Below are positions 1 to 59,530 of a stretch of DNA of 59,530 nucleotides, piece after piece; the stretch's first letter is position 1, and each line of letters starts with the position of its first letter. This DNA comes from Methanospirillum sp. (GTDB lineage: Archaea > Halobacteriota > Methanomicrobia > Methanomicrobiales > Methanospirillaceae): assembly GCA_012728895.1 (NCBI GenBank), contig JAAYEG010000080.1:1-59530 (forward strand). The letters run 5' to 3'. Under the pieces are notes generated by a model, which did no database searches, had not been told where the DNA came from, and saw only the letters and a list, made by a program, of their open reading frames with translations. The translations under genes were made by a program, and so were the position numbers.

Positions 1-1
1 G

Positions 2-579
2 GAGTTCCCCGTGTACGCGGGGATGAACCGGCGAAACGGACAGAGCGCGCAACACTGTTAGCGAGTTCCCCGTGTACGCGGGGATGAACCGGCGTAATTC
101 CCGCCGAGCGTGATCGTCAGGTTGAGTTCCCCGTGTACGCGGGGATGAACCTGAAGGCGTCGAGGACCTCCTTGACCTCGGGGAGAGTTCCCCGTGTACG
201 CGGGGATGAACCGTTTGTAATTATCGGCCATTGCGCGCTTATCGAGAGTTCCCCGTGTACGCGGGGATGAACCGGTCGTCGGCTCGAGGGTCCACGCCGC
301 GATCGCGAGTTCCCCGTGTACGCGGGGATGAACCGGTCGGCCTCTTCTCGTCGACCTTCGACTTCGTGAGTTCCCCGTGTACGCGGGGATGAACCGCCGC
401 ATGGGCACGGGGGCCGAGGTTGCGACCAGAGTTCCCCGTGTACGCGGGGATGAACCGCACGTTGGCGTCTGCCCCGTGCTGACCGTGGCGAGTTCCCCGT
501 GTACGCGGGGATCAACCGAGGGCTTTCTTGAGGTATTTCTTGAGGTAGGTGAGTTCCCCGTGTACGCGGGGATGAATCG
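2..579 (+). CRISPR. CRISPR array, type I-E-like, 10 repeats and 9 spacers (left end outside window)
   Basis: Ten 29-base repeats start at 2, 63, 124, 185, 246, 307, 368, 429, 490 and 551, exactly 61 bases apart, giving nine 32-base spacers. The repeat begins GAGTTCCCCGTGTACGCGGG and ends ATGAACCG. The 29/32 geometry and the GAGTTCCCC start match type I-E arrays. Repeat 3 differs in its last base, repeat 9 (490-518) has ATCAACCG and repeat 10 (551-579) has ATGAATCG. Decay at the right end marks the leader-distal end, so the leader and newest spacers lie to the left, outside the window. No cas gene is present in the window. Confidence 0.97.
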
Positions 580-606
580 ATGTCCTCACCACCGTTGATT
601 CGGCCC

Positions 607-1086
607 TCACGGCCCCGGCGCGATCAGGGCCGGGGTCACGAGCAGCTCGAGCGCGCCGCTGCCTCCCGGCGCGAACCCGGCCACCTTCGCCAGCGCCCCC
701 CGGGGGAGCCGGATCCGTCCGCCGCCCATCGCGGCCGACGCGAGCGAGGAGAGGAGGGGCTCGTGCCCGACGATCAGCACGGCTCCAGACGGGTCGAACG
801 CCTCGAGCCGCGCGAGGACCGCCTCCACCTCCCCGTCCGGCCGGAGCTCGTCCCAGGTCTCGATCGGGGGAGGCGCGGGATCCCCCTGGAGCACCAGGAC
901 CGCCGTCTCCCGCGCCCGGACGTATGGGCTCGTCGCGACCAGGTCGATCGCGAGGTCGCGGTCCCTCATCCACCGGCCGAGACGCCGCGCGTCCCGCTGC
1001 CCCTTCTCGGTCAGATTCCGGACCGCGTCGTCTTCGCCCGGGGCCGTCCGCTCCGCCTTCCCGTGCCGGAGGACGTAGAGGTCCAT
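607..1086 (-). CDS. SixA-like histidine phosphatase
   Basis: This 159-residue protein is a small cytoplasmic member of the histidine phosphatase (phosphoglycerate mutase-like) superfamily. The phospho-acceptor motif RHGKAE is at residues 7-12 with His8, a conserved Arg lies in RARET near residue 58, and the second catalytic His is in VGHEP at about 108. Length and motifs fit the SixA group, which removes phosphate from phosphohistidine in bacteria; the archaeal substrate is unknown. The gene runs toward the CRISPR array and ends 27 bases from the last repeat. It is separated from its nearest neighbour by about 130 bases and looks monocistronic. Confidence 0.85.
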   Translation of the reverse strand: MDLYVLRHGKAERTAPGEDDAVRNLTEKGQRDARRLGRWMRDRDLAIDLVATSPYVRARETAVLVLQGDPAPPPIETWDELRPDGEVEAVLARLEAFDPSGAVLIVGHEPLLSSLASAAMGGGRIRLPRGALAKVAGFAPGGSGALELLVTPALIAPGP

Positions 1087-1215
1087 GCAGTGGGATCGCA
1101 GAAGGACGATATCTAGGTTTCGCGGCCGATCGCCCCGCGGTGTGCGCCACGGAATTCGAAGACGGGTGCCGCTCTCGATGAATGGGGAAAAAAGGAGGGT
1201 GTGGACGCGTTTCGC

Positions 1216-2553
1216 TCAGGTGACCGTCACGGACTTCCTGACCTCTGCGGTCGTTCCGTCCGTGTAGGTGACCTTCACGAGGGGGGCAAACGTGCCCGTC
1301 GCGGGGTAGAAGAACGTCGGGTTGGTCGCCCGCGAGTTCCACGTGTTCATGTGGGACGTCGCGTCGAAGGACCACCAGACCGACTTGATCGTCTTGCCCG
1401 CGGTCGGGGTCACCGTGAACTTGACCGCTGCACCCTTCCGGGCCGTGGTCGGCGCCACGGTCATGTCCGCGGAGCCGGACGGCGCCTGGGTCGTCGCCGT
1501 GACGACGGGTGCCGAGCGCGTGGAGCCGCTCACGGAGTTCGTGATCGCGTCGGACACGGCCGGAGCCTGTGTCGAGACTGTCGGAGCCGGGGCGGCCCCG
1601 CCCGAGGTCTGCGCGGACGAGCCCGAGACCTGCGTGGATCCGCCCGAGAGCTTGTGGGTCCCGTCGCCATTCCCGGAGAACTGGTTGCTGCTGATCGCGA
1701 GCGACGGGCTCTGGATCGCCCAGAGGCCGTAGTCGCCGTTGCCGGTGGCCGTGTTGCCGCTGATCGTGCAGGAGGGCGAGTCGAAGAGGACGATGCCCGA
1801 CTGGGAATGGTCGGTCACGGTGTTGCCCGTGATCCTGGTCCCGGACGAGTAGTCCAGGAAGATTCCGTGGTCATCGTTGTTCGCAGCCCGGTTGCCGGTC
1901 ACGGTGTTGTCGCGGGTGAAGTCGAGGTAGAGCCCGAAGCGGTTCCCCGTCGCGACGTTGTCCGAGACCGTGTTCCCGGTCGAGTCGTAGACGATCCCGC
2001 TCCCCGTCCGGCCGGTGCCGGCCATCCAGAGGCCCATGTCGGAGTTGTCCTTCATGGTGTTCCCGGTGATCGTGTTGCCGTCGCAGTCCTGCCAGAGGAG
2101 GATCCCCTGCTGGTTCCCGCTGACGGTGCAGCCCGAGATCGTGGTGTCCCGCGTCGTGCGGAGGTTTATCCCGGCCTTTCCGTTCGAGGTGGCCGTCACG
2201 CCGGTGGCCGTGCTGGAGGCGACGCCCTTGAAGTAGAGCCCGCAGTTCCATCCCTGGAGCCGGACGTTCCTGATCTCGACGCCCGAGAGCGTCGTGCCGT
2301 CCCTGTTCACCAGAATGCCGTGGCTGCCGCCGGAACCGCGGATCGTATGGCCGTTGCCGTCGATCGTGACGCCGGAGGACTGTACCCAGATCGCAGGTGA
2401 GTTCCCGCCTGCGATGTCCTTCGCGAGGACATAGGTACCAGGCGATGAAATCACAGTCGGGCCGGTGATGCTCGTTGCGCCGAGCGCCGCGGGGATGGCC
2501 GCGAGCAGGACCAGCGCGAGCAGGCCGGACCTCAAATACAGGCTGTTCTTCAT
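1216..2553 (-). CDS. secreted NosD-like right-handed beta-helix protein with C-terminal PKD domain
   Basis: This 445-residue exported protein has an N-terminal signal peptide (about residues 1-25, ending AALGA). Residues of roughly 40-285 form repeated short N/G/D/T-rich units (for example GNTVSDN, GNRAANN) typical of NosD/periplasmic copper-binding-like parallel beta-helices. A Ser/Ala/Thr-rich linker follows, and the last 95 residues look like a PKD beta-sandwich with the WWSFDATS core. It is probably a cell-surface protein that binds or cleaves polysaccharide; no catalytic residues can be assigned. A GGAGG ribosome site lies about 8 bases upstream of the ATG. Confidence 0.8.
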   Translation of the reverse strand: MKNSLYLRSGLLALVLLAAIPAALGATSITGPTVISSPGTYVLAKDIAGGNSPAIWVQSSGVTIDGNGHTIRGSGGSHGILVNRDGTTLSGVEIRNVRLQGWNCGLYFKGVASSTATGVTATSNGKAGINLRTTRDTTISGCTVSGNQQGILLWQDCDGNTITGNTMKDNSDMGLWMAGTGRTGSGIVYDSTGNTVSDNVATGNRFGLYLDFTRDNTVTGNRAANNDDHGIFLDYSSGTRITGNTVTDHSQSGIVLFDSPSCTISGNTATGNGDYGLWAIQSPSLAISSNQFSGNGDGTHKLSGGSTQVSGSSAQTSGGAAPAPTVSTQAPAVSDAITNSVSGSTRSAPVVTATTQAPSGSADMTVAPTTARKGAAVKFTVTPTAGKTIKSVWWSFDATSHMNTWNSRATNPTFFYPATGTFAPLVKVTYTDGTTAEVRKSVTVT

Positions 2554-2859
2554 GCAGCCCTCCGGGTTGAAACCAGCCCTATAAAACCTTTCTTTTTATC
2601 GAATGACCAGGATTTTTCGAATTCTAAACGCGCTTCCCTGGTAAGACATAAATACTTTCTTGCAATTTTAACGGATCCCGGAATACCCGGACGCACGGAT
2701 ACGGGGGGTCGCGGGGAGGGGTGTCGCACCCCCCGCGCCCGCGAAACGGGCCCGGAAAAACACGGCAGCCGCCCCCCTTTCTGAGTCTGCCCGGGCCGGG
2801 TGGATCCGCGTCCCCCGCCCGTCCCCGTCCCGGAAAGACCGGGCCGGTCCCCCTCCTCC
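2554..2859. promoter_or_regulatory. intergenic region with promoter of the beta-helix gene
   Basis: About 300 bases without a gene. The half next to the beta-helix gene is AT-rich, with TATA-like stretches on the minus strand at about 2576-2600 (GTTTTATAG, CGATAAAAAG) and 2650-2662 (GTATTTATG), so transcription of the gene probably starts here. The other half is GC-rich and holds a short hairpin, GGGGTG-TCG-CACCCC at about 2717-2731, at the 3' side of the GerW/DUF2953 operon; it may end that transcript, although no T-run follows. Confidence 0.5.
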
Positions 2860-3078
2860 TCACTCGTCGAGGCGGGCCGCGACCTCTTCCCAGCCCCACC
2901 CGGGGGAGAATGGGTAGTAATGGACGCTTTCGTCCTCCCGGAAGATGAGCCCCAGCGGTTCGACCGACCCGGACCCCCCGACGCCGGTGACCGCGTACCG
3001 GACGCGGATCACGGGCGTCACCACCCGCCCGGCGGCCTCGACCGGTTCCCCGAACCGGACCGCGTCCAGGGCCTTCAT
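2860..3078 (-). CDS. small GerW-like protein, third gene of the GerW/DUF2953 operon
   Basis: A 72-residue protein whose ATG overlaps the TGA of the DUF2953 gene (ATGA), so it is very likely co-translated. Its N-terminal half, GEPVEAAGRVVTPVIRVRYA, lines up with GEPVRLGDRVMIPIAGYGFG of the GerW protein two genes upstream. It then ends in an acidic/aromatic tail (VHYYPFSPGWGWEEV). It therefore appears to be a half-size, diverged relative of GerW, lacking the Gly-rich middle and the C-terminal half. The function is unknown. Confidence 0.75.
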   Translation of the reverse strand: MKALDAVRFGEPVEAAGRVVTPVIRVRYAVTGVGGSGSVEPLGLIFREDESVHYYPFSPGWGWEEVAARLDE

Positions 3079-3734
3079 GAACGGGCCTCGCGGACGAGGG
3101 CACGGACCTCGGGGCGGAGGAGGAGCCGGGCGGCCGGGACCATCACCCGGAGCGGCGACCTGACCCGGACCTCGCCGTCGGCGTCCCAGGAGAAGGCCGG
3201 GCCATCGAAGATCGGGGTCGCCTCGATCGCGAGCCATGGCTGGGCGGCGGTGATGCCCCGGAGCGCCATCAGCACCCCGAAGGCCTGGCCGGTCGTCGCG
3301 GCATCGCCGGTCCCGAAGACCAGCCCGAGCCGCACCCGGAGCCGCGTCTCCCGGAGGACGGCGACCAGCAGGCGCTGGATCGCGGGCCAGGCCACGAACA
3401 GGTCCCCGGCCCTCTCGAGCACCCGCCCGGCGCGGAGCGCGGGGGTCCCCTCTTCCGGCTCCGGCGGCGGGACCTCGGCGGGGGCGCCCGTCCCCGGTGG
3501 CTCGCGCCCGGGCACAGGAACCCGGATCGGGAGGCCCAGGACGAGGAGCTCGAGCCGCTGGCCGCCCCCGGGCTCGAGACGGAGTCGGGCCCCCAGGAGT
3601 CCCCAGGCGAGCTCGGCGGTGGTGAGCCGCTTGCGAGCGCTGACGGACGCGACGACCGGGACGAAGGTCAGGTAGAGCAGGGCGAGGACGGCCAGGATCG
3701 CGACGCCGATCGCGAGGGTCTCCAGCAGGGGCAT
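3075..3734 (-). CDS. DUF2953 membrane protein (YtfI-like)
   Basis: A 219-residue protein with one N-terminal transmembrane helix (about residues 8-28) followed by a soluble region rich in beta-type sequence. In the C-terminal part, the blocks WLAIEATPIFDG and GEVRVRSPLRVM fit DUF2953. In Bacillus the same pairing, ytfJ (GerW) with ytfI (DUF2953), is found in sporulation contexts, so the pair is conserved across domains although archaea do not sporulate. The gene lies 39 bases downstream of the GerW gene and overlaps the next small gene by four bases. I infer an envelope role for the set; no biochemical function is known to me. Confidence 0.75.
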   Translation of the reverse strand: MPLLETLAIGVAILAVLALLYLTFVPVVASVSARKRLTTAELAWGLLGARLRLEPGGGQRLELLVLGLPIRVPVPGREPPGTGAPAEVPPPEPEEGTPALRAGRVLERAGDLFVAWPAIQRLLVAVLRETRLRVRLGLVFGTGDAATTGQAFGVLMALRGITAAQPWLAIEATPIFDGPAFSWDADGEVRVRSPLRVMVPAARLLLRPEVRALVREARS

Positions 3735-3773
3735 GCGCGGGAGGGGGGAAGGGGAGGAAATGACGGTCCAGGA

Positions 3774-4223
3774 TCAGACCGCTGTTCCGTGCCCCGTCTC
3801 CTCGGGCACCGATTCCCCGGAAACATGAATGGCTTCCGGTGTGTCCTGCCGGCCCCTGACGGCATCGATCACCTGGGGCACGATCGAGGACGAGAGCGTC
3901 CCGACCACCTCGGCCAGCGCCGATGACTTCTTCAGGAGGTGGACCTGGATGCCCGTCGGTCCGCGCACCGTCCCGTCCAGGATCACGACGGCGATCGGGC
4001 TGACGCCCGCACCGGCACCGACGCCCGAGCCCTCGCCGCCGGCGCCAGACTGCGCCTCGCCCGCCGTGCCGCTCGCGGAGGCCCCGCCGAAGCCGAAGCC
4101 GTAGCCCGCGATCGGGATCATCACCCGGTCGCCCAGCCTCACCGGTTCTCCCACAACGTTCCTGGTCGAGATCAGCCGCTCGAGCTCCGTGACGACAATC
4201 CGTATCAGCTCTTCTCCAGCCAT
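3774..4223 (-). CDS. GerW family (YtfJ-like) protein
   Basis: A 149-residue protein with the GerW/YtfJ layout: a helical N-terminus (EELIRIVVTELERL), the block NVVGEPVRLGDRVMIPI, a Gly-rich stretch (YGFGFGGA, then GAGGEGSGVGAGAG), then the strand ISPIAVV-like segment VSPIAVVILDG and a C-terminal helix. It heads the GerW-DUF2953-small GerW operon. A TATA-like element (minus strand TTTTTATA, about 4257-4265) lies upstream. In Bacillus the family affects spore germination; in archaea its role is unknown. Confidence 0.85.
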   Translation of the reverse strand: MAGEELIRIVVTELERLISTRNVVGEPVRLGDRVMIPIAGYGFGFGGASASGTAGEAQSGAGGEGSGVGAGAGVSPIAVVILDGTVRGPTGIQVHLLKKSSALAEVVGTLSSSIVPQVIDAVRGRQDTPEAIHVSGESVPEETGHGTAV

Positions 4224-4463
4224 GATTGGACCTCGTCCAGTAGATGGAGTTCATGTATAAAAATATTCTGCCCTGTTTCAACGGAATCTACACTTTCATC
4301 GGGCGATCCCCGTCCCGGAGCAGGCCCGAGGCCGTCTCCGTTTGCCGGCCCGGCGAGATCGCCGGCGGCATGCGCACCCTGATCAACCGGTCATGCCCGC
4401 TCGTCGGCGCGAGGCTCGCGGAGCACGGGAACGCATAAGAGGACCGCGCGCCCACGCCCAGCC

Positions 4464-5327
4464 ATGAGCGAGCCCGACTGCCCCGGGGACGGGATCGACT
4501 GGGTCGAGGCCTGGCGCTGCCGTCAGCGGCGCCAGCACTCCGCGCGCAACTACAGGGACGGACGGCACCTCTGGAGCAGGGAGGAGAACGCCCGGCGCTA
4601 TGACGCCTCCTCCCGCGACGAGTATGGCCCGCGGGTACGGGAGACGCTCGCCGAGCTCCCGCTCTCGCCCACCGCCCGGGTGCTCGACATCGGGGCAGGA
4701 CCGGGCACGCTCGCGCTCCCGATCGCGCCGCAGGTCCGGGAGGTCGTGGCGGTCGAGCCGGCGGAGGGCATGGTCGCCGTCCTCGAGGACCACCTCGCCC
4801 GCGACGGGATCGAGAACATCCGGATCGTCCCGAAGCGGTGGGAGGACGTCGACCCCGGCGTCGACCTGGACCCGCCGTACGAGATCGTAATCGCTTCTTT
4901 CTCCATCACGATGGAGGCGATCGACGAGGCGCTCCGGAAGATGTACGCCGTCGCGGCCCCCGGCGGGATGATCGCTCTCTACTGGTTCCTCGACCCGTCC
5001 TTTTACGACCTCGCTTCGGAGGCCCTCTGGCCCGAGCTCCACGGCGGCCCGTATTACGGGCGTCCGAGGGCGGACATGCTCTTCCTGATCCTGGTGCAGC
5101 TCGGGTTCCTCCCCCGCGTCGAGGTGCTCGAGTTTGAGCGGACCTACCGGTTCACCACGATGGACGAGGCCCTCCTGCACTTCTCCTCGCACTTCAGCAT
5201 CGAGGACGAACGCGGGCGGAGCCTCCTCCGTTCCTACCTCGACGGGCTTGCCCGGCCCGGGACGGGGGGTGAGGTCGTGCTTCGCCACCCCTCGCGATAC
5301 GCCAGGGTCTGGTGGAAAAAGGAGTAG
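4464..5327 (+). CDS. class I SAM-dependent methyltransferase
   Basis: A 287-residue protein with a Rossmann-type SAM-binding core. Motif I is VLDIGAGPGTLALPIA (about residues 73-88), motif II is VVAVEPAEGM, and a later strand reads YEIVIASFSITME where Asp/Asn-Pro-type motifs usually lie. The N-terminus (EAWRCRQRRQHSARNYRDG...WSREENARRYD) and the C-terminal helices resemble methyltransferases common in methanogens whose substrates are unknown. It is transcribed convergently with the aminotransferase gene, whose stop is only 6 bases away. The substrate cannot be told from sequence. Confidence 0.85.
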   Translation: MSEPDCPGDGIDWVEAWRCRQRRQHSARNYRDGRHLWSREENARRYDASSRDEYGPRVRETLAELPLSPTARVLDIGAGPGTLALPIAPQVREVVAVEPAEGMVAVLEDHLARDGIENIRIVPKRWEDVDPGVDLDPPYEIVIASFSITMEAIDEALRKMYAVAAPGGMIALYWFLDPSFYDLASEALWPELHGGPYYGRPRADMLFLILVQLGFLPRVEVLEFERTYRFTTMDEALLHFSSHFSIEDERGRSLLRSYLDGLARPGTGGEVVLRHPSRYARVWWKKE

Positions 5328-5333
5328 CCCGGC

Positions 5334-6539
5334 TCAGTCTGCCGGCTGCCGCGTCCCGAGCGCGGGCACGGGGGCCCGCTCGCCGAGAGAGGCGACGAAC
5401 CGCTCGATCCGGAGGACGGCCTCGGAGAGGTCCTCGCGCGAGACCGCGTAGGAGCAGCGGAGGTGTCCCGCGCCCCCCTCGCCGAAGACCGAGCCCGGGA
5501 CGACGGCCACCCGCTCCTCGGACAGCAGCCGCTCCGCGAACTCGTGGTCGGAGAGCCCCGTCCCCACGACGGACGGGAACGCGTAGAACGCCCCCTCGGG
5601 GAGGTGGCAGGAGAGGCCCGCCCGGTTCAGGCCCGCGACGACCAAGTTCCGGCGGAGGTGGTACTCATCGACCATCGCGCCCTTCTCGACCGAGGCGGAG
5701 CGGAGCGCCGCGAGCGCCGCCACCTGCGCCATGTTCGGGGCACAGAGCATCACGTACTGGTGGATCTTGAGCGCCGCGTCCGTGAGCTCGGCGGGGGCGC
5801 AGAGGTACCCGATCCGCCAGCCTGTCATGGCGTAGGCCTTCGAGAACCCGTTCAGGGTGATCGTCCGCTCGCGTAGGGCGCCGATCGTCGCCGCGGGGAC
5901 GTGGGGCCCGTCATAGCTCAGCTCCCCGTAGACCTCGTCCGAGAGCAGCACAAGGTCGTGGTCCTCGGCGATGTCCGCGATCCCCTTCAGGTCGGACGCG
6001 GTCATGATGGCCCCGGTCGGGTTGTTCGGGAAGTTGATGACGAGGGCCTTCGAGCGCGGCGTCACGCGCTCCATGAGCAGGTCGGGGTTGAGCCGGAACC
6101 GGTCGCGCGCAAGGCACGGGACGGGCACCGGGACGCCGCCGGCGAGGGTCACGCACGGGGCGTAGCTGACGTAGCTGGGCTGGGCCACGAGCACCTCGTC
6201 GCCCGGGTCCGTTACTGCCCGGATCGCAATATCGAGCCCCTCCGAGACGCCCGTCGTGATTATCACCTCGGTAGCGGGGTCGTAGCAGAGCCCGTAGTCG
6301 CGGGCGAGGTCGTCGGTGATCCGCTCGCAGAGCGCGGGCATGCCGCGGTTCGACGTGTACGAGGTCTGCCCCTGTTCGAGCGCGTACATGCAGGCGTCGA
6401 CCGCCTTCCAGGGGGTCGAGAAGTCGGGTTCGCCGACGCCGAGGCTGATCACGTCGTCCATGGTCTGGACGAGGTCGAAGAACCGCCGTATCCCGGACGG
6501 GGGGATTGCCCGGGCCGCACGCGAGATGTGGTCGCGCAT
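5334..6539 (-). CDS. PLP-dependent class I/II aminotransferase (aspartate/aromatic type)
   Basis: A 401-residue fold-type I aminotransferase. The PLP lysine is in NGFSKAYAMTGWRIGY (Lys234), the NNPTG motif is at about 172-176, and the pyridine-binding Asp is in LLSDEVYG (about 201). Length is normal for the family. It starts 9 bases after an Lrp-type regulator on the same strand, so the two form an operon and the regulator may sense an amino acid made or degraded here. It could be an aspartate or an aromatic amino acid aminotransferase; sequence alone does not decide. Confidence 0.9.
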   Translation of the reverse strand: MRDHISRAARAIPPSGIRRFFDLVQTMDDVISLGVGEPDFSTPWKAVDACMYALEQGQTSYTSNRGMPALCERITDDLARDYGLCYDPATEVIITTGVSEGLDIAIRAVTDPGDEVLVAQPSYVSYAPCVTLAGGVPVPVPCLARDRFRLNPDLLMERVTPRSKALVINFPNNPTGAIMTASDLKGIADIAEDHDLVLLSDEVYGELSYDGPHVPAATIGALRERTITLNGFSKAYAMTGWRIGYLCAPAELTDAALKIHQYVMLCAPNMAQVAALAALRSASVEKGAMVDEYHLRRNLVVAGLNRAGLSCHLPEGAFYAFPSVVGTGLSDHEFAERLLSEERVAVVPGSVFGEGGAGHLRCSYAVSREDLSEAVLRIERFVASLGERAPVPALGTRQPAD

Positions 6540-6548
6540 GGCGGTCCC

Positions 6549-7046
6549 CTAGAACGAGAACGGCTGCCGCTCGCCGCCGCCCTCGCGGGGCGGGAGGAGG
6601 AGAGTGCCGTTCTCTTTGTACGACTTCATGATGATGTGCGTCGCGGTCTCGCGGATCCGCTCCATCGGCGCGATGTGCTCCGAGACGAAACGGGCGATCT
6701 CCTGCATGTCCCCGCCCTCGACGATCACGTGGAGGTCGTACGTCCCCGTGATCAGCCGGACCGAGCGGACCTCCTCGAAACGAGAGATCCGCTCGGCCAC
6801 CCGGTCGTAGCCGTGGTCGCGCTCGGGCGAGACCTTGAGCTCGATGATGGCCGCCACCCCCGCCTCGTCGGTCCGGGCCCGGTCCACGATCGCGGTGAAC
6901 CGGCGCACCACGCCCGAGACCTGGAGGGCCCGTATCCGCTCCTCGACGTTTTCGACCGGGAGGCCGAGCATCGCGGCCATCTCCAGGCTCGGGGTCCGGG
7001 AGTTTTCTTCGAGCAGTCGCAAAAGGGTCGCATCGGTATCGTCCAT
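6549..7046 (-). CDS. Lrp/AsnC family transcriptional regulator
   Basis: A 165-residue regulator: an N-terminal helix-turn-helix (DDTDATLLRLLEENSRTPS... then VEERIRALQVSGVVRRF) and a C-terminal RAM ligand-binding domain (VAAIIELKVSPE..., then VRLITGTYDLHVIVEG). The ATG at 7046 gives the normal family start, only 2 bases after the cdc6 stop, so it may be co-transcribed with orc1/cdc6. The aminotransferase gene follows 9 bases downstream. It probably controls amino acid metabolism. Confidence 0.92.
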   Translation of the reverse strand: MDDTDATLLRLLEENSRTPSLEMAAMLGLPVENVEERIRALQVSGVVRRFTAIVDRARTDEAGVAAIIELKVSPERDHGYDRVAERISRFEEVRSVRLITGTYDLHVIVEGGDMQEIARFVSEHIAPMERIRETATHIIMKSYKENGTLLLPPREGGGERQPFSF

Positions 7047-7048
7047 GG

Positions 7049-8347
7049 TTACCACCTGAGGGTCTTCTTGACCCAGATTCTGTCCATCTGGGCGAGACCC
7101 TGGTCGGTCAGCCGCGGGTCCTTCCCGATGACCTCCTGGATCTTGCCTGAGTTCGTGTCGAACCACATCTCCTTGGTCCGCCCGTAGCGTCCGCGGGAGA
7201 CCACCCGCGTGTTGATCACGCCGAGCATGTTCAGCTCCGAGATGAGGTCGGTGATCCGGCGGTTGGTCAGCACGTCCAGGTCGAGACCTGCCGCGATCTT
7301 CTGGTAGATCTGGTAGACCTCGCCTGAGGTGAAGATCGCCTGCCCGAGCTGTTCGAGCATGATCATCGAGTAGAGCACGACCTTGGACTGAGTCGGGAGG
7401 GTCGAGATGCACTCGATCATCGAGTCGGTCTCGATCTTGGCCTGGGCCTGCTTGACGTGCCGTTCGCCGACCTCGGGCGCCGACTCGCGCTCGGCGAGCT
7501 CACCCGAGATCCGGAGGAGGTCGAGCGCGCGCCGGGCGTCGCCGTGCTCCTGGGCCGCGAGCGCGGCGCAGAGCGGGATCACGTTCTCGTCGAGCGCTTC
7601 CTCGACAAAGGCCTGGTCCGCGCGCTGCTGGAGGATGTCGCAGAGCTGCGGGGCGTTGTACGGCGGGAAGACGAGCTCCTCCTCGGAGAGCGACGAGAGG
7701 ACCCGGGGGTCCAGGAAGTCCTTGAACGAGAGGTCGTTCGAGATCCCGATGATGCAGACCTTCGAGGCCTTCAGGTCGCTGTTGATCCGGGTCAGGTTGT
7801 AGAGGGTGTCGTCGCCGCTTTTCTTGACGAGCTTGTCGATCTCGTCGAGCACGATCACGAGAACGCCCCCCCGGGCCTCGAGCTGGTTCTTGAGCTCGAG
7901 GTAGACCTGGTCGGTCGGCCAGCCGGTCATCGGGATGTGCGTCCGGAGCTTCTCCGACGAGTTCTCTTCGGGGTGCTCCACCTCCTTGGCGATCTGCGCG
8001 AGCACCCGGTACTGGGTGTCGATCACCTCGCAGTTGATGTGGACCACCGTGCAGAGCGAGGACCGGGTTGAGGCCTTCTCGAGCTCGCTCCCGACGTAGC
8101 GGACGCAGGCCGTCTTCCCCGTCCCGGTCTTGCCGTAGATCAGGATATTCGACGGGGTCTCGTTTCGGAGCGACGGGGCGAGAATCGATGCAATCGACTC
8201 GATCTCAGGCATCCGGTGAGGGAGGATCTGGGGGCGGTAGGAATGACGGAGCACCTCCCGGTCCCTGAAGATGTGCGCGTGCTCGGTGAGGTACTTCTTG
8301 AAGAGACCGAGCGACGGGTTCTCGACCGGAGGGGTGTTCTCGGACAT
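7049..8347 (-). CDS. cdc6: Orc1/Cdc6 replication initiator
   Basis: A 432-residue AAA+ initiator. Walker A is YGKTGTGKTACV (about 71-82), Walker B is VIVLDEIDKL (about 164-173), and a sensor region reads VCIIGISNDLSF. The C-terminal hundred residues form a winged helix (LTNRRITDLISELNMLGVI...). It binds ORB elements and loads the replicative helicase. ATG at 8347 was preferred over an in-frame GTG at 8353. The origin lies directly upstream, with ORB1 only 70 bases from the start codon, so the gene may be autoregulated. Confidence 0.96.
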   Translation of the reverse strand: MSENTPPVENPSLGLFKKYLTEHAHIFRDREVLRHSYRPQILPHRMPEIESIASILAPSLRNETPSNILIYGKTGTGKTACVRYVGSELEKASTRSSLCTVVHINCEVIDTQYRVLAQIAKEVEHPEENSSEKLRTHIPMTGWPTDQVYLELKNQLEARGGVLVIVLDEIDKLVKKSGDDTLYNLTRINSDLKASKVCIIGISNDLSFKDFLDPRVLSSLSEEELVFPPYNAPQLCDILQQRADQAFVEEALDENVIPLCAALAAQEHGDARRALDLLRISGELAERESAPEVGERHVKQAQAKIETDSMIECISTLPTQSKVVLYSMIMLEQLGQAIFTSGEVYQIYQKIAAGLDLDVLTNRRITDLISELNMLGVINTRVVSRGRYGRTKEMWFDTNSGKIQEVIGKDPRLTDQGLAQMDRIWVKKTLRW

Positions 8348-8419
8348 GTGCACTGGAAGCTGTACGTTTGCGTTCGGAGTCTATAATGTAATCGACCCGG
8401 TGAGACCGGTGACTGGACC

Positions 8420-8440
8420 ACCCCCTTGTTTCCAGTGGAG
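8420..8440 (-). repeat. origin recognition box ORB1
   Basis: On the minus strand this reads CTCCACTGGAAACAAGGGGG followed by T, matching the archaeal ORB pattern (TCCACTGGAAAC dyad half followed by an AAGGGG G-string). It is the ORB closest to cdc6. Confidence 0.9.
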
Positions 8441-8497
8441 CTCGTGGAGACGCACGGAAAAACCGAGATCTTTTGACAGGAGGGATTCTCTCTGACG

Positions 8498-8517
8498 ACC
8501 CCTGGTTTCCAGTGGAG
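8498..8517 (-). repeat. origin recognition box ORB2
   Basis: On the minus strand this reads CTCCACTGGAAACCAGGGGT. It has the same orientation as ORB1, 78 bases further from cdc6. Confidence 0.88.
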
Positions 8518-8651
8518 ATCAAAAGAGCGAAAGAGAAGGCTGCGGAGGGGGAGATACCCCGACCAAATCTACATCCACGGGAGATGTCCGCGTCGGTTCA
8601 ACGATGCTGGACGCGTTGATCGGGTCCAGGCGATCGCCCGCTCCGACCCCC

Positions 8652-8672
8652 ACCCCTTGGTTTCCTGTGGAA
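8652..8672 (-). repeat. origin recognition box ORB3
   Basis: On the minus strand this reads TTCCACAGGAAACCAAGGGG followed by T. It has the same orientation as ORB1 and ORB2 and lies at the left edge of the AT-rich element. Confidence 0.88.
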
Positions 8673-8696
8673 CCGGTGGAACCGGGAGGGTCGCGC

Positions 8697-8812
8697 CACT
8701 TCTTCCCTTTTTACAACCGGCATTGTATATTTTCTTTTGTCAGTACTATATAAATAAATCGGAGAATAAAGAAAAAACACCGGAAACAAGAGGAAAAAGA
8801 AGGACAGCACCC
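8697..8812. other. AT-rich duplex-unwinding element
   Basis: A strongly A/T-rich block (for example TTGTATATTTTCTTTTG and ACTATATAAATAAATC) in a genome that is otherwise very GC-rich. It lies between the left-hand and right-hand ORBs, so it is the probable unwinding site. A degenerate mini-ORB (ACCGGAAACAAGAGG) lies at about 8779-8793. Confidence 0.8.
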
Positions 8813-9201
8813 GCTCGTCGCGCTACGCGCAACGAGAGATCGGTGTCTCCGGGCCGGTTGCCGCGACTGGTAAACGACAGGTGACCGGGGTGCCATCGGG
8901 TGCACGAGATCCCCGGAGAGGAGAAGATCGCCCCAGGGTGCTGGATACATCATGTGAAAAAGCGGTTTGAGATCACCGTTGACACGGATCATCCGAGTTC
9001 TGTCGGGTGTATCGTGTGAGAGAAGTATTCAACGCCGTCAAAACCACAGATCGCCCCCAGGTAGCAAGTGTATCGATTAAACTGTAAGCTCCCGGGAGCG
9101 CTTTGATCAACCTTCCTCGGTTTATTTTACCCGGGACACGTCCACGTTACAGGCGTTTTTTTCGGAGTACGTCCCGTCCCTCCCTCCCTCACACGGCGGA
9201 T

Positions 9202-9223
9202 GTTCCAGTGGAAACAAAGGGGT
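9202..9223 (+). repeat. origin recognition box ORB4, inverted relative to ORB1-3
   Basis: The plus strand reads GTTCCAGTGGAAACAAAGGG followed by GT, close to the classical ORB. Its orientation is opposite to ORB1-3, so the boxes flank the AT-rich element with their G-strings pointing outward. Confidence 0.9.
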
Positions 9224-9393
9224 TCCCCTCCAGCAGTCGAGAAAAATTCCCTCCAGGAGCCCGGGGAGATTCTCCTCCTATTGTCTGATGAGATTCTCTT
9301 TCCTGCCCCCCGGGCGTCCATGTCCGGTGACGGCGGGATCCCCTGCCGGAAGACCTGGAACCTTCATCTCCGATCGGCTCCCAGAGATCCAGC

Positions 9394-9882
9394 ATGGATC
9401 CGACTCATCGGGGCCCTGTCGCGGTCCGGGCCGCCGTGATCACCGTCTCCACGACGCGCACCGAGGCGACCGACACCTCGGGGCAGCTGATCCGCGACCG
9501 TTTCGCAGCTGCCGGCCACGAGGTCTCCGGCGCCGCGATCGTCGCCGACCAGGTCCCGACGATCCGGGCCGCGGTCGTGCGGGCGCTCGAGTCCGCCAAC
9601 TGCGTCGTCATCTCGGGAGGTACCGGCCTGACCCATGACGACTGCACCATCGAGGCGATCGCGCCGCTCTACGATCGGACCATCGACGGCTTCGGCGAGG
9701 TCTTCCGATGGAAGAGCCTGGCGGAGATCGGGACCGCGGCCATGCTGACCCGGGCCTCGGCCGGCCTGGTCGGCCGGGCGGTCGTCTTCTGCATCCCCGG
9801 GTCGACCGGCGCGGCCCGGCTCGCCCTCGACGAGCTGATCCTCCCCGAGATCGGGCACATCCTGACCCACGTCACGAAGTGA
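9394..9882 (+). CDS. moaB: MoaB/MogA-like molybdopterin biosynthesis protein
   Basis: A 162-residue protein of the MoaB/MogA fold, which adenylylates molybdopterin during molybdenum or tungsten cofactor synthesis. Visible motifs are AVITVSTTRTEATDTSG near the N-terminus, VVISGGTGLTHDD (the molybdopterin-binding GGTG loop) and VVFCIPGSTGAARLALDELILPEIGHIL at the end. Length is normal for MoaB. It stands alone on the plus strand beyond the origin and ends 4 bases from the convergent cgi121 gene. The cofactor would serve tungsten/molybdenum enzymes such as formylmethanofuran dehydrogenase. Confidence 0.9.
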   Translation: MDPTHRGPVAVRAAVITVSTTRTEATDTSGQLIRDRFAAAGHEVSGAAIVADQVPTIRAAVVRALESANCVVISGGTGLTHDDCTIEAIAPLYDRTIDGFGEVFRWKSLAEIGTAAMLTRASAGLVGRAVVFCIPGSTGAARLALDELILPEIGHILTHVTK

Positions 9883-9886
9883 ATGC

Positions 9887-10390
9887 TCAGCGGTTCGCGT
9901 CCAGGAGCGCGACCCGTTCGAGCACGAGCTCGGCTAGCCGGTCCTCGCCCACGCACTCGAGCTCGGCCGCCGTGATCCCGAAGAGGTCGCAGAGACGCCG
10001 GCGGTGCGCCTCCGGGAGATCGCTCGGGTCGTCCTGGAACCTGACGAGGTCGTCGAGCATCGCCCAGGCCCGGTCGACCGGGGGCAGGACTGCGACCCAG
10101 CACCGGTTCTCGCCCCCGTGGAGCCCGAAGGTCCTTCCGATCCGGGTCTGCCGGCTCCCGGCCGCGTACAGGAGGGCCTCCATCTCGAACGTCCGGGCGA
10201 TCGGGTCGCCTCGGGCGAACGACCGTGCGGCCCGCTCGAGCGCCGCAGTCGCGTGTGCGCGTCCCGCCATCCGGTCGGCGTCGAAGAGGACGATACGGGT
10301 GCCTGTCCCGGCGGCAATCCGCCGGACAGCATCGAGGAGAACGGTCGGGTCCCCGATCGCCACCCTCGCGAATCGAACTCCGAACTCCAT
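9887..10390 (-). CDS. Cgi121-like KEOPS subunit
   Basis: A 167-residue protein resembling Cgi121, the KEOPS subunit that helps recruit tRNA for t6A37 synthesis. The EMEALLYAAGSRQTRIGRTFGLHGGENRCWVAVLP core is characteristic (short blocks EALLYAAGSRQ and ENRCWV). ATG at 10390 was chosen because GGTGAT ends 4 bases before it; a GTG at 10399 overlapping the hel308 stop (GTGA) is an alternative. Either way it is translationally coupled to hel308, a pairing common in archaea. Confidence 0.82.
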   Translation of the reverse strand: MEFGVRFARVAIGDPTVLLDAVRRIAAGTGTRIVLFDADRMAGRAHATAALERAARSFARGDPIARTFEMEALLYAAGSRQTRIGRTFGLHGGENRCWVAVLPPVDRAWAMLDDLVRFQDDPSDLPEAHRRRLCDLFGITAAELECVGEDRLAELVLERVALLDANR

Positions 10391-10395
10391 GCCGA

Positions 10396-12546
10396 TCACC
10401 CGAACTGGTGGAGAGACGCCTGCCGCGCGCCTCCCCCGGGGGGCTCGGGCCCCGTCCCGTTTCCGCCGTTCTCGAGGTGGTCGAAGACCTGGTCCGCGAT
10501 CCCGCGCCCGAGGATCCGCCCCACCTCCTCGCGACCCGCGGCCCGGAGCGACTCCGGGTCGGTGATCCCGTTCGTGAAAAGCCGTCGCGCCCTCACCCGG
10601 CCGATCCCCCGGAGTCGGATGAGCGGCAGGAGCTCCCGACGGACCCCGTGGGCTACGCAGAGCTCGAGTTCGGAGACTGGCCGCTCGAACTCGGGCCGGA
10701 ACATGCTGGCCAGGCGCGTGGCCGCGTGGACCAGCCAGGCGATGTTCGTGACCGCCGAGTGGATGTCCCCCGGCGCCACCTCGTAGCGCTCGCAGATCAT
10801 CTCCTCCGTGGCCTCGCCCGCGTAGTCGGCGAGCAGGAGCGCGGTCTTCAGGGCCCGGTAGAAGGCCTCCTGCGAGTCCCAGGGGAAATCCATCCAGAGC
10901 TCCTCCTCGCGCTCGTAGGCGAAGCGGCTGAGTCCCTCCATGTCCCGGGACTTCAAGAAGAGGGCCGGCATGTCCGGGGTGGCCGAGAGGACCTGGAGCA
11001 GGCCCATGTCGGTGTAGTCCCCGGCCTCCAGGAGCGCGTGGACCACCAGCTCCGCGGTCACCGGGTCGACGTAGAGGCGCGAGACGAGCGCGCCGTACTC
11101 GGTCGCCTCGTACCGCCCCGAGAGGTCGGAGATCATCTCGGCGTCGAGGAGAAAGAGAAGAGCGGCCCGTATCGCCTCATCGATGGCCCCCGTCTCCCGG
11201 TGGGTGTGACCGTAGAAGGTGGTGGCCATGAACGAGGCGAGGTCCTCCTCGGTCCGGGCGAACCGGGTCGCGATCAGCGAGAGGACGTGCGTGCAGAGCA
11301 CGCCGGGGTCGCCGCAGTGCGAGGCGATCGGCTCGGGGGCGGCGTCGATATAGCGTTCGAAGAGCTCGTCGACCGCTTCCTCGGACTTCGCGATCAGGAC
11401 CGCCTCGCCGTACGGGTCGAGGTGGGGCCGGCCCGCCCTCCCGGCCATCTGGTGATACTCCTGGACCGGGATCGGGACCATCCCCTGCCCGCCGGAGAAC
11501 CGGAAGCAGTCGCGGACCACCACCCGCCGCGCCGGGAGGTTCAGGCCCGCGGCGAGCGTGGGTGTCGAGGCGATGCACCGGATGGCCCCGCTCCGGAACC
11601 CCTCCTCGACCAGGGCGCGGTACTCCCGCCTGAGCCCGGCGTGGTGGAACGCGGCCCCGCGGGCCACGCAGGCGGACAGTGTCCGGTCGAGCTCGGTCGT
11701 AGCCAGGTCCTGTATCCGGCCGGCGTAACCGGCGAGCGCCGGCTCGGTCGACCGGATCGCCGACGCAGCCCTCTTCGCGAAGCCCTCGGCGTTCCGGCGC
11801 GAGTTGACGAAGACCAGGCACTGCCCCCCCTCTGCGATCGTATCCAGGCAGAGGTTCAGGTCGTCGGACTTCGAGGCCGTCGCGTCGAGCTCCCGGCAGC
11901 CGTCGTGGAACCGGATCGTGCCCCGGTGGTAGACCCCCTGCCTCAGCCGCACCGGTCTCCAGTCCGAGGCGACGAGGTTCGCCCCGAGCCAGGAGGCCAG
12001 TTCGGCGGGGTTCCCGATCGTCGCCGAGAGACCGATCACCTGGAGCGAGGGGTTGAGCCGGCGGAGCTTCGCGATGACGAGCTCGAGGGTAGCCCCCCGG
12101 TCCGCCGACCCCACCAGGTGGATCTCGTCGACGACGAGCAGGCTCACCCCGGACAGCCAGGGGCTCCGGTTTCGAAGGAGCGAGTCGACCTTCTCGGAGG
12201 TCGCCACCACGATCTCGTTCCTGCCGAGGTAGTCGTCGCGCCGGTCGAAGTCGCCGGTGGCGATCCCGACACGGGCCCCCTCCGAGAACTCGGCGTACTT
12301 CTCGGCCGCGAGGGCCCTGAGCGGCACGATGTAGAGGCACTTCCCTCCGCCGGCGATCGCCGCGTGCATGGCGAGCTCGGCTACGAGGGTCTTGCCCGAT
12401 GCGGTCGGGATCGCGACGAGCAGGTTCTCTCCATCGAGCAGCCCATGCTCGACGCAGGCCGCCTGGGGCGGGTAGAGCTCGGTGATCCCCGCCGCCGCGT
12501 ACCGTTCGACCAGGGGGGCCGGCACCGGCAGGTCCGCGAGTCTCAC
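10396..12546 (-). CDS. hel308: Hel308 (Hjm) DNA helicase
   Basis: A 716-residue superfamily 2 ATP-dependent 3'-5' helicase acting on stalled forks. Walker A is IPTASGKT (Lys52), the DEIH box is VVDEIHLV (140-143), motif III is GLSATIGN, and motif VI is QMAGRAGR. It continues through the winged helix, ratchet and C-terminal HhH-like domain (LIRLRGIGRVRARRLFTNG). Length is typical. Two ORB-like boxes lie just upstream. It is followed by cgi121. Confidence 0.96.
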   Translation of the reverse strand: MRLADLPVPAPLVERYAAAGITELYPPQAACVEHGLLDGENLLVAIPTASGKTLVAELAMHAAIAGGGKCLYIVPLRALAAEKYAEFSEGARVGIATGDFDRRDDYLGRNEIVVATSEKVDSLLRNRSPWLSGVSLLVVDEIHLVGSADRGATLELVIAKLRRLNPSLQVIGLSATIGNPAELASWLGANLVASDWRPVRLRQGVYHRGTIRFHDGCRELDATASKSDDLNLCLDTIAEGGQCLVFVNSRRNAEGFAKRAASAIRSTEPALAGYAGRIQDLATTELDRTLSACVARGAAFHHAGLRREYRALVEEGFRSGAIRCIASTPTLAAGLNLPARRVVVRDCFRFSGGQGMVPIPVQEYHQMAGRAGRPHLDPYGEAVLIAKSEEAVDELFERYIDAAPEPIASHCGDPGVLCTHVLSLIATRFARTEEDLASFMATTFYGHTHRETGAIDEAIRAALLFLLDAEMISDLSGRYEATEYGALVSRLYVDPVTAELVVHALLEAGDYTDMGLLQVLSATPDMPALFLKSRDMEGLSRFAYEREEELWMDFPWDSQEAFYRALKTALLLADYAGEATEEMICERYEVAPGDIHSAVTNIAWLVHAATRLASMFRPEFERPVSELELCVAHGVRRELLPLIRLRGIGRVRARRLFTNGITDPESLRAAGREEVGRILGRGIADQVFDHLENGGNGTGPEPPGGGARQASLHQFG

Positions 12547-12664
12547 GCCACCCCCTTTGTCTCGCGTGGAAATGCGGCGTTTCGCCGTCTTTTTTCGTGA
12601 ACGAAAGTGAATACCACGCCCCTCTCTCCAGTGGAAACCGTCCCCGGCACGCCCCGCTGCCCGC
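12547..12664 (-). repeat. two ORB-like boxes and a palindrome upstream of hel308
   Basis: This short gap holds two boxes in the same orientation. On the minus strand, 12619-12642 contains GGTTTCCACTGGAGAGAGGG and 12550-12574 contains TTTCCACGCGAGACAAAGGG. Both keep the TTTCCAC start and the G-string of the ORBs at 8.4-9.2 kb. Between them lies the near-perfect palindrome TTTCGTGAACGAAA (about 12592-12605). They may be weak Orc1 sites, either regulatory or origin-associated. Confidence 0.6.
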
Positions 12665-13204
12665 TCAGTAGTAATAGCTGATCATGTCGGCCTTCGCCTC
12701 TTTTCGCTTCCGGTCCAGGTACGCGAAGACCGACTCGTGCGGCACGCCGCGCAGCAGCATCTCGATCGCGGCGCGGGCGTCCTTCACCTGCTCGGGCAGG
12801 CCGATGACGGCGACTGTCTTGCCCTGGATCGAGAGGCGCGTCCCTGTCATGTGCTCGATCTGCTCGCGGGCCCGCCCGTCCCGGCCGATGATCCGGCCCC
12901 GGATCCGGTCGAGCTGGCGCGGAGTGTCCGCGTGCCCCGAGAGGTCGAGCTGCTCGAAGACGAGGTCCTCGTCCTCGAGGAGGATCAGGGCGTTCTCGGG
13001 CGAGAACCCGCGCCCGATCGCCTGGACCACCGAGCCCGCCAGGAGCGCGCCCACCGCGTCCTCGCCCTCGATCGTGACGAGCCCCTCCTCCGAATCGATC
13101 GTGATGACGGACCTGGTCCGCTCCTCGATCGCCCGCTTGGTCTCTCCACCCTTCCCGATCAGAACCCCGATACGGGTTCCCCCAATCTTGAACTCCTGCT
13201 GCAT
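12665..13204 (-). CDS. KH-domain RNA-binding protein (archaeal Dim2-like)
   Basis: A 179-residue protein with two KH domains. The first has the GXXG loop in IGVLIGKGGETKRAIE (about residues 11-26) and the second in RIIGRDGRAREQIE. This is the archaeal Dim2/Pno1-like arrangement that binds the 3' region of 16S rRNA during small-subunit maturation. ATG at 13204 places the KH domain at the usual position; it begins 7 bases after the rio1 stop. Linkage to rio1, another late 40S/30S maturation factor, supports the assignment. Confidence 0.92.
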   Translation of the reverse strand: MQQEFKIGGTRIGVLIGKGGETKRAIEERTRSVITIDSEEGLVTIEGEDAVGALLAGSVVQAIGRGFSPENALILLEDEDLVFEQLDLSGHADTPRQLDRIRGRIIGRDGRAREQIEHMTGTRLSIQGKTVAVIGLPEQVKDARAAIEMLLRGVPHESVFAYLDRKRKEAKADMISYYY

Positions 13205-13211
13205 GTTCCTC

Positions 13212-14006
13212 CTACTGCTCCCGCCTGGCCGCGAGGACCGCCTCGAGAGGTATCCCGGTCGTCTCGGAGAAGACCTCGACATCGGGCCTGACCTCGCAGC
13301 GCCCCTCGAAGTACCGGTTTACGTTCCGGATGTCGCGCATCAGGAACGAGAGGGCCTGCGGGTGGTCCGGGGTCACGGACTGGCCCATATCGATGACATA
13401 CTCTTGGTCCCCGACGAGAATATTAAATTCGCTGAGATCCGCGTGGACCAGCCTCGCCTCCCGGTAAAGCCGCCGGATGAAGGCGATCACGCGCCCGTAG
13501 GTCGCCGCGGGGTCCAGGGGGGGGTCGTCCTTCAGTCGGGGGAACGGTCGCCCGTCCCTGCCCAGGAACTCCAGCAGGAGGATGTTGCGGTCGAACGCGA
13601 ACGGCTCCGGGACGGGAAGGTCCGCGTCGTGGGCCCGTTTCAGGTTCGCGAACTCTTTCCGGGTCCAGGTGAAGATCACCTCCTTCCGGGTCTTTCGAAC
13701 CGAGGCGAAGCGCCGGTCGCCGACCAGGTAGGAGGACATGGTGTTGAAGTTCGCGGTCTGGATCCGGTAGATCTTGACCGCGACGTCGCGTCCGGCGGCC
13801 TCCGCGAGGTAGACGTTCGCCTCCTTCCCCGTGGAGATCGCCCCCCCGATCGCCGAGAGCCGCTTCCGGTGGACGAGCCGGTAGAGGGCCAGGAGCGTCA
13901 CCTCGTCGAAGACGTCGTCGCGGACCTTGAAGGCGTCGGCGTCCTTCACCCGGACGCCGTGCGCCTCGAGCTCGCGGTCGAACTGGTCCTCGTCTGCGCG
14001 GGCCAT
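13212..14006 (-). CDS. rio1: Rio1-type serine protein kinase
   Basis: A 264-residue atypical kinase/ATPase of the RIO family. The nucleotide loop is ISTGKEANVYLA, the catalytic loop is LVHADLSEFNIL and the metal-binding motif is YVIDMGQ. Family members act in maturation of the small ribosomal subunit, and the neighbouring Dim2-like KH gene is the expected partner. ATG at 14006 was chosen, with GAGTGA about 5 bases upstream; a GTG at 14015 overlapping the tyrS stop (GTGA) is an alternative. The RIO1 rather than RIO2 assignment rests on STGKEA and the lack of an N-terminal winged helix. Confidence 0.93.
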   Translation of the reverse strand: MARADEDQFDRELEAHGVRVKDADAFKVRDDVFDEVTLLALYRLVHRKRLSAIGGAISTGKEANVYLAEAAGRDVAVKIYRIQTANFNTMSSYLVGDRRFASVRKTRKEVIFTWTRKEFANLKRAHDADLPVPEPFAFDRNILLLEFLGRDGRPFPRLKDDPPLDPAATYGRVIAFIRRLYREARLVHADLSEFNILVGDQEYVIDMGQSVTPDHPQALSFLMRDIRNVNRYFEGRCEVRPDVEVFSETTGIPLEAVLAARREQ

Positions 14007-14011
14007 GCCGT

Positions 14012-14953
14012 TCACTCGAGGTACTCGCGGACCGGCCGGAGGAGGTCGACCATCGCTTCGCCCGTGGCCTTCTTCAGGTCTGCCGGGTGGACCTCGCCGT
14101 TCGCGTAGGCCGACTCGAGCGCCGCGTAGGAGTCGAAAGTCCGGTCGCCGCCGAACTTCCCGGGGCGCCGGATCTCCAGGGCGCCCTGCCGCGGGAAGAC
14201 GTGGTACTGCAGCACCTGGAGAACCGGGTTCTCCTCGGTGCCCGGGGGGCAGAAGGCCTTCTGCAGTTTCTTCTGGATCGCCTCCTCGCCGTCGGCGACC
14301 GAGACGTAGTTGCCGGCCGACGACGACATCTTCTTCCCGTCGAGCCCGTTCAGGATCGGGGTGTGGAGGCAGACGGGGGCGCGGCACCCGAGCTCGGGAA
14401 GGTGCTCGCGGGCGAGCATGTGGATCTTCCGCTGGTCGATCCCGCCGACGGCCGCGTCCACCCCCAGGGCCATGATGTCGACCATCTGCATGAGTGGGTA
14501 GACCATCTGCGAGACGGTCGGCGCGTCCATTGCCCGCCCCACCTCGTCCATCGAGCGGCGGGCCCGGGCGAGCGTGACCGACTGGGAGGCCTGGAGAACG
14601 GGGACGATGTAGTCGCGCTCGAGCTGGAGCTCAGTCCCGAGCACGTACTCGACGTCCGTGAGCCCGAGCCCCTCGAAACAGCGCCGGTTATACTCGGCGA
14701 GTTCCCGCACCTCGTCCATTGTACCCTTCCGGTTCAGGAAGGCGTGCAGGTCGGCGAGCAGGACGACCACCTCGAACCCGGCATCTTTGAGGTCGAGCAG
14801 CTTGTTCACGGTCACCATGTGCCCCAGGTGGACCTCGCCCGACGGCTCGTAGCCGGCGTAGACCCTCTTTCTCGAAGCCCCGAGGAGTCCGCGGAGCTCC
14901 TCGTCGGTCACGACCTCGACCGTGTTCCGGGTCGCGAGGGTGTACGCATCCAT
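14012..14953 (-). CDS. tyrS: tyrosyl-tRNA synthetase
   Basis: A 313-residue class I synthetase that charges tRNA-Tyr. The HIGH-like motif is in YEPSGEVHLGHM (about residues 34-45), and the KMSKS-like motif is KMSSSAGN. The length of about 310 residues, without an S4 domain, is typical of archaeal TyrRS. It heads the tyrS-rio1-KH gene string with gaps of under 10 bases. Confidence 0.95.
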   Translation of the reverse strand: MDAYTLATRNTVEVVTDEELRGLLGASRKRVYAGYEPSGEVHLGHMVTVNKLLDLKDAGFEVVVLLADLHAFLNRKGTMDEVRELAEYNRRCFEGLGLTDVEYVLGTELQLERDYIVPVLQASQSVTLARARRSMDEVGRAMDAPTVSQMVYPLMQMVDIMALGVDAAVGGIDQRKIHMLAREHLPELGCRAPVCLHTPILNGLDGKKMSSSAGNYVSVADGEEAIQKKLQKAFCPPGTEENPVLQVLQYHVFPRQGALEIRRPGKFGGDRTFDSYAALESAYANGEVHPADLKKATGEAMVDLLRPVREYLE

Positions 14954-15270
14954 GCCTGTACATGGACCGAGGCAGGGTTTAGCGTTAATCGTCGGGGCCC
15001 TCGAGGCCCGCTCCCCGCGGGGGCACGCGCCGGCAGGGGAAGAGTGAGCGGAGTCCAGGCGATCGCGGCGGGCCCGTTCCGAAAAGGGGGCGTCACCCCT
15101 GGCGGGGGACTCCAGGGGGTCCCCCGTGAAGGGGGAGGGGTGGGGGGGTGTGGGAAGCGGCCCGGCGCTCTCCCGCCTCGCCGAGCGGTGAACGGGGCGT
15201 TACCCGCGGCCTTCGACCGCGCACGCTCCGAACGCGTCCCAGTGGACCGTCCGCTACGGGCGTGGCGGGT
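14954..15270. other. GC-rich intergenic region with G-runs
   Basis: About 320 bases between gap and tyrS with no credible gene. The plus strand from about 15087 to 15152 carries several runs of four to seven G (for example GGCGGGGGACTCCAGGGGG and AGGGGGAGGGGTGGGGGGG), which could fold as a G-quadruplex. Promoter elements for tyrS must lie at the left end, next to 14953, but no clear TATA box is visible. Confidence 0.4.
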
Positions 15271-16293
15271 TCAGAGCGCGACGAATTCGAGTGCCGCGTT
15301 CGTCATCCGGACCGACTCGTCGGCCGGCACGTCCGAGCACATCGCCCGGATCGCGTCCACGTTCTCTACCACGACGTCGGCCTCCTGGTGGATCGCCTGG
15401 AAGAGCCAGAGCTCAGTGCCGTCCTCGACCGAGACCGACTCCTCGAAGACCCCGTTCTCCCACATGTCGGAGCGGGGCCGGTTCAGGTCCTGCATGAACT
15501 CCTTGAGCTCGGCCGTCGACCGGATCCCGGCCGCCTTCGTGACCAGCCCGATCCGGGGATGCGCCCGGCAAAGCTCCAGCACCCGCTCGCGGGTCGCGGG
15601 CTTCGCGAGGGTCATCTGGAGTACGTGCAGGTGCATGAAGGTGGTGGGGACGATCATCGCGGCGGTCGTGATCCGGATGTGCTGCAGCACCGACCTGACG
15701 TCCGGGCCGTGGTGGCTCGGGAGCGTCACCGGGTCGAGGACGATGGCGTCGACCGGCCCGCGCTTGATGTCCCCGGGGTCGGAGGCCCTGCGGACCATCA
15801 CGGCCCTGACCATCTCGACCCCGAACTCCCGGTCCATCTCGTGGATGATCCGGACGAGGCCGGTCGTGTTGCACGAGACCACCCGCGTGAACTGCCGCCC
15901 CTTCGCCTCAGCGTAGTTCACCGAGGAGTTGAACGAGAACCCGGCCGTCTCGTGCTTCTCGCCGCCCTGGTAGATCGCCCTGATCTTGTGCTCCTCGTAC
16001 ATGGGCTTGTTCTTGAGCCCGATACCCCCGGGCGTCGCGTCCACCACGACGTCGGCCTTCCCGATCATCTCCCCGACCGTGCCCGCGACGGGGACCCCGG
16101 CGCCCTCGAAGTCGGGCCGCTTGGCCAGGTCGGCGATGTAGAGCGGGTAGCCCCGGGCCTTCGCGACGTATGCATCGGCGTTCATCGAGGTCTTCGAGAC
16201 ACCGACGATCTCCATGTCGGGCTGCGCGGCCACCGCGTCGGCGACGCGCTTGCCGATGGTTCCGTATCCGTTTATGGCGACTTTGATGGTCAT
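15271..16293 (-). CDS. gap: type II glyceraldehyde-3-phosphate dehydrogenase
   Basis: A 340-residue archaeal (type II) GAPDH. The N-terminal dinucleotide fold reads IKVAINGYGTIGKRVADAV, and the catalytic Cys is in VVSCNTTGLVR. It interconverts glyceraldehyde 3-phosphate and 1,3-bisphosphoglycerate, mainly in the gluconeogenic direction in methanogens. ATG at 16293 begins MTIKVAINGYG, the family start; an upstream in-frame extension to 16326 is not conserved in type. A minus-strand TATA element (CTTTAAATAA, about 16392-16402) lies roughly 100 bases upstream. Confidence 0.95.
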   Translation of the reverse strand: MTIKVAINGYGTIGKRVADAVAAQPDMEIVGVSKTSMNADAYVAKARGYPLYIADLAKRPDFEGAGVPVAGTVGEMIGKADVVVDATPGGIGLKNKPMYEEHKIRAIYQGGEKHETAGFSFNSSVNYAEAKGRQFTRVVSCNTTGLVRIIHEMDREFGVEMVRAVMVRRASDPGDIKRGPVDAIVLDPVTLPSHHGPDVRSVLQHIRITTAAMIVPTTFMHLHVLQMTLAKPATRERVLELCRAHPRIGLVTKAAGIRSTAELKEFMQDLNRPRSDMWENGVFEESVSVEDGTELWLFQAIHQEADVVVENVDAIRAMCSDVPADESVRMTNAALEFVAL

Positions 16294-16472
16294 GCCTTCC
16301 CCCGAACGGTCCTCGTGCCCGCGCACCCGTATGGGTGCTGCCGGTGCCGGAGCACGCTCCCCGAGGACACTATCAACTGTCAGGGGAGATGATTATTTAA
16401 AGATGGTCTCTCCCCCGTCCGCCGCCGTGTACGCCCGCCGGGGCCTGCACCGGCCCGGGAGGGACGTGCGCC

Positions 16473-17345
16473 CTACTCTCTCCTCGTGATCTCCCGCACA
16501 ACGGTATCCCGTCCGATCCGGTCGATCATCCGCCCGAACCGCTCCTTCGGCCGGCCATTCTCCCGGTAGTACGCGAAGGCCCTCCCGACGAGCCAGTAGA
16601 GCTCCTCCGTCGACTCGATCAGCCCGTCGATCCGGTCGGCGAGGCGGGGCGTCTTGCCCATCGTTCCCCCGATCCAGAGCACGAATCCGCGCCGGGCGAC
16701 CGTCCAGGCCTCCCGGGGACAGCCGGAGATGCACCTGCCGCACAACAGGCAGAGGTCGGGATCGACGACGTACTCCCCGTCAATCTTCCCTATCGCGGAG
16801 ACAGGACAGGACTTCTCGCACGCCCCGCAGTCGTCGCAGTCCTCCCCGTTCCAGGCGGGAACGACCGCCCCCATGACCCCGATGTCGTTCTCGGTCGCCT
16901 TGGCGCAGTTGTTCGGGCAGCCGGTGACGGCGATCTTGAACTTGTACGGGGCCGGCTGCGCGAAGAACTCCCGGTCCAGGCGGGCGGCGACCTCTTTCGT
17001 CTCGAAGATCCCCCGGCGGCAGGTCTCGGCGCCGGGGCAGGCCGTCACGAGCCGCACGCGGGGGCCGTCCGCGCCCATTGCCACGCCCGCGTCCTCGAGC
17101 TCCCCGACCGCCGGCTCGATCCCGGAGAGGGGCACGCAGTGGATCTCGATCCCCTGCCGCGTCGTGAGGTGGAGGCGACCCCTGCCGTACCTCTCCGCCA
17201 CCCCGGCGATCGCCCGCATCTGCGCGGAGGTGAACTCGCCACCCACGGCGTGGAGCCGCAGGGCGACGTACCCCTTCTGCTTCTGCAGGATGGTGCCGGG
17301 GGTCTTTGCCGGGGACTGGCCCGTGCCCGTCATACTCTCGGTCAT
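16473..17345 (-). CDS. sulfite/nitrite reductase-like siroheme iron-sulfur protein (Dsr-LP) with two 4Fe-4S clusters
   Basis: A 290-residue protein with a nitrite/sulfite reductase ferredoxin-like half-domain (residues 10-80) and a siroheme-[4Fe-4S] site of the form C-X5-C...C-X3-C (Cys103, Cys109, Cys143, Cys147 in CPGAETC and CPNNC). A bacterial-type ferredoxin domain follows, with two sets of four cysteines (170/173/176/180 and 199/202/205/209). This is the layout of the small dissimilatory sulfite reductase-like proteins of methanogens. Some relatives act in sulfite or nitrite reduction, but most are uncharacterised. No F420-binding domain is fused to it, unlike Fsr. Confidence 0.85.
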   Translation of the reverse strand: MTESMTGTGQSPAKTPGTILQKQKGYVALRLHAVGGEFTSAQMRAIAGVAERYGRGRLHLTTRQGIEIHCVPLSGIEPAVGELEDAGVAMGADGPRVRLVTACPGAETCRRGIFETKEVAARLDREFFAQPAPYKFKIAVTGCPNNCAKATENDIGVMGAVVPAWNGEDCDDCGACEKSCPVSAIGKIDGEYVVDPDLCLLCGRCISGCPREAWTVARRGFVLWIGGTMGKTPRLADRIDGLIESTEELYWLVGRAFAYYRENGRPKERFGRMIDRIGRDTVVREITRRE

Positions 17346-17429
17346 GCCCTCTCCCTCCTTCAGTCGTTCCGAAGGCCCATAACGGTCGCCGTCCGGGCAA
17401 AACCCATCCCGTAGGGCCCCCCCGCCTCA

Positions 17430-17924
17430 TCAGAGGTACCGTGCCTGTGCCGCGACGACCCCGGCGGAGTCCGGCGCGGCCCGGTACTCCTCAAGGGGCT
17501 CGCGGTTCAGGACCAGGAAGTGCGGGCCCCACCGGAACCGGGCCATCAGCGCCTTTGCCTGCTCTCGCTCGCCCAGGATCCAGCAGGCGGCGGCGAGCGC
17601 CTCGGCCGACGAGAGCCGGAGCGGCCTCCCGTAGTTGGTCGGGTTCGCCGCGACGAGGTACGGGAGCGCCCGGCGATGGCGCCAGCGCGCGAACCGGCCC
17701 GAGTCGAGCACCTCCCACGAGCAGTCGAGGGCCGCGAGTGCAAAGACCCGGTCCCGGTCAGCCCGGGAGAGCGCCTGTTCGGCAGTCGGGTCGAGGAGCA
17801 GGGCGGAGCGCGGCACCTGGCCCGGCCGCGCCACGATTCGGACCAGCCCGGCTCGCCCGAGCCGCACCGCCGTGCACTTCCCCGGCGCGCAGGTATCGTC
17901 GCGGTAGGCGAGCAGGGGGATCAT
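17430..17924 (-). CDS. tsr3: Tsr3-like 16S rRNA aminocarboxypropyltransferase
   Basis: A 164-residue protein of the Tsr3 (former DUF367) family, which transfers the aminocarboxypropyl group of SAM to a pseudouridine derivative in small-subunit rRNA. Diagnostic blocks are DDTCAPGKCTAVRLGRAG, LLDPTAEQALSRAD, LDCSWE and ALPYLVAANPTNYGRPLRLSS. It is divergent from the TudS-fusion gene, with only 29 bases between start codons, so it is probably leaderless. Confidence 0.92.
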   Translation of the reverse strand: MIPLLAYRDDTCAPGKCTAVRLGRAGLVRIVARPGQVPRSALLLDPTAEQALSRADRDRVFALAALDCSWEVLDSGRFARWRHRRALPYLVAANPTNYGRPLRLSSAEALAAACWILGEREQAKALMARFRWGPHFLVLNREPLEEYRAAPDSAGVVAAQARYL

Positions 17925-17953
17925 CTATACCCGTCTCGCCCCTACGCTCCATA
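17925..17953. promoter_or_regulatory. 29-base divergent promoter region with facing TATA elements
   Basis: The two start codons lie at 17924 (minus) and 17954 (plus). CTATAC at 17925-17930 is centred about 26 bases before the plus-strand ATG, and the minus-strand ATTAT at about 17951-17955 is centred about 28 bases before the minus-strand ATG. Both transcripts would then start at or next to their ATG, with each TATA element beside or inside the start of the other gene. Confidence 0.5.
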
Positions 17954-18814
17954 ATGTACGTGCTCGCCTCTCCCTGCCTGCTCGACCCCTCTCTCCGGGC
18001 CGACGGGATCACCTCGGACGCGGACCGGGGCGCCTTCGCCCGGGCGCTCGAGCGGTGCGTCGAGTCGGGGATCGAGGTGGTTCTCCTCCCCTGCCCCGAG
18101 ACGCTTCACCTCGGGACGCCCCGCCCGCCGGGTGGGCTGAGAGGAAGGCTCGACACCACGTCGTTCGGGGCGCTCCTCGACCGGCTCGAGGCCGGTGTCA
18201 GGGCGCTCGTTTCGGCGCGGGGGCCGCCCCTTGGCATCCTCGGGGTCGACTCCTCCCCCTGCTGCGGCGTGACGAGGCACTGGTTCGACCGAGAGGAGCG
18301 CCGGCCCGGGCGGGGGTGCTGGCTCGCCCGGTTCCCGGAGATCCCGGCGGTCGACGTGACGGCCTTTGCCCGGTACCGGGTCTACCTCGCGGCCCCGCTC
18401 TTCTCCGAGGCCGAACGGTGCTACAATGAGGGACTCGCGTCCGCCCTCCGCGCGCGGGCCTTCCGGGTCTTTCTCCCCCAGGAGTCGGGCGACGGCGGCG
18501 AAGCCCGGGACGGGCCGGCGCTCCGTTCGCTCTTCGACCGGCTCGTCGCCGAGCTGGACGCCTCGGACCTGGTGGTCGCCGTGATCGACGGGGCGGACGC
18601 GGACTCGGGGGTCGCCTGGGAGATGGGGTATGCATACGCCCGCGGGATCCCGGTCTACGCGATCAGGACCGACTTCCGTCGGGCCGGCGACAGCGAGCGG
18701 GTGAACCTGATGCTCGAGTGCCCGTCGGCGCTCGCCGCGTCGCTCGACGAGCTGAACGCGATGCTCGGGGCGCTGCCCGAAAAAGAGGAAGACGGGTTTA
18801 CCAGCTCTCGGTGA
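17954..18814 (+). CDS. fusion of TudS/DUF523-like domain with nucleoside 2-deoxyribosyltransferase-like domain
   Basis: A 286-residue two-domain protein. Residues 1-125 resemble DUF523/TudS (thiouracil desulfidase) proteins, with the three cluster-type cysteines in SPCLLDP (Cys8), LLPCPET (Cys47) and DSSPCCG (Cys103/104). Residues 140-270 resemble nucleoside 2-deoxyribosyltransferases: YRVYLAAPLFSEAE at the start, then DSGVAWEMGYAYARGIPVYA with the catalytic-type Glu223, and NLMLE near the end. The combination suggests processing of a modified nucleobase or nucleoside. The 3' end overlaps the convergent rubrerythrin-like gene by 17 bases. Confidence 0.8.
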   Translation: MYVLASPCLLDPSLRADGITSDADRGAFARALERCVESGIEVVLLPCPETLHLGTPRPPGGLRGRLDTTSFGALLDRLEAGVRALVSARGPPLGILGVDSSPCCGVTRHWFDREERRPGRGCWLARFPEIPAVDVTAFARYRVYLAAPLFSEAERCYNEGLASALRARAFRVFLPQESGDGGEARDGPALRSLFDRLVAELDASDLVVAVIDGADADSGVAWEMGYAYARGIPVYAIRTDFRRAGDSERVNLMLECPSALAASLDELNAMLGALPEKEEDGFTSSR

Positions 18815-19253
18815 AGGCCGCGTTCACGTAGAGGTCCTCGAGCCGGGTCTTGTGCCCCCGCTCCATCGTGGCGAGGTCGGTGAAGAGCTTCTTGACCTCG
18901 GCGTCGTCGGACGCGGCCGCGAGCTGCGTGTACATCTGCATCGCCGCGAGCTCCTTCTTGATCGCGACCACGAGCCCGTCGACGGGGCTCAGGTCGGGGG
19001 TCAGGGCGGGGGTCGGGAGCGAGTCGCCGACCTTGTAGTCCTTGGTGCTGGAGAAGCCGAGCGACTTGATGTCCTTGGTCAGCAGCTTCTGCAGGTACTC
19101 GCGGTGTCCCTTCTCCTCGCCGGCGAGCTCGCCGAAGAGTTTCTTCAGGTTCTCGTCCTTGATCTTCTCGGAGAGAGTCTGGTAGAACGTGTAGGCCTCG
19201 ACCTCGTTGTTGATCGCGTCCTCGATGATCTTCCGGTATTCCTCTGGAGTCAT
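18798..19253 (-). CDS. rubrerythrin/ferritin-like diiron protein
   Basis: A 151-residue four-helix bundle with the two ExxH-type metal pairs: Glu in NNEVEAYTFY and EEKGH in the first half, Glu in IKKELAAMQMY and MERGH in the second. It has no rubredoxin-like domain. Such proteins reduce peroxide or store iron in anaerobes. A minus-strand TATA element (TTTTTTATAG, about 19297-19306) lies 45-55 bases upstream and a GGAGGT site precedes the ATG by about 12 bases. Confidence 0.88.
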   Translation of the reverse strand: MTPEEYRKIIEDAINNEVEAYTFYQTLSEKIKDENLKKLFGELAGEEKGHREYLQKLLTKDIKSLGFSSTKDYKVGDSLPTPALTPDLSPVDGLVVAIKKELAAMQMYTQLAAASDDAEVKKLFTDLATMERGHKTRLEDLYVNAAFTESW

Positions 19254-19411
19254 ACTTGCTCACAACCTCCGTTGTAACCAATAGTACCTCTCGGCCCTAT
19301 AAAAAAAGATCGGGTGGTCCCCCGGGTCGTCTCCCGCCCGGGCGGCGAGCGCGATCTCCTCCCTTCCCCCCCCAGCAACCTTTTTCCAGTGCCGCCGCGT
19401 GATCATCTCAG

Positions 19412-19624
19412 ATGTCTCGTGACAGGTTTCTCCTCGGGCTCGCGCTCGCCGGGCTCGTGATCGCCGCCGCGCTCGGGTCCGGCTGCGTGGCCGACGAACC
19501 GGGCGATGCAGGAGAGGATACCGGGGCACAGGGTGAGTCCCCGGGCGGATCCGGCGGTCCGGGCACGGGCCTGCCGGATGGCCAGGAGACGACCCTCCCG
19601 ATCCCGATCCCCCTCGAGAGCTGA
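19412..19624 (+). CDS. small putative lipoprotein
   Basis: A 70-residue protein with a basic N-terminus (MSRDRF), a hydrophobic stretch ([15 protein letters not shown]) and a lipobox-like GSGC (Cys25), followed by a short Gly/Pro/Asp/Glu-rich tail without a fold. It would be anchored outside the membrane. It stands alone between the rubrerythrin-like gene and acs. It has no recognisable relative, but the signal-plus-lipobox pattern is clear enough to call a probable gene. Confidence 0.55.
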
Positions 19625-19895
19625 CCTCGCGGACCGCTCTCCCGGTCCGGTTTGCCCCCGCTCCGCCGTCGCCCCCTCTCTTGTCCGTACCCGCCGGGCG
19701 GACCGCACGGGCGCGGAAGGTTTAATTATGATAACTGTAACGATTAATCGTTATAGACCTTCGTCGACCGGCTGCGTGCGGCATGATTCCTGCGCCCCCC
19801 CCCGGGGGGACCGGGTATGGAGCCGGCGGTCCGGGGGTCGTGTCCAGGCGCCCGCCCCACGCCGGGCGGGAGGGATGGAAAGGTGGAGAGGCTCG
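19625..19895 (+). promoter_or_regulatory. acs promoter with perfect 16-base palindromic operator and long leader
   Basis: A TATA-like TTTAATTAT lies at about 19721-19729. The perfect palindrome TAACGATTAATCGTTA follows at 19738-19753, where the transcription start is expected (about 19750), a position suited to repression. The remaining leader of about 145 bases to the ATG at 19896 contains a C9-G6 run at about 19795-19808 and a stem CGCCCGCCCCACGCCGGGCG at about 19848-19869. AGGTGGAG precedes the start codon. Confidence 0.7.
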
Positions 19896-21794
<1,899 letters not shown>

Positions 21795-21796
21795 TG

Positions 21797-23038
21797 GTGG
21801 CGACCGCGTCGCTCTTCGGGATGCCCCCTGAGCGGGGCCGCTGGGTCTTCGTCGCGCTAGGGCTCGTGACGAACCTCGCGATCGGCTCGATCTACGCCTG
21901 GTCGGTCTTCCGCAAGCCGCTCGAGACCTTCTTCTCGGTCGGGGCGACCGAGTCCCTGCTGCCGTTCATCGTCTTTCTCGCGCTTTTCGCCTTCACCATG
22001 CCGGCCGTCGGCGGGCTCCTCGACCGCTACGGCCCCCGCCTGCTGAGCGTGGCGGGGGGCGTGATCGTCGGCGCAGGATGGCTGCTCGGGTCGCAGTCGA
22101 CCTCGATGGCGATGCTCACCCTGGCATACGGTCTGATCGGGGGGATCGGGGTGGGGGTCGTCTACAACTGCCCGATCACGGTCGCGGGGCGATGGTTCCC
22201 GGACCGGCGGGGGCTCGCCGTCGGGATCACCGTCCTGGGGTTCGGCCTCTCCCCGCTCCTGACGGCCCCGATCGCGAACGCCCTGATCGCGACCGCCGGT
22301 CCGCTGGCGACCATGGCCTACGTGGGGATCGTCGCGCTCGCCGTGATCGTGCTCTGCGGCCTCCCGCTCAGGTTCCCCCCCGAGGGGTGGGTGCCGGACG
22401 GCTGGACGCCGGGCGCGGGCGCTGCTCGAACCGTCGACCTGGACCGGTCGGGGATGGTCCGCACGCGGCAGTTCTGGGGGCTCTGGCTCTGTTTCTTTAT
22501 CGGGACGCTCGCGGGGCTGATGGCGATCGGGATCGCGAGCCCGGTCGGGCAGGAGGTCTTCCTGCTCGCGCCCGGGACGGCCGCCGCCCTCGTGGGGGTC
22601 TTCGCAATCTTCAACGGTGTCGGGAGGCCGATCTTCGGCTCGCTCGTCGACCGGGTGGGGACGCGGGCGACGGCCATGGCGAACCTGGGCCTGATCGCCC
22701 TCGCGGCCCTCCTGCTCTGGGCCGGCTCGGGCCCGGGGGCGCCGCTGGTCTACGTGGCGGGCTTCGCCGCGCTCTGGCTCTGTCTCGGCGGCTGGCTCGC
22801 GATCGCCCCGGCCTGCACGGCAGCCTTCTGCGGGACGAAGCACTACGGGCCGAACTACGGCCTGGTCTTCACGGCCTACGGCGTGGGCGCGATCGCCGGG
22901 AATCTCCTCGCAGGGAGCCTGCGCGACATCGTCGGCTCCTACGCGGCGGTCTTCCTCCCGGTTGCCGCGCTCGCCCTGGTCGGGCTGGCGGCCGCGGCCC
23001 TCTTCCTCGGGCCGCCGGTGCTCGCCGGGAACGGGTAG
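21797..23038 (+). CDS. MFS transporter, OFA (oxalate/formate antiporter) type
   Basis: A 413-residue membrane protein with about 12 transmembrane segments. The N-terminal GRWVFVALGLVTNLAIGSIYAWSVFRKPL and the inter-helix GGLLDRYGPRLL motif are typical of the OFA family of monocarboxylate transporters. Translation probably starts at GTG 21797 after a GGAGGAG site that lies inside the acs 3' end (GTG 21794 is the alternative). The coupling to acs suggests that it imports acetate or a similar monocarboxylate. Confidence 0.88.
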   Translation: MATASLFGMPPERGRWVFVALGLVTNLAIGSIYAWSVFRKPLETFFSVGATESLLPFIVFLALFAFTMPAVGGLLDRYGPRLLSVAGGVIVGAGWLLGSQSTSMAMLTLAYGLIGGIGVGVVYNCPITVAGRWFPDRRGLAVGITVLGFGLSPLLTAPIANALIATAGPLATMAYVGIVALAVIVLCGLPLRFPPEGWVPDGWTPGAGAARTVDLDRSGMVRTRQFWGLWLCFFIGTLAGLMAIGIASPVGQEVFLLAPGTAAALVGVFAIFNGVGRPIFGSLVDRVGTRATAMANLGLIALAALLLWAGSGPGAPLVYVAGFAALWLCLGGWLAIAPACTAAFCGTKHYGPNYGLVFTAYGVGAIAGNLLAGSLRDIVGSYAAVFLPVAALALVGLAAAALFLGPPVLAGNG

Positions 23039-23128
23039 CCCCGGCGCACCCCCCTTTTCTTGCCGGTTTCCGATATTCGCGGGTGGCAGCGGGACGTGGG
23101 CGAGGTAATAGAAAGGATTATTAATGTA

Positions 23129-23142
23129 GGAATACAACTTCC
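23129..23142 (+). promoter_or_regulatory. NrpR-type operator of amtB-glnK
   Basis: The sequence is GGAA-TACAAC-TTCC, a perfect match to the GGAA-N6-TTCC operator bound by the methanogen nitrogen repressor NrpR. It lies just downstream of a TATA-like ATTATTAAT (about 23117-23125), between the TATA element and the expected start at about 23147, so a bound repressor would block initiation. The regulator gene is not in the window. Confidence 0.85.
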
Positions 23143-23231
23143 TACCCGGATGGGGTGTGACCGACGCCCTGTCACGGACGGCACCAGGCTCCTCCCGGGA
23201 CCGGTGCCGTCCGGACGTGAGGTTGATAAAC

Positions 23232-24434
23232 ATGGTACTTGACACCGGCACAACGGCCTGGCTCCTCGTCGCGACGGCGCTTGTCATGCTGATGACGCCC
23301 GGGGTCGGGTTCTTCTACGGCGGGATGGTCCGGCGCAAGAACCTGATCTCGATGATCTCGCTCTCGTTTATCGCGTTCGCACTCGTCTCGATCCAGTGGG
23401 TGCTGGCCGGGTACTCGCTCGCGTTCGGCCCCGACACCGGGGGGTTCATCGGGGGGCTCGACTTCCTCGGGCTCGCTGGCGTCGGGCTCGACGCGGGCGA
23501 GGGTGCCTACCCGCCGCTCCTCTTCGTGGCGTTCCAGCTCACCTTCGCCGCCGTCACGCTCGCGATCCTGACCTCGCCCATGGCGGAGCGGGTGAAACTG
23601 AGCTCGTTCCTCGTCTTCGGGCTCATCTGGACGACGCTGGTCTACGACCCGCTCGCGCACTGGGCGTGGGGCGGCGGCTGGGCCATGACCCTCGGCGCCC
23701 TTGACTTCGCGGGCGGCACGGTCGTGCACATCAGCGCCGGGTTCGGGGCTCTCGCCGTGGTGCTCGTGCTCGGCAAGCGCGTCGGCTTCGGCCAGCACGC
23801 GTTCGAGCCGACGAACATCCCGCTGACCCTGCTCGGCGCGGCCCTCCTCTGGTTCGGCTGGTTCGGGTTCAACGCCGGCAGCGCGCTCGCGGCCGACGGG
23901 ATCGCGGCGAACGCCTTCCTGGTCACCAACACCTCGGCGGCGGCCGGCGCGCTCGCGTGGCTCATGGGCAGCTGGTTCCGTGGCAAGCCCTCGTCGCTCG
24001 GGTTCGTCTCGGGCGCGATCGCGGGTCTGGTCGCGATCACGCCGGCCGCCGGGTTCGTTACCGTGCCGGCCAGCATCGCGATCGGCGTCGTAGCCGGGCT
24101 GCTCTGCTACGGCTGCATGCTCTGGCGGCTGCGGGCCGGCTTCGACGAGACCCTCGACTGCTGGGCCATCCACGGCATGGGCGGGCTCTGGGGGGCGATC
24201 GCGACCGGCATCTTCGCGAGCACCGCGGTCAACCAGTACCCGGGCCTGCTGGAGGGGTCGACGACCCAGTTCCTGAGCAACCTGCTCGGCGCCGGCGCGG
24301 CCGTCGCGTACGCGTTCGTCATGACCTTCGTGATCGCCTTGGTCGTGAACAGGGTCATGGGAATGCGCGTGACCGAGGAGGAGGAGTACGTGGGCCTCGA
24401 CATTGCCCAGCACGGCGAGCGGGTGGGGACCTGA
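23232..24434 (+). CDS. amtB: ammonium transporter
   Basis: A 400-residue Amt/Rh protein with about 11 transmembrane helices. The family signature is visible around [12 protein letters not shown], and the twin pore histidines are in [11 protein letters not shown] and [19 protein letters not shown] lies just upstream of the ATG at 23232. The glnK gene follows 13 bases downstream, and the promoter carries an NrpR-type operator, so it is expected to be expressed under nitrogen limitation. Confidence 0.95.
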
Positions 24435-24447
24435 GGAGGAGTCAAGG

Positions 24448-24804
24448 ATGCACCTTGTCACGGCCATCATCCGCCCCGAGCGGCTCGACTTCGTCAAGAA
24501 AGCGCTCGAGGACCAGGGGTTTGCCGGTATGACGATCAGCGAGGTCCGCGGACGCGGCGAGCAGAAGGGGATCGCGCTCCAGTACCGCGGCGGGACCATG
24601 CTGGTCGACGTCCTCCCCAAGTGCCGGGTCGAGGTCGCGGTCGGCGATCACCGGCTCGATGACGCGATCGAGGCGATCTGCGGCGGGGCGCGCACGGGGA
24701 AGGCCGGCGACGGCCGGATCTTCGTGACGCCGCTCCCCCGGATGGTCCGGGTGCGGACGGGTGAGGAGCTCGCCGACGCGCCTCCAACGCCGGACAAGGG
24801 GTGA
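24448..24804 (+). CDS. glnK: PII signal protein GlnK
   Basis: A 118-residue PII protein. It has the T-loop GRGEQKGIALQYRGG (about residues 35-49) with the Tyr of the modification site, the VDVLPK motif and the GKAGDGRIFVTPL motif of the B/C loops. GlnK binds AmtB and blocks ammonium flux when 2-oxoglutarate is low. It is cotranscribed with amtB. ATG at 24448 gives the standard family start. Confidence 0.95.
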   Translation: MHLVTAIIRPERLDFVKKALEDQGFAGMTISEVRGRGEQKGIALQYRGGTMLVDVLPKCRVEVAVGDHRLDDAIEAICGGARTGKAGDGRIFVTPLPRMVRVRTGEELADAPPTPDKG

Positions 24805-24873
24805 GGCCCCCTCCCCCTGCCCGCCCCCTCCCGATCTACAAGTTCAAGTCGTGCCGTGACCAACCCTCTGCAG

Positions 24874-25650
24874 ATGCGGGTCACGGCTCTCTCCTCCGGC
24901 TCGAAGGGGAACGCGGTTCTGGTCGAGGGCCGGGACGGGGCGCTCCTGGTCGACGCCGGCCTCTCGGCGCGCGACCTCCTCACCCGGATCGTGCTCGCCG
25001 GCGCCGATCCCGCCGCGATCGAGGCCGTGCTCGTGACCCACGAGCACACGGACCACGTCCGGGGGCTCGATGCGTTCGCGAGAAAACTCGGGGTCCCGGT
25101 CTACGCCACCCCCGGCACGATCGCCGAGTTTTTGCTCCACCGCAAATCCTCGAAACTGCCGATCACGACCCGGACGGTCCGCCCCCTGGAGCCGTTCGCC
25201 GTGGGCGAGTTCGTGGTCGAGTCCCTGCCGCTCTCGCACGACGCCCGCGAGCCGTGCGGCTACGTGGTCCGGGACGGGGACTGCCGGCTCGGGTACTGCA
25301 CGGACACGGGCTTCGTCCCCGACGGCGTCTGCACCCGGCTCTCGTCCTGCGACGCCCTTGTCCTCGAGGCCAACCACTGCCCGAGGATGCTCGACGAGGG
25401 GCCGTACCCGGCCATGCTCAAGCGGCGGATCCGGTCCCGGCGCGGCCACCTCTCGAACGAGCAGACCGCCGCGCTCCTCCGGTCGCTCTCGGGCGACCTC
25501 GCGGCGGTGATGCTCGCCCACCTTTCGGACACGAACAATACCCCGGAGCTGGCCCGGGAGGCGGCCCAGAAGGCCTTCGGGCTCTTCTCGTCCGAGGTCC
25601 GCCTCACCGTGGCGCTCCAGCAGCACGTCTCTGCCCCGATGGAGGTCTAG
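24874..25650 (+). CDS. metallo-beta-lactamase fold hydrolase (YycJ/WalJ-like)
   Basis: A metal-dependent hydrolase with the HxHxDH motif in THEHTDHVRGL, further ligands in LPLSHDA and YCTDTG, and the C-terminal AHLSDTNNTPE motif. The N-terminal MRVTALSSGSKGNAVLVE is typical of the YycJ group, some of which are DNA-processing nucleases. ATG at 24874 was chosen (258 residues); a GTG at 24856 is possible. The DNA ligase gene starts immediately after the stop, which supports a role in DNA processing. Confidence 0.87.
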   Translation: MRVTALSSGSKGNAVLVEGRDGALLVDAGLSARDLLTRIVLAGADPAAIEAVLVTHEHTDHVRGLDAFARKLGVPVYATPGTIAEFLLHRKSSKLPITTRTVRPLEPFAVGEFVVESLPLSHDAREPCGYVVRDGDCRLGYCTDTGFVPDGVCTRLSSCDALVLEANHCPRMLDEGPYPAMLKRRIRSRRGHLSNEQTAALLRSLSGDLAAVMLAHLSDTNNTPELAREAAQKAFGLFSSEVRLTVALQQHVSAPMEV

Positions 25651-27309
25651 GTGGAGTTCGCCGGGTTCGCGGAGGTCTGCGAACGGCTCGAGGCGCTCGC
25701 TGGCCGGCTCGAGATGCGCGACCTGATCGCGTCGATGCTCCCGGGCCTGGACGACGGCGAGCTCTCCGTCTTCATCCGGTTCGTCCAGGGGCGTGTCTTT
25801 TCCGACTGGTCCCCGATGAAACTCGGGATCGGGCCGAACCTCCTGTACGAGGCCGCCGCCTACGTCGCGGGGAGGAGGAAGTCCGACGTGGTCCGGCTCG
25901 TGAACGAGACCGGCGACGCGGGGCTCGCGATCGAGCACGTCCTGGAGCGGCGGCAGCAGTCCTCGTTCTTCAGCGAGCCCCTCTCGCTCGCCGAGGTCAA
26001 CGCGCTCCTGACCCGGATCGCGGAGGCGGCGGGCCCGCAGTCGCAGCAGGTCAAGATCCGCCTGCTGCGCCAGGGCTTCGGCAGCATGACCCCCCGTGAG
26101 GCCCGGTACTTCGCCCGGCTCGTCCTCGCCCAGCTCCGGATCGGGATCGGGGAGGGGACGGTCCGCGACGCGATCGCGATCGCATTCGAGGTCGACGCGG
26201 GCTCGGTCGAGCACGCGCAGCAGGCGCTAAACGACCTCGGCGAGGTGGCGCTCCTGGCCCGCTCGGGCGCCGGGGCCCTGGACCGGGTCTCGATCGTGCC
26301 GTTCCGGCCCGTCCGGATGATGCTCGCCCAGCAGGGCACGATCGCCGAGCAGCTGGCCGACTACGGCCGGGTCGCGGTCGAGTACAAATACGACGGCTCC
26401 CGCATCCAGTTCCACCGGGTCGGGCGGGTCTGCCGGATCTGGTCGCGGCGGCTCGAGGAGGTGACCGGCGCCCTGCCCGAGGTCGTCGAGAGCCTGGACG
26501 CCGCCGCCAGGGGCGACGTGATCCTGGACGGCGAGGTGGTGGCCGTCGGCCCCGACGGCCGGCCGCTCCCGTTCCAGGCCGTGCTCCGCCGGTTCCGGCG
26601 CAAGCACGGGGTGGCGGCCGCCCGCGACGCGGTGGCGCTCGTCCCGCGGGTCTTCGACTGCCTGTACGCCGACGGCGAGAGCCTGCTCGACCGCCCCCTC
26701 GTCGAACGGCGGAGCCGGCTCGAGGGGCTGCTCGACGATGATTACCTGGCGCCCCAGGAGGTCCTGGAGAGCGAGGACGGGATCCGCGCGGTCTACGCCC
26801 GGGCGCTCGGCGAGGGCCACGAGGGGGTGATGCTGAAGCTCCCGGACTCGCCGTACACCCCCGGCGCCCGGGGACGGGCCTGGGTGAAGATCAAGCCCGA
26901 GGCCGAGACCCTGGACCTCGCCGTGATCGGGGCCGAGTGGGGCGAGGGGAGGCGGGGGGGGCATTTCGGCTCCTACCTCCTCGCCGTCCAGGACGGGGGC
27001 CGGCTCCTCCCGGTGGGGAAGGTCGCGACCGGGATCACGGACGAGCAGCTGGGTGAGCTACACGACCTCTTCCGGGACCTGGTCGTGGCCGAGTCCGGGA
27101 ACGCGGTCACTCTCGAGCCCCAGGTGGTCTTCGAGGTCGGCTACGCGGAGATCCAGGAGAGCCCGAACTACGCGAGCGGCTACGCGCTCCGGTTTCCCCG
27201 CTTCGTCCGGGCCCGTGACGACAAGGGGATCGACGAGGTCGAGCCGCTCGCCTCCCTCGAAACCCGGTACCGCCGGCAGGGCTCCCGGGACGGCGGCGGC
27301 CCGGGCTGA
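25651..27309 (+). CDS. lig: ATP-dependent DNA ligase
   Basis: A 552-residue archaeal replicative DNA ligase. An N-terminal DNA-binding domain (about 1-215) precedes the nucleotidyltransferase domain, with the adenylated Lys246 in YKYDGSRIQ, later motifs in LDGEVVAV and EGVMLKLPDSPYTPG, and motif V in WVKIKPE. A C-terminal OB fold follows. The GTG start at 25651 touches the preceding stop, so the two genes are coupled. Length is normal for the family (about 550-600). Confidence 0.96.
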   Translation: MEFAGFAEVCERLEALAGRLEMRDLIASMLPGLDDGELSVFIRFVQGRVFSDWSPMKLGIGPNLLYEAAAYVAGRRKSDVVRLVNETGDAGLAIEHVLERRQQSSFFSEPLSLAEVNALLTRIAEAAGPQSQQVKIRLLRQGFGSMTPREARYFARLVLAQLRIGIGEGTVRDAIAIAFEVDAGSVEHAQQALNDLGEVALLARSGAGALDRVSIVPFRPVRMMLAQQGTIAEQLADYGRVAVEYKYDGSRIQFHRVGRVCRIWSRRLEEVTGALPEVVESLDAAARGDVILDGEVVAVGPDGRPLPFQAVLRRFRRKHGVAAARDAVALVPRVFDCLYADGESLLDRPLVERRSRLEGLLDDDYLAPQEVLESEDGIRAVYARALGEGHEGVMLKLPDSPYTPGARGRAWVKIKPEAETLDLAVIGAEWGEGRRGGHFGSYLLAVQDGGRLLPVGKVATGITDEQLGELHDLFRDLVVAESGNAVTLEPQVVFEVGYAEIQESPNYASGYALRFPRFVRARDDKGIDEVEPLASLETRYRRQGSRDGGGPG

Positions 27310-27366
27310 ACCCGGCAGCCGGGCCGGGCCCGAAACCCTTAAGATCTATCGGGACGAGGCCCATCC

Positions 27367-28854
27367 ATGCCCCGCTTCCCTGCGTTCGCACTCTTCCTGC
27401 TCCTCCTCGCTCCGATCGCGTCCGCCGCTCCAACCGTCGTCTTCCTCTCGGTCCCATCGCCCGGGTCGGCGCAGGACTGGGTCTCGGGCGCCGTCGAGGA
27501 CGCGGCGCTCGCCGACCACGTCGTCGTCGTGTACGTCGAGGTGGACGGGCACTGGTGGGGCCCGAAACCGACCTGGGACGCGCCGCTCACCCCAGTCCGG
27601 AGCGACGGGTTCTGGAACGCGACCTTCGTCTCCGGCGGCAACGACATCGCGGCGTCACGATTCGCCGCGTACCTCCTCCCGCGGAGCGCGGTCGGAGCCG
27701 GCATGCCACCGGCGCTCGCGGGCGAGTCCGCCCTACCCGCGTCGCTCGCCGGGTTCCCGCACGCGGAGAGCGACCGGGCGGTCGCCCAGCCCCGGGCCGT
27801 GCCCCCGATCGCACGGAACGGGACCGACCTCGTCGGCCTCTGCTTCGGGCCGTACGTCGGCGGCGAGGCCCCCGGCACGACCGTACTGACCGGGCCGGTG
27901 CTCCGGGACCGGCTCGCCGTGGTCGCCGGGAACTCCACCTGGATCCGGACCTACGGGGTGGACGGCGGGCTGGAGCTGGCCGGCGGGATAGCGCACGACC
28001 TCGGGATGAGGGCCGCCGTCGGCGCCTGGCTCGCGGCCGACCCCGGCGCGAACCTGCGGACGCTCGAGGCCTTGGCCGCTATCGGGAACGCGGGCGACGC
28101 CGACCTGCTGGTCGTCGGGAGCGAGACCCTGCTCCGCGGCGACCTCTCGGAGCGGGACCTGGTGACCTATATCCAGTGGGTCCGGCGCGAGGTCCCCGGG
28201 GTGCCGGTCTGCACCGCGGAGCCGTACGGCGAGTTCCTCACCCGCCCGGCCCTGGTTGAGGCCTCGGACCTCCTCCTGGTGCACGTCTACCCGTTCTGGG
28301 AGGGAGCCGGGATCGACGGGGCCGCCGGGCGGGCCGTCGTCGCGTGGGAGCAGCTGGTCGCGGTGGCCGGCGGCCGGCCCGTGGTGGTGGGAGAGACGGG
28401 CTGGCCCGACGCCGGGAGCCCGTGCGGCGACGCGGTTCCCGGCCCGGAGAACGCGGCCCGGTTCCTCCACGAGGCGACGGCGCTCTTCCACGACCGGGGC
28501 GTGCCGTACTTCTACTTCTCGGCCTTCGACGAGGCCTGGAAGACGGGGGAGCCCTGCGGGGTCGGGCCCCACTGGGGGATCAGGGACGGGACCCTCCAGC
28601 TCAAGCCCGGCCGGCTTCCCCTGCCGCCCCCCCTCCTTTCCGTCCCGGGAGGGACCGGTATCCCCACCGACGCCGACGGCGACGGGCTCTGCGACGACGC
28701 GAACGGCAACAACCGGGCCGACTTCGCCGACGTCGTGCTCTTCTTCAACCAGATGACGTGGATCGCGGCAAACGAGCCCCTCAAGGCGTTCGACTACAAC
28801 GCGAACGGCCGGATCGACTTCGCCGACGTGGTCTGGCTGTTCAACCACCTCTGA
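27367..28854 (+). CDS. secreted GH17-like glycoside hydrolase with dockerin-type C-terminus
   Basis: A 495-residue exported protein. After a signal peptide (residues 1-20) comes a region of about 130 residues of unknown fold. Residues of about 157-400 resemble GH17 beta-1,3-glucanases: LCFGPYVGGEAPGT, IRTYGVDGG, VVGSETLLRGD with acid/base-type Glu253, and VVVGETGWP with nucleophile-type Glu343. The end carries a DADGDGLCDD linker and two EF-hand-like dockerin repeats, ANGNNRADFADVVLFFNQM and YNANGRIDFADVVWLFNHL. It may cleave a surface or partner glucan and bind a cohesin. A T6 run at 28858-28863 probably ends the transcript. Confidence 0.82.
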   Translation: MPRFPAFALFLLLLAPIASAAPTVVFLSVPSPGSAQDWVSGAVEDAALADHVVVVYVEVDGHWWGPKPTWDAPLTPVRSDGFWNATFVSGGNDIAASRFAAYLLPRSAVGAGMPPALAGESALPASLAGFPHAESDRAVAQPRAVPPIARNGTDLVGLCFGPYVGGEAPGTTVLTGPVLRDRLAVVAGNSTWIRTYGVDGGLELAGGIAHDLGMRAAVGAWLAADPGANLRTLEALAAIGNAGDADLLVVGSETLLRGDLSERDLVTYIQWVRREVPGVPVCTAEPYGEFLTRPALVEASDLLLVHVYPFWEGAGIDGAAGRAVVAWEQLVAVAGGRPVVVGETGWPDAGSPCGDAVPGPENAARFLHEATALFHDRGVPYFYFSAFDEAWKTGEPCGVGPHWGIRDGTLQLKPGRLPLPPPLLSVPGGTGIPTDADGDGLCDDANGNNRADFADVVLFFNQMTWIAANEPLKAFDYNANGRIDFADVVWLFNHL

Positions 28855-28876
28855 CCCTTTTTTCCCGCCGGAGGCG

Positions 28877-29387
28877 TCACGCCTTCGCGACCAGCGCCCG
28901 AACCCCCGCCGCGACCTCTGCCGAGTCGATCTCGGCGCCGCAGAGGCGGGAGACACGGCGCACCAGGGCCTCCCAGTCGTCGACCCGGTCGCCGTGCGGG
29001 TCGTTCTCGGGCAGCGTCGTCAGGTACCGGCCCGTGGGATCGTCCCCGATGATCTTTAGGAGCGTGTCTGCGATCCCGTCCTGCCGGGCCTTCGCCGCGT
29101 CGCGCTCGGCGCGCATCTGTCGTACGGCCGCCCGGGCACGCCCGGGGCCGGCCTCGCGCTCCTGAATGACCTTTCGCTGCCGGGTAACGCCGACCTGCGC
29201 GGCTTCGACGATCTGGTCCTGGTACTCGTCGGCGACGGGTTCGAGACCGAAACACTCCATGAGCGCCTGGACGCAGAAGTCGGTGAGGTTCAGCCGTTCG
29301 AGCTTGACCAGGTCCAGCAGATCGACCGGTGCCCAGATGGTCGTTTGCGCGATCAGCCGGCCGCGGCGATCAAATCTCGCCGGTCAT
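28877..29387 (-). pseudogene. ribbon-helix-helix-like DNA-binding protein gene with an early frameshift
   Basis: The intact frame from ATG 29260 to 28877 gives 127 residues, but homologous-looking sequence continues upstream in the same frame (RLIAQTTIWAPVDLLDLVKL, then ERLNLTDFCVQALMECFG), without a usable start. It resembles the strand-helix-helix of RHH/CcdA-type antitoxins. In the next frame ATG 29387, with a strong GGTGGTG site, reads Met-Thr-Gly-Glu-Ile and stops. Removing one A near 29375 would join the two as MTGEFDRRGRLIAQ. The C-terminal part is charged and helical, with no known fold. It may be a broken gene, a sequencing error or a recoding site. Confidence 0.6.
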
Positions 29388-29582
29388 CACCACCTCAGCG
29401 ACTTTGGGTACCAGTTGTACTCAGTAGCACTCTTGGTACCCAGTGGTACGAGAGAGAGAGCATCAAGCCACGGCCCTCCGGGAATACCGACCGGTCACCA
29501 CCACCTCCGCGACTTTGGTACCATTGGTACCAAGTAGTATTCTTGGTACCCGGCAGTACGAGAGAGAGAGAGAGAGAGAGCA
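29380..29582 (-). repeat. tandemly duplicated leader/operator with GGTACC palindromes and (AG)n tracts
   Basis: Two imperfect copies lie 111 bases apart: 29380-29462 and 29491-29582. Each holds a GGTGGTG ribosome-site-like sequence and a start-like ATGACCGG or GTGACCGG on the minus strand, then GGTACC palindromes (two in the first copy at 29407 and 29435; three in the second at 29517, 29526 and 29545), then an (AG)n tract (5 units at 29451-29460, 10 units at 29561-29580). The layout suggests operators of the downstream RHH-like gene, duplicated with the first codons. Confidence 0.75.
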
Positions 29583-29588
29583 CGGCCA

Positions 29589-29714
29589 TCAGTCGACCTC
29601 GACCACCGGGTGCTCGACGACGATTTCCGTCTCGTTCACGCGGACCAGGCCGCACCGGATCCGCTCCCGGTTGCAATACTGCATGAAGCGGTCCCGCTCG
29701 CTCGCCGTGCTCAC
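29589..29714 (-). CDS. small unknown protein, 41 residues
   Basis: A short frame from GTG 29714, preceded at 6 bases by GAGGTGA. It codes for 41 residues (STASERDRFMQYCNRERIRC at the start, ending EIVVEHPVVEVD). The strong ribosome site and ordinary codon use argue that it is real, but I do not recognise it. It lies between nreA and the duplicated operator region, upstream of the RHH-like gene on the same strand. The last base of its stop codon begins an ATG of a low-complexity frame (MAVLSLSLSLS) made of the AG tract, which is probably not a gene. Confidence 0.5.
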   Translation of the reverse strand: MSTASERDRFMQYCNRERIRCGLVRVNETEIVVEHPVVEVD

Positions 29715-29836
29715 GATCTGTCACCTCACCGGCCCGTCTCCACTACCCGGCGGTCTGCCGGTGCCCGCAGTCCGCGCGGCACAGGCCCGCCGGGGAGCCG
29801 GTTCCCCCCGCCGTGTGACCCCGTTCTCTGTTGTTC

Positions 29837-30994
29837 TCAGAAGAAGTCGCTGAGCGTCCGCTCGGCCCGCATCCGGGGGAGCAGCGTGGACTTCTCGCGC
29901 CACGAGGCGTCCCCGTACAGTTGGTCGAGGGCGGCGGCCCCCTCCGCGAGGGTCGCGAACCGTTCGGGCGGGCTCCGCATCGCCTGCCGCGCGGCCTCGC
30001 GCACCACCCAGGTGCCGAGCGGGGCCCAGTACTCCCCCGAGACCGACCGGAGCACCAGCGCCCGGGCCTGCCGGCGCACCAGGGCCAGGTAGTCGGTCAC
30101 AGCCAGCCGGGCCGAGTAGTAGGCCCCCGCGATCGGCGAGTAGCCTGACTTCCTCTTCCCCTCGCTGTCGACCGTGACCGAGTCGTGATCGTGGGTCCAG
30201 AGGCTGTGGGCGCGCCAGCACTCGACCATCTCGTACTGCCAGCCTCCCGGCGCGAGGAGGACGGCGATCGTGTTCCCGTAGAGCGTGGCCCCGAAGACCA
30301 GCACCTCCTCGATCGCGGGGTACCGGACGATCTCCCGCTTCCTTGCCCTGCCGAGCGTGTCGTCGACGGCCGTGATCGCCCACCGGGTGGGCACCACCCT
30401 CGGGGCCTTGCCGAGGGTCCCCGCCGCGAGGAGGTCCGCCAGGTGGTAGACATCGACCTCGTACCGGTAGAGCTCGGTGAGCCCCTCGGATGCCGGCAGA
30501 TCGGTGTCGGAAGAGACCCGCTCCACCGCGCGCGGCACGACCGGGTTGTCGAGCACATCGAGCCGGCGGACCGGTCCCGAACGCCCGACCGGGGTCAGCA
30601 CGCCGTCGAACCGGAGGTCGAAGTCGACCGGGCGGGAGAACGCGACCTCGACGTCGACCGGCTTCTGGGAGAGCGCGACCTCGGCCATCGCACCCTGCAC
30701 CCGGCCCACAGGGGCGCGGGCCGAGATCGTGCCGGCCCTCAGGTTCACCACGTCCTCGATCGAGAGCCCCCTGGCGAGCCAGTCGGGGGGCCGGTCGGTG
30801 TCGTCGAGCAGGAGCGGCCCCCCCTGGACCGCCGGGTAGCCGTGCGACCCGACGAAGACCGAGGGGGCGGCGCCCATGTAGGAACTGACCGGGGCCGAAC
30901 CGATACGGGAGTGGAAGCGCGCCGTGATCGGGCAGCGGGCGAGCCCGCAGAACCCCCGGCCCTTGCACGAGGCGCAGAGCATCCCGCCGGTCAT
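29837..30994 (-). CDS. nreA: NreA-like archaeal DNA repair protein
   Basis: A 385-residue protein of the Nre family. It has an N-terminal zinc-finger-like pattern (CASCKGRGFCGLARCPITARF) and a C-terminal PCNA-binding-like motif ERTLSDFF at the very end. Conserved blocks in between include SVFVGSHGYPAVQGGPL and YEMVECWRAHSLWTHDHDS. Nre proteins protect against DNA damage through PCNA. Its ATG overlaps the stop of the DUF2117 gene (ATGA). Confidence 0.9.
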   Translation of the reverse strand: MTGGMLCASCKGRGFCGLARCPITARFHSRIGSAPVSSYMGAAPSVFVGSHGYPAVQGGPLLLDDTDRPPDWLARGLSIEDVVNLRAGTISARAPVGRVQGAMAEVALSQKPVDVEVAFSRPVDFDLRFDGVLTPVGRSGPVRRLDVLDNPVVPRAVERVSSDTDLPASEGLTELYRYEVDVYHLADLLAAGTLGKAPRVVPTRWAITAVDDTLGRARKREIVRYPAIEEVLVFGATLYGNTIAVLLAPGGWQYEMVECWRAHSLWTHDHDSVTVDSEGKRKSGYSPIAGAYYSARLAVTDYLALVRRQARALVLRSVSGEYWAPLGTWVVREAARQAMRSPPERFATLAEGAAALDQLYGDASWREKSTLLPRMRAERTLSDFF

Positions 30995-31980
30995 CGGCCG
31001 ACCACCCGGACCCGGTCCCCGAGGATCCCGAGGGCGCGGTCAACGAACGCCTCCCACTCGACCGTCCGGCCGTCGCAGTACGCGGCGAGCTCCCGCCCCA
31101 GGTCGTCGTCGCGCCCGTCGATCGCCCGGAGGACGAGCGAGCCCGGCGCTCCTCTGCACGCCGCCACGAGCCCGTCGCCGTCGCCGTCGGTGACCCCGAG
31201 CACGGGGAGACCCAGGTGGGCGCCGAGGTGGAGCACCGCCGCCGTCGTGTCGTCGCCGATCGCGAGCAGGCCGCAGAGGTCGTCGGCGAGGCGATGGTAG
31301 AGCGCGACCGCGTCGTGGTCGAGCACGAGCACGCGGCCGGTCTTCCGCCTCCGAAGCCCCGCCGCGGGGGGGGACGCGCGGAGCGGCCCGGCCGTGCACC
31401 AGGCCCCGGGGAGCGCGATCGGCCCCCGCCGCCGGAGCTTCTCGACGCCGTGCTCCTTGAGCCGGCACCCCCGCTCCGCGACGATCCCCTCGCCGTCGGA
31501 GGCGAGGACCACCTCGCCCGCGGTGGCCCGGCCGATCACGAGCCCGTCCACGAGCACGGCGTCGCCGGGCCGGCACCCCCGGATCACGCGCCGGTTCCCT
31601 GCCGGCGCCGGGAGAGAGGCCGTCCGGGCCTCGAGCCGCCACCCGAGCCGCCGTGCGACCGCCTCCCCGCCGGCCCCGTTCCAGCCGATCACGGTCTCGT
31701 CCGCGCACTCGAGCTGGACGAGCGGGCGGCTGAGCCGGGCCGCGACCCCTTCGCCGAAGACCCGCCCGGACTCCGGCGAGCGCCCACGGTTCGCGAGCAC
31801 CGCCGACGGGTCGGCCGCGAGCGCCGCGGACGGGCGCTCCCCCGTCCAGCAGGAGAGGAGCCCGTGCTCTTCGGCCGCGCATCGCCCCATCACCCCGGCG
31901 ACCACGATTCTCGCCGGCCGGAGCGCCGCGACGAGGCGGGCGGCCTCGCCCGAGTCGATCACCCCGGGCCCGTGGAGCAC
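30991..31980 (-). CDS. DUF2117 family protein
   Basis: A 329-residue protein of the methanogen family DUF2117. It starts at GTG 31980, where the reading VLHGPGVIDSGEAARLVAAL matches the family-type N-terminus; upstream codons in the same frame belong to the overlapping zinc-ribbon region. The C-terminal third (CGLLAIGDDTTAAVLHLGAHLGLPVLGVTDGDGDGLV) looks like a nucleotide- or ligand-binding Rossmann-type segment. The function is unknown. It is coupled to nreA by an ATGA overlap, so it may have a role linked to DNA maintenance. Confidence 0.8.
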   Translation of the reverse strand: MLHGPGVIDSGEAARLVAALRPARIVVAGVMGRCAAEEHGLLSCWTGERPSAALAADPSAVLANRGRSPESGRVFGEGVAARLSRPLVQLECADETVIGWNGAGGEAVARRLGWRLEARTASLPAPAGNRRVIRGCRPGDAVLVDGLVIGRATAGEVVLASDGEGIVAERGCRLKEHGVEKLRRRGPIALPGAWCTAGPLRASPPAAGLRRRKTGRVLVLDHDAVALYHRLADDLCGLLAIGDDTTAAVLHLGAHLGLPVLGVTDGDGDGLVAACRGAPGSLVLRAIDGRDDDLGRELAAYCDGRTVEWEAFVDRALGILGDRVRVVGR

Positions 31981-31984
31981 CAGG

Positions 31985-32173
31985 CTACAACCGGATTCGC
32001 CAGCCGAGATCGAACCGGGCCCCGCACTCGGGGCAGCAGAGGACGACCGGGCGGCCCCCGACGTCGTCGAATGGGAGGAGCGTGACGTGAAAACCCCGCC
32101 CGTACCCGCAGTCGGGGCAGACGCGGGTCTCGCCGGCGGGGTCGAGGAGGCGGATCGGTCGGACATCGTCCAT
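31985..32173 (-). CDS. small zinc-ribbon protein
   Basis: A 62-residue protein with two Cys pairs, VCPDCGYG and CCPECGARF, separated by a short beta segment (FHVTLLPFDDVGGRPVVL). This is a rubredoxin-knuckle zinc ribbon. Its stop lies 4 bases before the GTG start of the DUF2117 gene, so it leads the zinc ribbon-DUF2117-nreA operon. Its partner and function are unknown. Confidence 0.75.
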   Translation of the reverse strand: MDDVRPIRLLDPAGETRVCPDCGYGRGFHVTLLPFDDVGGRPVVLCCPECGARFDLGWRIRL

Positions 32174-32197
32174 GACAGTGATGGGGCCGCCCCGACT

Positions 32198-33049
32198 TCA
32201 ATCCGCCTGTCGGGGGCGGGAGACCTCGAGGGTCAGGTCCAGCGACCGGACCGAGTGGGTCAGGGCCCCGACGCTGATCAGGTCCGCGCCGGCCGCCGCG
32301 TAGGCGCCGATGGTCGCCTCCGTGACGCCCCCCGAGACCTCGATCCGGACCCGGTCGCGCAGCCCGGCGGCCGCGAGCGCCCCGATGGCCTCTCTCGCCC
32401 CGTCGACCGTCATGTTATCGAGCAGGACGATCTCGGCCCCGGCCCGGGCGGCCCGGACGGCCTCGCCGGCTGTCTCGACCTCGACCTCGACGACCCGGTA
32501 CGCCGAAAATGCTCTGGCCCGCCGGACCGCCTCCTCGATCGAGACGAGCGCGAGGTGGTTGTCCTTGATCAGCAGACCGTCGGAGAGGGTGAACCGGTGG
32601 GGATCCCCGCCGCCGAGGAGCACCGCCTTCTTGTCGAGGAGCCCCAGGCCCGGGGCCGTCTTGCGCGTGGCTGCGACCCGGGTCCGCGGGTCTCCTTTCC
32701 GGGCGAGGTCGGCGTACCGGGCGGTCGCGGTCGCGATCCCGCTCATCCGACCGACCAGGTTGAGGGCCGTCCGCTCCACGAGCAGCATGCTCCGCACGGG
32801 CCCCTCGAGCTCGAGGACGGCGGCGCCGGCTTCGACCCGGTCGCCGTCGGCGGCACGCGGCGTCGCCGAGACCCCGTAGTGCACGAAGAGTGCGCCCGCC
32901 TCCTTGAGCCCGGCGGCGACCCCCGCCTCCCTGAACCGGAGGATCGCCGTGCAGGTCCCGTCGTCCAGGACGGCGTCCGAGGTCGCGTCACCGAACGGGG
33001 CGTCCTCCTCGACGAACGCGACCAGGCGCGCGAGCGGGACCCGGATCAC
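32198..33049 (-). CDS. nadC: nicotinate-nucleotide pyrophosphorylase (carboxylating)
   Basis: A 283-residue quinolinate phosphoribosyltransferase that makes nicotinate mononucleotide in NAD synthesis. The blocks LNLVGRMSGIATATA, ATRKTAPGLGLLDKKAVLLGG and HRFTLSDGLLIKDNHL are typical, as is the end EVSGGVTEATIGAYAAAGADLISVG (short blocks VSGGVT and GADLISVG). GTG at 33049 overlaps the stop of the aspartate dehydrogenase gene (GTGA), so the two are coupled. Confidence 0.95.
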   Translation of the reverse strand: MIRVPLARLVAFVEEDAPFGDATSDAVLDDGTCTAILRFREAGVAAGLKEAGALFVHYGVSATPRAADGDRVEAGAAVLELEGPVRSMLLVERTALNLVGRMSGIATATARYADLARKGDPRTRVAATRKTAPGLGLLDKKAVLLGGGDPHRFTLSDGLLIKDNHLALVSIEEAVRRARAFSAYRVVEVEVETAGEAVRAARAGAEIVLLDNMTVDGAREAIGALAAAGLRDRVRIEVSGGVTEATIGAYAAAGADLISVGALTHSVRSLDLTLEVSRPRQAD

Positions 33050-33804
33050 GTCCCCACCACGATCGGTTCGCCCAGGTCGCGGAGCAGCACCAGGATCGAG
33101 AGGGCCGCCAGGTAGGAAGTGGCCGGGTTGTCGGGGCTCGGCACATTCCGGATCCGGAGGTAGGCATCGCCGAACGGACCCTCCGCCAGGATCTCGTGGA
33201 TGTTCCGGTCCACGTCCGGGTCCGTCCAGAGCTCGACCTGGACCTCGACGCCGGTGGCGAGCGCGAGGGCGATCGAGACGTTGACGTTCTTGGGGTAGGC
33301 CTGGACGCACTCGTCGGCGCGCCCGCGGAAGACCAGGGTCCGCTCGCCCACCTCGAGACCGAGCGAGGCCGGGCTCTTGGTGGTCCTGAGCACGAGCGTG
33401 TCGATCCCGCCGATCCGCCCGACCTTGAGGTTGTCGAGCCCCATCACCGCGCCGCTCGGGATGTAGATCTTCCGTCTCTCGGCCAGCGCGATCTCGCGCA
33501 GGCGCGCGCGGAAGGTCCGGTCGGCCAGCCCGCCGACCGACATCACGACGAGGTCCTTGCCGGACCGGAGCACGGCCTCGGCGTGGGCCCTGACCGCCAG
33601 GTTCGAGGCGGCCTCGACCACGAGGTCGACCTCGGCGTCCACGAAGGCCTCGAACGTCTCGAAGGCGACCCCCTCCGAACGCTTAGCGAGTCGGTGGGCG
33701 CGCTCCGGGACCAGGTCGTAGAACGCCCCGATCGTGAAACCGTCGGCGTTGGCTGCGAGCAGGTTCCCGATGTTCCCGCACCCGAGGAGCCCGATCCTCA
33801 TCAT
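33046..33804 (-). CDS. nadX: L-aspartate dehydrogenase
   Basis: A 252-residue NAD(P)-dependent dehydrogenase that makes iminoaspartate for quinolinate synthesis. The Rossmann motif is RIGLLGCGNIGNLLA, the substrate region reads IPSGAVMGLDNLK, and the conserved His is in VDRNIHEI. It forms the nadX-nadC part of the NAD pathway; the quinolinate synthase gene (nadA) is not in the window. It is divergent from the unknown gene at 33870. Confidence 0.93.
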   Translation of the reverse strand: MMRIGLLGCGNIGNLLAANADGFTIGAFYDLVPERAHRLAKRSEGVAFETFEAFVDAEVDLVVEAASNLAVRAHAEAVLRSGKDLVVMSVGGLADRTFRARLREIALAERRKIYIPSGAVMGLDNLKVGRIGGIDTLVLRTTKSPASLGLEVGERTLVFRGRADECVQAYPKNVNVSIALALATGVEVQVELWTDPDVDRNIHEILAEGPFGDAYLRIRNVPSPDNPATSYLAALSILVLLRDLGEPIVVGT

Positions 33805-33869
33805 GCGCTAAAGTGTCGCGTTCAGAGGGGATAAGGGCGGCGGGGGCGGGGCGCGGGGCAACAAGCCTG

Positions 33870-34424
33870 ATGAAGGTGTGCGCCGAATGCTGGTGGATGA
33901 CCACCGACGAGATCGAGCGGGGATTCGCCGCGCTCGAGGAGCGGGTACGGGAGTATTGCGACGAGATCGAGGAGGCCTCGGGCGAGGTTCGGATGGACGA
34001 GGCCGCCCTGCTCGCGCGGATGGTAACGGCCGCGGCCGCGATCGTCCCGGCGGCGGGCCTCGAGGTGATGTCCCGGGGCAAGGTCGACGCCGCGGGCGGG
34101 ATGTACGACACGAGCTACTACCCCGGAAAGATGCTGGTCCTCGGCCGGACCGATCCCGTCCCCTTCCGGCCCGACAACCCGGACAAGGCCATCACGGACC
34201 AGTTCTGCGTCCTCCGCGAGGACGGCACCCTGGCCGAGTTGATGTACTCGAACGACACCGTCCTGGTCGACAGCCTGCTCGAGCCGATCTCCCCCGGCGA
34301 CGCCCTCGGTGTGTACGGCCCGGAGCTCCTCTTCATCCTCTACCGGGGCCTCCTGGAGCACCTCGAGGGGCAGGAGGCGCTGCTCGACGCCCTCAGGGTC
34401 ACGCTCGAGTTCATCCACGGCTGA
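33870..34424 (+). CDS. conserved-type protein of unknown function
   Basis: A 184-residue soluble protein that I do not recognise. The N-terminal half is helical and acidic (DEIERGFAALEERVREYCDE), followed by a region with GKVDAAGGMYDTSYYPGKML and VPFRPDNPDKAITDQ, and an acidic helical C-terminus. The start could be ATG 33870 (MKVCAECWW) or ATG 33897 (MTTDEIERG). It is convergent with the small membrane protein, 4 bases from its stop. Confidence 0.65.
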   Translation: MKVCAECWWMTTDEIERGFAALEERVREYCDEIEEASGEVRMDEAALLARMVTAAAAIVPAAGLEVMSRGKVDAAGGMYDTSYYPGKMLVLGRTDPVPFRPDNPDKAITDQFCVLREDGTLAELMYSNDTVLVDSLLEPISPGDALGVYGPELLFILYRGLLEHLEGQEALLDALRVTLEFIHG

Positions 34425-34428
34425 GGGC

Positions 34429-34881
34429 TTACCTCCAGCCGAAGATGGGGAAGGTGGGCCGGAGCGGGTCGCTGTCGGCGTGGAGGGCCGAGAGGAGCTG
34501 GCTCCGCTTGAAGGGCTCGCCTCTCGCGTTCTCGAACGAGACGACCGCCTTGACCTCGGACACCTGTGCTGGGAGCGGCTGCTCGTGGACTGCGTCGACC
34601 GCGATCGACGCGACGTCGAAGTCGAAGTTGATCGGGACGACCGAGGTGTGCACCCGGAGCGCCGGCGCGTTCCCGGTGTTCCGGAGCCGGACGGCGCGGG
34701 CATCGTCGGCAAGCTTGATCTCGATGTCGGGCAGGTCCTCGGCGTCCCGGCCGATCCAGATCGCCATCGCCGCGATCGCGGTGATGACCACCGCGATCAT
34801 CGAGAGGTAGGGCGAGACGAAGATGAGCCCGGCAGTGGCGGCGACGCCGAGGACGATGAGGATCACGAGCGAGCGCTCCAT
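34429..34881 (-). CDS. membrane protein of unknown function
   Basis: A 150-residue protein with two close transmembrane helices at the N-terminus (LVILIVLGVAATAGLIFV, then LSMIAVVITAIAAMAIWIG). A beta-rich soluble domain of about 100 residues follows (IEIKLADDARAVRLRNTGNA, then VPINFDFDVASIAVDAV). It has no recognisable family. It lies downstream of tRNA-Ile on the same strand but is separated by a T7 run. Confidence 0.65.
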   Translation of the reverse strand: MERSLVILIVLGVAATAGLIFVSPYLSMIAVVITAIAAMAIWIGRDAEDLPDIEIKLADDARAVRLRNTGNAPALRVHTSVVPINFDFDVASIAVDAVHEQPLPAQVSEVKAVVSFENARGEPFKRSQLLSALHADSDPLRPTFPIFGWR

Positions 34882-34906
34882 GGGTAGAGGTTGCCACGGA
34901 AACGTT

Positions 34907-34913
34907 AAAAAAA
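34907..34913 (-). terminator. T7 terminator of tRNA-Ile
   Basis: Seven T residues on the minus strand begin 12 bases after the 3' end of tRNA-Ile, in a typical archaeal oligo-T termination position. Confidence 0.65.
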
Positions 34914-34924
34914 CAGGCTCTGGA

Positions 34925-34998
34925 TGGGCCCGATGAGATTCGAACTCATGACCTCCCGGTTATCAGCCGGGCGCACCACCTAGCTATGCTACGGGCCC
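34925..34998 (-). tRNA. tRNA-Ile (GAU)
   Basis: A 74-base cloverleaf. The acceptor stem GGGCCCG pairs with CGGGCCC, with A as the discriminator. The anticodon stem CCCGG pairs with CCGGG, closing the loop CTGATAA with anticodon GAT. The T loop is GTTCGAATC. The D arm (TAGCATAGCTAGGTGGTG) is normal. CCA is not encoded and no intron is seen. Confidence 0.97.
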
Positions 34999-35132
34999 CA
35001 TGGGTTCCCCTACTAGATCAATCGTCACGGTTCTTATAGATTATCGAGAAGAACCGGACCGAGGTTTTTGTATCCCTGGCGTGGACATATTCATGAACGG
35101 GCCGGCCTGCCGGTCCGCCACGGGAGAGGATC

Positions 35133-36917
35133 ATGGGAAGACAGTATCTGCTGGGCAACGAGGCGATCGCCCACGCCGCCCTCGAGGGAGGGGTCGGGTT
35201 CGTGGCGGGGTACCCGGGCACGCCCTCGTCCGAGGTGATCGACCTGCTCCGGGCCGCCCGGCCCGAGGGGATCCACGTCGAGTGGTCGACCAACGAGAAG
35301 GTCGCGTTCGAGAACGCGCTGGGGGCGGCCTGGTGCGGCGTTCGGGCCCTCTTCACCACCAAGCACGTCGGCCTTAACGTCGCGGCGGACCCGCTGATGA
35401 CCAGCGGGTACACGGGCGTCACGGGGGGCCTCGTGATCCTGTCGGCCGACGACCCGTTCGCCCACTCGTCCCAGAACGAGCAGGACAGCCGGCTCTACGC
35501 CGCGATGGCCGGCCTACCCTGCTTGGACCCGACAACGATCGGGGAGGCCCACGCGATGCTCCGGGACGCCTTCGCGCTCTCCGAGGAGCTCGGTCTGCCG
35601 GTACTCTTCCGGCCGACGACCCGGATCTGCCACTCAAAAGCGGACGTCGAGCTCGGGAGGGTCTCCGGGGAGCGGCGCGCGGCTGCGTTCGCCCGGGATC
35701 CGCGGCAGTACGTGGTGATCCCGGCGCACACCCGGGTGCTGCACCGCCGGCTCAACGAGAAGCAGCCGCTGGTCCGCGAGCGCATCCTGAACCTCGGGTT
35801 CAACGAGGGGGAGTGCCGCGGCCGGAGGGCCGTGATCGCGAGCGGGATCGCGGCGAGCTACGCTCGCGAGACCCTCCCCGGGGAGATCTCGCTATTCACG
35901 GTCCGCGCCTACCCGCTCGACCCCGAACAGCTCCGCTCCTTCTGCCACGGGCACGACGAAGTGCTGGTGGTCGAGGAGGGGGCGCCCGTGGTCGAGGAGC
36001 AGGTCCGGCAGGTCGCGGGCTCCGCCGCGGTCTACGGCAAGCTGACCGGCCACGTGCCGGCCGAGGGGGAGCTCTCGTCCTCGGCGGTCCGGGCCGCCCT
36101 GGCGAAGGCCGGGTTCGCGGAGCCCCCTGCCGCGCCCCCGACGCCCGAGGACGGGATCCCGCCCCGGCCCCCGATCCTCTGTGCGGGCTGCCCGCACCGC
36201 GCGTTCTTCTTCGCCATGAAGCGGGTCTTCAGGGACGGGGTCTTCCCGTCGGACATCGGCTGCTACACGCTCGGGCTCCAGCTCGGGGCCGTCGATACGA
36301 CGATCTGCATGGGGGCCTCAGTTACGGTCGGCTCGGGTATCGCCCAGACCGCCGGCGGCGACGTGGTCGCGACGATCGGGGACTCCACCTTCCTCCACTC
36401 CGGGATCCAGGGTTTAATCAACGCGGTCCACAACGGGGCCGAGATGATCCTGGTGATCCTCGACAACAGGACCACCGCGATGACCGGCCACCAGCCGAAC
36501 CCGACGACGGGGACGACGGCGACGGGCGAGCCCGCGCCCCGGGTCTCGCTCGACGCGATCTGCCGGGCCTGCGGGGTCTCCTGGGTCGAGACCGTGGACC
36601 CGTACGACATGACCGGCACGGTCGCGACTCTCCGCGACGCGAAGGGGCGGCGAGGGGTCCGCGTCGTGATCGCGAAGAAGCCCTGCGTGATCAACGAGCG
36701 GCGGGCGAAGGTCTCGCGCCCCAGGTTCGCGGTCGACCCGGACGCCTGTTCCGGGTGCCGGGCCTGCCTGCGCTTCGGCTGCCCGGCGCTTGCGTTCGAG
36801 GACGGGCAGGCCCTGGTTACCGATCTCTGCTCGGGCTGCGGGGTCTGCGCGTCCCTCTGCCCGCAGGGGGCGATCGCGAGAGCCGGGAGACCCCCGGCAG
36901 AGGGAGGCGCCACATGA
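35133..36917 (+). CDS. iorA: indolepyruvate:ferredoxin oxidoreductase, alpha subunit
   Basis: A 594-residue subunit that, with IorB, oxidatively decarboxylates aryl pyruvates with CoA and ferredoxin. The N-terminal pyrimidine-binding half holds GYPGTPSSEVIDLL. The TPP-binding half holds CAGCPHRAFFF and GDSTFLHSGIQGLINAV. The C-terminus has two 4Fe-4S motifs, CSGCRACLRFGCPAL and CSGCGVCASLCPQG. Its stop overlaps the iorB start (ATGA). In methanogens the reverse reaction may make aromatic amino acids from arylacetates. Confidence 0.95.
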   Translation: MGRQYLLGNEAIAHAALEGGVGFVAGYPGTPSSEVIDLLRAARPEGIHVEWSTNEKVAFENALGAAWCGVRALFTTKHVGLNVAADPLMTSGYTGVTGGLVILSADDPFAHSSQNEQDSRLYAAMAGLPCLDPTTIGEAHAMLRDAFALSEELGLPVLFRPTTRICHSKADVELGRVSGERRAAAFARDPRQYVVIPAHTRVLHRRLNEKQPLVRERILNLGFNEGECRGRRAVIASGIAASYARETLPGEISLFTVRAYPLDPEQLRSFCHGHDEVLVVEEGAPVVEEQVRQVAGSAAVYGKLTGHVPAEGELSSSAVRAALAKAGFAEPPAAPPTPEDGIPPRPPILCAGCPHRAFFFAMKRVFRDGVFPSDIGCYTLGLQLGAVDTTICMGASVTVGSGIAQTAGGDVVATIGDSTFLHSGIQGLINAVHNGAEMILVILDNRTTAMTGHQPNPTTGTTATGEPAPRVSLDAICRACGVSWVETVDPYDMTGTVATLRDAKGRRGVRVVIAKKPCVINERRAKVSRPRFAVDPDACSGCRACLRFGCPALAFEDGQALVTDLCSGCGVCASLCPQGAIARAGRPPAEGGAT

Positions 36918-37528
36918 GCTTCGACGTCATGATCGTCGGCGTCGGAGGGCAGGGGACGATCCTGGCCTCGAACATCCTGGGAATGGCCTGCGTCGAGGAG
37001 GGGCGGCCCGTCCGCGGGGCCGAGACCCACGGGATGGCCCAGCGCGGCGGGTCGGTGGAGTGCTCGGTCCGGATCGACGGCGAGTTCGGGCCGCTGGTCG
37101 ACCCGGGTACGGCCGACCTCCTCCTCTCGTTCGACCTGCTCGAGGCCCTGCGGTACCGTCACTTCCTCAGGCCTTCGGCCCGCGTCGTGACGAACACGGC
37201 GATCATCACCCCCACCCCCGTCTTCACCCAGGAGCTCTCGCTGCCGTCACCGGGCGAGTGCCTCGAGCGGCTCGCGCCGTTCGGGCCGATCGCCCTGGAC
37301 GCCGGCGCCCTGGCCCGCGAGGCAGGCTCGGAGCTGGCGCTGAACGTCGTGCTGATCGGCGCCGCCTCGCACCTGCTCCCGCTCGCCCCGGAGTCTCTCC
37401 TCGCCGCGATCGAGCGCTCGGTGCCGCCGAAGACGGTCGGGGTCAACCGGCGTGCGTTCGCGCTCGGGCGGGAGGCGGCGGTACGGAACCGTCAGGGTGA
37501 TGGCGTGGTACCACCCAAAAGCAGTTAA
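36914..37528 (+). CDS. iorB: indolepyruvate:ferredoxin oxidoreductase, beta subunit
   Basis: A 204-residue gamma-type subunit of the 2-oxoacid oxidoreductase family. Diagnostic motifs are VMIVGVGGQGTILASNILG at the start and RGAETHGMAQRGGSVECSVR. It is translated from an ATGA overlap with iorA. Both subunits are of usual length. Confidence 0.95.
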   Translation: MSFDVMIVGVGGQGTILASNILGMACVEEGRPVRGAETHGMAQRGGSVECSVRIDGEFGPLVDPGTADLLLSFDLLEALRYRHFLRPSARVVTNTAIITPTPVFTQELSLPSPGECLERLAPFGPIALDAGALAREAGSELALNVVLIGAASHLLPLAPESLLAAIERSVPPKTVGVNRRAFALGREAAVRNRQGDGVVPPKSS

Positions 37529-37551
37529 GGGCCAGGCGAGATGATCATCCT

Positions 37552-38259
37552 GTGACGGAAGCGCAAGTGTACCGGGTCAGGGTGCTAGAGACGGTCCCGC
37601 ACAGGTCCCGGGCGGTCTCGGCGAGGTTCGAGCGGCCGGAGGGGTTCGAGTACGCCGCCGGGCAGTGGGTCCTGGTGACGCTCGAGGCAAACGGGGAGGA
37701 ACTGGCTCACCCCCTCTCGCTCTCCAGCAGCCCGACCGAACCTTTCCTGGAGGTGACGAAGGGGATGACCGGCCACCCGTTCGCGGAGGCCTTTCGCCAG
37801 CTCGCCCCGGGGGACCTGCTGACCGTCCAGGGCCCGTTCGGCTCGTTCGCCATCCCCGACGGGGAGGTGGACGCCGTACTGGTCTCCGGCGGGATCGGGG
37901 TGACGCCGCTCCGAAGCATGGTCCGGTTCGTCACCGATGCCGGGCTTCCTGCCCGGATCCTGCTGATCTACTCGGCCCGGACGGAGGACGACCTGGTCTT
38001 CGGCGGGGAGTTCGAGGATGTGGAGAAAACGAACCTCCGGTTCCGGCTCCTCCCGACCCTGACCCGCCAGGGTCCGGAATGGACCGGGCGGACGGGGCGG
38101 GTCGACCGGCCGTTCCTGGACCGGGAGGTCCCGGATGCCCTCTCCCGGACGTACCTGGTCTCCGGCCCGCCGGCAATGGTGGAGAGCGTCACCGCGTGCC
38201 TCGAGGAGATGGGGGTGCCGGCCGGTCAGGTCCGGCGGGAGATCTTCGCGGGGTACTGA
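37552..38259 (+). CDS. FAD/NAD(P)-binding oxidoreductase, ferredoxin reductase type
   Basis: A 235-residue protein of the ferredoxin-NADP reductase superfamily. The FAD-binding barrel has HPLSLSSSP in place of the common RxYS motif, and the NAD(P) domain has VLVSGGIGVTPLRSM. The C-terminus lacks the 2Fe-2S domain of PyrK or toluene monooxygenase reductases. It starts at GTG 37552, 23 bases after iorB, and may be cotranscribed; it could pass electrons between ferredoxin and NAD(P)H, but the partner is not known. Confidence 0.8.
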   Translation: MTEAQVYRVRVLETVPHRSRAVSARFERPEGFEYAAGQWVLVTLEANGEELAHPLSLSSSPTEPFLEVTKGMTGHPFAEAFRQLAPGDLLTVQGPFGSFAIPDGEVDAVLVSGGIGVTPLRSMVRFVTDAGLPARILLIYSARTEDDLVFGGEFEDVEKTNLRFRLLPTLTRQGPEWTGRTGRVDRPFLDREVPDALSRTYLVSGPPAMVESVTACLEEMGVPAGQVRREIFAGY

Positions 38260-38312
38260 CCGGCCCGCGGGGCGGGCTCTCTTCCACCCCGGGGACCGCC
38301 CGGGTCCGTCGT

Positions 38313-39071
38313 TCAGATCCACCGCTCGAGCCCGGCCTGGTCCAGGTCGGGGCCGGCTCCCTTCCTGACGACGAGCCCGCGCTCCCGGGCGAATGCGAGG
38401 ACGGCGCCCGAGACGGCGGACCAGGCGAGCACCGGGAGCCGCCCCCCCGGCCCGGGCACGAGCTCGTACCGGACCGGATGGCCGGGAGTGGAGGCGGGGT
38501 GGAGGCCGAAGACCAGGGCGTGCTTCGAGCCCGTGAAGACCTCGAACGAGGGAGAGCCCCGCGGCCCCCGAGCGAACTGGGTGATCGGCCGGGTCCGCCC
38601 TCCCTCGCGGTCGAGCTTGAAGAGGGCCTTCGCCCCATGCCGGCCGGTCACCACCGGGCAGGCGTCGAACGGCGGGGCGTCAAGGAGCGCGAGGCTGCCG
38701 TCCTCGTCGATGTCCAGGCAGGCGACCGTGTAGCCGTCGGCCGTGGGGTAGTTCATGTCGACCGAGATCGAGAGCGCCTCGGGGCCCCATAGCCGGACGC
38801 CCGGGACCCGCCAGAACCGCGCGATCCGGTCCAGCCTCTCGGGCGTCGGGAGGTGGAACGAGTCCCGGACGGCCGCGCCGAAGCGGTCACGCCCGTACTC
38901 GGCGAGGAGCGAGGCCGGTGACGGGGGCTGTCCACCGTAGACCCCACGGCTCGAGATCGCGCCGATCGGGGCCTTCGACGTGGGCTGGCAGGGGACCGGT
39001 ACCAACCCGTTCGCCTCGCACCAGTCGAGCACCGGCCCCGCGACATAGGGGTGGCGGTTCACGGGATGCAC
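38313..39071 (-). CDS. stand-alone primase-polymerase (AEP/Prim-Pol)-like protein
   Basis: A 252-residue protein with the three archaeo-eukaryotic primase motifs: ACLDIDEDG (Asp120, Asp122), VTGRHGAKALF (Arg144, His145) and SFEVFTG (Glu177). The N-terminal ANGLVPVPCQPTSKAPIG resembles Prim-Pol N-termini. No helicase or zinc domain is fused. It stands alone between a flavoprotein and a surface protein. Such proteins are common in mobile elements and in repair polymerases; whether it is active is unknown. Confidence 0.7.
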   Translation of the reverse strand: MHPVNRHPYVAGPVLDWCEANGLVPVPCQPTSKAPIGAISSRGVYGGQPPSPASLLAEYGRDRFGAAVRDSFHLPTPERLDRIARFWRVPGVRLWGPEALSISVDMNYPTADGYTVACLDIDEDGSLALLDAPPFDACPVVTGRHGAKALFKLDREGGRTRPITQFARGPRGSPSFEVFTGSKHALVFGLHPASTPGHPVRYELVPGPGGRLPVLAWSAVSGAVLAFARERGLVVRKGAGPDLDQAGLERWI

Positions 39072-39126
39072 GCCCCCGCCGGTCAGCCACGGGAGGACAT
39101 AGCCCGGCCACGCGGGGGGCGCGGGC

Positions 39127-41265
39127 TCATCCCGAGAGCCCGGCCAGGACGTTGTAGTTCGCCGTCGCGTCCGCGCCGAACGCGGCCGACGAGCGGAGCC
39201 CGGCGAAGAGGTTCATCGCCTGCTGTCTCTCGGTCTGGAAGCCGGAGCGGTCGCCGCCCGCGCTCGCCTGGTAGGCCAGCGCCGTGTGTTGCCAGCCCTG
39301 CGCGTACGCGGAGAACTCGCCCATGTACGAGGCTTTCCCGTTCAGGATAGGGACGATCGCGGAGGTGTAGGCGGTCCCGTCGCCGTACTCGGTGCCGGCG
39401 TAGGTGACCGACTGGAGAGTGGCGGTGGCCCGCGTGAAGTCGGTCTTCGAGCCGGCGAACCTCTCCGCCGCCGACTGGAACGAGGACGCGGCCTCCCCGA
39501 AGCTGCCGCCCGTCATCTGCGACCGTCCCGCCGCGTAGACGTCCGCACCGTCGTACATGGCGAGGGCCGCGTCGGCCAGGCCGACGTACGCGGTCGAGAT
39601 CGACTTCAGGAGAGCGAGGTTCGCTCCGTTCGCCGGGTCGTTCACCGCGTTCGCCGTGTTGAGGCAGCTCGTGTACGCGCTCTTCGCCTCGCCCAGGTAC
39701 CGCCGGATCGTCGAGATCTCGCTCGCCTCCCATGCCCGGCTCCAGGCCGTCCCGCCGGCAGCGTAGAACGCCTTCGCATCGGCGTACGTCCCTCCCGTCA
39801 CGACGCCCGGCGTCGTGGGCGTCATCACCGGGGGCGTGAAACCTCCCCCGCCGGCGATGGGGAGGGGCGGGATCGACTTGGGCGCGATGTCGTGGTGCGC
39901 GGGGATCGGGTACTGGGACGTCGCCCGGTTGTAGATGTAGGTGTTGCCGTTCCCGTACCGGTTCATGATATCGATACTCGGCCCGTAGCCGGTGATGTCG
40001 AAGTAGGAGTTCGACACCGAGTGGTGGTACTGGGGGTCGTGGTAGTACCAGCCGATGTTCGACTGGGTCGGCGCCCCTCCGTCGACGGCCTTGCCGCCCA
40101 TGTTCATCTGGTGGAAGTTCTCGACCCGGATGTTGTCGCCGAACGCCCCCCAGAACGCCCACTCCTTGGCGTCCTGGGACCAGCAGTCGCGCAGGGTGAT
40201 GTCCTTGCAGCCCTTGACGATCTTGAACCCGTAGGTCGACCCGATGTCGATGCAGTTGTCGAACGTCGTGTTCACGCCGTCATGGGCGAAGAAGCCCGCG
40301 TTCTTGTTGTTGATCGAGACGCAGTTCTTGAGTTGCGAGTTCCGGTGCACGTACCAGCCAGAGAGGTAGGAGTCCCGGAACGGGGCCTCGGCCGGTTTGC
40401 GCTGTCCGTTGTTCCGGGCGACGCATTTCTCCATGTAGACGTTCTTGGTCCCGAGGTACCAGCCCGGCTCGAAGTGGAACCCGTTCTCCCAGTTGTCCTC
40501 GGCCAGGCAGTTGATCATGTAGACGTTCTCGAGGTTATTGGCCTCCTGGATGTCGAAGCCGCACGAGAACTCCGAGTTCGACCCGGCATCGACCCCGAAG
40601 CCGCACCGGATCGCCTGGCAGTCGATGAACCGCAGGTTCCGGATCGTCCAGCTGTCGGACGAGGCGTTCCGGTCCGCGTTCATGTTGAAACCGTGCGTGT
40701 TGGCGTCGATCGCCGTGCAGTTCCGGAACGTGATGTCGCCCGTCTCGGGGTTGTCGACCCAGATGAAGAACATCCCGTTGCCGTCGGTCGGCTGCCGGAC
40801 GCCGTTGATGTCGACGCTCGTGACCGTCACGTCCTCGATCACGACGCCGTTCGTCCGGATCTTGAAAAAGCTCATGCCCCGGAGGGTGAAGCCCTTGACG
40901 TGGACGTTCGGGCGGGTCAGGTGGATCGGGTTGGCGTACCGGCTCGGGTTGTAGGCGTTGATCACGGTCCGTTCCTGGCCGGCACCGTAGAAGTTCGAGT
41001 TCAACTTCGGGTGGATCCAGTTCTCGATCTGGAACGTCCCCTCGGTGAGCTGGATCGTGCCGCCTTCGGGGGGAAGCCGGTTGAACGCCTCGTTGATCTG
41101 CTGGTCGTCCTTGAACCCCTTGCAGAGGATCTGCGCCTGGGCCTTGGAGGCCGTGCTCGCGTCAGACGCGGCCACGATGACGGTCGGTCCCGCGGCAGCC
41201 GCATGGAGCGGGACGAGCAGCAGGCAGAGCCCTATCATGAGCAGTATCGCCGTTCTGGTTCTCAT
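39127..41265 (-). CDS. secreted right-handed beta-helix protein
   Basis: A 712-residue exported protein with a signal peptide (about residues 1-25) and a pectate lyase-like beta-helix (about 50-440) formed by repeats such as VHVKGFTLRGMSF, VVIEDVTVTSVDI and DITFRNCTAIDANTHG. A Gly/Pro-rich linker follows at about 460-490, and the last 220 residues are Ala/Ser/Tyr-rich and helical (EISTIRRYLGEAKSAYTSCL and later), perhaps a coiled or wall-associated region. It may bind or cleave a surface polysaccharide. Start at ATG 41265 gives the signal peptide. Confidence 0.8.
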   Translation of the reverse strand: MRTRTAILLMIGLCLLLVPLHAAAAGPTVIVAASDASTASKAQAQILCKGFKDDQQINEAFNRLPPEGGTIQLTEGTFQIENWIHPKLNSNFYGAGQERTVINAYNPSRYANPIHLTRPNVHVKGFTLRGMSFFKIRTNGVVIEDVTVTSVDINGVRQPTDGNGMFFIWVDNPETGDITFRNCTAIDANTHGFNMNADRNASSDSWTIRNLRFIDCQAIRCGFGVDAGSNSEFSCGFDIQEANNLENVYMINCLAEDNWENGFHFEPGWYLGTKNVYMEKCVARNNGQRKPAEAPFRDSYLSGWYVHRNSQLKNCVSINNKNAGFFAHDGVNTTFDNCIDIGSTYGFKIVKGCKDITLRDCWSQDAKEWAFWGAFGDNIRVENFHQMNMGGKAVDGGAPTQSNIGWYYHDPQYHHSVSNSYFDITGYGPSIDIMNRYGNGNTYIYNRATSQYPIPAHHDIAPKSIPPLPIAGGGGFTPPVMTPTTPGVVTGGTYADAKAFYAAGGTAWSRAWEASEISTIRRYLGEAKSAYTSCLNTANAVNDPANGANLALLKSISTAYVGLADAALAMYDGADVYAAGRSQMTGGSFGEAASSFQSAAERFAGSKTDFTRATATLQSVTYAGTEYGDGTAYTSAIVPILNGKASYMGEFSAYAQGWQHTALAYQASAGGDRSGFQTERQQAMNLFAGLRSSAAFGADATANYNVLAGLSG

Positions 41266-41647
41266 CTGTATCACGTGCACCTCGCGGAGCGCTCTGAACG
41301 AGTATGGTAATCCCTGATAATAACCCCACCGGTGGCTGTAAAACGGCGTGGTGGGCTGGATTCTCGATTTACCCCGTGAACGAAAAGCCCGTCGCAGGAG
41401 GAACGCCAGGAGGCGGGATCGGACGGGGACCCGGGCCCGGTTACGGGGCGAATCCGGCATGCGCGCGCCCCGGGAGCCGGGAGCCGTCTGGGGAGCCGCC
41501 GGAACTGCCGTGCAGCCGGATCGGCCTCACACGCTCTCCCCCCCCGCCGTCCGGCGCGCACTCCCTGTACCGGGGCACGGAGGCCCTCGCGGGGGACGGG
41601 GGCGCCGTTCCATAAGTATAAATCTCTCTTCACCCATGGAACGGCGT
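41266..41647. promoter_or_regulatory. intergenic region with divergent promoters
   Basis: About 380 bases without a gene. The left side carries an AT-rich element on the minus strand (GGTTATTATCAG, about 41313-41324) suited to drive the beta-helix gene. The right side carries a plus-strand TATA box, AGTATAAAT at about 41615-41623, whose expected start (about 41645) falls just before ATG 41648 of the PspC gene. The middle is GC-rich with no clear feature. Confidence 0.55.
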
Positions 41648-41929
41648 ATGAAGGAACTGAAGCGGTCGCGCGACGACAGGATGCTCGCCGGGGTCTGTGG
41701 CGGGATCGGCAGGTACTTCGAGATCGACGCCAACGTGATCCGCCTGGTCTGGGTCGTCGTCACCCTGGTGAGTATTGGTTTCGGGTTGCTCGCGTACCTG
41801 ATCGCCTGGCTCCTCATCCCCGAGGAGCTACCCCCCGCCGCGGACCCGGGCTCCGGGGGCGGCGGTCCGGTCAGCACCATCCCCGATACCGGGACCATCA
41901 TCGAGGTCGAGCCGATCGAGGTCCGCTGA
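41648..41929 (+). CDS. PspC-domain membrane protein
   Basis: A 93-residue protein with the PspC domain: MKELKRSRDDRMLAGVCGG, then YFEIDANVIRLVWVVVTLVS and a second hydrophobic segment ending AWLLIPEE. Pro/Gly-rich and acidic residues form a tail. ATG 41648 is preferred over ATG 41636 because a TATA box at 41615-41623 predicts a start at about 41645 and because family members begin here. PspC proteins are envelope-stress partners in bacteria. Confidence 0.88.
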   Translation: MKELKRSRDDRMLAGVCGGIGRYFEIDANVIRLVWVVVTLVSIGFGLLAYLIAWLLIPEELPPAADPGSGGGGPVSTIPDTGTIIEVEPIEVR

Positions 41930-42165
41930 CCCGCCCGTCGGGCCCGACCCCTCCTTCCCGGGCAGGATACAAGGCGAGCCCGGCCGAGACCGGTGGGAGC
42001 TCGTCCTCCCGATCGGAAGCGGGGCGCCTCCGGACCGGGTGTTGACCCTGGGGACCCGGCGGGGTCTCCCCGGAGGGCCTTAATCCCCGGGATTGGGGGC
42101 CCGCCGGTGAAGGCAGCTCCGGGTCCGGATGTCCGGGCTTGGTCGTTTTTATGCAAACAGAGGTC

Positions 42166-42175
42166 TCATATAATC
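42166..42175 (+). promoter_or_regulatory. TATA box of leaderless lipoprotein gene
   Basis: TCATATAATC is centred about 28 bases before ATG 42199, so the transcript is expected to start at or next to the start codon, giving a leaderless message. No ribosome site precedes the ATG. Confidence 0.55.
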
Positions 42176-42198
42176 CGCCCCCCAACCTGTCTCCTGTC

Positions 42199-43419
42199 AT
42201 GGCCCGTTCCCCGCGCACCGTCGCGCTTGCCGTGCTTCTCGTCCTCGCCGCCGTCCTCTCGACCGGTTGCACCCAGGAGGAGGCGATCACGGTCAGGGTC
42301 TCGGAGCATCCCACCTACGGGACGATCCTGACCGACTCGGCCGGCCGTTCGCTCTACGTCCAGGCCCGCGATGTCCCGAACACCGGGGCTATCGCCGATA
42401 TCGGGGAGCTCGAGCGGTTCTACCCGCCGTTCTTCGCGGAGACCGTGGACAGTCAGGTCGGGATCGATATCTCGGCGTTCGGGTACCTCACGCGCGCCGA
42501 CGGCCGGCGCCAGACCACGTTCCGGGGCTGGCCGCTCTACTACTACCTGAACGACAAGGAGCCCGGCGACGCCAAGAGCCACGGCGCGAATAACCTCACG
42601 TTCCTGGCCAAGCCCGATTACACGGTCATGGTGCGCGAGGACCCCGCGCTGGGGGTGTACCTCACCGATACGGAGGGGGTCGCCCTCCTGGTCTCCGACC
42701 GGAACACGACGCCTGCCGGGGCGGACGGCCCCGCACCGTTCCACGCGACTCCGTTGGTCGGCCCGTCGCCCCTGGTCCAGACCCCGGATTTCGGCCAGAC
42801 AGGCGACGGTACCCAGACGACGTTCCGGGGTCTCCCGCTCTACCTGAACGGCGCCGGCGCCGGCAGGTCGGCCCTCGCGGGGGTTGCCGACGGGTTCCGG
42901 CCGGTGATCCTCGCCCCCGCCGGTTCGTCCGCCGTCCCGGCCGCGACGCCGACCGCGCCCCCCGGTCCCACCGGCGGCGCGACCGCCGCGCCGACCGCGG
43001 AGGCGACCGCGACCGCGACGCCGACCGGGACACGCTCCGCGTACGACCCGTACACGGGGGGCTCGTACACGCCGACCCCGACGACGCAGGTAGTGGTCGT
43101 GCGGCGGACCACCGCGAGTGCCACCACGGTGGCGCCCGGGACCACGGTCCCGCCGACGACCCTCGTCACAACCACGGTCCCGCCTTCGACGATCGTCACG
43201 ACCACGGTCCCGACGACGTTCCCTCCGCTCACCCTCCCGCCGACGGTCCCCCCGACCGAGGTCCCCACCGAGCCGCCGACAGCCCCTCCGACCGAGATCC
43301 CCACAGAGGTCCCCACCGAGCCGCCGACCGCTCCGCCGACCACCCTCGCTCCCCCGATACCAACGGAGACCTCGCTTCCGACGACCACGTTCCCGGACCC
43401 GCTCTTCACGATCGCCTGA
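42199..43419 (+). CDS. lipoprotein with two secreted-repeat domains and a Thr/Pro/Val-rich stalk
   Basis: A 406-residue lipoprotein with a signal peptide and lipobox (VLSTGC). Two copies of the secreted repeat of unknown function follow (YGTILTDSAGRSLYVQARD with TTFRGWPLYYYLNDKEPGDA, and LGVYLTDTEGVALLVSDRN with TTFRGLPLYLNGAG). The last 140 residues are a low-complexity Thr/Pro/Val/Ala stalk (for example PTEPPTAPPTEIPTEVP), probably O-glycosylated. The function of the repeat is unknown. Confidence 0.85.
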   Translation: MARSPRTVALAVLLVLAAVLSTGCTQEEAITVRVSEHPTYGTILTDSAGRSLYVQARDVPNTGAIADIGELERFYPPFFAETVDSQVGIDISAFGYLTRADGRRQTTFRGWPLYYYLNDKEPGDAKSHGANNLTFLAKPDYTVMVREDPALGVYLTDTEGVALLVSDRNTTPAGADGPAPFHATPLVGPSPLVQTPDFGQTGDGTQTTFRGLPLYLNGAGAGRSALAGVADGFRPVILAPAGSSAVPAATPTAPPGPTGGATAAPTAEATATATPTGTRSAYDPYTGGSYTPTPTTQVVVVRRTTASATTVAPGTTVPPTTLVTTTVPPSTIVTTTVPTTFPPLTLPPTVPPTEVPTEPPTAPPTEIPTEVPTEPPTAPPTTLAPPIPTETSLPTTTFPDPLFTIA

Positions 43420-43512
43420 CGGTCCAGGCTGTCCCGTGAACGTCCCCTCACCGCGGTGGGCGGGACGGGGTCCCCCCCCATCTCCCGCCTTCCGGCGGGG
43501 CGTCCGCACGCT

Positions 43513-43752
43513 TCAGTCCGACCGTGCGTCCCCGAGCACGGACTTCACCCGGCCGACCCGGCCGTCGAGGAGCCGAACCTTGATCCCGTGGGGGTGGGTT
43601 TCGGACCGGGTCAGGACCGCGCCGACGGTCCCCTCGACGGTCTTCCCGGTCCGCTGGTCCTTTTTCTGGACGATCGCGACCCGGGCTCCGGGCCGGATCG
43701 CGTTTCGCGTCCGCCCGTCCGCTCCGCTCTCCCGCACCTCTCCGGGTGTCAC
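43513..43752 (-). CDS. YwbE family protein (DUF2196)
   Basis: A 79-residue protein with the YwbE core GARVAIVQKKDQRTGKTVEG and HPHGIKVRLLDGRVGRV, a KOW-like beta fold. It starts at GTG 43752, which overlaps the TGA of the second NifD/K-like gene (GTGA), so it is the last gene of the nitrogenase-like operon. The function is unknown; in other organisms it is found in unrelated places. Its coupling to the operon here may be significant. Confidence 0.85.
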   Translation of the reverse strand: MTPGEVRESGADGRTRNAIRPGARVAIVQKKDQRTGKTVEGTVGAVLTRSETHPHGIKVRLLDGRVGRVKSVLGDARSD

Positions 43753-44882
43753 GGGGCCGCCACCCCCGCGCAGGCGTTCAGCACCGCCTCGATCAGCCCG
43801 AGCGTCCCCTCGATCCCGGCCAGCGGGGCCGCCGCGAGCCGCCACCGGCCGCGGATCGGGGGCGCGAGCGGAACGAACGGGGTCGAGGGCCGGAGCCTCT
43901 GCTCGAACGAAGACCCGAGGACCAGGTCCGGCTCCGCGGCGACGAGGGCGTCCTCGACCCGGCGAAGGTCGTCGGCCCTGACCGCGTTCCAGCGACCCGG
44001 GGGGTTCACGCCGTCCCGGTACCCGAGGACCGCGCAGTCCGCGCCGAGGTAGCGTTCAAGCAGGAGGGCGACCGCCCCGACATACGCACCCTCGCCGAAG
44101 AGCGCGGCCCGGGGAGGGTCGTGGCGTGAGAGGAACTTGTCGCAGGCCCTAACGCACCGCTCGTCGGCGACGTCGCACTCGGTCTCGACTGGTCCGGGGT
44201 CGACCCGGTCGTCCAGGGCGGCGAGCCGGGCGAACGTCTCCCGGACCCGGTCGAGGCCGAGCAGGTCTCCCGCCCGCATGCCCGGTCCCGCCGCGTACGC
44301 CGGGTTCGCGACCACCGTCAGGGGGGACGCCTCCTCGATGGACTCGACCCGGCCTCCGGCGAAGCGCGGGCCGGGCGTCGCGCCTGCCAGCCGGAGCAGG
44401 CGCTCGCACTCGTGCAGGTTCCCCCTGGCGAAGGGGTCCAGCGGGTTCAGGCCGTCGATCCCAACCCCGGTGGAGCCGGCGTCGAGACCCGGTTTCAGGG
44501 CGTGAATCGCCCTTTCGTGCCCGGTCCAAGTCCCGCCGAGGAAACCGGGCGCGTCCACGATCACGACGGGAAGGTCGTGCAGCGCCCCGGCCAGGTCCTC
44601 GCCCGCGATCGCAGGAACGCAGGTGTTCACCACGGCCACGCGCCGGTGCCGGGGGAGCACCTCCCTGACCGCAGCCCGCACCCGCGCCTCCCCCCCGAGG
44701 ATCGCGTCCTCGCTCGAGAGGTCCGTGCACCCGATATCGACCCGGAGGAGCGACGACGGGTAGAACCAGCAGCCAGAGGAGCCGTGGACCACGACCCCCA
44801 GCCCTTCGTAGGACGAGAGGGCCGCCACGGCCCCGACCATCGCGCAGGGAACGAGCGGCCCCGCCCTGCAGACGGGGTTCAG
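43749..44882 (-). CDS. nitrogenase-like component 1 protein, NifK-like subunit (CTG start proposed)
   Basis: A 377-residue component 1 homologue from the proposed start. Cysteines at positions matching the NifD/K cluster set are Cys13 (LVPCAMVGA), Cys38 (VHGSSGCWFYP) and Cys88 (VNTCVPAIAGED); spacings of 25 and 50 residues compare with 25 and 58 in Azotobacter NifK. No ATG, GTG or TTG is usable before these cysteines. CTG 44882, overlapping the previous stop (CTGA) and lying 8 bases after a GGAGG site, is the best start. It is shorter than nitrogenase NifK (about 520). The substrate is unknown. Confidence 0.75.
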   Translation of the reverse strand: MNPVCRAGPLVPCAMVGAVAALSSYEGLGVVVHGSSGCWFYPSSLLRVDIGCTDLSSEDAILGGEARVRAAVREVLPRHRRVAVVNTCVPAIAGEDLAGALHDLPVVIVDAPGFLGGTWTGHERAIHALKPGLDAGSTGVGIDGLNPLDPFARGNLHECERLLRLAGATPGPRFAGGRVESIEEASPLTVVANPAYAAGPGMRAGDLLGLDRVRETFARLAALDDRVDPGPVETECDVADERCVRACDKFLSRHDPPRAALFGEGAYVGAVALLLERYLGADCAVLGYRDGVNPPGRWNAVRADDLRRVEDALVAAEPDLVLGSSFEQRLRPSTPFVPLAPPIRGRWRLAAAPLAGIEGTLGLIEAVLNACAGVAAP

Positions 44883-45913
44883 AGCGCCCGCCTCCAGCGC
44901 ACCAGGAGCCGGGCAAGCCCGTCCGTGCCGACCGGGGCCGGGTCGGGGAGCGGGACCGGCACCCCTGCCCCGTCTACCTTCATGCCGAGCGTCTCCGCGA
45001 GCTCGACGGCCCACGGGGGCGACCCCGGGAGCCGGATCCGGGCCCCGGAGAGCCCCCCGAACCTTGCCAGCAGGGTCTCCTGGTGCTCGATCTCGGCCTC
45101 CCGGGCCGCGGTGGCGTCCCGGTCGAGCGCCTGCCCGACCGCCCCGAGAAAACCGAGGGTCCCCGAGAGCCCGACCGGGAAACCGTCGACCCGCGGGGTC
45201 CGGGGCCGGACCGGGAAGCGGTCGGCGACCGCCCCGAGCGAGGGCTCGCGGAGGACGAGGAGGTCGGCACGGGGGAGGAGGCCGAACGATGCGGTGGGAA
45301 CCCCGCGGACGAACCGGAGCCCGATCCCGAGGTCGAGCCGGCCGAGGAGGCGACCGAGCTCGTCCGCGTGCCTGTCGGCGCCGTACTCCAGATTCTTCTC
45401 GCCGACGAGTGCGATCACCGCCCCCTCGTCCGGCTCCGGCGGGGCCGGCAGGCGGGCTGCGAGCCCCGCGTACGCCCGGAGGGCCTCCCGTTCGCCCTCG
45501 TGAAAACCGCCGCCCAGGAACCCCCCGCTCTTCACCACCACGACCGGGACGCTCCGGATACGGCTTGCGACCGCGGCGCAGTCGTCGCCGATCGCATCGG
45601 CCACGCACGTCTGGATGACCGCGATCGAACCCGGGGAGAGCGCGACGGCCTCGTCGAGCGCCTCGTCGAGCGCCGCCTCGCCGCCGAAGATCACCTCCCG
45701 CTCGCCCAGGTCGTCCGAGAGCAGGGTGGGAAGCCGGGCGCCGGGCGTATCCAGGAGGGTGGTGAGCAGCAGCGAGACGTGGTGGTGGGCGCACCCCGCT
45801 GGGCCGTGGACGAGCGTGACCCCGTCGGCGACGGCGGTCGCGACCGAGAGCGCGCCGGCGAGCGTGCAGCCGTCAGAGCTCGGTGTATTCGAAGGCGAGT
45901 GACTCGAGGACAT
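44879..45913 (-). CDS. nitrogenase-like component 1 protein, NifD-like subunit
   Basis: A 344-residue component 1 homologue. It has Cys16 (DGCTLAGA), Cys41 in VHGPAGC and Cys103 in [12 protein letters not shown], matching Cys62, Cys88 and Cys154 of Azotobacter NifD in spacing (25 and 62 versus 26 and 66). The IGDD end of the motif is conserved. It is much shorter than NifD (about 490) and lacks an obvious FeMo-cofactor Cys/His pair. Its start lies 41 bases inside the nflH-like gene, with no clear ribosome site. Confidence 0.78.
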
Positions 45914-46691
45914 CCTGGGAGAGGGGGCGGGGTATCGAGAGGTCGTCGTTCCGGAGGACGTCGGCGGCGAGCCGACGGTACACCTCGGCCTGGTCCGAGT
46001 CCGGGGCGTACTCGATCACGGTCTGCCGGTGGAGCTCGGCGAGCTGGACCGACCGGTCCCGCGGGATGGCGGCGACCAGGTGCGAGTTGATCGCGGCGGC
46101 GAAAGCCCCGACAAGGCCCTCCTCGCGCTCCATGCCCTTCGCGTTCAGGATCACGCCGGCGAGCCGGCAGCGGCACCGTCCCCGCTCGGCGAGCCGGGCG
46201 ATCGCTTTCGCGATGTTGTTGGCCGCGTAGAGCGACATCAGCTCGCCCGAGCTGACCAGGTAGACCTCCTCGGCGTAGCCCTCGCGCATGGGCATGGCGA
46301 ACCCGCCGCAGACCACGTCCCCGAGGACGTCGTAGACGATCACGTCGGCCTCGAGCGCGCCGCGCGCCTCGAGGAGCTGGAAGGTCGCGATGATCCCGCG
46401 GCCCGCGCACCCAATCCCGGGCTCGGGCCCCCCGGCCTCGACACACCGGACCCCGGCGTACCCCGTCCTCACCACGTCCTCCAGCGCCACGTTCGGCGCT
46501 CCCCGTTCCCGGACGAGGTCGAGCACGGTCGGCATCGGCTCTCCGTGCATCAGCATCCTCGTCGAGTCGTGCTTGGGGTCGCACCCGACCTGGAGGACCG
46601 ATCGCCCGCTCTCGCCGAGCGCGGCCGAGAGGTTCGCCGAGGTCGTCGACTTCCCGATACCTCCCTTGCCGTAGAGGGCGATCTGCTTCAT
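45873..46691 (-). CDS. NifH-like ATP-dependent reductase (Fe protein homologue)
   Basis: A 272-residue Fe-protein homologue. The P-loop is GKGGIGKST (residues 9-17), switch I-like CDPKHDST lies at 37-44, and the 4Fe-4S ligands are Cys95 (GIGCAGRGI) and Cys128 ([10 protein letters not shown]), corresponding to Cys97 and Cys132 of nitrogenase NifH. It would pass electrons to the two component 1-like subunits encoded just downstream. CDPKHDST rather than CDPKADST places it with nitrogenase-like reductases (BchL-like group) rather than with true nitrogenase. No nifI genes accompany it. Confidence 0.9.
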
Positions 46692-46771
46692 CCTTCAGGC
46701 GTTGGGGCCCCTGGGGGTTCAACCTTTCCGAAGTTAACGCAGTTCCAGTTGATCTCTCCCGTTCCCCCCGA

Positions 46772-47107
46772 TCACTCCCGGATCATCACGAGCTCCATCT
46801 TGAACCGTGTCCGGGCTGCGACCGCGTGGGGGACGTTCGCGGGCATGACGATCAGGTCGCCCTCGGAGAGCATGTGCTCCTCGTCCTGGATCCGCACCAG
46901 GGCTGTGCCCTCCAGGACGGTCACGATCGCGTCGAACGGGGCCGTGTGCTCGGAGAGCCCCTCCCCCTCGTCGAAGGCGAAGAGCGTGATCGTCCCCGAG
47001 TGCTTGAAGACGAGCATGCGCGAGACGACGGCTCCGGGCTGGTAATCGACGAGGTTCCGGAGGGAGACGACCTGCCCCGGCTCGAGGTTGGGCTTCGTTT
47101 CGGCCAT
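46772..47107 (-). CDS. cupin-domain protein
   Basis: A 111-residue single-domain cupin with the two motifs in SEHTAPFDAIVTVLEGTA and GDLIVMPANVPHAV. It probably binds a metal or small ligand. It ends 80 bases before the nifH-like gene and on the same strand, so cotranscription is possible. The residues that bind the metal in enzymes are only partly present (His in SEHT and PHAV). Confidence 0.85.
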   Translation of the reverse strand: MAETKPNLEPGQVVSLRNLVDYQPGAVVSRMLVFKHSGTITLFAFDEGEGLSEHTAPFDAIVTVLEGTALVRIQDEEHMLSEGDLIVMPANVPHAVAARTRFKMELVMIRE

Positions 47108-47138
47108 GGTGGCGGGTCGGCGGCCCGTGGGAAAAGGG

Positions 47139-47540
47139 TTACGCCCGGCGACCGGCCTCGATGGCCTCCACCGCGGCGGGGAGCCCCTCGCGGATCGCGG
47201 CTGCTCCGAAGAACGCCCGCCCGCCTGCGACCGCCTCCGGAAGCCCCCGGGGCGTCACGTTGAGCGCCCGGTTCACGTCGTGGTACCGGGTCGTGTTCGC
47301 CGGGTTGCCGTGGATCTCGATCCGCTCGATCCGGATCCCGGGGTGGTCGGCCGCGACCTCGTCCAGGAACGGCGAGACCTGGTGGCAGGCGTGGCACGAC
47401 TCTCCCCAGAAGAAGAGGACGTCCGCCGTCTCCCCGGCGATCCCGGTCGGCACCGCCGGCCCGGGGTCTGGCGGGGTGACACAGCCGACCGCCATGAGCA
47501 GGGCGAGCAGGACGACGGCGGTTCCCGTGGTGCGCCGCAT
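47139..47540 (-). CDS. thioredoxin-like lipoprotein with CxxC motif
   Basis: A 133-residue exported protein with a lipobox-like AVGC (about residue 20) and a thioredoxin-like domain with the redox motif ESCHACHQ. It may act in disulfide or thiol chemistry outside the membrane. It is short of the full TlpA length. It lies 31 bases from the cupin gene and 6 bases after the CPBP gene in a string of minus-strand genes. Confidence 0.8.
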   Translation of the reverse strand: MRRTTGTAVVLLALLMAVGCVTPPDPGPAVPTGIAGETADVLFFWGESCHACHQVSPFLDEVAADHPGIRIERIEIHGNPANTTRYHDVNRALNVTPRGLPEAVAGGRAFFGAAAIREGLPAAVEAIEAGRRA

Positions 47541-47546
47541 GGTCCC

Positions 47547-48722
47547 TCAACCGGCGATGCCGGCGGCGAGCGCGGCCAGGAGGACCAGGTCGTAGGCCCC
47601 GTGGGCGATGGCCGAAGTCGTGGTGTTCGCCCGCCGGCGGATCCAGCCGAACGCGAGCCCGGCGAGAAAGACGGAGAGAAGCGCGTCCCAGGAGTACTGC
47701 CAGGCGTGGAGCGCGGCGAAGACCAGGCTCGAGAGGACGATCCCGAAGACGGGCTGGAGCACGCCCCGGACCGCCAGCTCCTCGCCCACTCCGGCCGAGA
47801 CCGCTGCCGTGACCGCACCGACCGGGGTCAGCATCCCGGAGAAGAGCAGGGCGTAGGCCTCCTGGTCCGTGCCGGGCCAGCCGAGAATCTGCCAGATCTC
47901 CGCGATGGCCCGGTCCAGCAGGCCGATACCGAGAACCAGGGCCACCGACATCCCGAGCCCGAAGAGGACCTGGCTTGCGGTCGGGCGGACGAAGGCGAGT
48001 CGCTCGAGGGTCTCGGCAAAGGTGCGCCGGAAGAAGAGTCCGACCGCCAGGAACGACCCGTAAATGATGAAGAGCAGGGAGTAGATCTGGGTCCGGGCGA
48101 GCTCGTCGGGGGACTGGCCCGCGTACAGGGGAAGCAGGTGCTCGGAGAGGAACGGCGGCGCCCCGTTGACGATCAGGGGCACCGACGGGACGAGGATTAG
48201 CGCGAGCACGAGCACGAGCCCGACGGCGTGGACGAACGAGTCCGGGTCGAGCGGCAGGACACGCGCGAGCCGTTCCCTGAACGGTCGGGCGAAGCCGACC
48301 AGCGACACGAGCCCGAAGAGCGACCCGAGCCCGAGGAGGGCGAACGCGGTCGGCCCGAGCTGGGGCGGCAGGACGCCCGACTCGAAGTCCTCGAGCGGCA
48401 CGACCGCGATCACGCCCAGCAGGAGCGAGAGCAGGACGAGGGAGGCGACGATCCCGAGCAGGAGGAGCGCGGTCAGAAAGCGCAGGGGCCGGGAGTCCTC
48501 GGACAGGTGCGTGAAAACGGCCAGGACGACGAACGGGGCGACCTGGAGCGCGCCCGCGGCGAGCAGGAGGGCCTCGGTGTCGGGATCCCCGCTCGTGACG
48601 AAGAGAAGCGCGACGAGCGCGGCGACCACGATCGTTCCGAGGAGGAGGGTGCGGTATCCCGTGCGATCGCCGGTCCCAACCGGTTCTGGTGTGTCGAGGG
48701 TCGGGACCGGATTGGATTCCAC
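47547..48722 (-). CDS. CPBP family intramembrane metalloprotease
   Basis: A 391-residue membrane protein with about 9-10 transmembrane segments. The C-terminal CPBP/Abi motifs are visible: GVGEELAVRG (the EExxxR motif), FAALHAWQY and AIAHGAYD. These residues coordinate metal for cleavage inside the membrane. A TATA-like element (minus strand GATATAGC) lies at about 48744-48751. It heads a string of seven closely spaced minus-strand genes ending with ywbE. Confidence 0.88.
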   Translation of the reverse strand: MESNPVPTLDTPEPVGTGDRTGYRTLLLGTIVVAALVALLFVTSGDPDTEALLLAAGALQVAPFVVLAVFTHLSEDSRPLRFLTALLLLGIVASLVLLSLLLGVIAVVPLEDFESGVLPPQLGPTAFALLGLGSLFGLVSLVGFARPFRERLARVLPLDPDSFVHAVGLVLVLALILVPSVPLIVNGAPPFLSEHLLPLYAGQSPDELARTQIYSLLFIIYGSFLAVGLFFRRTFAETLERLAFVRPTASQVLFGLGMSVALVLGIGLLDRAIAEIWQILGWPGTDQEAYALLFSGMLTPVGAVTAAVSAGVGEELAVRGVLQPVFGIVLSSLVFAALHAWQYSWDALLSVFLAGLAFGWIRRRANTTTSAIAHGAYDLVLLAALAAGIAG

Positions 48723-49197
48723 ACCGGTGGTCTGTCGGTCGGGCTATATCTCTCTTTTCGTGTTTCCGGGATCCTGTCTCCGGCACCGTCGGGGACGGGA
48801 GACCCGGGATCATGGAGGAATGCGACAGAATAGCGGGAGTCGATACCGACCCCTTCTGGCCCCGGGAGCATGGGGGACGGGCGCTGAGACGGAGATGCGG
48901 CCCGGGCGACGCCCCCCCCGTGACCCTGTACCGGCTGACCGGGGACAGTACAACACTCGCTACGGCTGCACATTAGGGTTTGCCAATCAACATTGCCGTG
49001 CAACTGTGATGAGCAATGCCTTTCCTCCTTGCGGAACGGGGTCGGCTGGGCCCGCGTGGGCGTGGGAGATGGAGGGTCGCGCGGCGGGGAGGTTCCCGGT
49101 GCCCCCCCGGGGGGGGCAGGGCGGGGGTGACGGGGAGCGTCGCCTGCCGGAAGAATGCGTCCCGGGACGCCGGAGGATCCGAAACCCCGTCCCCAGA
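48723..49197. other. intergenic region without a recognised gene
   Basis: About 475 bases. The left end holds the CPBP promoter. A lower-GC stretch at about 48970-49020 contains ATTAGGGTTTGCCAATCAAC and a weak inverted repeat CATTGC...GCAATG. The rest (49040-49190) is very GC-rich with C/G runs. No conserved protein frame is visible on either strand. Confidence 0.4.
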
Positions 49198-49282
49198 CGC
49201 TGAGGGGGAGATTTGAACTCCCGAGGGGCAGAGCCCCACAGGCTTTCCAGGCCTGCGCCGTACCAGACTAGACTACCTCAGC
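49198..49282 (-). tRNA. tRNA-Ser (GGA)
   Basis: An 85-base class II tRNA. The acceptor stem GCTGAGG pairs with CCTCAGC, with G as the discriminator. The anticodon loop CTGGAAA gives anticodon GGA. The long variable arm (GTGGGGCTCTGCCCCTC) is typical of tRNA-Ser. The T loop is GTTCAAATC. No intron or encoded CCA is seen. Confidence 0.97.
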
Positions 49283-49293
49283 AGAAAGGACAG

Positions 49294-49310
49294 CGGTTCA
49301 GGTTGAACCG
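49294..49310. other. small hairpin between cbf5 and tRNA-Ser
   Basis: CGGTTCA-GGT-TGAACCG is a perfect 7-base stem with a 3-base loop, 11 bases upstream of the 5' end of tRNA-Ser and downstream of the cbf5 stop. It may serve transcript ending or processing. Confidence 0.45.
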
Positions 49311-49383
49311 TGAGACCCTTAAGCCTATGCCTCGAGCCCCGGGGGCGAACCGGTCTGCCGTCGGGGGGCGGCATCCGTCGATC

Positions 49384-50277
49384 TCAGCGGGCTCCCCGCG
49401 ACCAGCCCCGGGGGTATGTCCCGGGTTGCATGAAGACCGTCTCCGGGGTCGCCACGAGCCCGGTCCTCCCCGGCCCCGTCGACTCGCTCGGAACCAGGGT
49501 GCGGGCGAGGGCCACCAGCTCTCCCGCCCGCGTCGCGAGCGCCACGGTCTCGCCGGCCTTGAACGGCGGCAGCTCCACCACCCCGACGCCGGCGAGCGCC
49601 GCTCCCCGGCAGACCGCGTCGACCGCCCTGTCCCCGATCACGATCCTCTTCAGGTCGGGCACGGCGGCGTCGATCTTCAGGACCATCGCATCGAGCGGGT
49701 CCCGGTTCCCCTCCAGGGCACGGACGGACGCGTCCTTGAGTGCGTGGAGCGTGACTGCGTCGGCCTCGCCGAACGCGCCCGACCGGGTGCGCCGGAGCTC
49801 GACCATCTGCCCGCCGCACCCGAGTGCGAGCCCAACGTGGTGGCAGAGCGTCCTGATATACGTCCCCGCGTCGCACACCACCCGGAAGAGGACCAGCCTG
49901 CCCGTGACCTCGATCACCTCCAGCTCGTGGATCCGCCGGATCCGCAGCTGACGCTTCACGGCCGAGCGGCGGGGCGGGCGCTGGTATATGCGACCGACGA
50001 ACTCCGATGCGCCGGCGCGGACCCGCGCCTCGTCGACGTCGGCGTGGAGGCGCATTAGGCAGACGTACTCCTTCTCGTGACCGAGGAAGAGGCGCGCGAG
50101 CCGGACGGCGCGCCCGAGCATCACCACGAGCAGCCCCGAGACCTGGGGGTCGAGCGTGCCCGCGTGGCCGACGGGGACGCCCAGGATCTCGCCGACCCAC
50201 GCCGCCACCTGGTGGCTGGAGGGGCCGCGGGGCTTGTCGACCACGACGATCCCGGGTCTACGGACGAGCGGCGTCAT
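49384..50277 (-). CDS. cbf5: tRNA/rRNA pseudouridine synthase Cbf5 (TruB family)
   Basis: A 297-residue pseudouridine synthase. The catalytic Asp is in HAGTLDPQVSGLL, and the N-terminal GIVVVDKPRGPSSHQVAAWV is typical. A PUA-like domain forms the end (KRIVIGDRAVDAVCRGAALA). It works with H/ACA guide RNPs and on tRNA Psi55. It overlaps hemD by four bases (ATGA). It is slightly shorter than many archaeal Cbf5 proteins (about 330). Confidence 0.93.
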   Translation of the reverse strand: MTPLVRRPGIVVVDKPRGPSSHQVAAWVGEILGVPVGHAGTLDPQVSGLLVVMLGRAVRLARLFLGHEKEYVCLMRLHADVDEARVRAGASEFVGRIYQRPPRRSAVKRQLRIRRIHELEVIEVTGRLVLFRVVCDAGTYIRTLCHHVGLALGCGGQMVELRRTRSGAFGEADAVTLHALKDASVRALEGNRDPLDAMVLKIDAAVPDLKRIVIGDRAVDAVCRGAALAGVGVVELPPFKAGETVALATRAGELVALARTLVPSESTGPGRTGLVATPETVFMQPGTYPRGWSRGAR

Positions 50278-50951
50278 CGCTCCCCGATCGCCCGGAGGGC
50301 CCCCTCAAGGGAACCGTCGCCGACCGCATCCGGCTCGGTCCCGGCCCTGCGCATCCGCTCAGCGGTGATCTCGCCGATCGCACAGGCCAGCAGGCCCGGA
50401 CGCGGTTCCCAGACCGCCTCCGAGAACGAGTTCGCCGAGGTGAACAGCACGGCGTCCGCGTGCTCGAGGTCGAGGGGGCGGCCGGTCGGGATCAGGCGGT
50501 AGATCCGGTGCTCGGCCGGCTCCCCTCCGGCCCTCCGTATGGCCTCGAGCAGGGGCTCGTTCGGGATGTCGGCGCGGGGGATGCCGACGGTCTTTCCGGC
50601 CAGCCACGACCCCATGTACGGCACGAAGTCCCTCGAGTAGAACGCAGGGAGCACCTCCGCCGCGACCCCGTGGCGGGCGAGAGCCGACCGGGTCGCCGGG
50701 CCGATCGCGACCACGCGGAGGTGCCGGCCCGGGACGGCGAGCCGGGGGCCCACCAGGTCGGCCGGGAGGGCCGAGGTGAAGAAGAGCCCATCGAACCGGC
50801 CCGCCTCCAGGTCGGCCGCGAAAGTCTCGATCGCGGCCGGCAGGACCTCGGCGTCGAGGGGCGAGACTGTATAACAGTCGTTGCCGAACCGGGCACACCG
50901 CCCCCTGTCGTCCCTGTCCTTGCCGGGCAGTCTGGTGATGGCGATCCGCAT
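50274..50951 (-). CDS. hemD: uroporphyrinogen-III synthase
   Basis: A 225-residue protein with the bilobed HemD fold: MRIAITRLPGKDRD at the N-terminus, DGLFFTSALPADLV, VVAIGPATRSALARHG and ADAVLFTSANSFSEAV with ACAIGEITAERMRRAG. It makes uroporphyrinogen III, the precursor of siroheme and coenzyme F430. The Dsr-like siroheme protein at 16.5-17.3 kb is a possible user of the product. It is translationally coupled to cbf5. Confidence 0.88.
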   Translation of the reverse strand: MRIAITRLPGKDRDDRGRCARFGNDCYTVSPLDAEVLPAAIETFAADLEAGRFDGLFFTSALPADLVGPRLAVPGRHLRVVAIGPATRSALARHGVAAEVLPAFYSRDFVPYMGSWLAGKTVGIPRADIPNEPLLEAIRRAGGEPAEHRIYRLIPTGRPLDLEHADAVLFTSANSFSEAVWEPRPGLLACAIGEITAERMRRAGTEPDAVGDGSLEGALRAIGER

Positions 50952-51026
50952 CCGCCTCTGTCGTCGTCGCCGCCGGACTAAACGCTATCGATCGCCTTTA
51001 TCGTCCCCGCCTCCGACGGGAGTGTG

Positions 51027-52238
51027 ATGCTCGCGCTCGCGGCCGGGACCATCGTCGGCGTGGTGCTCGGCGCCCTCTCCGGCCTCGCCCCGGGTATCCA
51101 CGCGAACACGCTCGCGGCGGCCCTGCTCGCTGCCGGCACCGGGTTCTCGGCAGTTCTCGGCGAGGAGGCCCTCGCCGCGGCGATGTTCGCGGCCCTGATC
51201 ACCCACTCGTTCCTGGACAACATCCCCTCGACCTTCCTGGGCGTCCCCGAGGCCGACACGGTTCTCTCGGTCCTGCCCGCCCATGCCCTCTGCCTCGAGG
51301 GGCGGGGCGAGGAGGCCGTCCGCTGCTCGGCGATCGGCTCGGCTCTCGCCATGGTCTTCGGAGTCCCGCTCTCGCTCGTCTGCGTCCTGGTCCTCCCCCC
51401 GCTCCAGCCGGTCCTGGACTGGGCGATCGGGATCCTCCTGGTCGCGGTCGCCGCGTACCTGATCCTCTCTTCCGACTCGGTCCCCTGGTCGTGCGGCATC
51501 TTCGCAGTGTCGGGCCTGCTCGGCCTCTTCGCGCTCCGGTACGGGTTCCTGGCATGGCACGCGCTCGGGGACGGGGCCGTGCTCATGCCCCTCCTCACGG
51601 GCCTTTTCGGGCTGCCCGTGCTCCTCACGGCCGCGCACGGCACGATCCCCGAGCAACGCTTCGACGGGATCTCGGTCCCGGCCCGACTGCTGTCGCGCCA
51701 CTCCCTCCTCGGCACCCTGGCCGGGCTCTTCGTCGGCTGGCTCCCGGGGCTCTCGAACGCGACCGCGAACAGCCTGATCGACGCCGGTATCGGGTATGAC
51801 CGCGACCGCCGAGGTTTCATCGTCGCGACCTCCGCCGCGAACACCGCGAATGCCTTCATCGGCCTCGCCGCGTTCTTCGCGATCGGGAGGACGCGGAACG
51901 GCGTGCTCGCCGCGATGTCGGGCCTCGACCTCCCGTCCATGCCCACTCTCATGGCCGCCGGACTGGCTGCGGCCGTCGCCGGTTTTCTCCTCACGGTCCG
52001 TCTCTCCTCTTCGGCCTCGCTCCTGGCCAGGGTTGACGGGCGGCGGCTCCACGTCGCGGTCGTCGCCCTGATGGTCCTCCTATCGGCGGTCCTCACGGGC
52101 CCTTTCGGGCTCCTGGTCCTCGTCCTCGCGACGATGGTGGGGCTCGTCCCGCCGCTCGTGAATGTCCGCCGGGTCCACGCGATGGGTGCGATCATGCTGC
52201 CGGTCATGGCCTGGTCGTTCGGGTTCGGCGGGTTCTAG
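51027..52238 (+). CDS. DUF112/TctA-type membrane permease
   Basis: A 403-residue polytopic membrane protein with about 10 helices. The repeated motifs LGALSGLAPGIHANTLAA and VGWLPGLSNATANSLI resemble the Gly-Pro-rich TctA/DUF112 tripartite carboxylate transporter permease core. In archaea such proteins lack the TctB/TctC partners, and none lies here. ATG 51027 was chosen over GTG 51024. The substrate is unknown. Confidence 0.82.
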   Translation: MLALAAGTIVGVVLGALSGLAPGIHANTLAAALLAAGTGFSAVLGEEALAAAMFAALITHSFLDNIPSTFLGVPEADTVLSVLPAHALCLEGRGEEAVRCSAIGSALAMVFGVPLSLVCVLVLPPLQPVLDWAIGILLVAVAAYLILSSDSVPWSCGIFAVSGLLGLFALRYGFLAWHALGDGAVLMPLLTGLFGLPVLLTAAHGTIPEQRFDGISVPARLLSRHSLLGTLAGLFVGWLPGLSNATANSLIDAGIGYDRDRRGFIVATSAANTANAFIGLAAFFAIGRTRNGVLAAMSGLDLPSMPTLMAAGLAAAVAGFLLTVRLSSSASLLARVDGRRLHVAVVALMVLLSAVLTGPFGLLVLVLATMVGLVPPLVNVRRVHAMGAIMLPVMAWSFGFGGF

Positions 52239-52276
52239 GCGGTGCTTTCATCTACCGTCCGGGCCGATCCGTACGC

Positions 52277-53134
52277 GTGACCCGGCGGTACTGGTGGGGG
52301 GAGATCGGCAAGGACGGTACCTGCACGCCGGCGCCGGTCGACGGGGCGGCCGCGCTCGCCAGGCTCGCCACGCTCGAGACACCGATGGAGTCCTGGGTCC
52401 CCGCACCGTGGGAGGCGACCGCCGCCTGCGGCGGGTTCGCGGACCGGGCCGAGTACCTGGCGCGCCTCCACCGCCTGGCGGCGCGGCTCGCGGCGGCGGG
52501 GGTGGCCGATGCCCTGCAGCGGCCCGACATCGAGCTCGCCCGGATGGTCCGGGCCCTCGACGGGCTCGACGAGGCGATCAATCTGCTGACCGAGCGGGCG
52601 GTCGAGTGGCACGCGACCCGGGACCCGGGCTTCACCAGGAAGTTCTCGTCGATGCCGGCCCGGCGGCTGGTCCCCCTCCTCGCCGTCCGGGCGAAAGGGC
52701 CGCTCCGTGCCCTCCTTGCCGAGATCGAGGCGCTCGCCGCTTCCCGGGCAGCACTGGCGAAGGACGTGACCCGGGCCGCGAACCGGGTGCTGCCGAACTG
52801 CTCCGCGCTCGTCGGAGGGCTGGTCGCGGCCCGCCTCCTCGCGGCCGCCGGCTCGCTCGACGCCCTCGCCCGACTTCCCGGGTCCGGCATCCAGGTTCTG
52901 GGCGCCCGGACCGCGCTCTTCTCGCACATCCGGTCGGGGACGCCGCCCCCGAAGCACGGCCTGGTCTTCCAGCACCGGCGCGTCCACAACGCCCCGCCCG
53001 GCAGACGGGGTCGGGTCGCCCGGGTGCTCGCGTCCCGGCTCGCGATCGCGGCCCGGATAGACCGGTTCCGGGGCGAGGCGGATGCCGTGTTCATCGAGGT
53101 CGCGAACGCCCGGATCGACGGGGTGCTCGAATGA
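52277..53134 (+). CDS. Nop5-like C/D box RNP protein (short)
   Basis: A 285-residue core protein of C/D box RNPs, which guide 2'-O-methylation. The Nop domain is clear: NRVLPNCSALVGGLVAARLL, LPGSGIQVLGARTALFSHI and PKHGLVFQHRRV. It is shorter than the usual archaeal Nop5 (often above 350), mainly in the N-terminal domain, and lacks the charged C-terminal tail. It starts at GTG 52277. Its stop overlaps the fibrillarin start (ATGA). Confidence 0.88.
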   Translation: MTRRYWWGEIGKDGTCTPAPVDGAAALARLATLETPMESWVPAPWEATAACGGFADRAEYLARLHRLAARLAAAGVADALQRPDIELARMVRALDGLDEAINLLTERAVEWHATRDPGFTRKFSSMPARRLVPLLAVRAKGPLRALLAEIEALAASRAALAKDVTRAANRVLPNCSALVGGLVAARLLAAAGSLDALARLPGSGIQVLGARTALFSHIRSGTPPPKHGLVFQHRRVHNAPPGRRGRVARVLASRLAIAARIDRFRGEADAVFIEVANARIDGVLE

Positions 53135-53736
53135 TCTGGCGCGACGGGGTGCTCGTCTCGCCGGGCGCGGGAGGGGTCTACGGCGAACGGATGCGGGGGG
53201 GCTTCCGGGTCTGGGACCCCAGGCGGTCCAAGGTGGCGGCGCTCGCATACATCGACCGGGAGTTCGAGATCCCGGAGGGCGCCCGCGTCCTCTATCTCGG
53301 CGCCGCCAACGGAACGACCGTCTCGCACGTGGCCGACTACGCGGAGGTCGTGTACGCGGTGGAGTTCGCGCCCCGGCCGATGCAGGACCTCCTCGCGGTC
53401 GCATCGCGGCGGACGAACATCGTCCCGATCCTCGCCGACGCCAACCGGCCGGGGAGGTACGCGCACTTGCTCGAGCCGGTCGACCTGATCGTCCAGGACG
53501 TGTCCCAGCCCCACCAGGCCGCAATCGCGGTCCGGAACCGGCCGTTCCTCGTGCCCCGCGGGCGGCTCGTGCTGATGCTCAAGGCGCGATCGATCGACCA
53601 GGAACGGCCGGTCGACGAGATCGGTGCCGGCGTCACGGCCGAGCTCGGGGCTGGCGGATACGCGGTCGAGTCCATCCGGAGCCTGGTCCCGCACCACCGC
53701 GATCACCTGGTGATACTCGCGCGCACCGCCCCGTGA
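53131..53736 (+). CDS. flpA: fibrillarin-like rRNA/tRNA 2'-O-methyltransferase
   Basis: A 201-residue SAM-dependent methyltransferase of C/D box RNPs. The SAM motif is VLYLGAANGTTVSHVADY, followed by VYAVEFAPRPMQDL and LIVQDVSQPHQA. It is coupled to nop5 by an ATGA overlap, the usual archaeal pairing. It is slightly shorter than most archaeal fibrillarins. Confidence 0.94.
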   Translation: MIWRDGVLVSPGAGGVYGERMRGGFRVWDPRRSKVAALAYIDREFEIPEGARVLYLGAANGTTVSHVADYAEVVYAVEFAPRPMQDLLAVASRRTNIVPILADANRPGRYAHLLEPVDLIVQDVSQPHQAAIAVRNRPFLVPRGRLVLMLKARSIDQERPVDEIGAGVTAELGAGGYAVESIRSLVPHHRDHLVILARTAP

Positions 53737-53792
53737 CCGGGCTGCCGGCTCCGCCCCCCAGCTTCATCCCGTCGAAGCGCCCACGCATCCCG

Positions 53793-54893
53793 ATGCCCCG
53801 GATTCGACCGTTCCGGATCGCTGCCGCGTTCAAGCTCCACGACCCGGACGCCCCTGAGGTCTCGGCCCGCCTCGTCGGCGAGGGCAGTCTCGACGGCCTC
53901 CAGGTCTACGTGCGGGGCCCCCTGCAGCCCGCTGATATCCGGGCGCTCGACGCGTACGCGGCGCTCGAGACCGGGCTCGTGGTCCATGCACCCCATCACC
54001 AGGACGGCGTGAACCCGGTCGAGCCGACCGCGCCCGGGGACCTCTCCCCGGACGAGGGAAAGGCCCGCCTCGAGGCGGGGATGACCGCGACTCTCGAGGC
54101 GGCGGACCGGCTCGAGGCCGAGTGGATCGTCGCCCACACCGGCTGCCTGGTCCGGCGCAATCCCGCGGAGGGGCTGGAGGCGATGTCCGCGTTCCTGGAC
54201 ACCTGGTCGGACCCGCGCCTGATCCTCGAGAACCTGCCCGCGATCGGCCGAGACGTCTCGTTCACCGGGACCTCGGCGGGAGACCTCCTCGCGCTCGGAG
54301 GGGGCCGGGTCAGCGGCTTCTGCCTGGACCTCGCCCACCTCTACGTCGCGGCGAACCACTTCGGCTGGGACTACCCGGTGGCCCTCGCCGCGTTCGACCA
54401 CCTGCCGGTGGTCTACCAGCACCTCTCGAACTCGCCGCGGGGCTCGCCCCGGGACCGGCATACCCCGCTCGACTCGCCCGACGGCGGAGTTCCCTTCGAG
54501 CACGCGATCGCCTGGATCGCGGTCCACCCCCAGAACACGACCTGCCTCGAGTACAAGACCGCCGGCGGCGGGGTCTACGATGCCCAGCTTGCCGCCTTCG
54601 ACGCGCTGTACCGGCGGCATGCGCCCTTGGACGCACGGGCAGCTCTCCGGGATCTCCAGCGCTGCCCCGGGATCGGCCCCTCGATGGCCCGGGACCTTAT
54701 CGAGCTCGGCATCAGGTCCGTCGACGACCTCAGGGGACGGGACCCGGAGGAACTGTACGCCGGGGCCTGCGAACAACGGGGCGTCGCCGTCGACCGGTGC
54801 GTGCTGTACGCGTTCAGGTGCGCGGTGTACTTCTCGGAGACGTCCGATCCCGATCCCGATCTGCTCCGCTGGTGGCGCTGGAAGGACCGGTGA
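53793..54893 (+). CDS. TIM-barrel endonuclease IV-like protein fused to a Cdd1/HhH domain
   Basis: A 366-residue two-domain protein. Residues 1-280 form an AP endonuclease 2/xylose isomerase-like TIM barrel with candidate metal ligands in VHAPHH (65-69), VAHTG (His115), LEN (Glu146), DLAH (Asp179, His182), QHLSN (His210) and CLEYK (Glu253). Residues 285-348 resemble the helix-hairpin-helix Cdd1 (pathogenicity locus) family: LRDLQRCPGIGPSMARDLIE, then IRSVDDLRGRDPEELY. ATG 53793 was chosen; a GTG at 53733 overlapping the fibrillarin stop is possible. A DNA-repair nuclease is the simplest reading. Confidence 0.78.
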   Translation: MPRIRPFRIAAAFKLHDPDAPEVSARLVGEGSLDGLQVYVRGPLQPADIRALDAYAALETGLVVHAPHHQDGVNPVEPTAPGDLSPDEGKARLEAGMTATLEAADRLEAEWIVAHTGCLVRRNPAEGLEAMSAFLDTWSDPRLILENLPAIGRDVSFTGTSAGDLLALGGGRVSGFCLDLAHLYVAANHFGWDYPVALAAFDHLPVVYQHLSNSPRGSPRDRHTPLDSPDGGVPFEHAIAWIAVHPQNTTCLEYKTAGGGVYDAQLAAFDALYRRHAPLDARAALRDLQRCPGIGPSMARDLIELGIRSVDDLRGRDPEELYAGACEQRGVAVDRCVLYAFRCAVYFSETSDPDPDLLRWWRWKDR

Positions 54894-54948
54894 CCGGGTC
54901 CGCCTTTTATCCGCGGTAAGAGCCCCTGATCCCTGCGGGCCGGCCGGC

Positions 54949-56091
54949 CTAGTCCGGCGTGGTCGGGAGACCGTATTTTCGGCAGAGCTGCTGCCAGCGG
55001 CCGTAGTGGAATGAATCCAGGCTCGGTCCCATTCCGCGCAGCCCGTTCCACTCGGCAGCGTCCTCTGCCTCGGTCACGATCGAGGTGAAGGGAGCTCCCC
55101 CGGCGACGGGGATCACCACGGGCATCGAGACCAGCCGGCCGGCCCCCCGGTATTCGCCTCCGGCGTCGGTGATGATGGACGGCGCCGTGCTCTCGATGAA
55201 CGCGTACCCCGTCCCCCGGTAGTCGTACCCGTCTGGGCAGAGGATCCCGACGGCCATGTGGTTCTCGGCCTCGAATTCGAAGAGGGCAACGCCGAAACCG
55301 AGTTCGCGCAATAGCGCCGCGAGCAGCACCGACCTGTCCGAGCAGACCCCCCGACCGAGGTAGAGGGTCTCGTACGGATACCGGACGCCGTAATACGTAC
55401 CCGCGGCCCGCTCATCGTCGTACTCCAGGTGCTGGACCAGGCTCACCGCGATCCGTCCCCTGTCGTCGGGCTCGTCCGTCATGGAGGCGATCGTGGTGAC
55501 GATATCTCGAAGGTAGGGACTGGTCGACGGTTCGCCGATGACCCGGCCGTAGCGGGCGGCTTCGTCGTCGCCGACGAACCCGACGATGCGGTCGGGCAAG
55601 GCATCGTAGACGCCGCGGTAGAGCACCACGGGGACGGCCCCTGTTCGCCCCCTCACGGTGTAGGTCAGATCCAGGCCCCCGGCCCCTGTCTCGTGGGATG
55701 AATGGCCGGGCGGACTCCCGGGGATCACGGTCGGTTCGTGGATCGAGGGATCCGGCCCCAGACCGTACAGCTGCTCTATGAACCCAGGAACGGCCTGGAC
55801 GGCGGCAAAACCTCCGACGGCCAGCAGAAAGAGCAGGATGAGCACGCGCCCGGGGTTCACGGCCCGGGGAGTCGCCGCCGCGACCGGAGCCCGGGGCGGC
55901 GATGCCACTGCCAGTAACCGGAAGCCGCACCAGGGGCACCAGACGCCCTGGACCGTCGTCACGTCCTGGCCGCAGCGGGCGCAGTATCGCCGGGGGCGAA
56001 TCCTCGCCGCCTCGCGGGCTCCCTCGGCGCAGTACGGGCAGGGGAGCGACCCGTCAGCTCTCGTCGCCCCGCAGTACGGGCAGCGGGCCAT
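54949..56091 (-). CDS. zinc-ribbon membrane protein with transglutaminase-like domain
   Basis: A 380-residue protein. Four Cys pairs at the N-terminus (4/7, 18/21, 37/40, 52/55) form two zinc ribbons. A transmembrane helix follows (about 82-100), then a periplasm-side transglutaminase-like domain with catalytic-type Cys250 (GRGVCSDRS), His278 (AENHMAVG) and an acidic residue in FIEST (about Glu300). It is probably a cysteine protease or transglutaminase acting outside the cell, signalling or anchored from inside. Start ATG 56091 puts the first Cys pair at the N-terminus. Confidence 0.82.
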   Translation of the reverse strand: MARCPYCGATRADGSLPCPYCAEGAREAARIRPRRYCARCGQDVTTVQGVWCPWCGFRLLAVASPPRAPVAAATPRAVNPGRVLILLFLLAVGGFAAVQAVPGFIEQLYGLGPDPSIHEPTVIPGSPPGHSSHETGAGGLDLTYTVRGRTGAVPVVLYRGVYDALPDRIVGFVGDDEAARYGRVIGEPSTSPYLRDIVTTIASMTDEPDDRGRIAVSLVQHLEYDDERAAGTYYGVRYPYETLYLGRGVCSDRSVLLAALLRELGFGVALFEFEAENHMAVGILCPDGYDYRGTGYAFIESTAPSIITDAGGEYRGAGRLVSMPVVIPVAGGAPFTSIVTEAEDAAEWNGLRGMGPSLDSFHYGRWQQLCRKYGLPTTPD

Positions 56092-56182
56092 CGTTGGGCG
56101 ATGAGCGCTCCGTGGCAATACGCATTGCGATGCCCGCCCAAAGGGATCTCGAACGACCCGGGCCACACGAGGGGCACGGACC

Positions 56183-56380
56183 CGCCCCCCGATCGGATGC
56201 ATCGCCGGCGCGTTCACGACGATCGCGTCCCCGCCCCTGCTGGTCCGCGCGCTCCGGACGGAGTCGACCGGGGACCTCTCGTTCCCGTCATCCGTCTTCT
56301 TATTCTCGGGGGTCTCGATCTGGAGCCTCTCCGGCGTCCTAGTCCGGGCCCTGAAGGTCTTCCGCGTGGAGTACGGCTAG
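56183..56380 (+). pseudogene. decayed SemiSWEET/PQ-loop sugar transporter gene
   Basis: One plus-strand frame reads IGCIAGAFTTIASPPLLVRA, then LRTESTGDLSFPSSVFLFSG, VSIWSLSGVLV and ends RALKVFRVEYG before TAG at 56378. This matches SemiSWEET proteins of about 90 residues, whose PQ-loop reads Phe/Thr-Pro-Gln, here altered to SPP. No start codon precedes it, and about 20 residues of the third helix are missing between VLV and RAL. It is a remnant. Its stop interleaves with the stop of the convergent HTH gene (CTAG). Confidence 0.7.
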
Positions 56381-56862
56381 AGCCGTCTCCCCGTCGCCTC
56401 GAGCGCCTCGGTCACGGTCTCGGCTTTCGGCTTCAGCATAACGACCGGGATATCGACGATCCGCTCGACGATCGAGGCGAGCACGGGTGCGCAGATGATC
56501 GCGGCCGCCCCCTCCTTCTCGGCCCGGGAGGCTGCGACGATGCACTCCTCGAGCGAGTTCGCCGCGTACCCCCGGATCGGGTACGTCCGTCCCCGCGCCT
56601 CTATCGCGAGTCCGACGACCTCCTCGAGCAGGAACCGGGCGGCGATCACCGCCACGAACCGCCCGGGACGGGGCTCGAGTGCCTCGACGATCTTCCTGAC
56701 GGTCGAGAGGCGGGGGTCCCGCTCCCCCGACGAGCACTTGTAGAGGGTCGGGAGCGGTATCCCGGTCAGGTCCGAGAGCTCTCGGATGGTCATGTCGCGC
56801 CGTGCGAGCTCCTCGGTGAGGGCCGCCTGGAACGTCGTGTCGATCACTCGCCGCAGGAACAT
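56377..56862 (-). CDS. HTH regulator with PrpR_N-like sensor domain
   Basis: A 161-residue protein. Residues 10-65 form an XRE-type helix-turn-helix (DMTIRELSDLTGIPLPTLYK). The C-terminal part, ECIVAASRAEKEGAAAIICA then DIPVVMLKPKAETVTEAL, resembles the N-terminal sensor of PrpR. Methanogens have short regulators with this layout. The ligand is unknown. It is the likely regulator of nearby genes, but none is obviously its target. Confidence 0.82.
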   Translation of the reverse strand: MFLRRVIDTTFQAALTEELARRDMTIRELSDLTGIPLPTLYKCSSGERDPRLSTVRKIVEALEPRPGRFVAVIAARFLLEEVVGLAIEARGRTYPIRGYAANSLEECIVAASRAEKEGAAAIICAPVLASIVERIVDIPVVMLKPKAETVTEALEATGRRL

Positions 56863-57079
56863 GGCGTGTTTCCGTGGGGCGCCGGCCCTCTTGTCCCTTT
56901 CCCGGTGACTGTGGGGGGGGTGGCGGCGTCGTGCTTCCGCGCGGCGACGGCCGGGAGGTGCCCGCCGGGCTCGCCGTCACGGGACCCGGGCCAATACTGA
57001 TAATAACGGCTCACGCCAGAGATCGGTACCCAGCACAGGTGGTGCCGTTATCGGACTCTCTGACCGTTTCCGCCCGAAC
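56863..57079. promoter_or_regulatory. divergent promoter region
   Basis: About 215 bases between the HTH gene and the HEAT-repeat gene, transcribed in opposite directions. A plus-strand AT-rich element, ATACTGATAATAACGG (about 56993-57008), may serve the HEAT-repeat gene. The HTH side is GC-rich and shows no clear TATA box. Confidence 0.4.
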
Positions 57080-58852
57080 GTGAAGGAGCTTGCGGCGGTA
57101 CGGGACCTCCCCACCCTCCTGGCCCTTCTCGGCCGTCGCAACCAGGAGGTTCGCGAGGAGGCCTTCGCCGCCCTCCAGGGGCTCGCATCGGCCGACCCGG
57201 ACCCTTTCATCGCGCTTCTCTCCACCGGAGGCGACCCCGAGCTCGCGGCCATGTCGGCAGCAGTGCTCGCGACGGTGCCCGGGCTCGATCCCTCCCGGCT
57301 CATCGGGGCTCTGGGGGAGCCAGGGTTCGGGGCCTCGCCCCACGCGGTCAGGCTCCTCGCGGAGCAGCGCGAGCGCGGGCTCCCCGACCTGCTCGGTGCC
57401 CTCGAGTCGGGCAACGAGCAGAAGAGGGACGGTGCCGTGCTCGCCCTGACCGCGATGGGGGGGGTCGCCTGGCCCTCTCTCTCGTCCCGGCTCAAGAACC
57501 CGTCGCACCGGGTCCGGAGGGGGGCCGCGCGGGCCCTCTCGCAGTCGGGCTGGATCCCGGAAGACGACCACGAGGCCTGTGCGCTCCTCGCCGCGCTCGG
57601 GGACTGGGGGGCGCTCGCCGGGGAGGGGCCGGTCGGGTTCCAGTCCCTGGTGGATGCGCTCGCGGACGCGCACCCGGGCGATCGCGGCGGGGCTGCCCGG
57701 GCCCTGGGGGGGACCGGTCGAACGGACGCCGCGGGCCCCCTGCTCGACCGCCTCTCCCGCGACCCCGAGGAGGAGGTCCGGGGGGCCGCGGCCGACGCGC
57801 TGGGCCGTCTCGCCGACCCGCGGGCGGTCCCGCACCTCGTGAGGACCCTTCACGACCCGTCCCCCCGGGTCAGGCAGACCGCCGCCAGGGCGCTGACCGC
57901 GCTCGGGTGGCGCCCGTCCACGGAGGAGGAGACCGTCGCCCACCTGGTCGCTTCAGGGGATTGGGCCGCCCTCGCCCGGCTCGGCGGCGTCGCGGTGCCG
58001 GGGCTGGTCGCGGTCATCGGCGACGACTCGTTCGCGGTCCGTCGCGGAGCATCCCGGGCGCTTCTCGAGATCGGCCAGGCCGCCCGGGCGCCCCTCGAGG
58101 AGGCCCGGAGGGACCCGAACCCCGCGGTCCAGGAAGAAGCCGCCGCGATCCTCGCCCGCCTTCCCGCCGGGCAGGACGGGGCGGCACCGGAGCCCGGGAC
58201 GATCCCCCCGCCACCGCTCGCCGCGCTGGTCGGGGCCCTCTATGCGGGCGATGCCGGGGAGCGCGTGGCCGCTGCCGGGGCGCTGGCCTCGATGCCGCCC
58301 GACCGCGCGGTGCCGGCTCTCGCCGGCGCACTCCTCGACCCGGATCCGGACCTGCGACGGGCGGCGGTCGCCTCGCTGGGCGAGCTCGCCACGCCGGGAG
58401 CGATGCCGCTCGTGGTCGATCGCCTCGCCGACCCCGACGCGGGCGTGCGCGGCGCGGCCCTCGAGGCCCTGTCGGCAGCGGGGCCGCGGGCCGTGCCGGC
58501 GCTGGTCGCCGCGCTCGGCAAGCCCGAACGCGAGGTCCGGCTGGCTTCCGCCGGCCTCCTCGTTCGTTCCGCCCGGCAGGGTCATCAGGCAGGTGACCCC
58601 GTGGCGCTCTCGCTCGCCCTCGAGGACTGGCACGGGCTCGCCCGCTTCGGGGAGGACGCGATCGAGCCCCTAACCGGCCTCCTGGCGCACCCCGACCCCG
58701 ACCTGCGGCTCGGGGCGGTGGTCGCGCTGGGCGGGATCGGAGGGGCCCGGGCAGAGGACCTGATCCGCCTGGCCCTCGCCGACCCGTCCCCCGCCGTCAG
58801 GAACCGGGCGGCGTCGCTCTTCCACCTCGATCGCCCCGGGCTCCGCGACTGA
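57080..58852 (+). CDS. HEAT-repeat (PBS lyase-type) protein
   Basis: A 590-residue protein made of about 12-14 HEAT-like repeats of about 30 residues, for example DPEEEVRGAAADALGRLADP and DPDPDLRRAAVASLGELATP with GAMPLVVDRLADPDAGVRGA. The repeats are of the PBS lyase type and form a curved binding scaffold. It has no signal peptide and no catalytic motif. It starts at GTG 57080. The binding partner is unknown. Confidence 0.85.
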   Translation: MKELAAVRDLPTLLALLGRRNQEVREEAFAALQGLASADPDPFIALLSTGGDPELAAMSAAVLATVPGLDPSRLIGALGEPGFGASPHAVRLLAEQRERGLPDLLGALESGNEQKRDGAVLALTAMGGVAWPSLSSRLKNPSHRVRRGAARALSQSGWIPEDDHEACALLAALGDWGALAGEGPVGFQSLVDALADAHPGDRGGAARALGGTGRTDAAGPLLDRLSRDPEEEVRGAAADALGRLADPRAVPHLVRTLHDPSPRVRQTAARALTALGWRPSTEEETVAHLVASGDWAALARLGGVAVPGLVAVIGDDSFAVRRGASRALLEIGQAARAPLEEARRDPNPAVQEEAAAILARLPAGQDGAAPEPGTIPPPPLAALVGALYAGDAGERVAAAGALASMPPDRAVPALAGALLDPDPDLRRAAVASLGELATPGAMPLVVDRLADPDAGVRGAALEALSAAGPRAVPALVAALGKPEREVRLASAGLLVRSARQGHQAGDPVALSLALEDWHGLARFGEDAIEPLTGLLAHPDPDLRLGAVVALGGIGGARAEDLIRLALADPSPAVRNRAASLFHLDRPGLRD

Positions 58853-58862
58853 ATCAGGCGAT

Positions 58863-59228
58863 CTAGCCCGACGGCCCGGTCGACTCCTCTCCCGGGTCGG
58901 GCCGGGCGAGATCCCGGACGAGACCGACCAGCCTCCTGCCGAGCGGAGTTTCCTGGTAGACGATCCAGTTGGCCTGCCGTTCCCCCCGGATCAGGCCTGC
59001 CGACTGCAGCACCGAGAGGTGGTAGGAGAGCTTCGAGTCGGGCACCCGGAGCACGTCCTTGATCACGGAGACGCACAGCGGCTGGGTCGCGAGCAGGTGC
59101 AGGATGGAGAGCCTGATGGGGTCCGAGAGCGTATGGAAGCGGCGGCTCTCGGCCTGGAGCCGTTCCTCGCCGGGGATTAGCCGTGCGAGCGCCTCCAACC
59201 CGCCCTGCTCCTCTATCGACTGCCTCAC
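58863..59228 (-). CDS. ArsR-family winged-helix regulator
   Basis: A regulator with the ArsR-type core SDPIRLSILHLLATQPLCVS, then SKLSYHLSVLQSAGLIRGER and a beta wing QANWIVYQETPLGRRL. The longest frame begins at ATG 59321, but a TATA-like TATATATACT on the minus strand at about 59291-59302 lies inside it and predicts a start at about 59270. GTG 59228 is therefore preferred (121 residues). An insertion element lies about 30 bases upstream of the longest frame. The ligand is unknown. Confidence 0.78.
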   Translation of the reverse strand: MRQSIEEQGGLEALARLIPGEERLQAESRRFHTLSDPIRLSILHLLATQPLCVSVIKDVLRVPDSKLSYHLSVLQSAGLIRGERQANWIVYQETPLGRRLVGLVRDLARPDPGEESTGPSG

Positions 59229-59290
59229 CTCTTCGGGGACTGGAACGATGGTCTCACCCCTCTGCGCGGTACTGGCGCACGCGTCACCTA

Positions 59291-59302
59291 TTTCCAACTG
59301 AG
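59291..59302 (-). promoter_or_regulatory. TATA box of the ArsR-type regulator
   Basis: The minus strand reads GTATATATACTC. Its symmetry (GAGTATATATAC on the other strand) would also allow transcription in the opposite direction. It is the strongest TATA sequence in this part of the window. Confidence 0.6.
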
Positions 59303-59351
59303 TATATATACCTGCCGCCATGGAACGCCGCTGTAGAGTCTCGAATTCATT

Positions 59352-59530
59352 TCACTCACACAACCACCTCTGTGCGTACCCGAAGATCCGTTCCGGTGGC
59401 AATCGTTCAAGGAAGACCGTTTCGGGCACCTTATAGTCCAAACTGGCATGTGGTTTGATTCTGTTCTGCCAGCCGACGACATCGTCCATGGAAAAGCCTG
59501 CCGCGATCAACCGGTCGATCTCCCTGAAAA
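59352..59530 (-). CDS. integrase-core transposase, C-terminal fragment (continues beyond window)
   Basis: The minus strand ends a frame with FREIDRLIAAGFSMDDVVGW, QNRIKPHASLDYKVPETVFL and ERLPPERIFGYAQRWLCE before TGA at 59352. The pattern WxNxxxPHxSLxYxxPxxxF is the C-terminus of IS3/IS481-type DDE integrase-core transposases. Only 59 residues are in the window; the 5' part lies to the right. The base composition is lower in GC than its neighbours, which suits a mobile element. Confidence 0.85.
   Translation of the reverse strand, partial: FREIDRLIAAGFSMDDVVGWQNRIKPHASLDYKVPETVFLERLPPERIFGYAQRWLCE

Follow-up and report, generated by a model that had tools for sequence, protein, structure and literature searches.

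Previous studies of the 2-thiouracil desulfurase TudS (DUF523, PF04463; PDB 6z92-6z96) assigned three cysteines as cluster ligands, a Glu and a Ser to catalysis, and an Arg to the phosphate of docked 4-thio-UMP (PMC10611767), and known TudS enzymes prefer 4-thio-UMP. Among TudS-family sequences, 58.9% were reported to be single-domain proteins and 40.1% fusions with DUF1722, as in RudS (TudS-DUF1722), a desulfidase that removes 4-thiouridine from tRNA (PMC11417400). Nucleoside 2-deoxyribosyltransferases (NDTs; PF05014), such as CtNDT, LlNDT and TbNDT, carry an NLM motif that reaches the active site of the neighboring subunit, and their archaeal homologue AvNRT, an N-ribosyltransferase of Archaeoglobus veneficus, was not seen to hydrolyze pyrimidine nucleosides (PMC7308715). 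The nucleotide-cleaving enzymes DNPH1 and MilB bind phosphate through Ser98/Ser97 (PMC10603095). In the literature covered, with most subscription journals outside that coverage, we found no paper joining DUF523 with a deoxyribosyltransferase and none on the TudS-related CD3072 family. The protein described here appears to be a new combination of these known enzyme kinds, and no published description of the fusion was found.

The gene was analyzed in a 59,530-nucleotide stretch of Methanospirillum DNA, referred to below as the window, where positions 17954-18814 of the forward strand form a single open reading frame of 286 residues whose start codon at 17954 (MYVL...) is kept across orthologues. 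An earlier note, made from the sequence by itself, had proposed that this gene fuses a TudS-like domain to a deoxyribosyltransferase (DRT) domain, and profile searches bore this out: the protein almost certainly consists of a TudS-related domain (residues 1-138, 17954..18367) followed by a nucleoside 2-deoxyribosyltransferase domain (residues 140-271, 18371..18766). The DRT half matched PF05014 (Nuc_deoxyrib_tr) over residues 143-253 (E 4.7e-23; 82 bits against a cut-off of 28.8) and PF15891 (Nuc_deoxyri_tr2) over residues 140-241 (E 4.5e-16), and the only other Pfam match in this half was a sub-threshold one to TIR_2. Residues 3-121 matched the NCBIfam model NF045597 (TudS_rel_CD3072) with an E of 1.3e-10 and a score of 41.2 bits, below the 130-bit equivalog cut-off. 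The narrower claim of a DUF523 domain held for the family but not for the window protein itself, since PF04463 gave no match to this protein at E<=1 but matched 33 of the 40 orthologues searched, with E values down to 2.9e-7. Judged by its sequence, the N-terminal domain of this copy has diverged too far for the Pfam DUF523/TudS model to recognize it and is better described as TudS-related than as a clear DUF523 domain. Because it scores below curated cut-offs, automatic annotation would tend to show the DRT half only. In a profile-profile comparison (hhalign), the domain matched stand-alone archaeal TudS-related proteins with 99.5% probability (E 3.6e-22). These belong to the CD3072 family of TudS-related putative desulfidases (NF045597), which occur as stand-alone proteins in many archaea of the phylum and form the closest family to the N-terminal domain; three cysteines, the Glu, Ser101 and the Arg are common to both, but the stand-alone forms retain Ser103.

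An AlphaFold2 model built from 40 orthologues (pLDDT 88, pTM 0.84) placed a strand at residues 132-134 and the next, a DRT strand, at 142-146, so the interdomain linker is predicted to be short. The structure prediction that the earlier note had suggested as a check agreed with the two-domain reading at full length but not for the isolated N-terminal domain. With the full-length model, the best Foldseek fold matches were the NDTs 7m5h and 7o62 and also CtNDT, and TudS 6z96 was recovered at E 6.4e-5 (prob 1.00), its matched residues being unreported and taken as those of the N-terminal domain. The model of residues 1-129 alone gave no TudS match by Foldseek, for which a possible reason is that cutting at 129 removes strand 132-134, the end of the domain in the full model. 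HMMER profiles of the N-terminal domain found no significant TudS match in the PDB, and the profile with stand-alone relatives added reached 6z92 at E 1.1 only. Structural support for the TudS relation thus appears good, though not clean.

We then compared the residues of 110 distinct fusion proteins, in which the key positions were invariant while identity among orthologues was roughly 50-77%. The three cluster cysteines and the DSGVAWEMGY motif that the earlier note had pointed out are both present and lie among these positions; with the profile matches and this invariance, their occurrence is well outside what chance would give. In the window protein the cysteines fall in the motifs of Cys8 (SPCLLDPSLRADG), Cys47 (LPCPET) and Cys104 (SSPCCG), and Cys8, Arg15, Cys35, Cys47, Glu49, Ser101, Pro102 and Cys104 were each found in 110/110 fusions. 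All of these except Cys35 could be mapped, by spacing and motif, to TudS Cys10, Arg17, Cys43, Glu45, Ser101, Pro102 and Cys104. Accordingly numbered after TudS (PMC10611767), Cys8 (17975..17977) is the first predicted [4Fe-4S] ligand, Arg15 (17996..17998) corresponds to the Arg17 docked to the 4-thio-UMP phosphate, Cys47-Pro-Glu49 (18092..18100) provides the second predicted ligand and the catalytic Glu, and Ser101-Pro-Cys-Cys104 (18254..18265) includes Ser101, the variable position 103 and the third predicted ligand. The likeness to TudS therefore lies in the three cysteines with the same local spacing, in the Glu45, Ser101, Pro102 and Arg17 equivalents and in the fold of the full-length model; the fusion differs from TudS in scoring under the Pfam cut-off, in being joined to a DRT domain, and in lacking two TudS residues. 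Position 103, the catalytic Ser103 in TudS, was Thr in 66 fusions, Ala in 20, Cys in 13 (as in the window protein), Val in seven and Ser in four, and the position of Tyr18, which stacks on the base in TudS, was Ala16 in 107 of the 110. Cys35 (18056-18058) is a fourth cysteine, absent from the aligned stand-alone TudS-related proteins. We consider it likely that the N-terminal domain is an active desulfidase.

The DRT half carries its DSGVAWEMGYA motif at residues 217-227, and Tyr144, Asp217, Glu223, Asn251, Leu252 and Met253 were each present in 110/110 fusions. Thus, the equivalents of NDT Tyr7, Asp82/92, Glu88/98 and NLM are invariant: Tyr144 (18383..18385; CtNDT Tyr7), the segment from Asp217, the 5'-OH-binding Asp (CtNDT Asp82), to Glu223, the nucleophile (CtNDT Glu88; 18602..18622), and the NLM motif Asn251-Leu-Met253 (18704..18712; PMC7308715). 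AvNRT has this NLM, Asp and Glu site as well but carries Phe7, linked to ribose use, where the fusions keep Tyr144. Asp217, six residues before the nucleophile, occupies the position of the phosphate-binding Ser98/Ser97 of DNPH1/MilB in all 110 fusions, as in nucleoside-type NDTs, so that the substrates of the DRT half are probably nucleosides whose 5'-OH is free. A nucleotide glycosidase of the DNPH1/MilB type, acting on (d)NMP, is disfavored by this same replacement of the phosphate-binding Ser. The DRT domain very likely has active glycosyl chemistry. In each of the two domains the catalytic site looks intact and strongly selected.

The fusions depart from the NDTs at the "gatekeeper" position, Leu197 in the window protein (18542..18544), which corresponds to CtNDT residue 62 (wild type Asp62), to LlNDT Asp72 and, by count of spacing, to DNPH1 Asp80. 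In NDTs this Asp lies close to the anomeric carbon and the 2' position of the sugar. This position was His in 55 fusions, Asn in 42, Leu in eight and Cys in four, with Asp in the single remaining one. Previous work suggested that CtNDT Asp62 clashes with a 2'-OH and showed that futile hydrolysis is higher in D62N than in the wild-type enzyme (PMC10913048), and an Asn at the gatekeeper position was proposed to admit ribonucleosides (PMC12645435). However, changing the CtNDT gatekeeper alone did not improve ribonucleoside use (PMC12645435), and LlNDT Y7F/D72N was worse (PMC11647913). Since CtNDT D62N retains about 50% efficiency, loss of the Asp does not exclude activity. The non-Asp gatekeeper may hint that the choice of sugar is less strict or that hydrolysis is increased.

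A DRT tree was computed after masking the gatekeeper column. Its 67 rows with a TudS-related partner, either fused or as a protein of the same genome, carried a non-Asp gatekeeper without exception (67/67), all 23 Asp-gatekeeper rows were without a TudS-related partner (23/23), and another six rows were non-Asp without a partner; the Asp-bearing exception above comes from the larger set of 110. For correlated evolution of gatekeeper and partner, the tree held about three trait changes and two independent pairs on well-supported branches, and no significance was obtained. We regard it as rather unlikely that the fusion is a hitherto undescribed two-step enzyme, core to this one archaeal order, that desulfurates a thiolated ribonucleoside before base cleavage or exchange, and whose DRT gave up the deoxyribose-type Asp as it acquired a TudS-like partner.

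Within the order Methanomicrobiales the fusion gene is near-core, single-copy and rarely broken. Of 135 genomes with a completeness of 90% or more, 133 gave a match, and in 131 it spanned both domains, a count that includes one genome with a broken frame (G016) and one whose match is cut at residue 86 (G357). Named carriers are Methanoregula, Methanolinea, Methanoculleus, Methanofollis, Methanocorpusculum, Methanogenium, Methanocalculus and Methanospirillum. A fusion 54% identical to that of the window was also seen on a contig (L247) filed under the bacterial candidate division WOR-3, which is probably a misbinned methanogen contig. Outside the order, in the 295 genomes sampled from the phylum, only separate proteins were seen: DRTs standing alone (about 145 residues) and, at other loci, TudS-related proteins standing alone (about 150-208 residues). 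In the family that includes Methanosarcina-like genomes (f8), both separate proteins occur together in several genera, and other genera have the DRT only. Because the fusion is near-core in one order and its parts occur separately in relatives of Methanosarcina and elsewhere, the two activities can be linked by gene fusion.

The best explanation, which we offer tentatively, may be that the protein is a bifunctional enzyme with which Methanomicrobiales process thiolated nucleosides set free by RNA turnover; that both steps act on one and the same compound, as in the one-protein pathway for a thiolated nucleoside or base proposed by the earlier note, is plausible but somewhat less likely than not. 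In the first step, Cys8, Cys47 and Cys104 would coordinate a [4Fe-4S] cluster that leaves one iron open. A thiolated pyrimidine nucleoside or nucleotide would bind there through its thiocarbonyl sulfur, and a water activated by Glu49/Ser101 would displace the sulfur, with release of sulfide. In the second, Glu223 would attack C1' of a free-5'-OH nucleoside held by Asp217 and Asn251, the base would be released, and the glycosyl-enzyme would be resolved by water or by another base. ThiI, which makes 4-thiouridine in tRNA, was found in 15/15 genomes tested, and 4-thiouridine is therefore a plausible source compound. Against the bifunctional reading stand the loss of TudS Ser103 and Tyr18, TudS-type profile scores far below curated cut-offs and the missing TudS match of the 1-129 model. 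For a single pathway speaks the near-core, rarely broken fusion; the lack of the usual Asp72-type residue in the DRT domain speaks against it. The weakest link of the bifunctional reading is that TudS enzymes favor a 5'-monophosphate, which Arg15 fits, whereas the DRT site is of the nucleoside type, together with the lack of a clear uracil phosphoribosyltransferase (Upp) in the window genome. No Upp scored over the cut-off there, so that genome has no obvious uracil salvage by the Upp route; none was clear in G003, G013, G024, G044 and G055, and the enzyme was present in G037, G170 and G235. A PNP-family nucleoside phosphorylase was found in 15/15 genomes tested and hence does not discriminate.

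The same mismatch between a phosphate-type (Arg15) and a nucleoside-type (Asp217) site would fit two independent enzymes joined for co-expression or assembly, with the DRT carrying out ordinary base exchange or hydrolysis and the TudS-like domain acting on an unrelated thiolated metabolite. In the phylum, either domain is often met as a stand-alone protein, without strict co-occurrence of the two, and each persists alone in a few Methanomicrobiales: two genomes of the order (G038, G048) keep the DRT half and lack the TudS-like domain, and another (G007; L066:5024-5764) keeps the TudS-related half beside a decayed DRT region without catalytic residues. These separate losses also speak against a single pathway, as do the separate true PF04463 (TudS/RudS-type) proteins found alongside the fusion in three carriers (G003, G013, G044); no separate true PF04463 protein was found in the window genome. 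However, the fusion is retained in 131/135 near-complete genomes and seldom broken, and both domains would work on nucleosides or nucleotides. We consider this alternative somewhat unlikely, and the tentative bifunctional reading is kept here as the preferred one.

The gene lies in an RNA-related setting, which agrees with the bifunctional reading, although adjacency need not imply shared function. Its divergent neighbor (17430..17924, reverse strand) belongs to the TSR3/DUF367 family of 16S rRNA aminocarboxypropyltransferases (PF04034, E 4.6e-41; NF002621 over cut-off) and was divergent and adjacent in 97 of the 103 loci that had room for it, with start codons a median of 31 bp apart, an unusually tight conserved divergent pair. 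The 29-bp intergenic region that they share (17925..17953) is AT-rich near -28/-27 and at -5 to -1, spots that would fit two back-to-back promoters, each abutting the start of the other gene. The gene just past TSR3 (16473-17345, reverse strand) encodes a small protein that resembles sulfite/nitrite reductases and has additional 4Fe-4S motifs, and a rubrerythrin-family gene (18798-19253, reverse strand) is convergent with the fusion, the 3' ends overlapping by 17 bp. In the window, genes for a Hel308-like helicase, a KH-domain protein (KRR1/PNO1-like) and a RIO1 kinase are clustered (10396-14387, reverse strand), an arrangement found again close to TSR3 and the fusion in several genera; in some loci, farther upstream of TSR3, there is a cluster of GAPDH, tyrosyl-tRNA synthetase, RIO1, KH-domain and Hel308-like helicase genes.

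The RNA-related neighbors TSR3, RIO1 and the KH protein would suit a protein that, like RudS, desulfurates thiolated RNA, with the second domain mainly presenting the substrate as DUF1722 does in RudS. The design of an N-terminal TudS-type domain followed by a second domain is indeed that of RudS. However, the second domain is a DRT and not DUF1722, for which the window protein gave no Pfam match, the invariance of the DRT nucleophile and pocket goes beyond what binding alone would demand, and one carrier (G044) has a separate protein of RudS-like layout (L252) alongside the fusion; we therefore find this reading improbable. Least probable of all is that the TudS-like domain has given up desulfuration and controls the DRT domain by sensing redox state or sulfide through its Fe-S cluster. 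Such a sensor would accommodate the loss of TudS Ser103 and Tyr18 and the extra invariant, fusion-specific Cys35 but would have no need of the invariant Glu49, Ser101 and Arg15. A role in defense was rejected, as PADLOC gave a weak TIR-like match only (E 0.075) and the gene is near-core and single-copy.

The fate of thiolated nucleosides after archaeal tRNA turnover is largely unstudied in the literature covered. The Methanosarcina relatives with two separate proteins offer a natural comparison for the fusion, and, if the two steps of the proposed bifunctional enzyme are linked, the protein would represent a new route of nucleoside salvage or clean-up.
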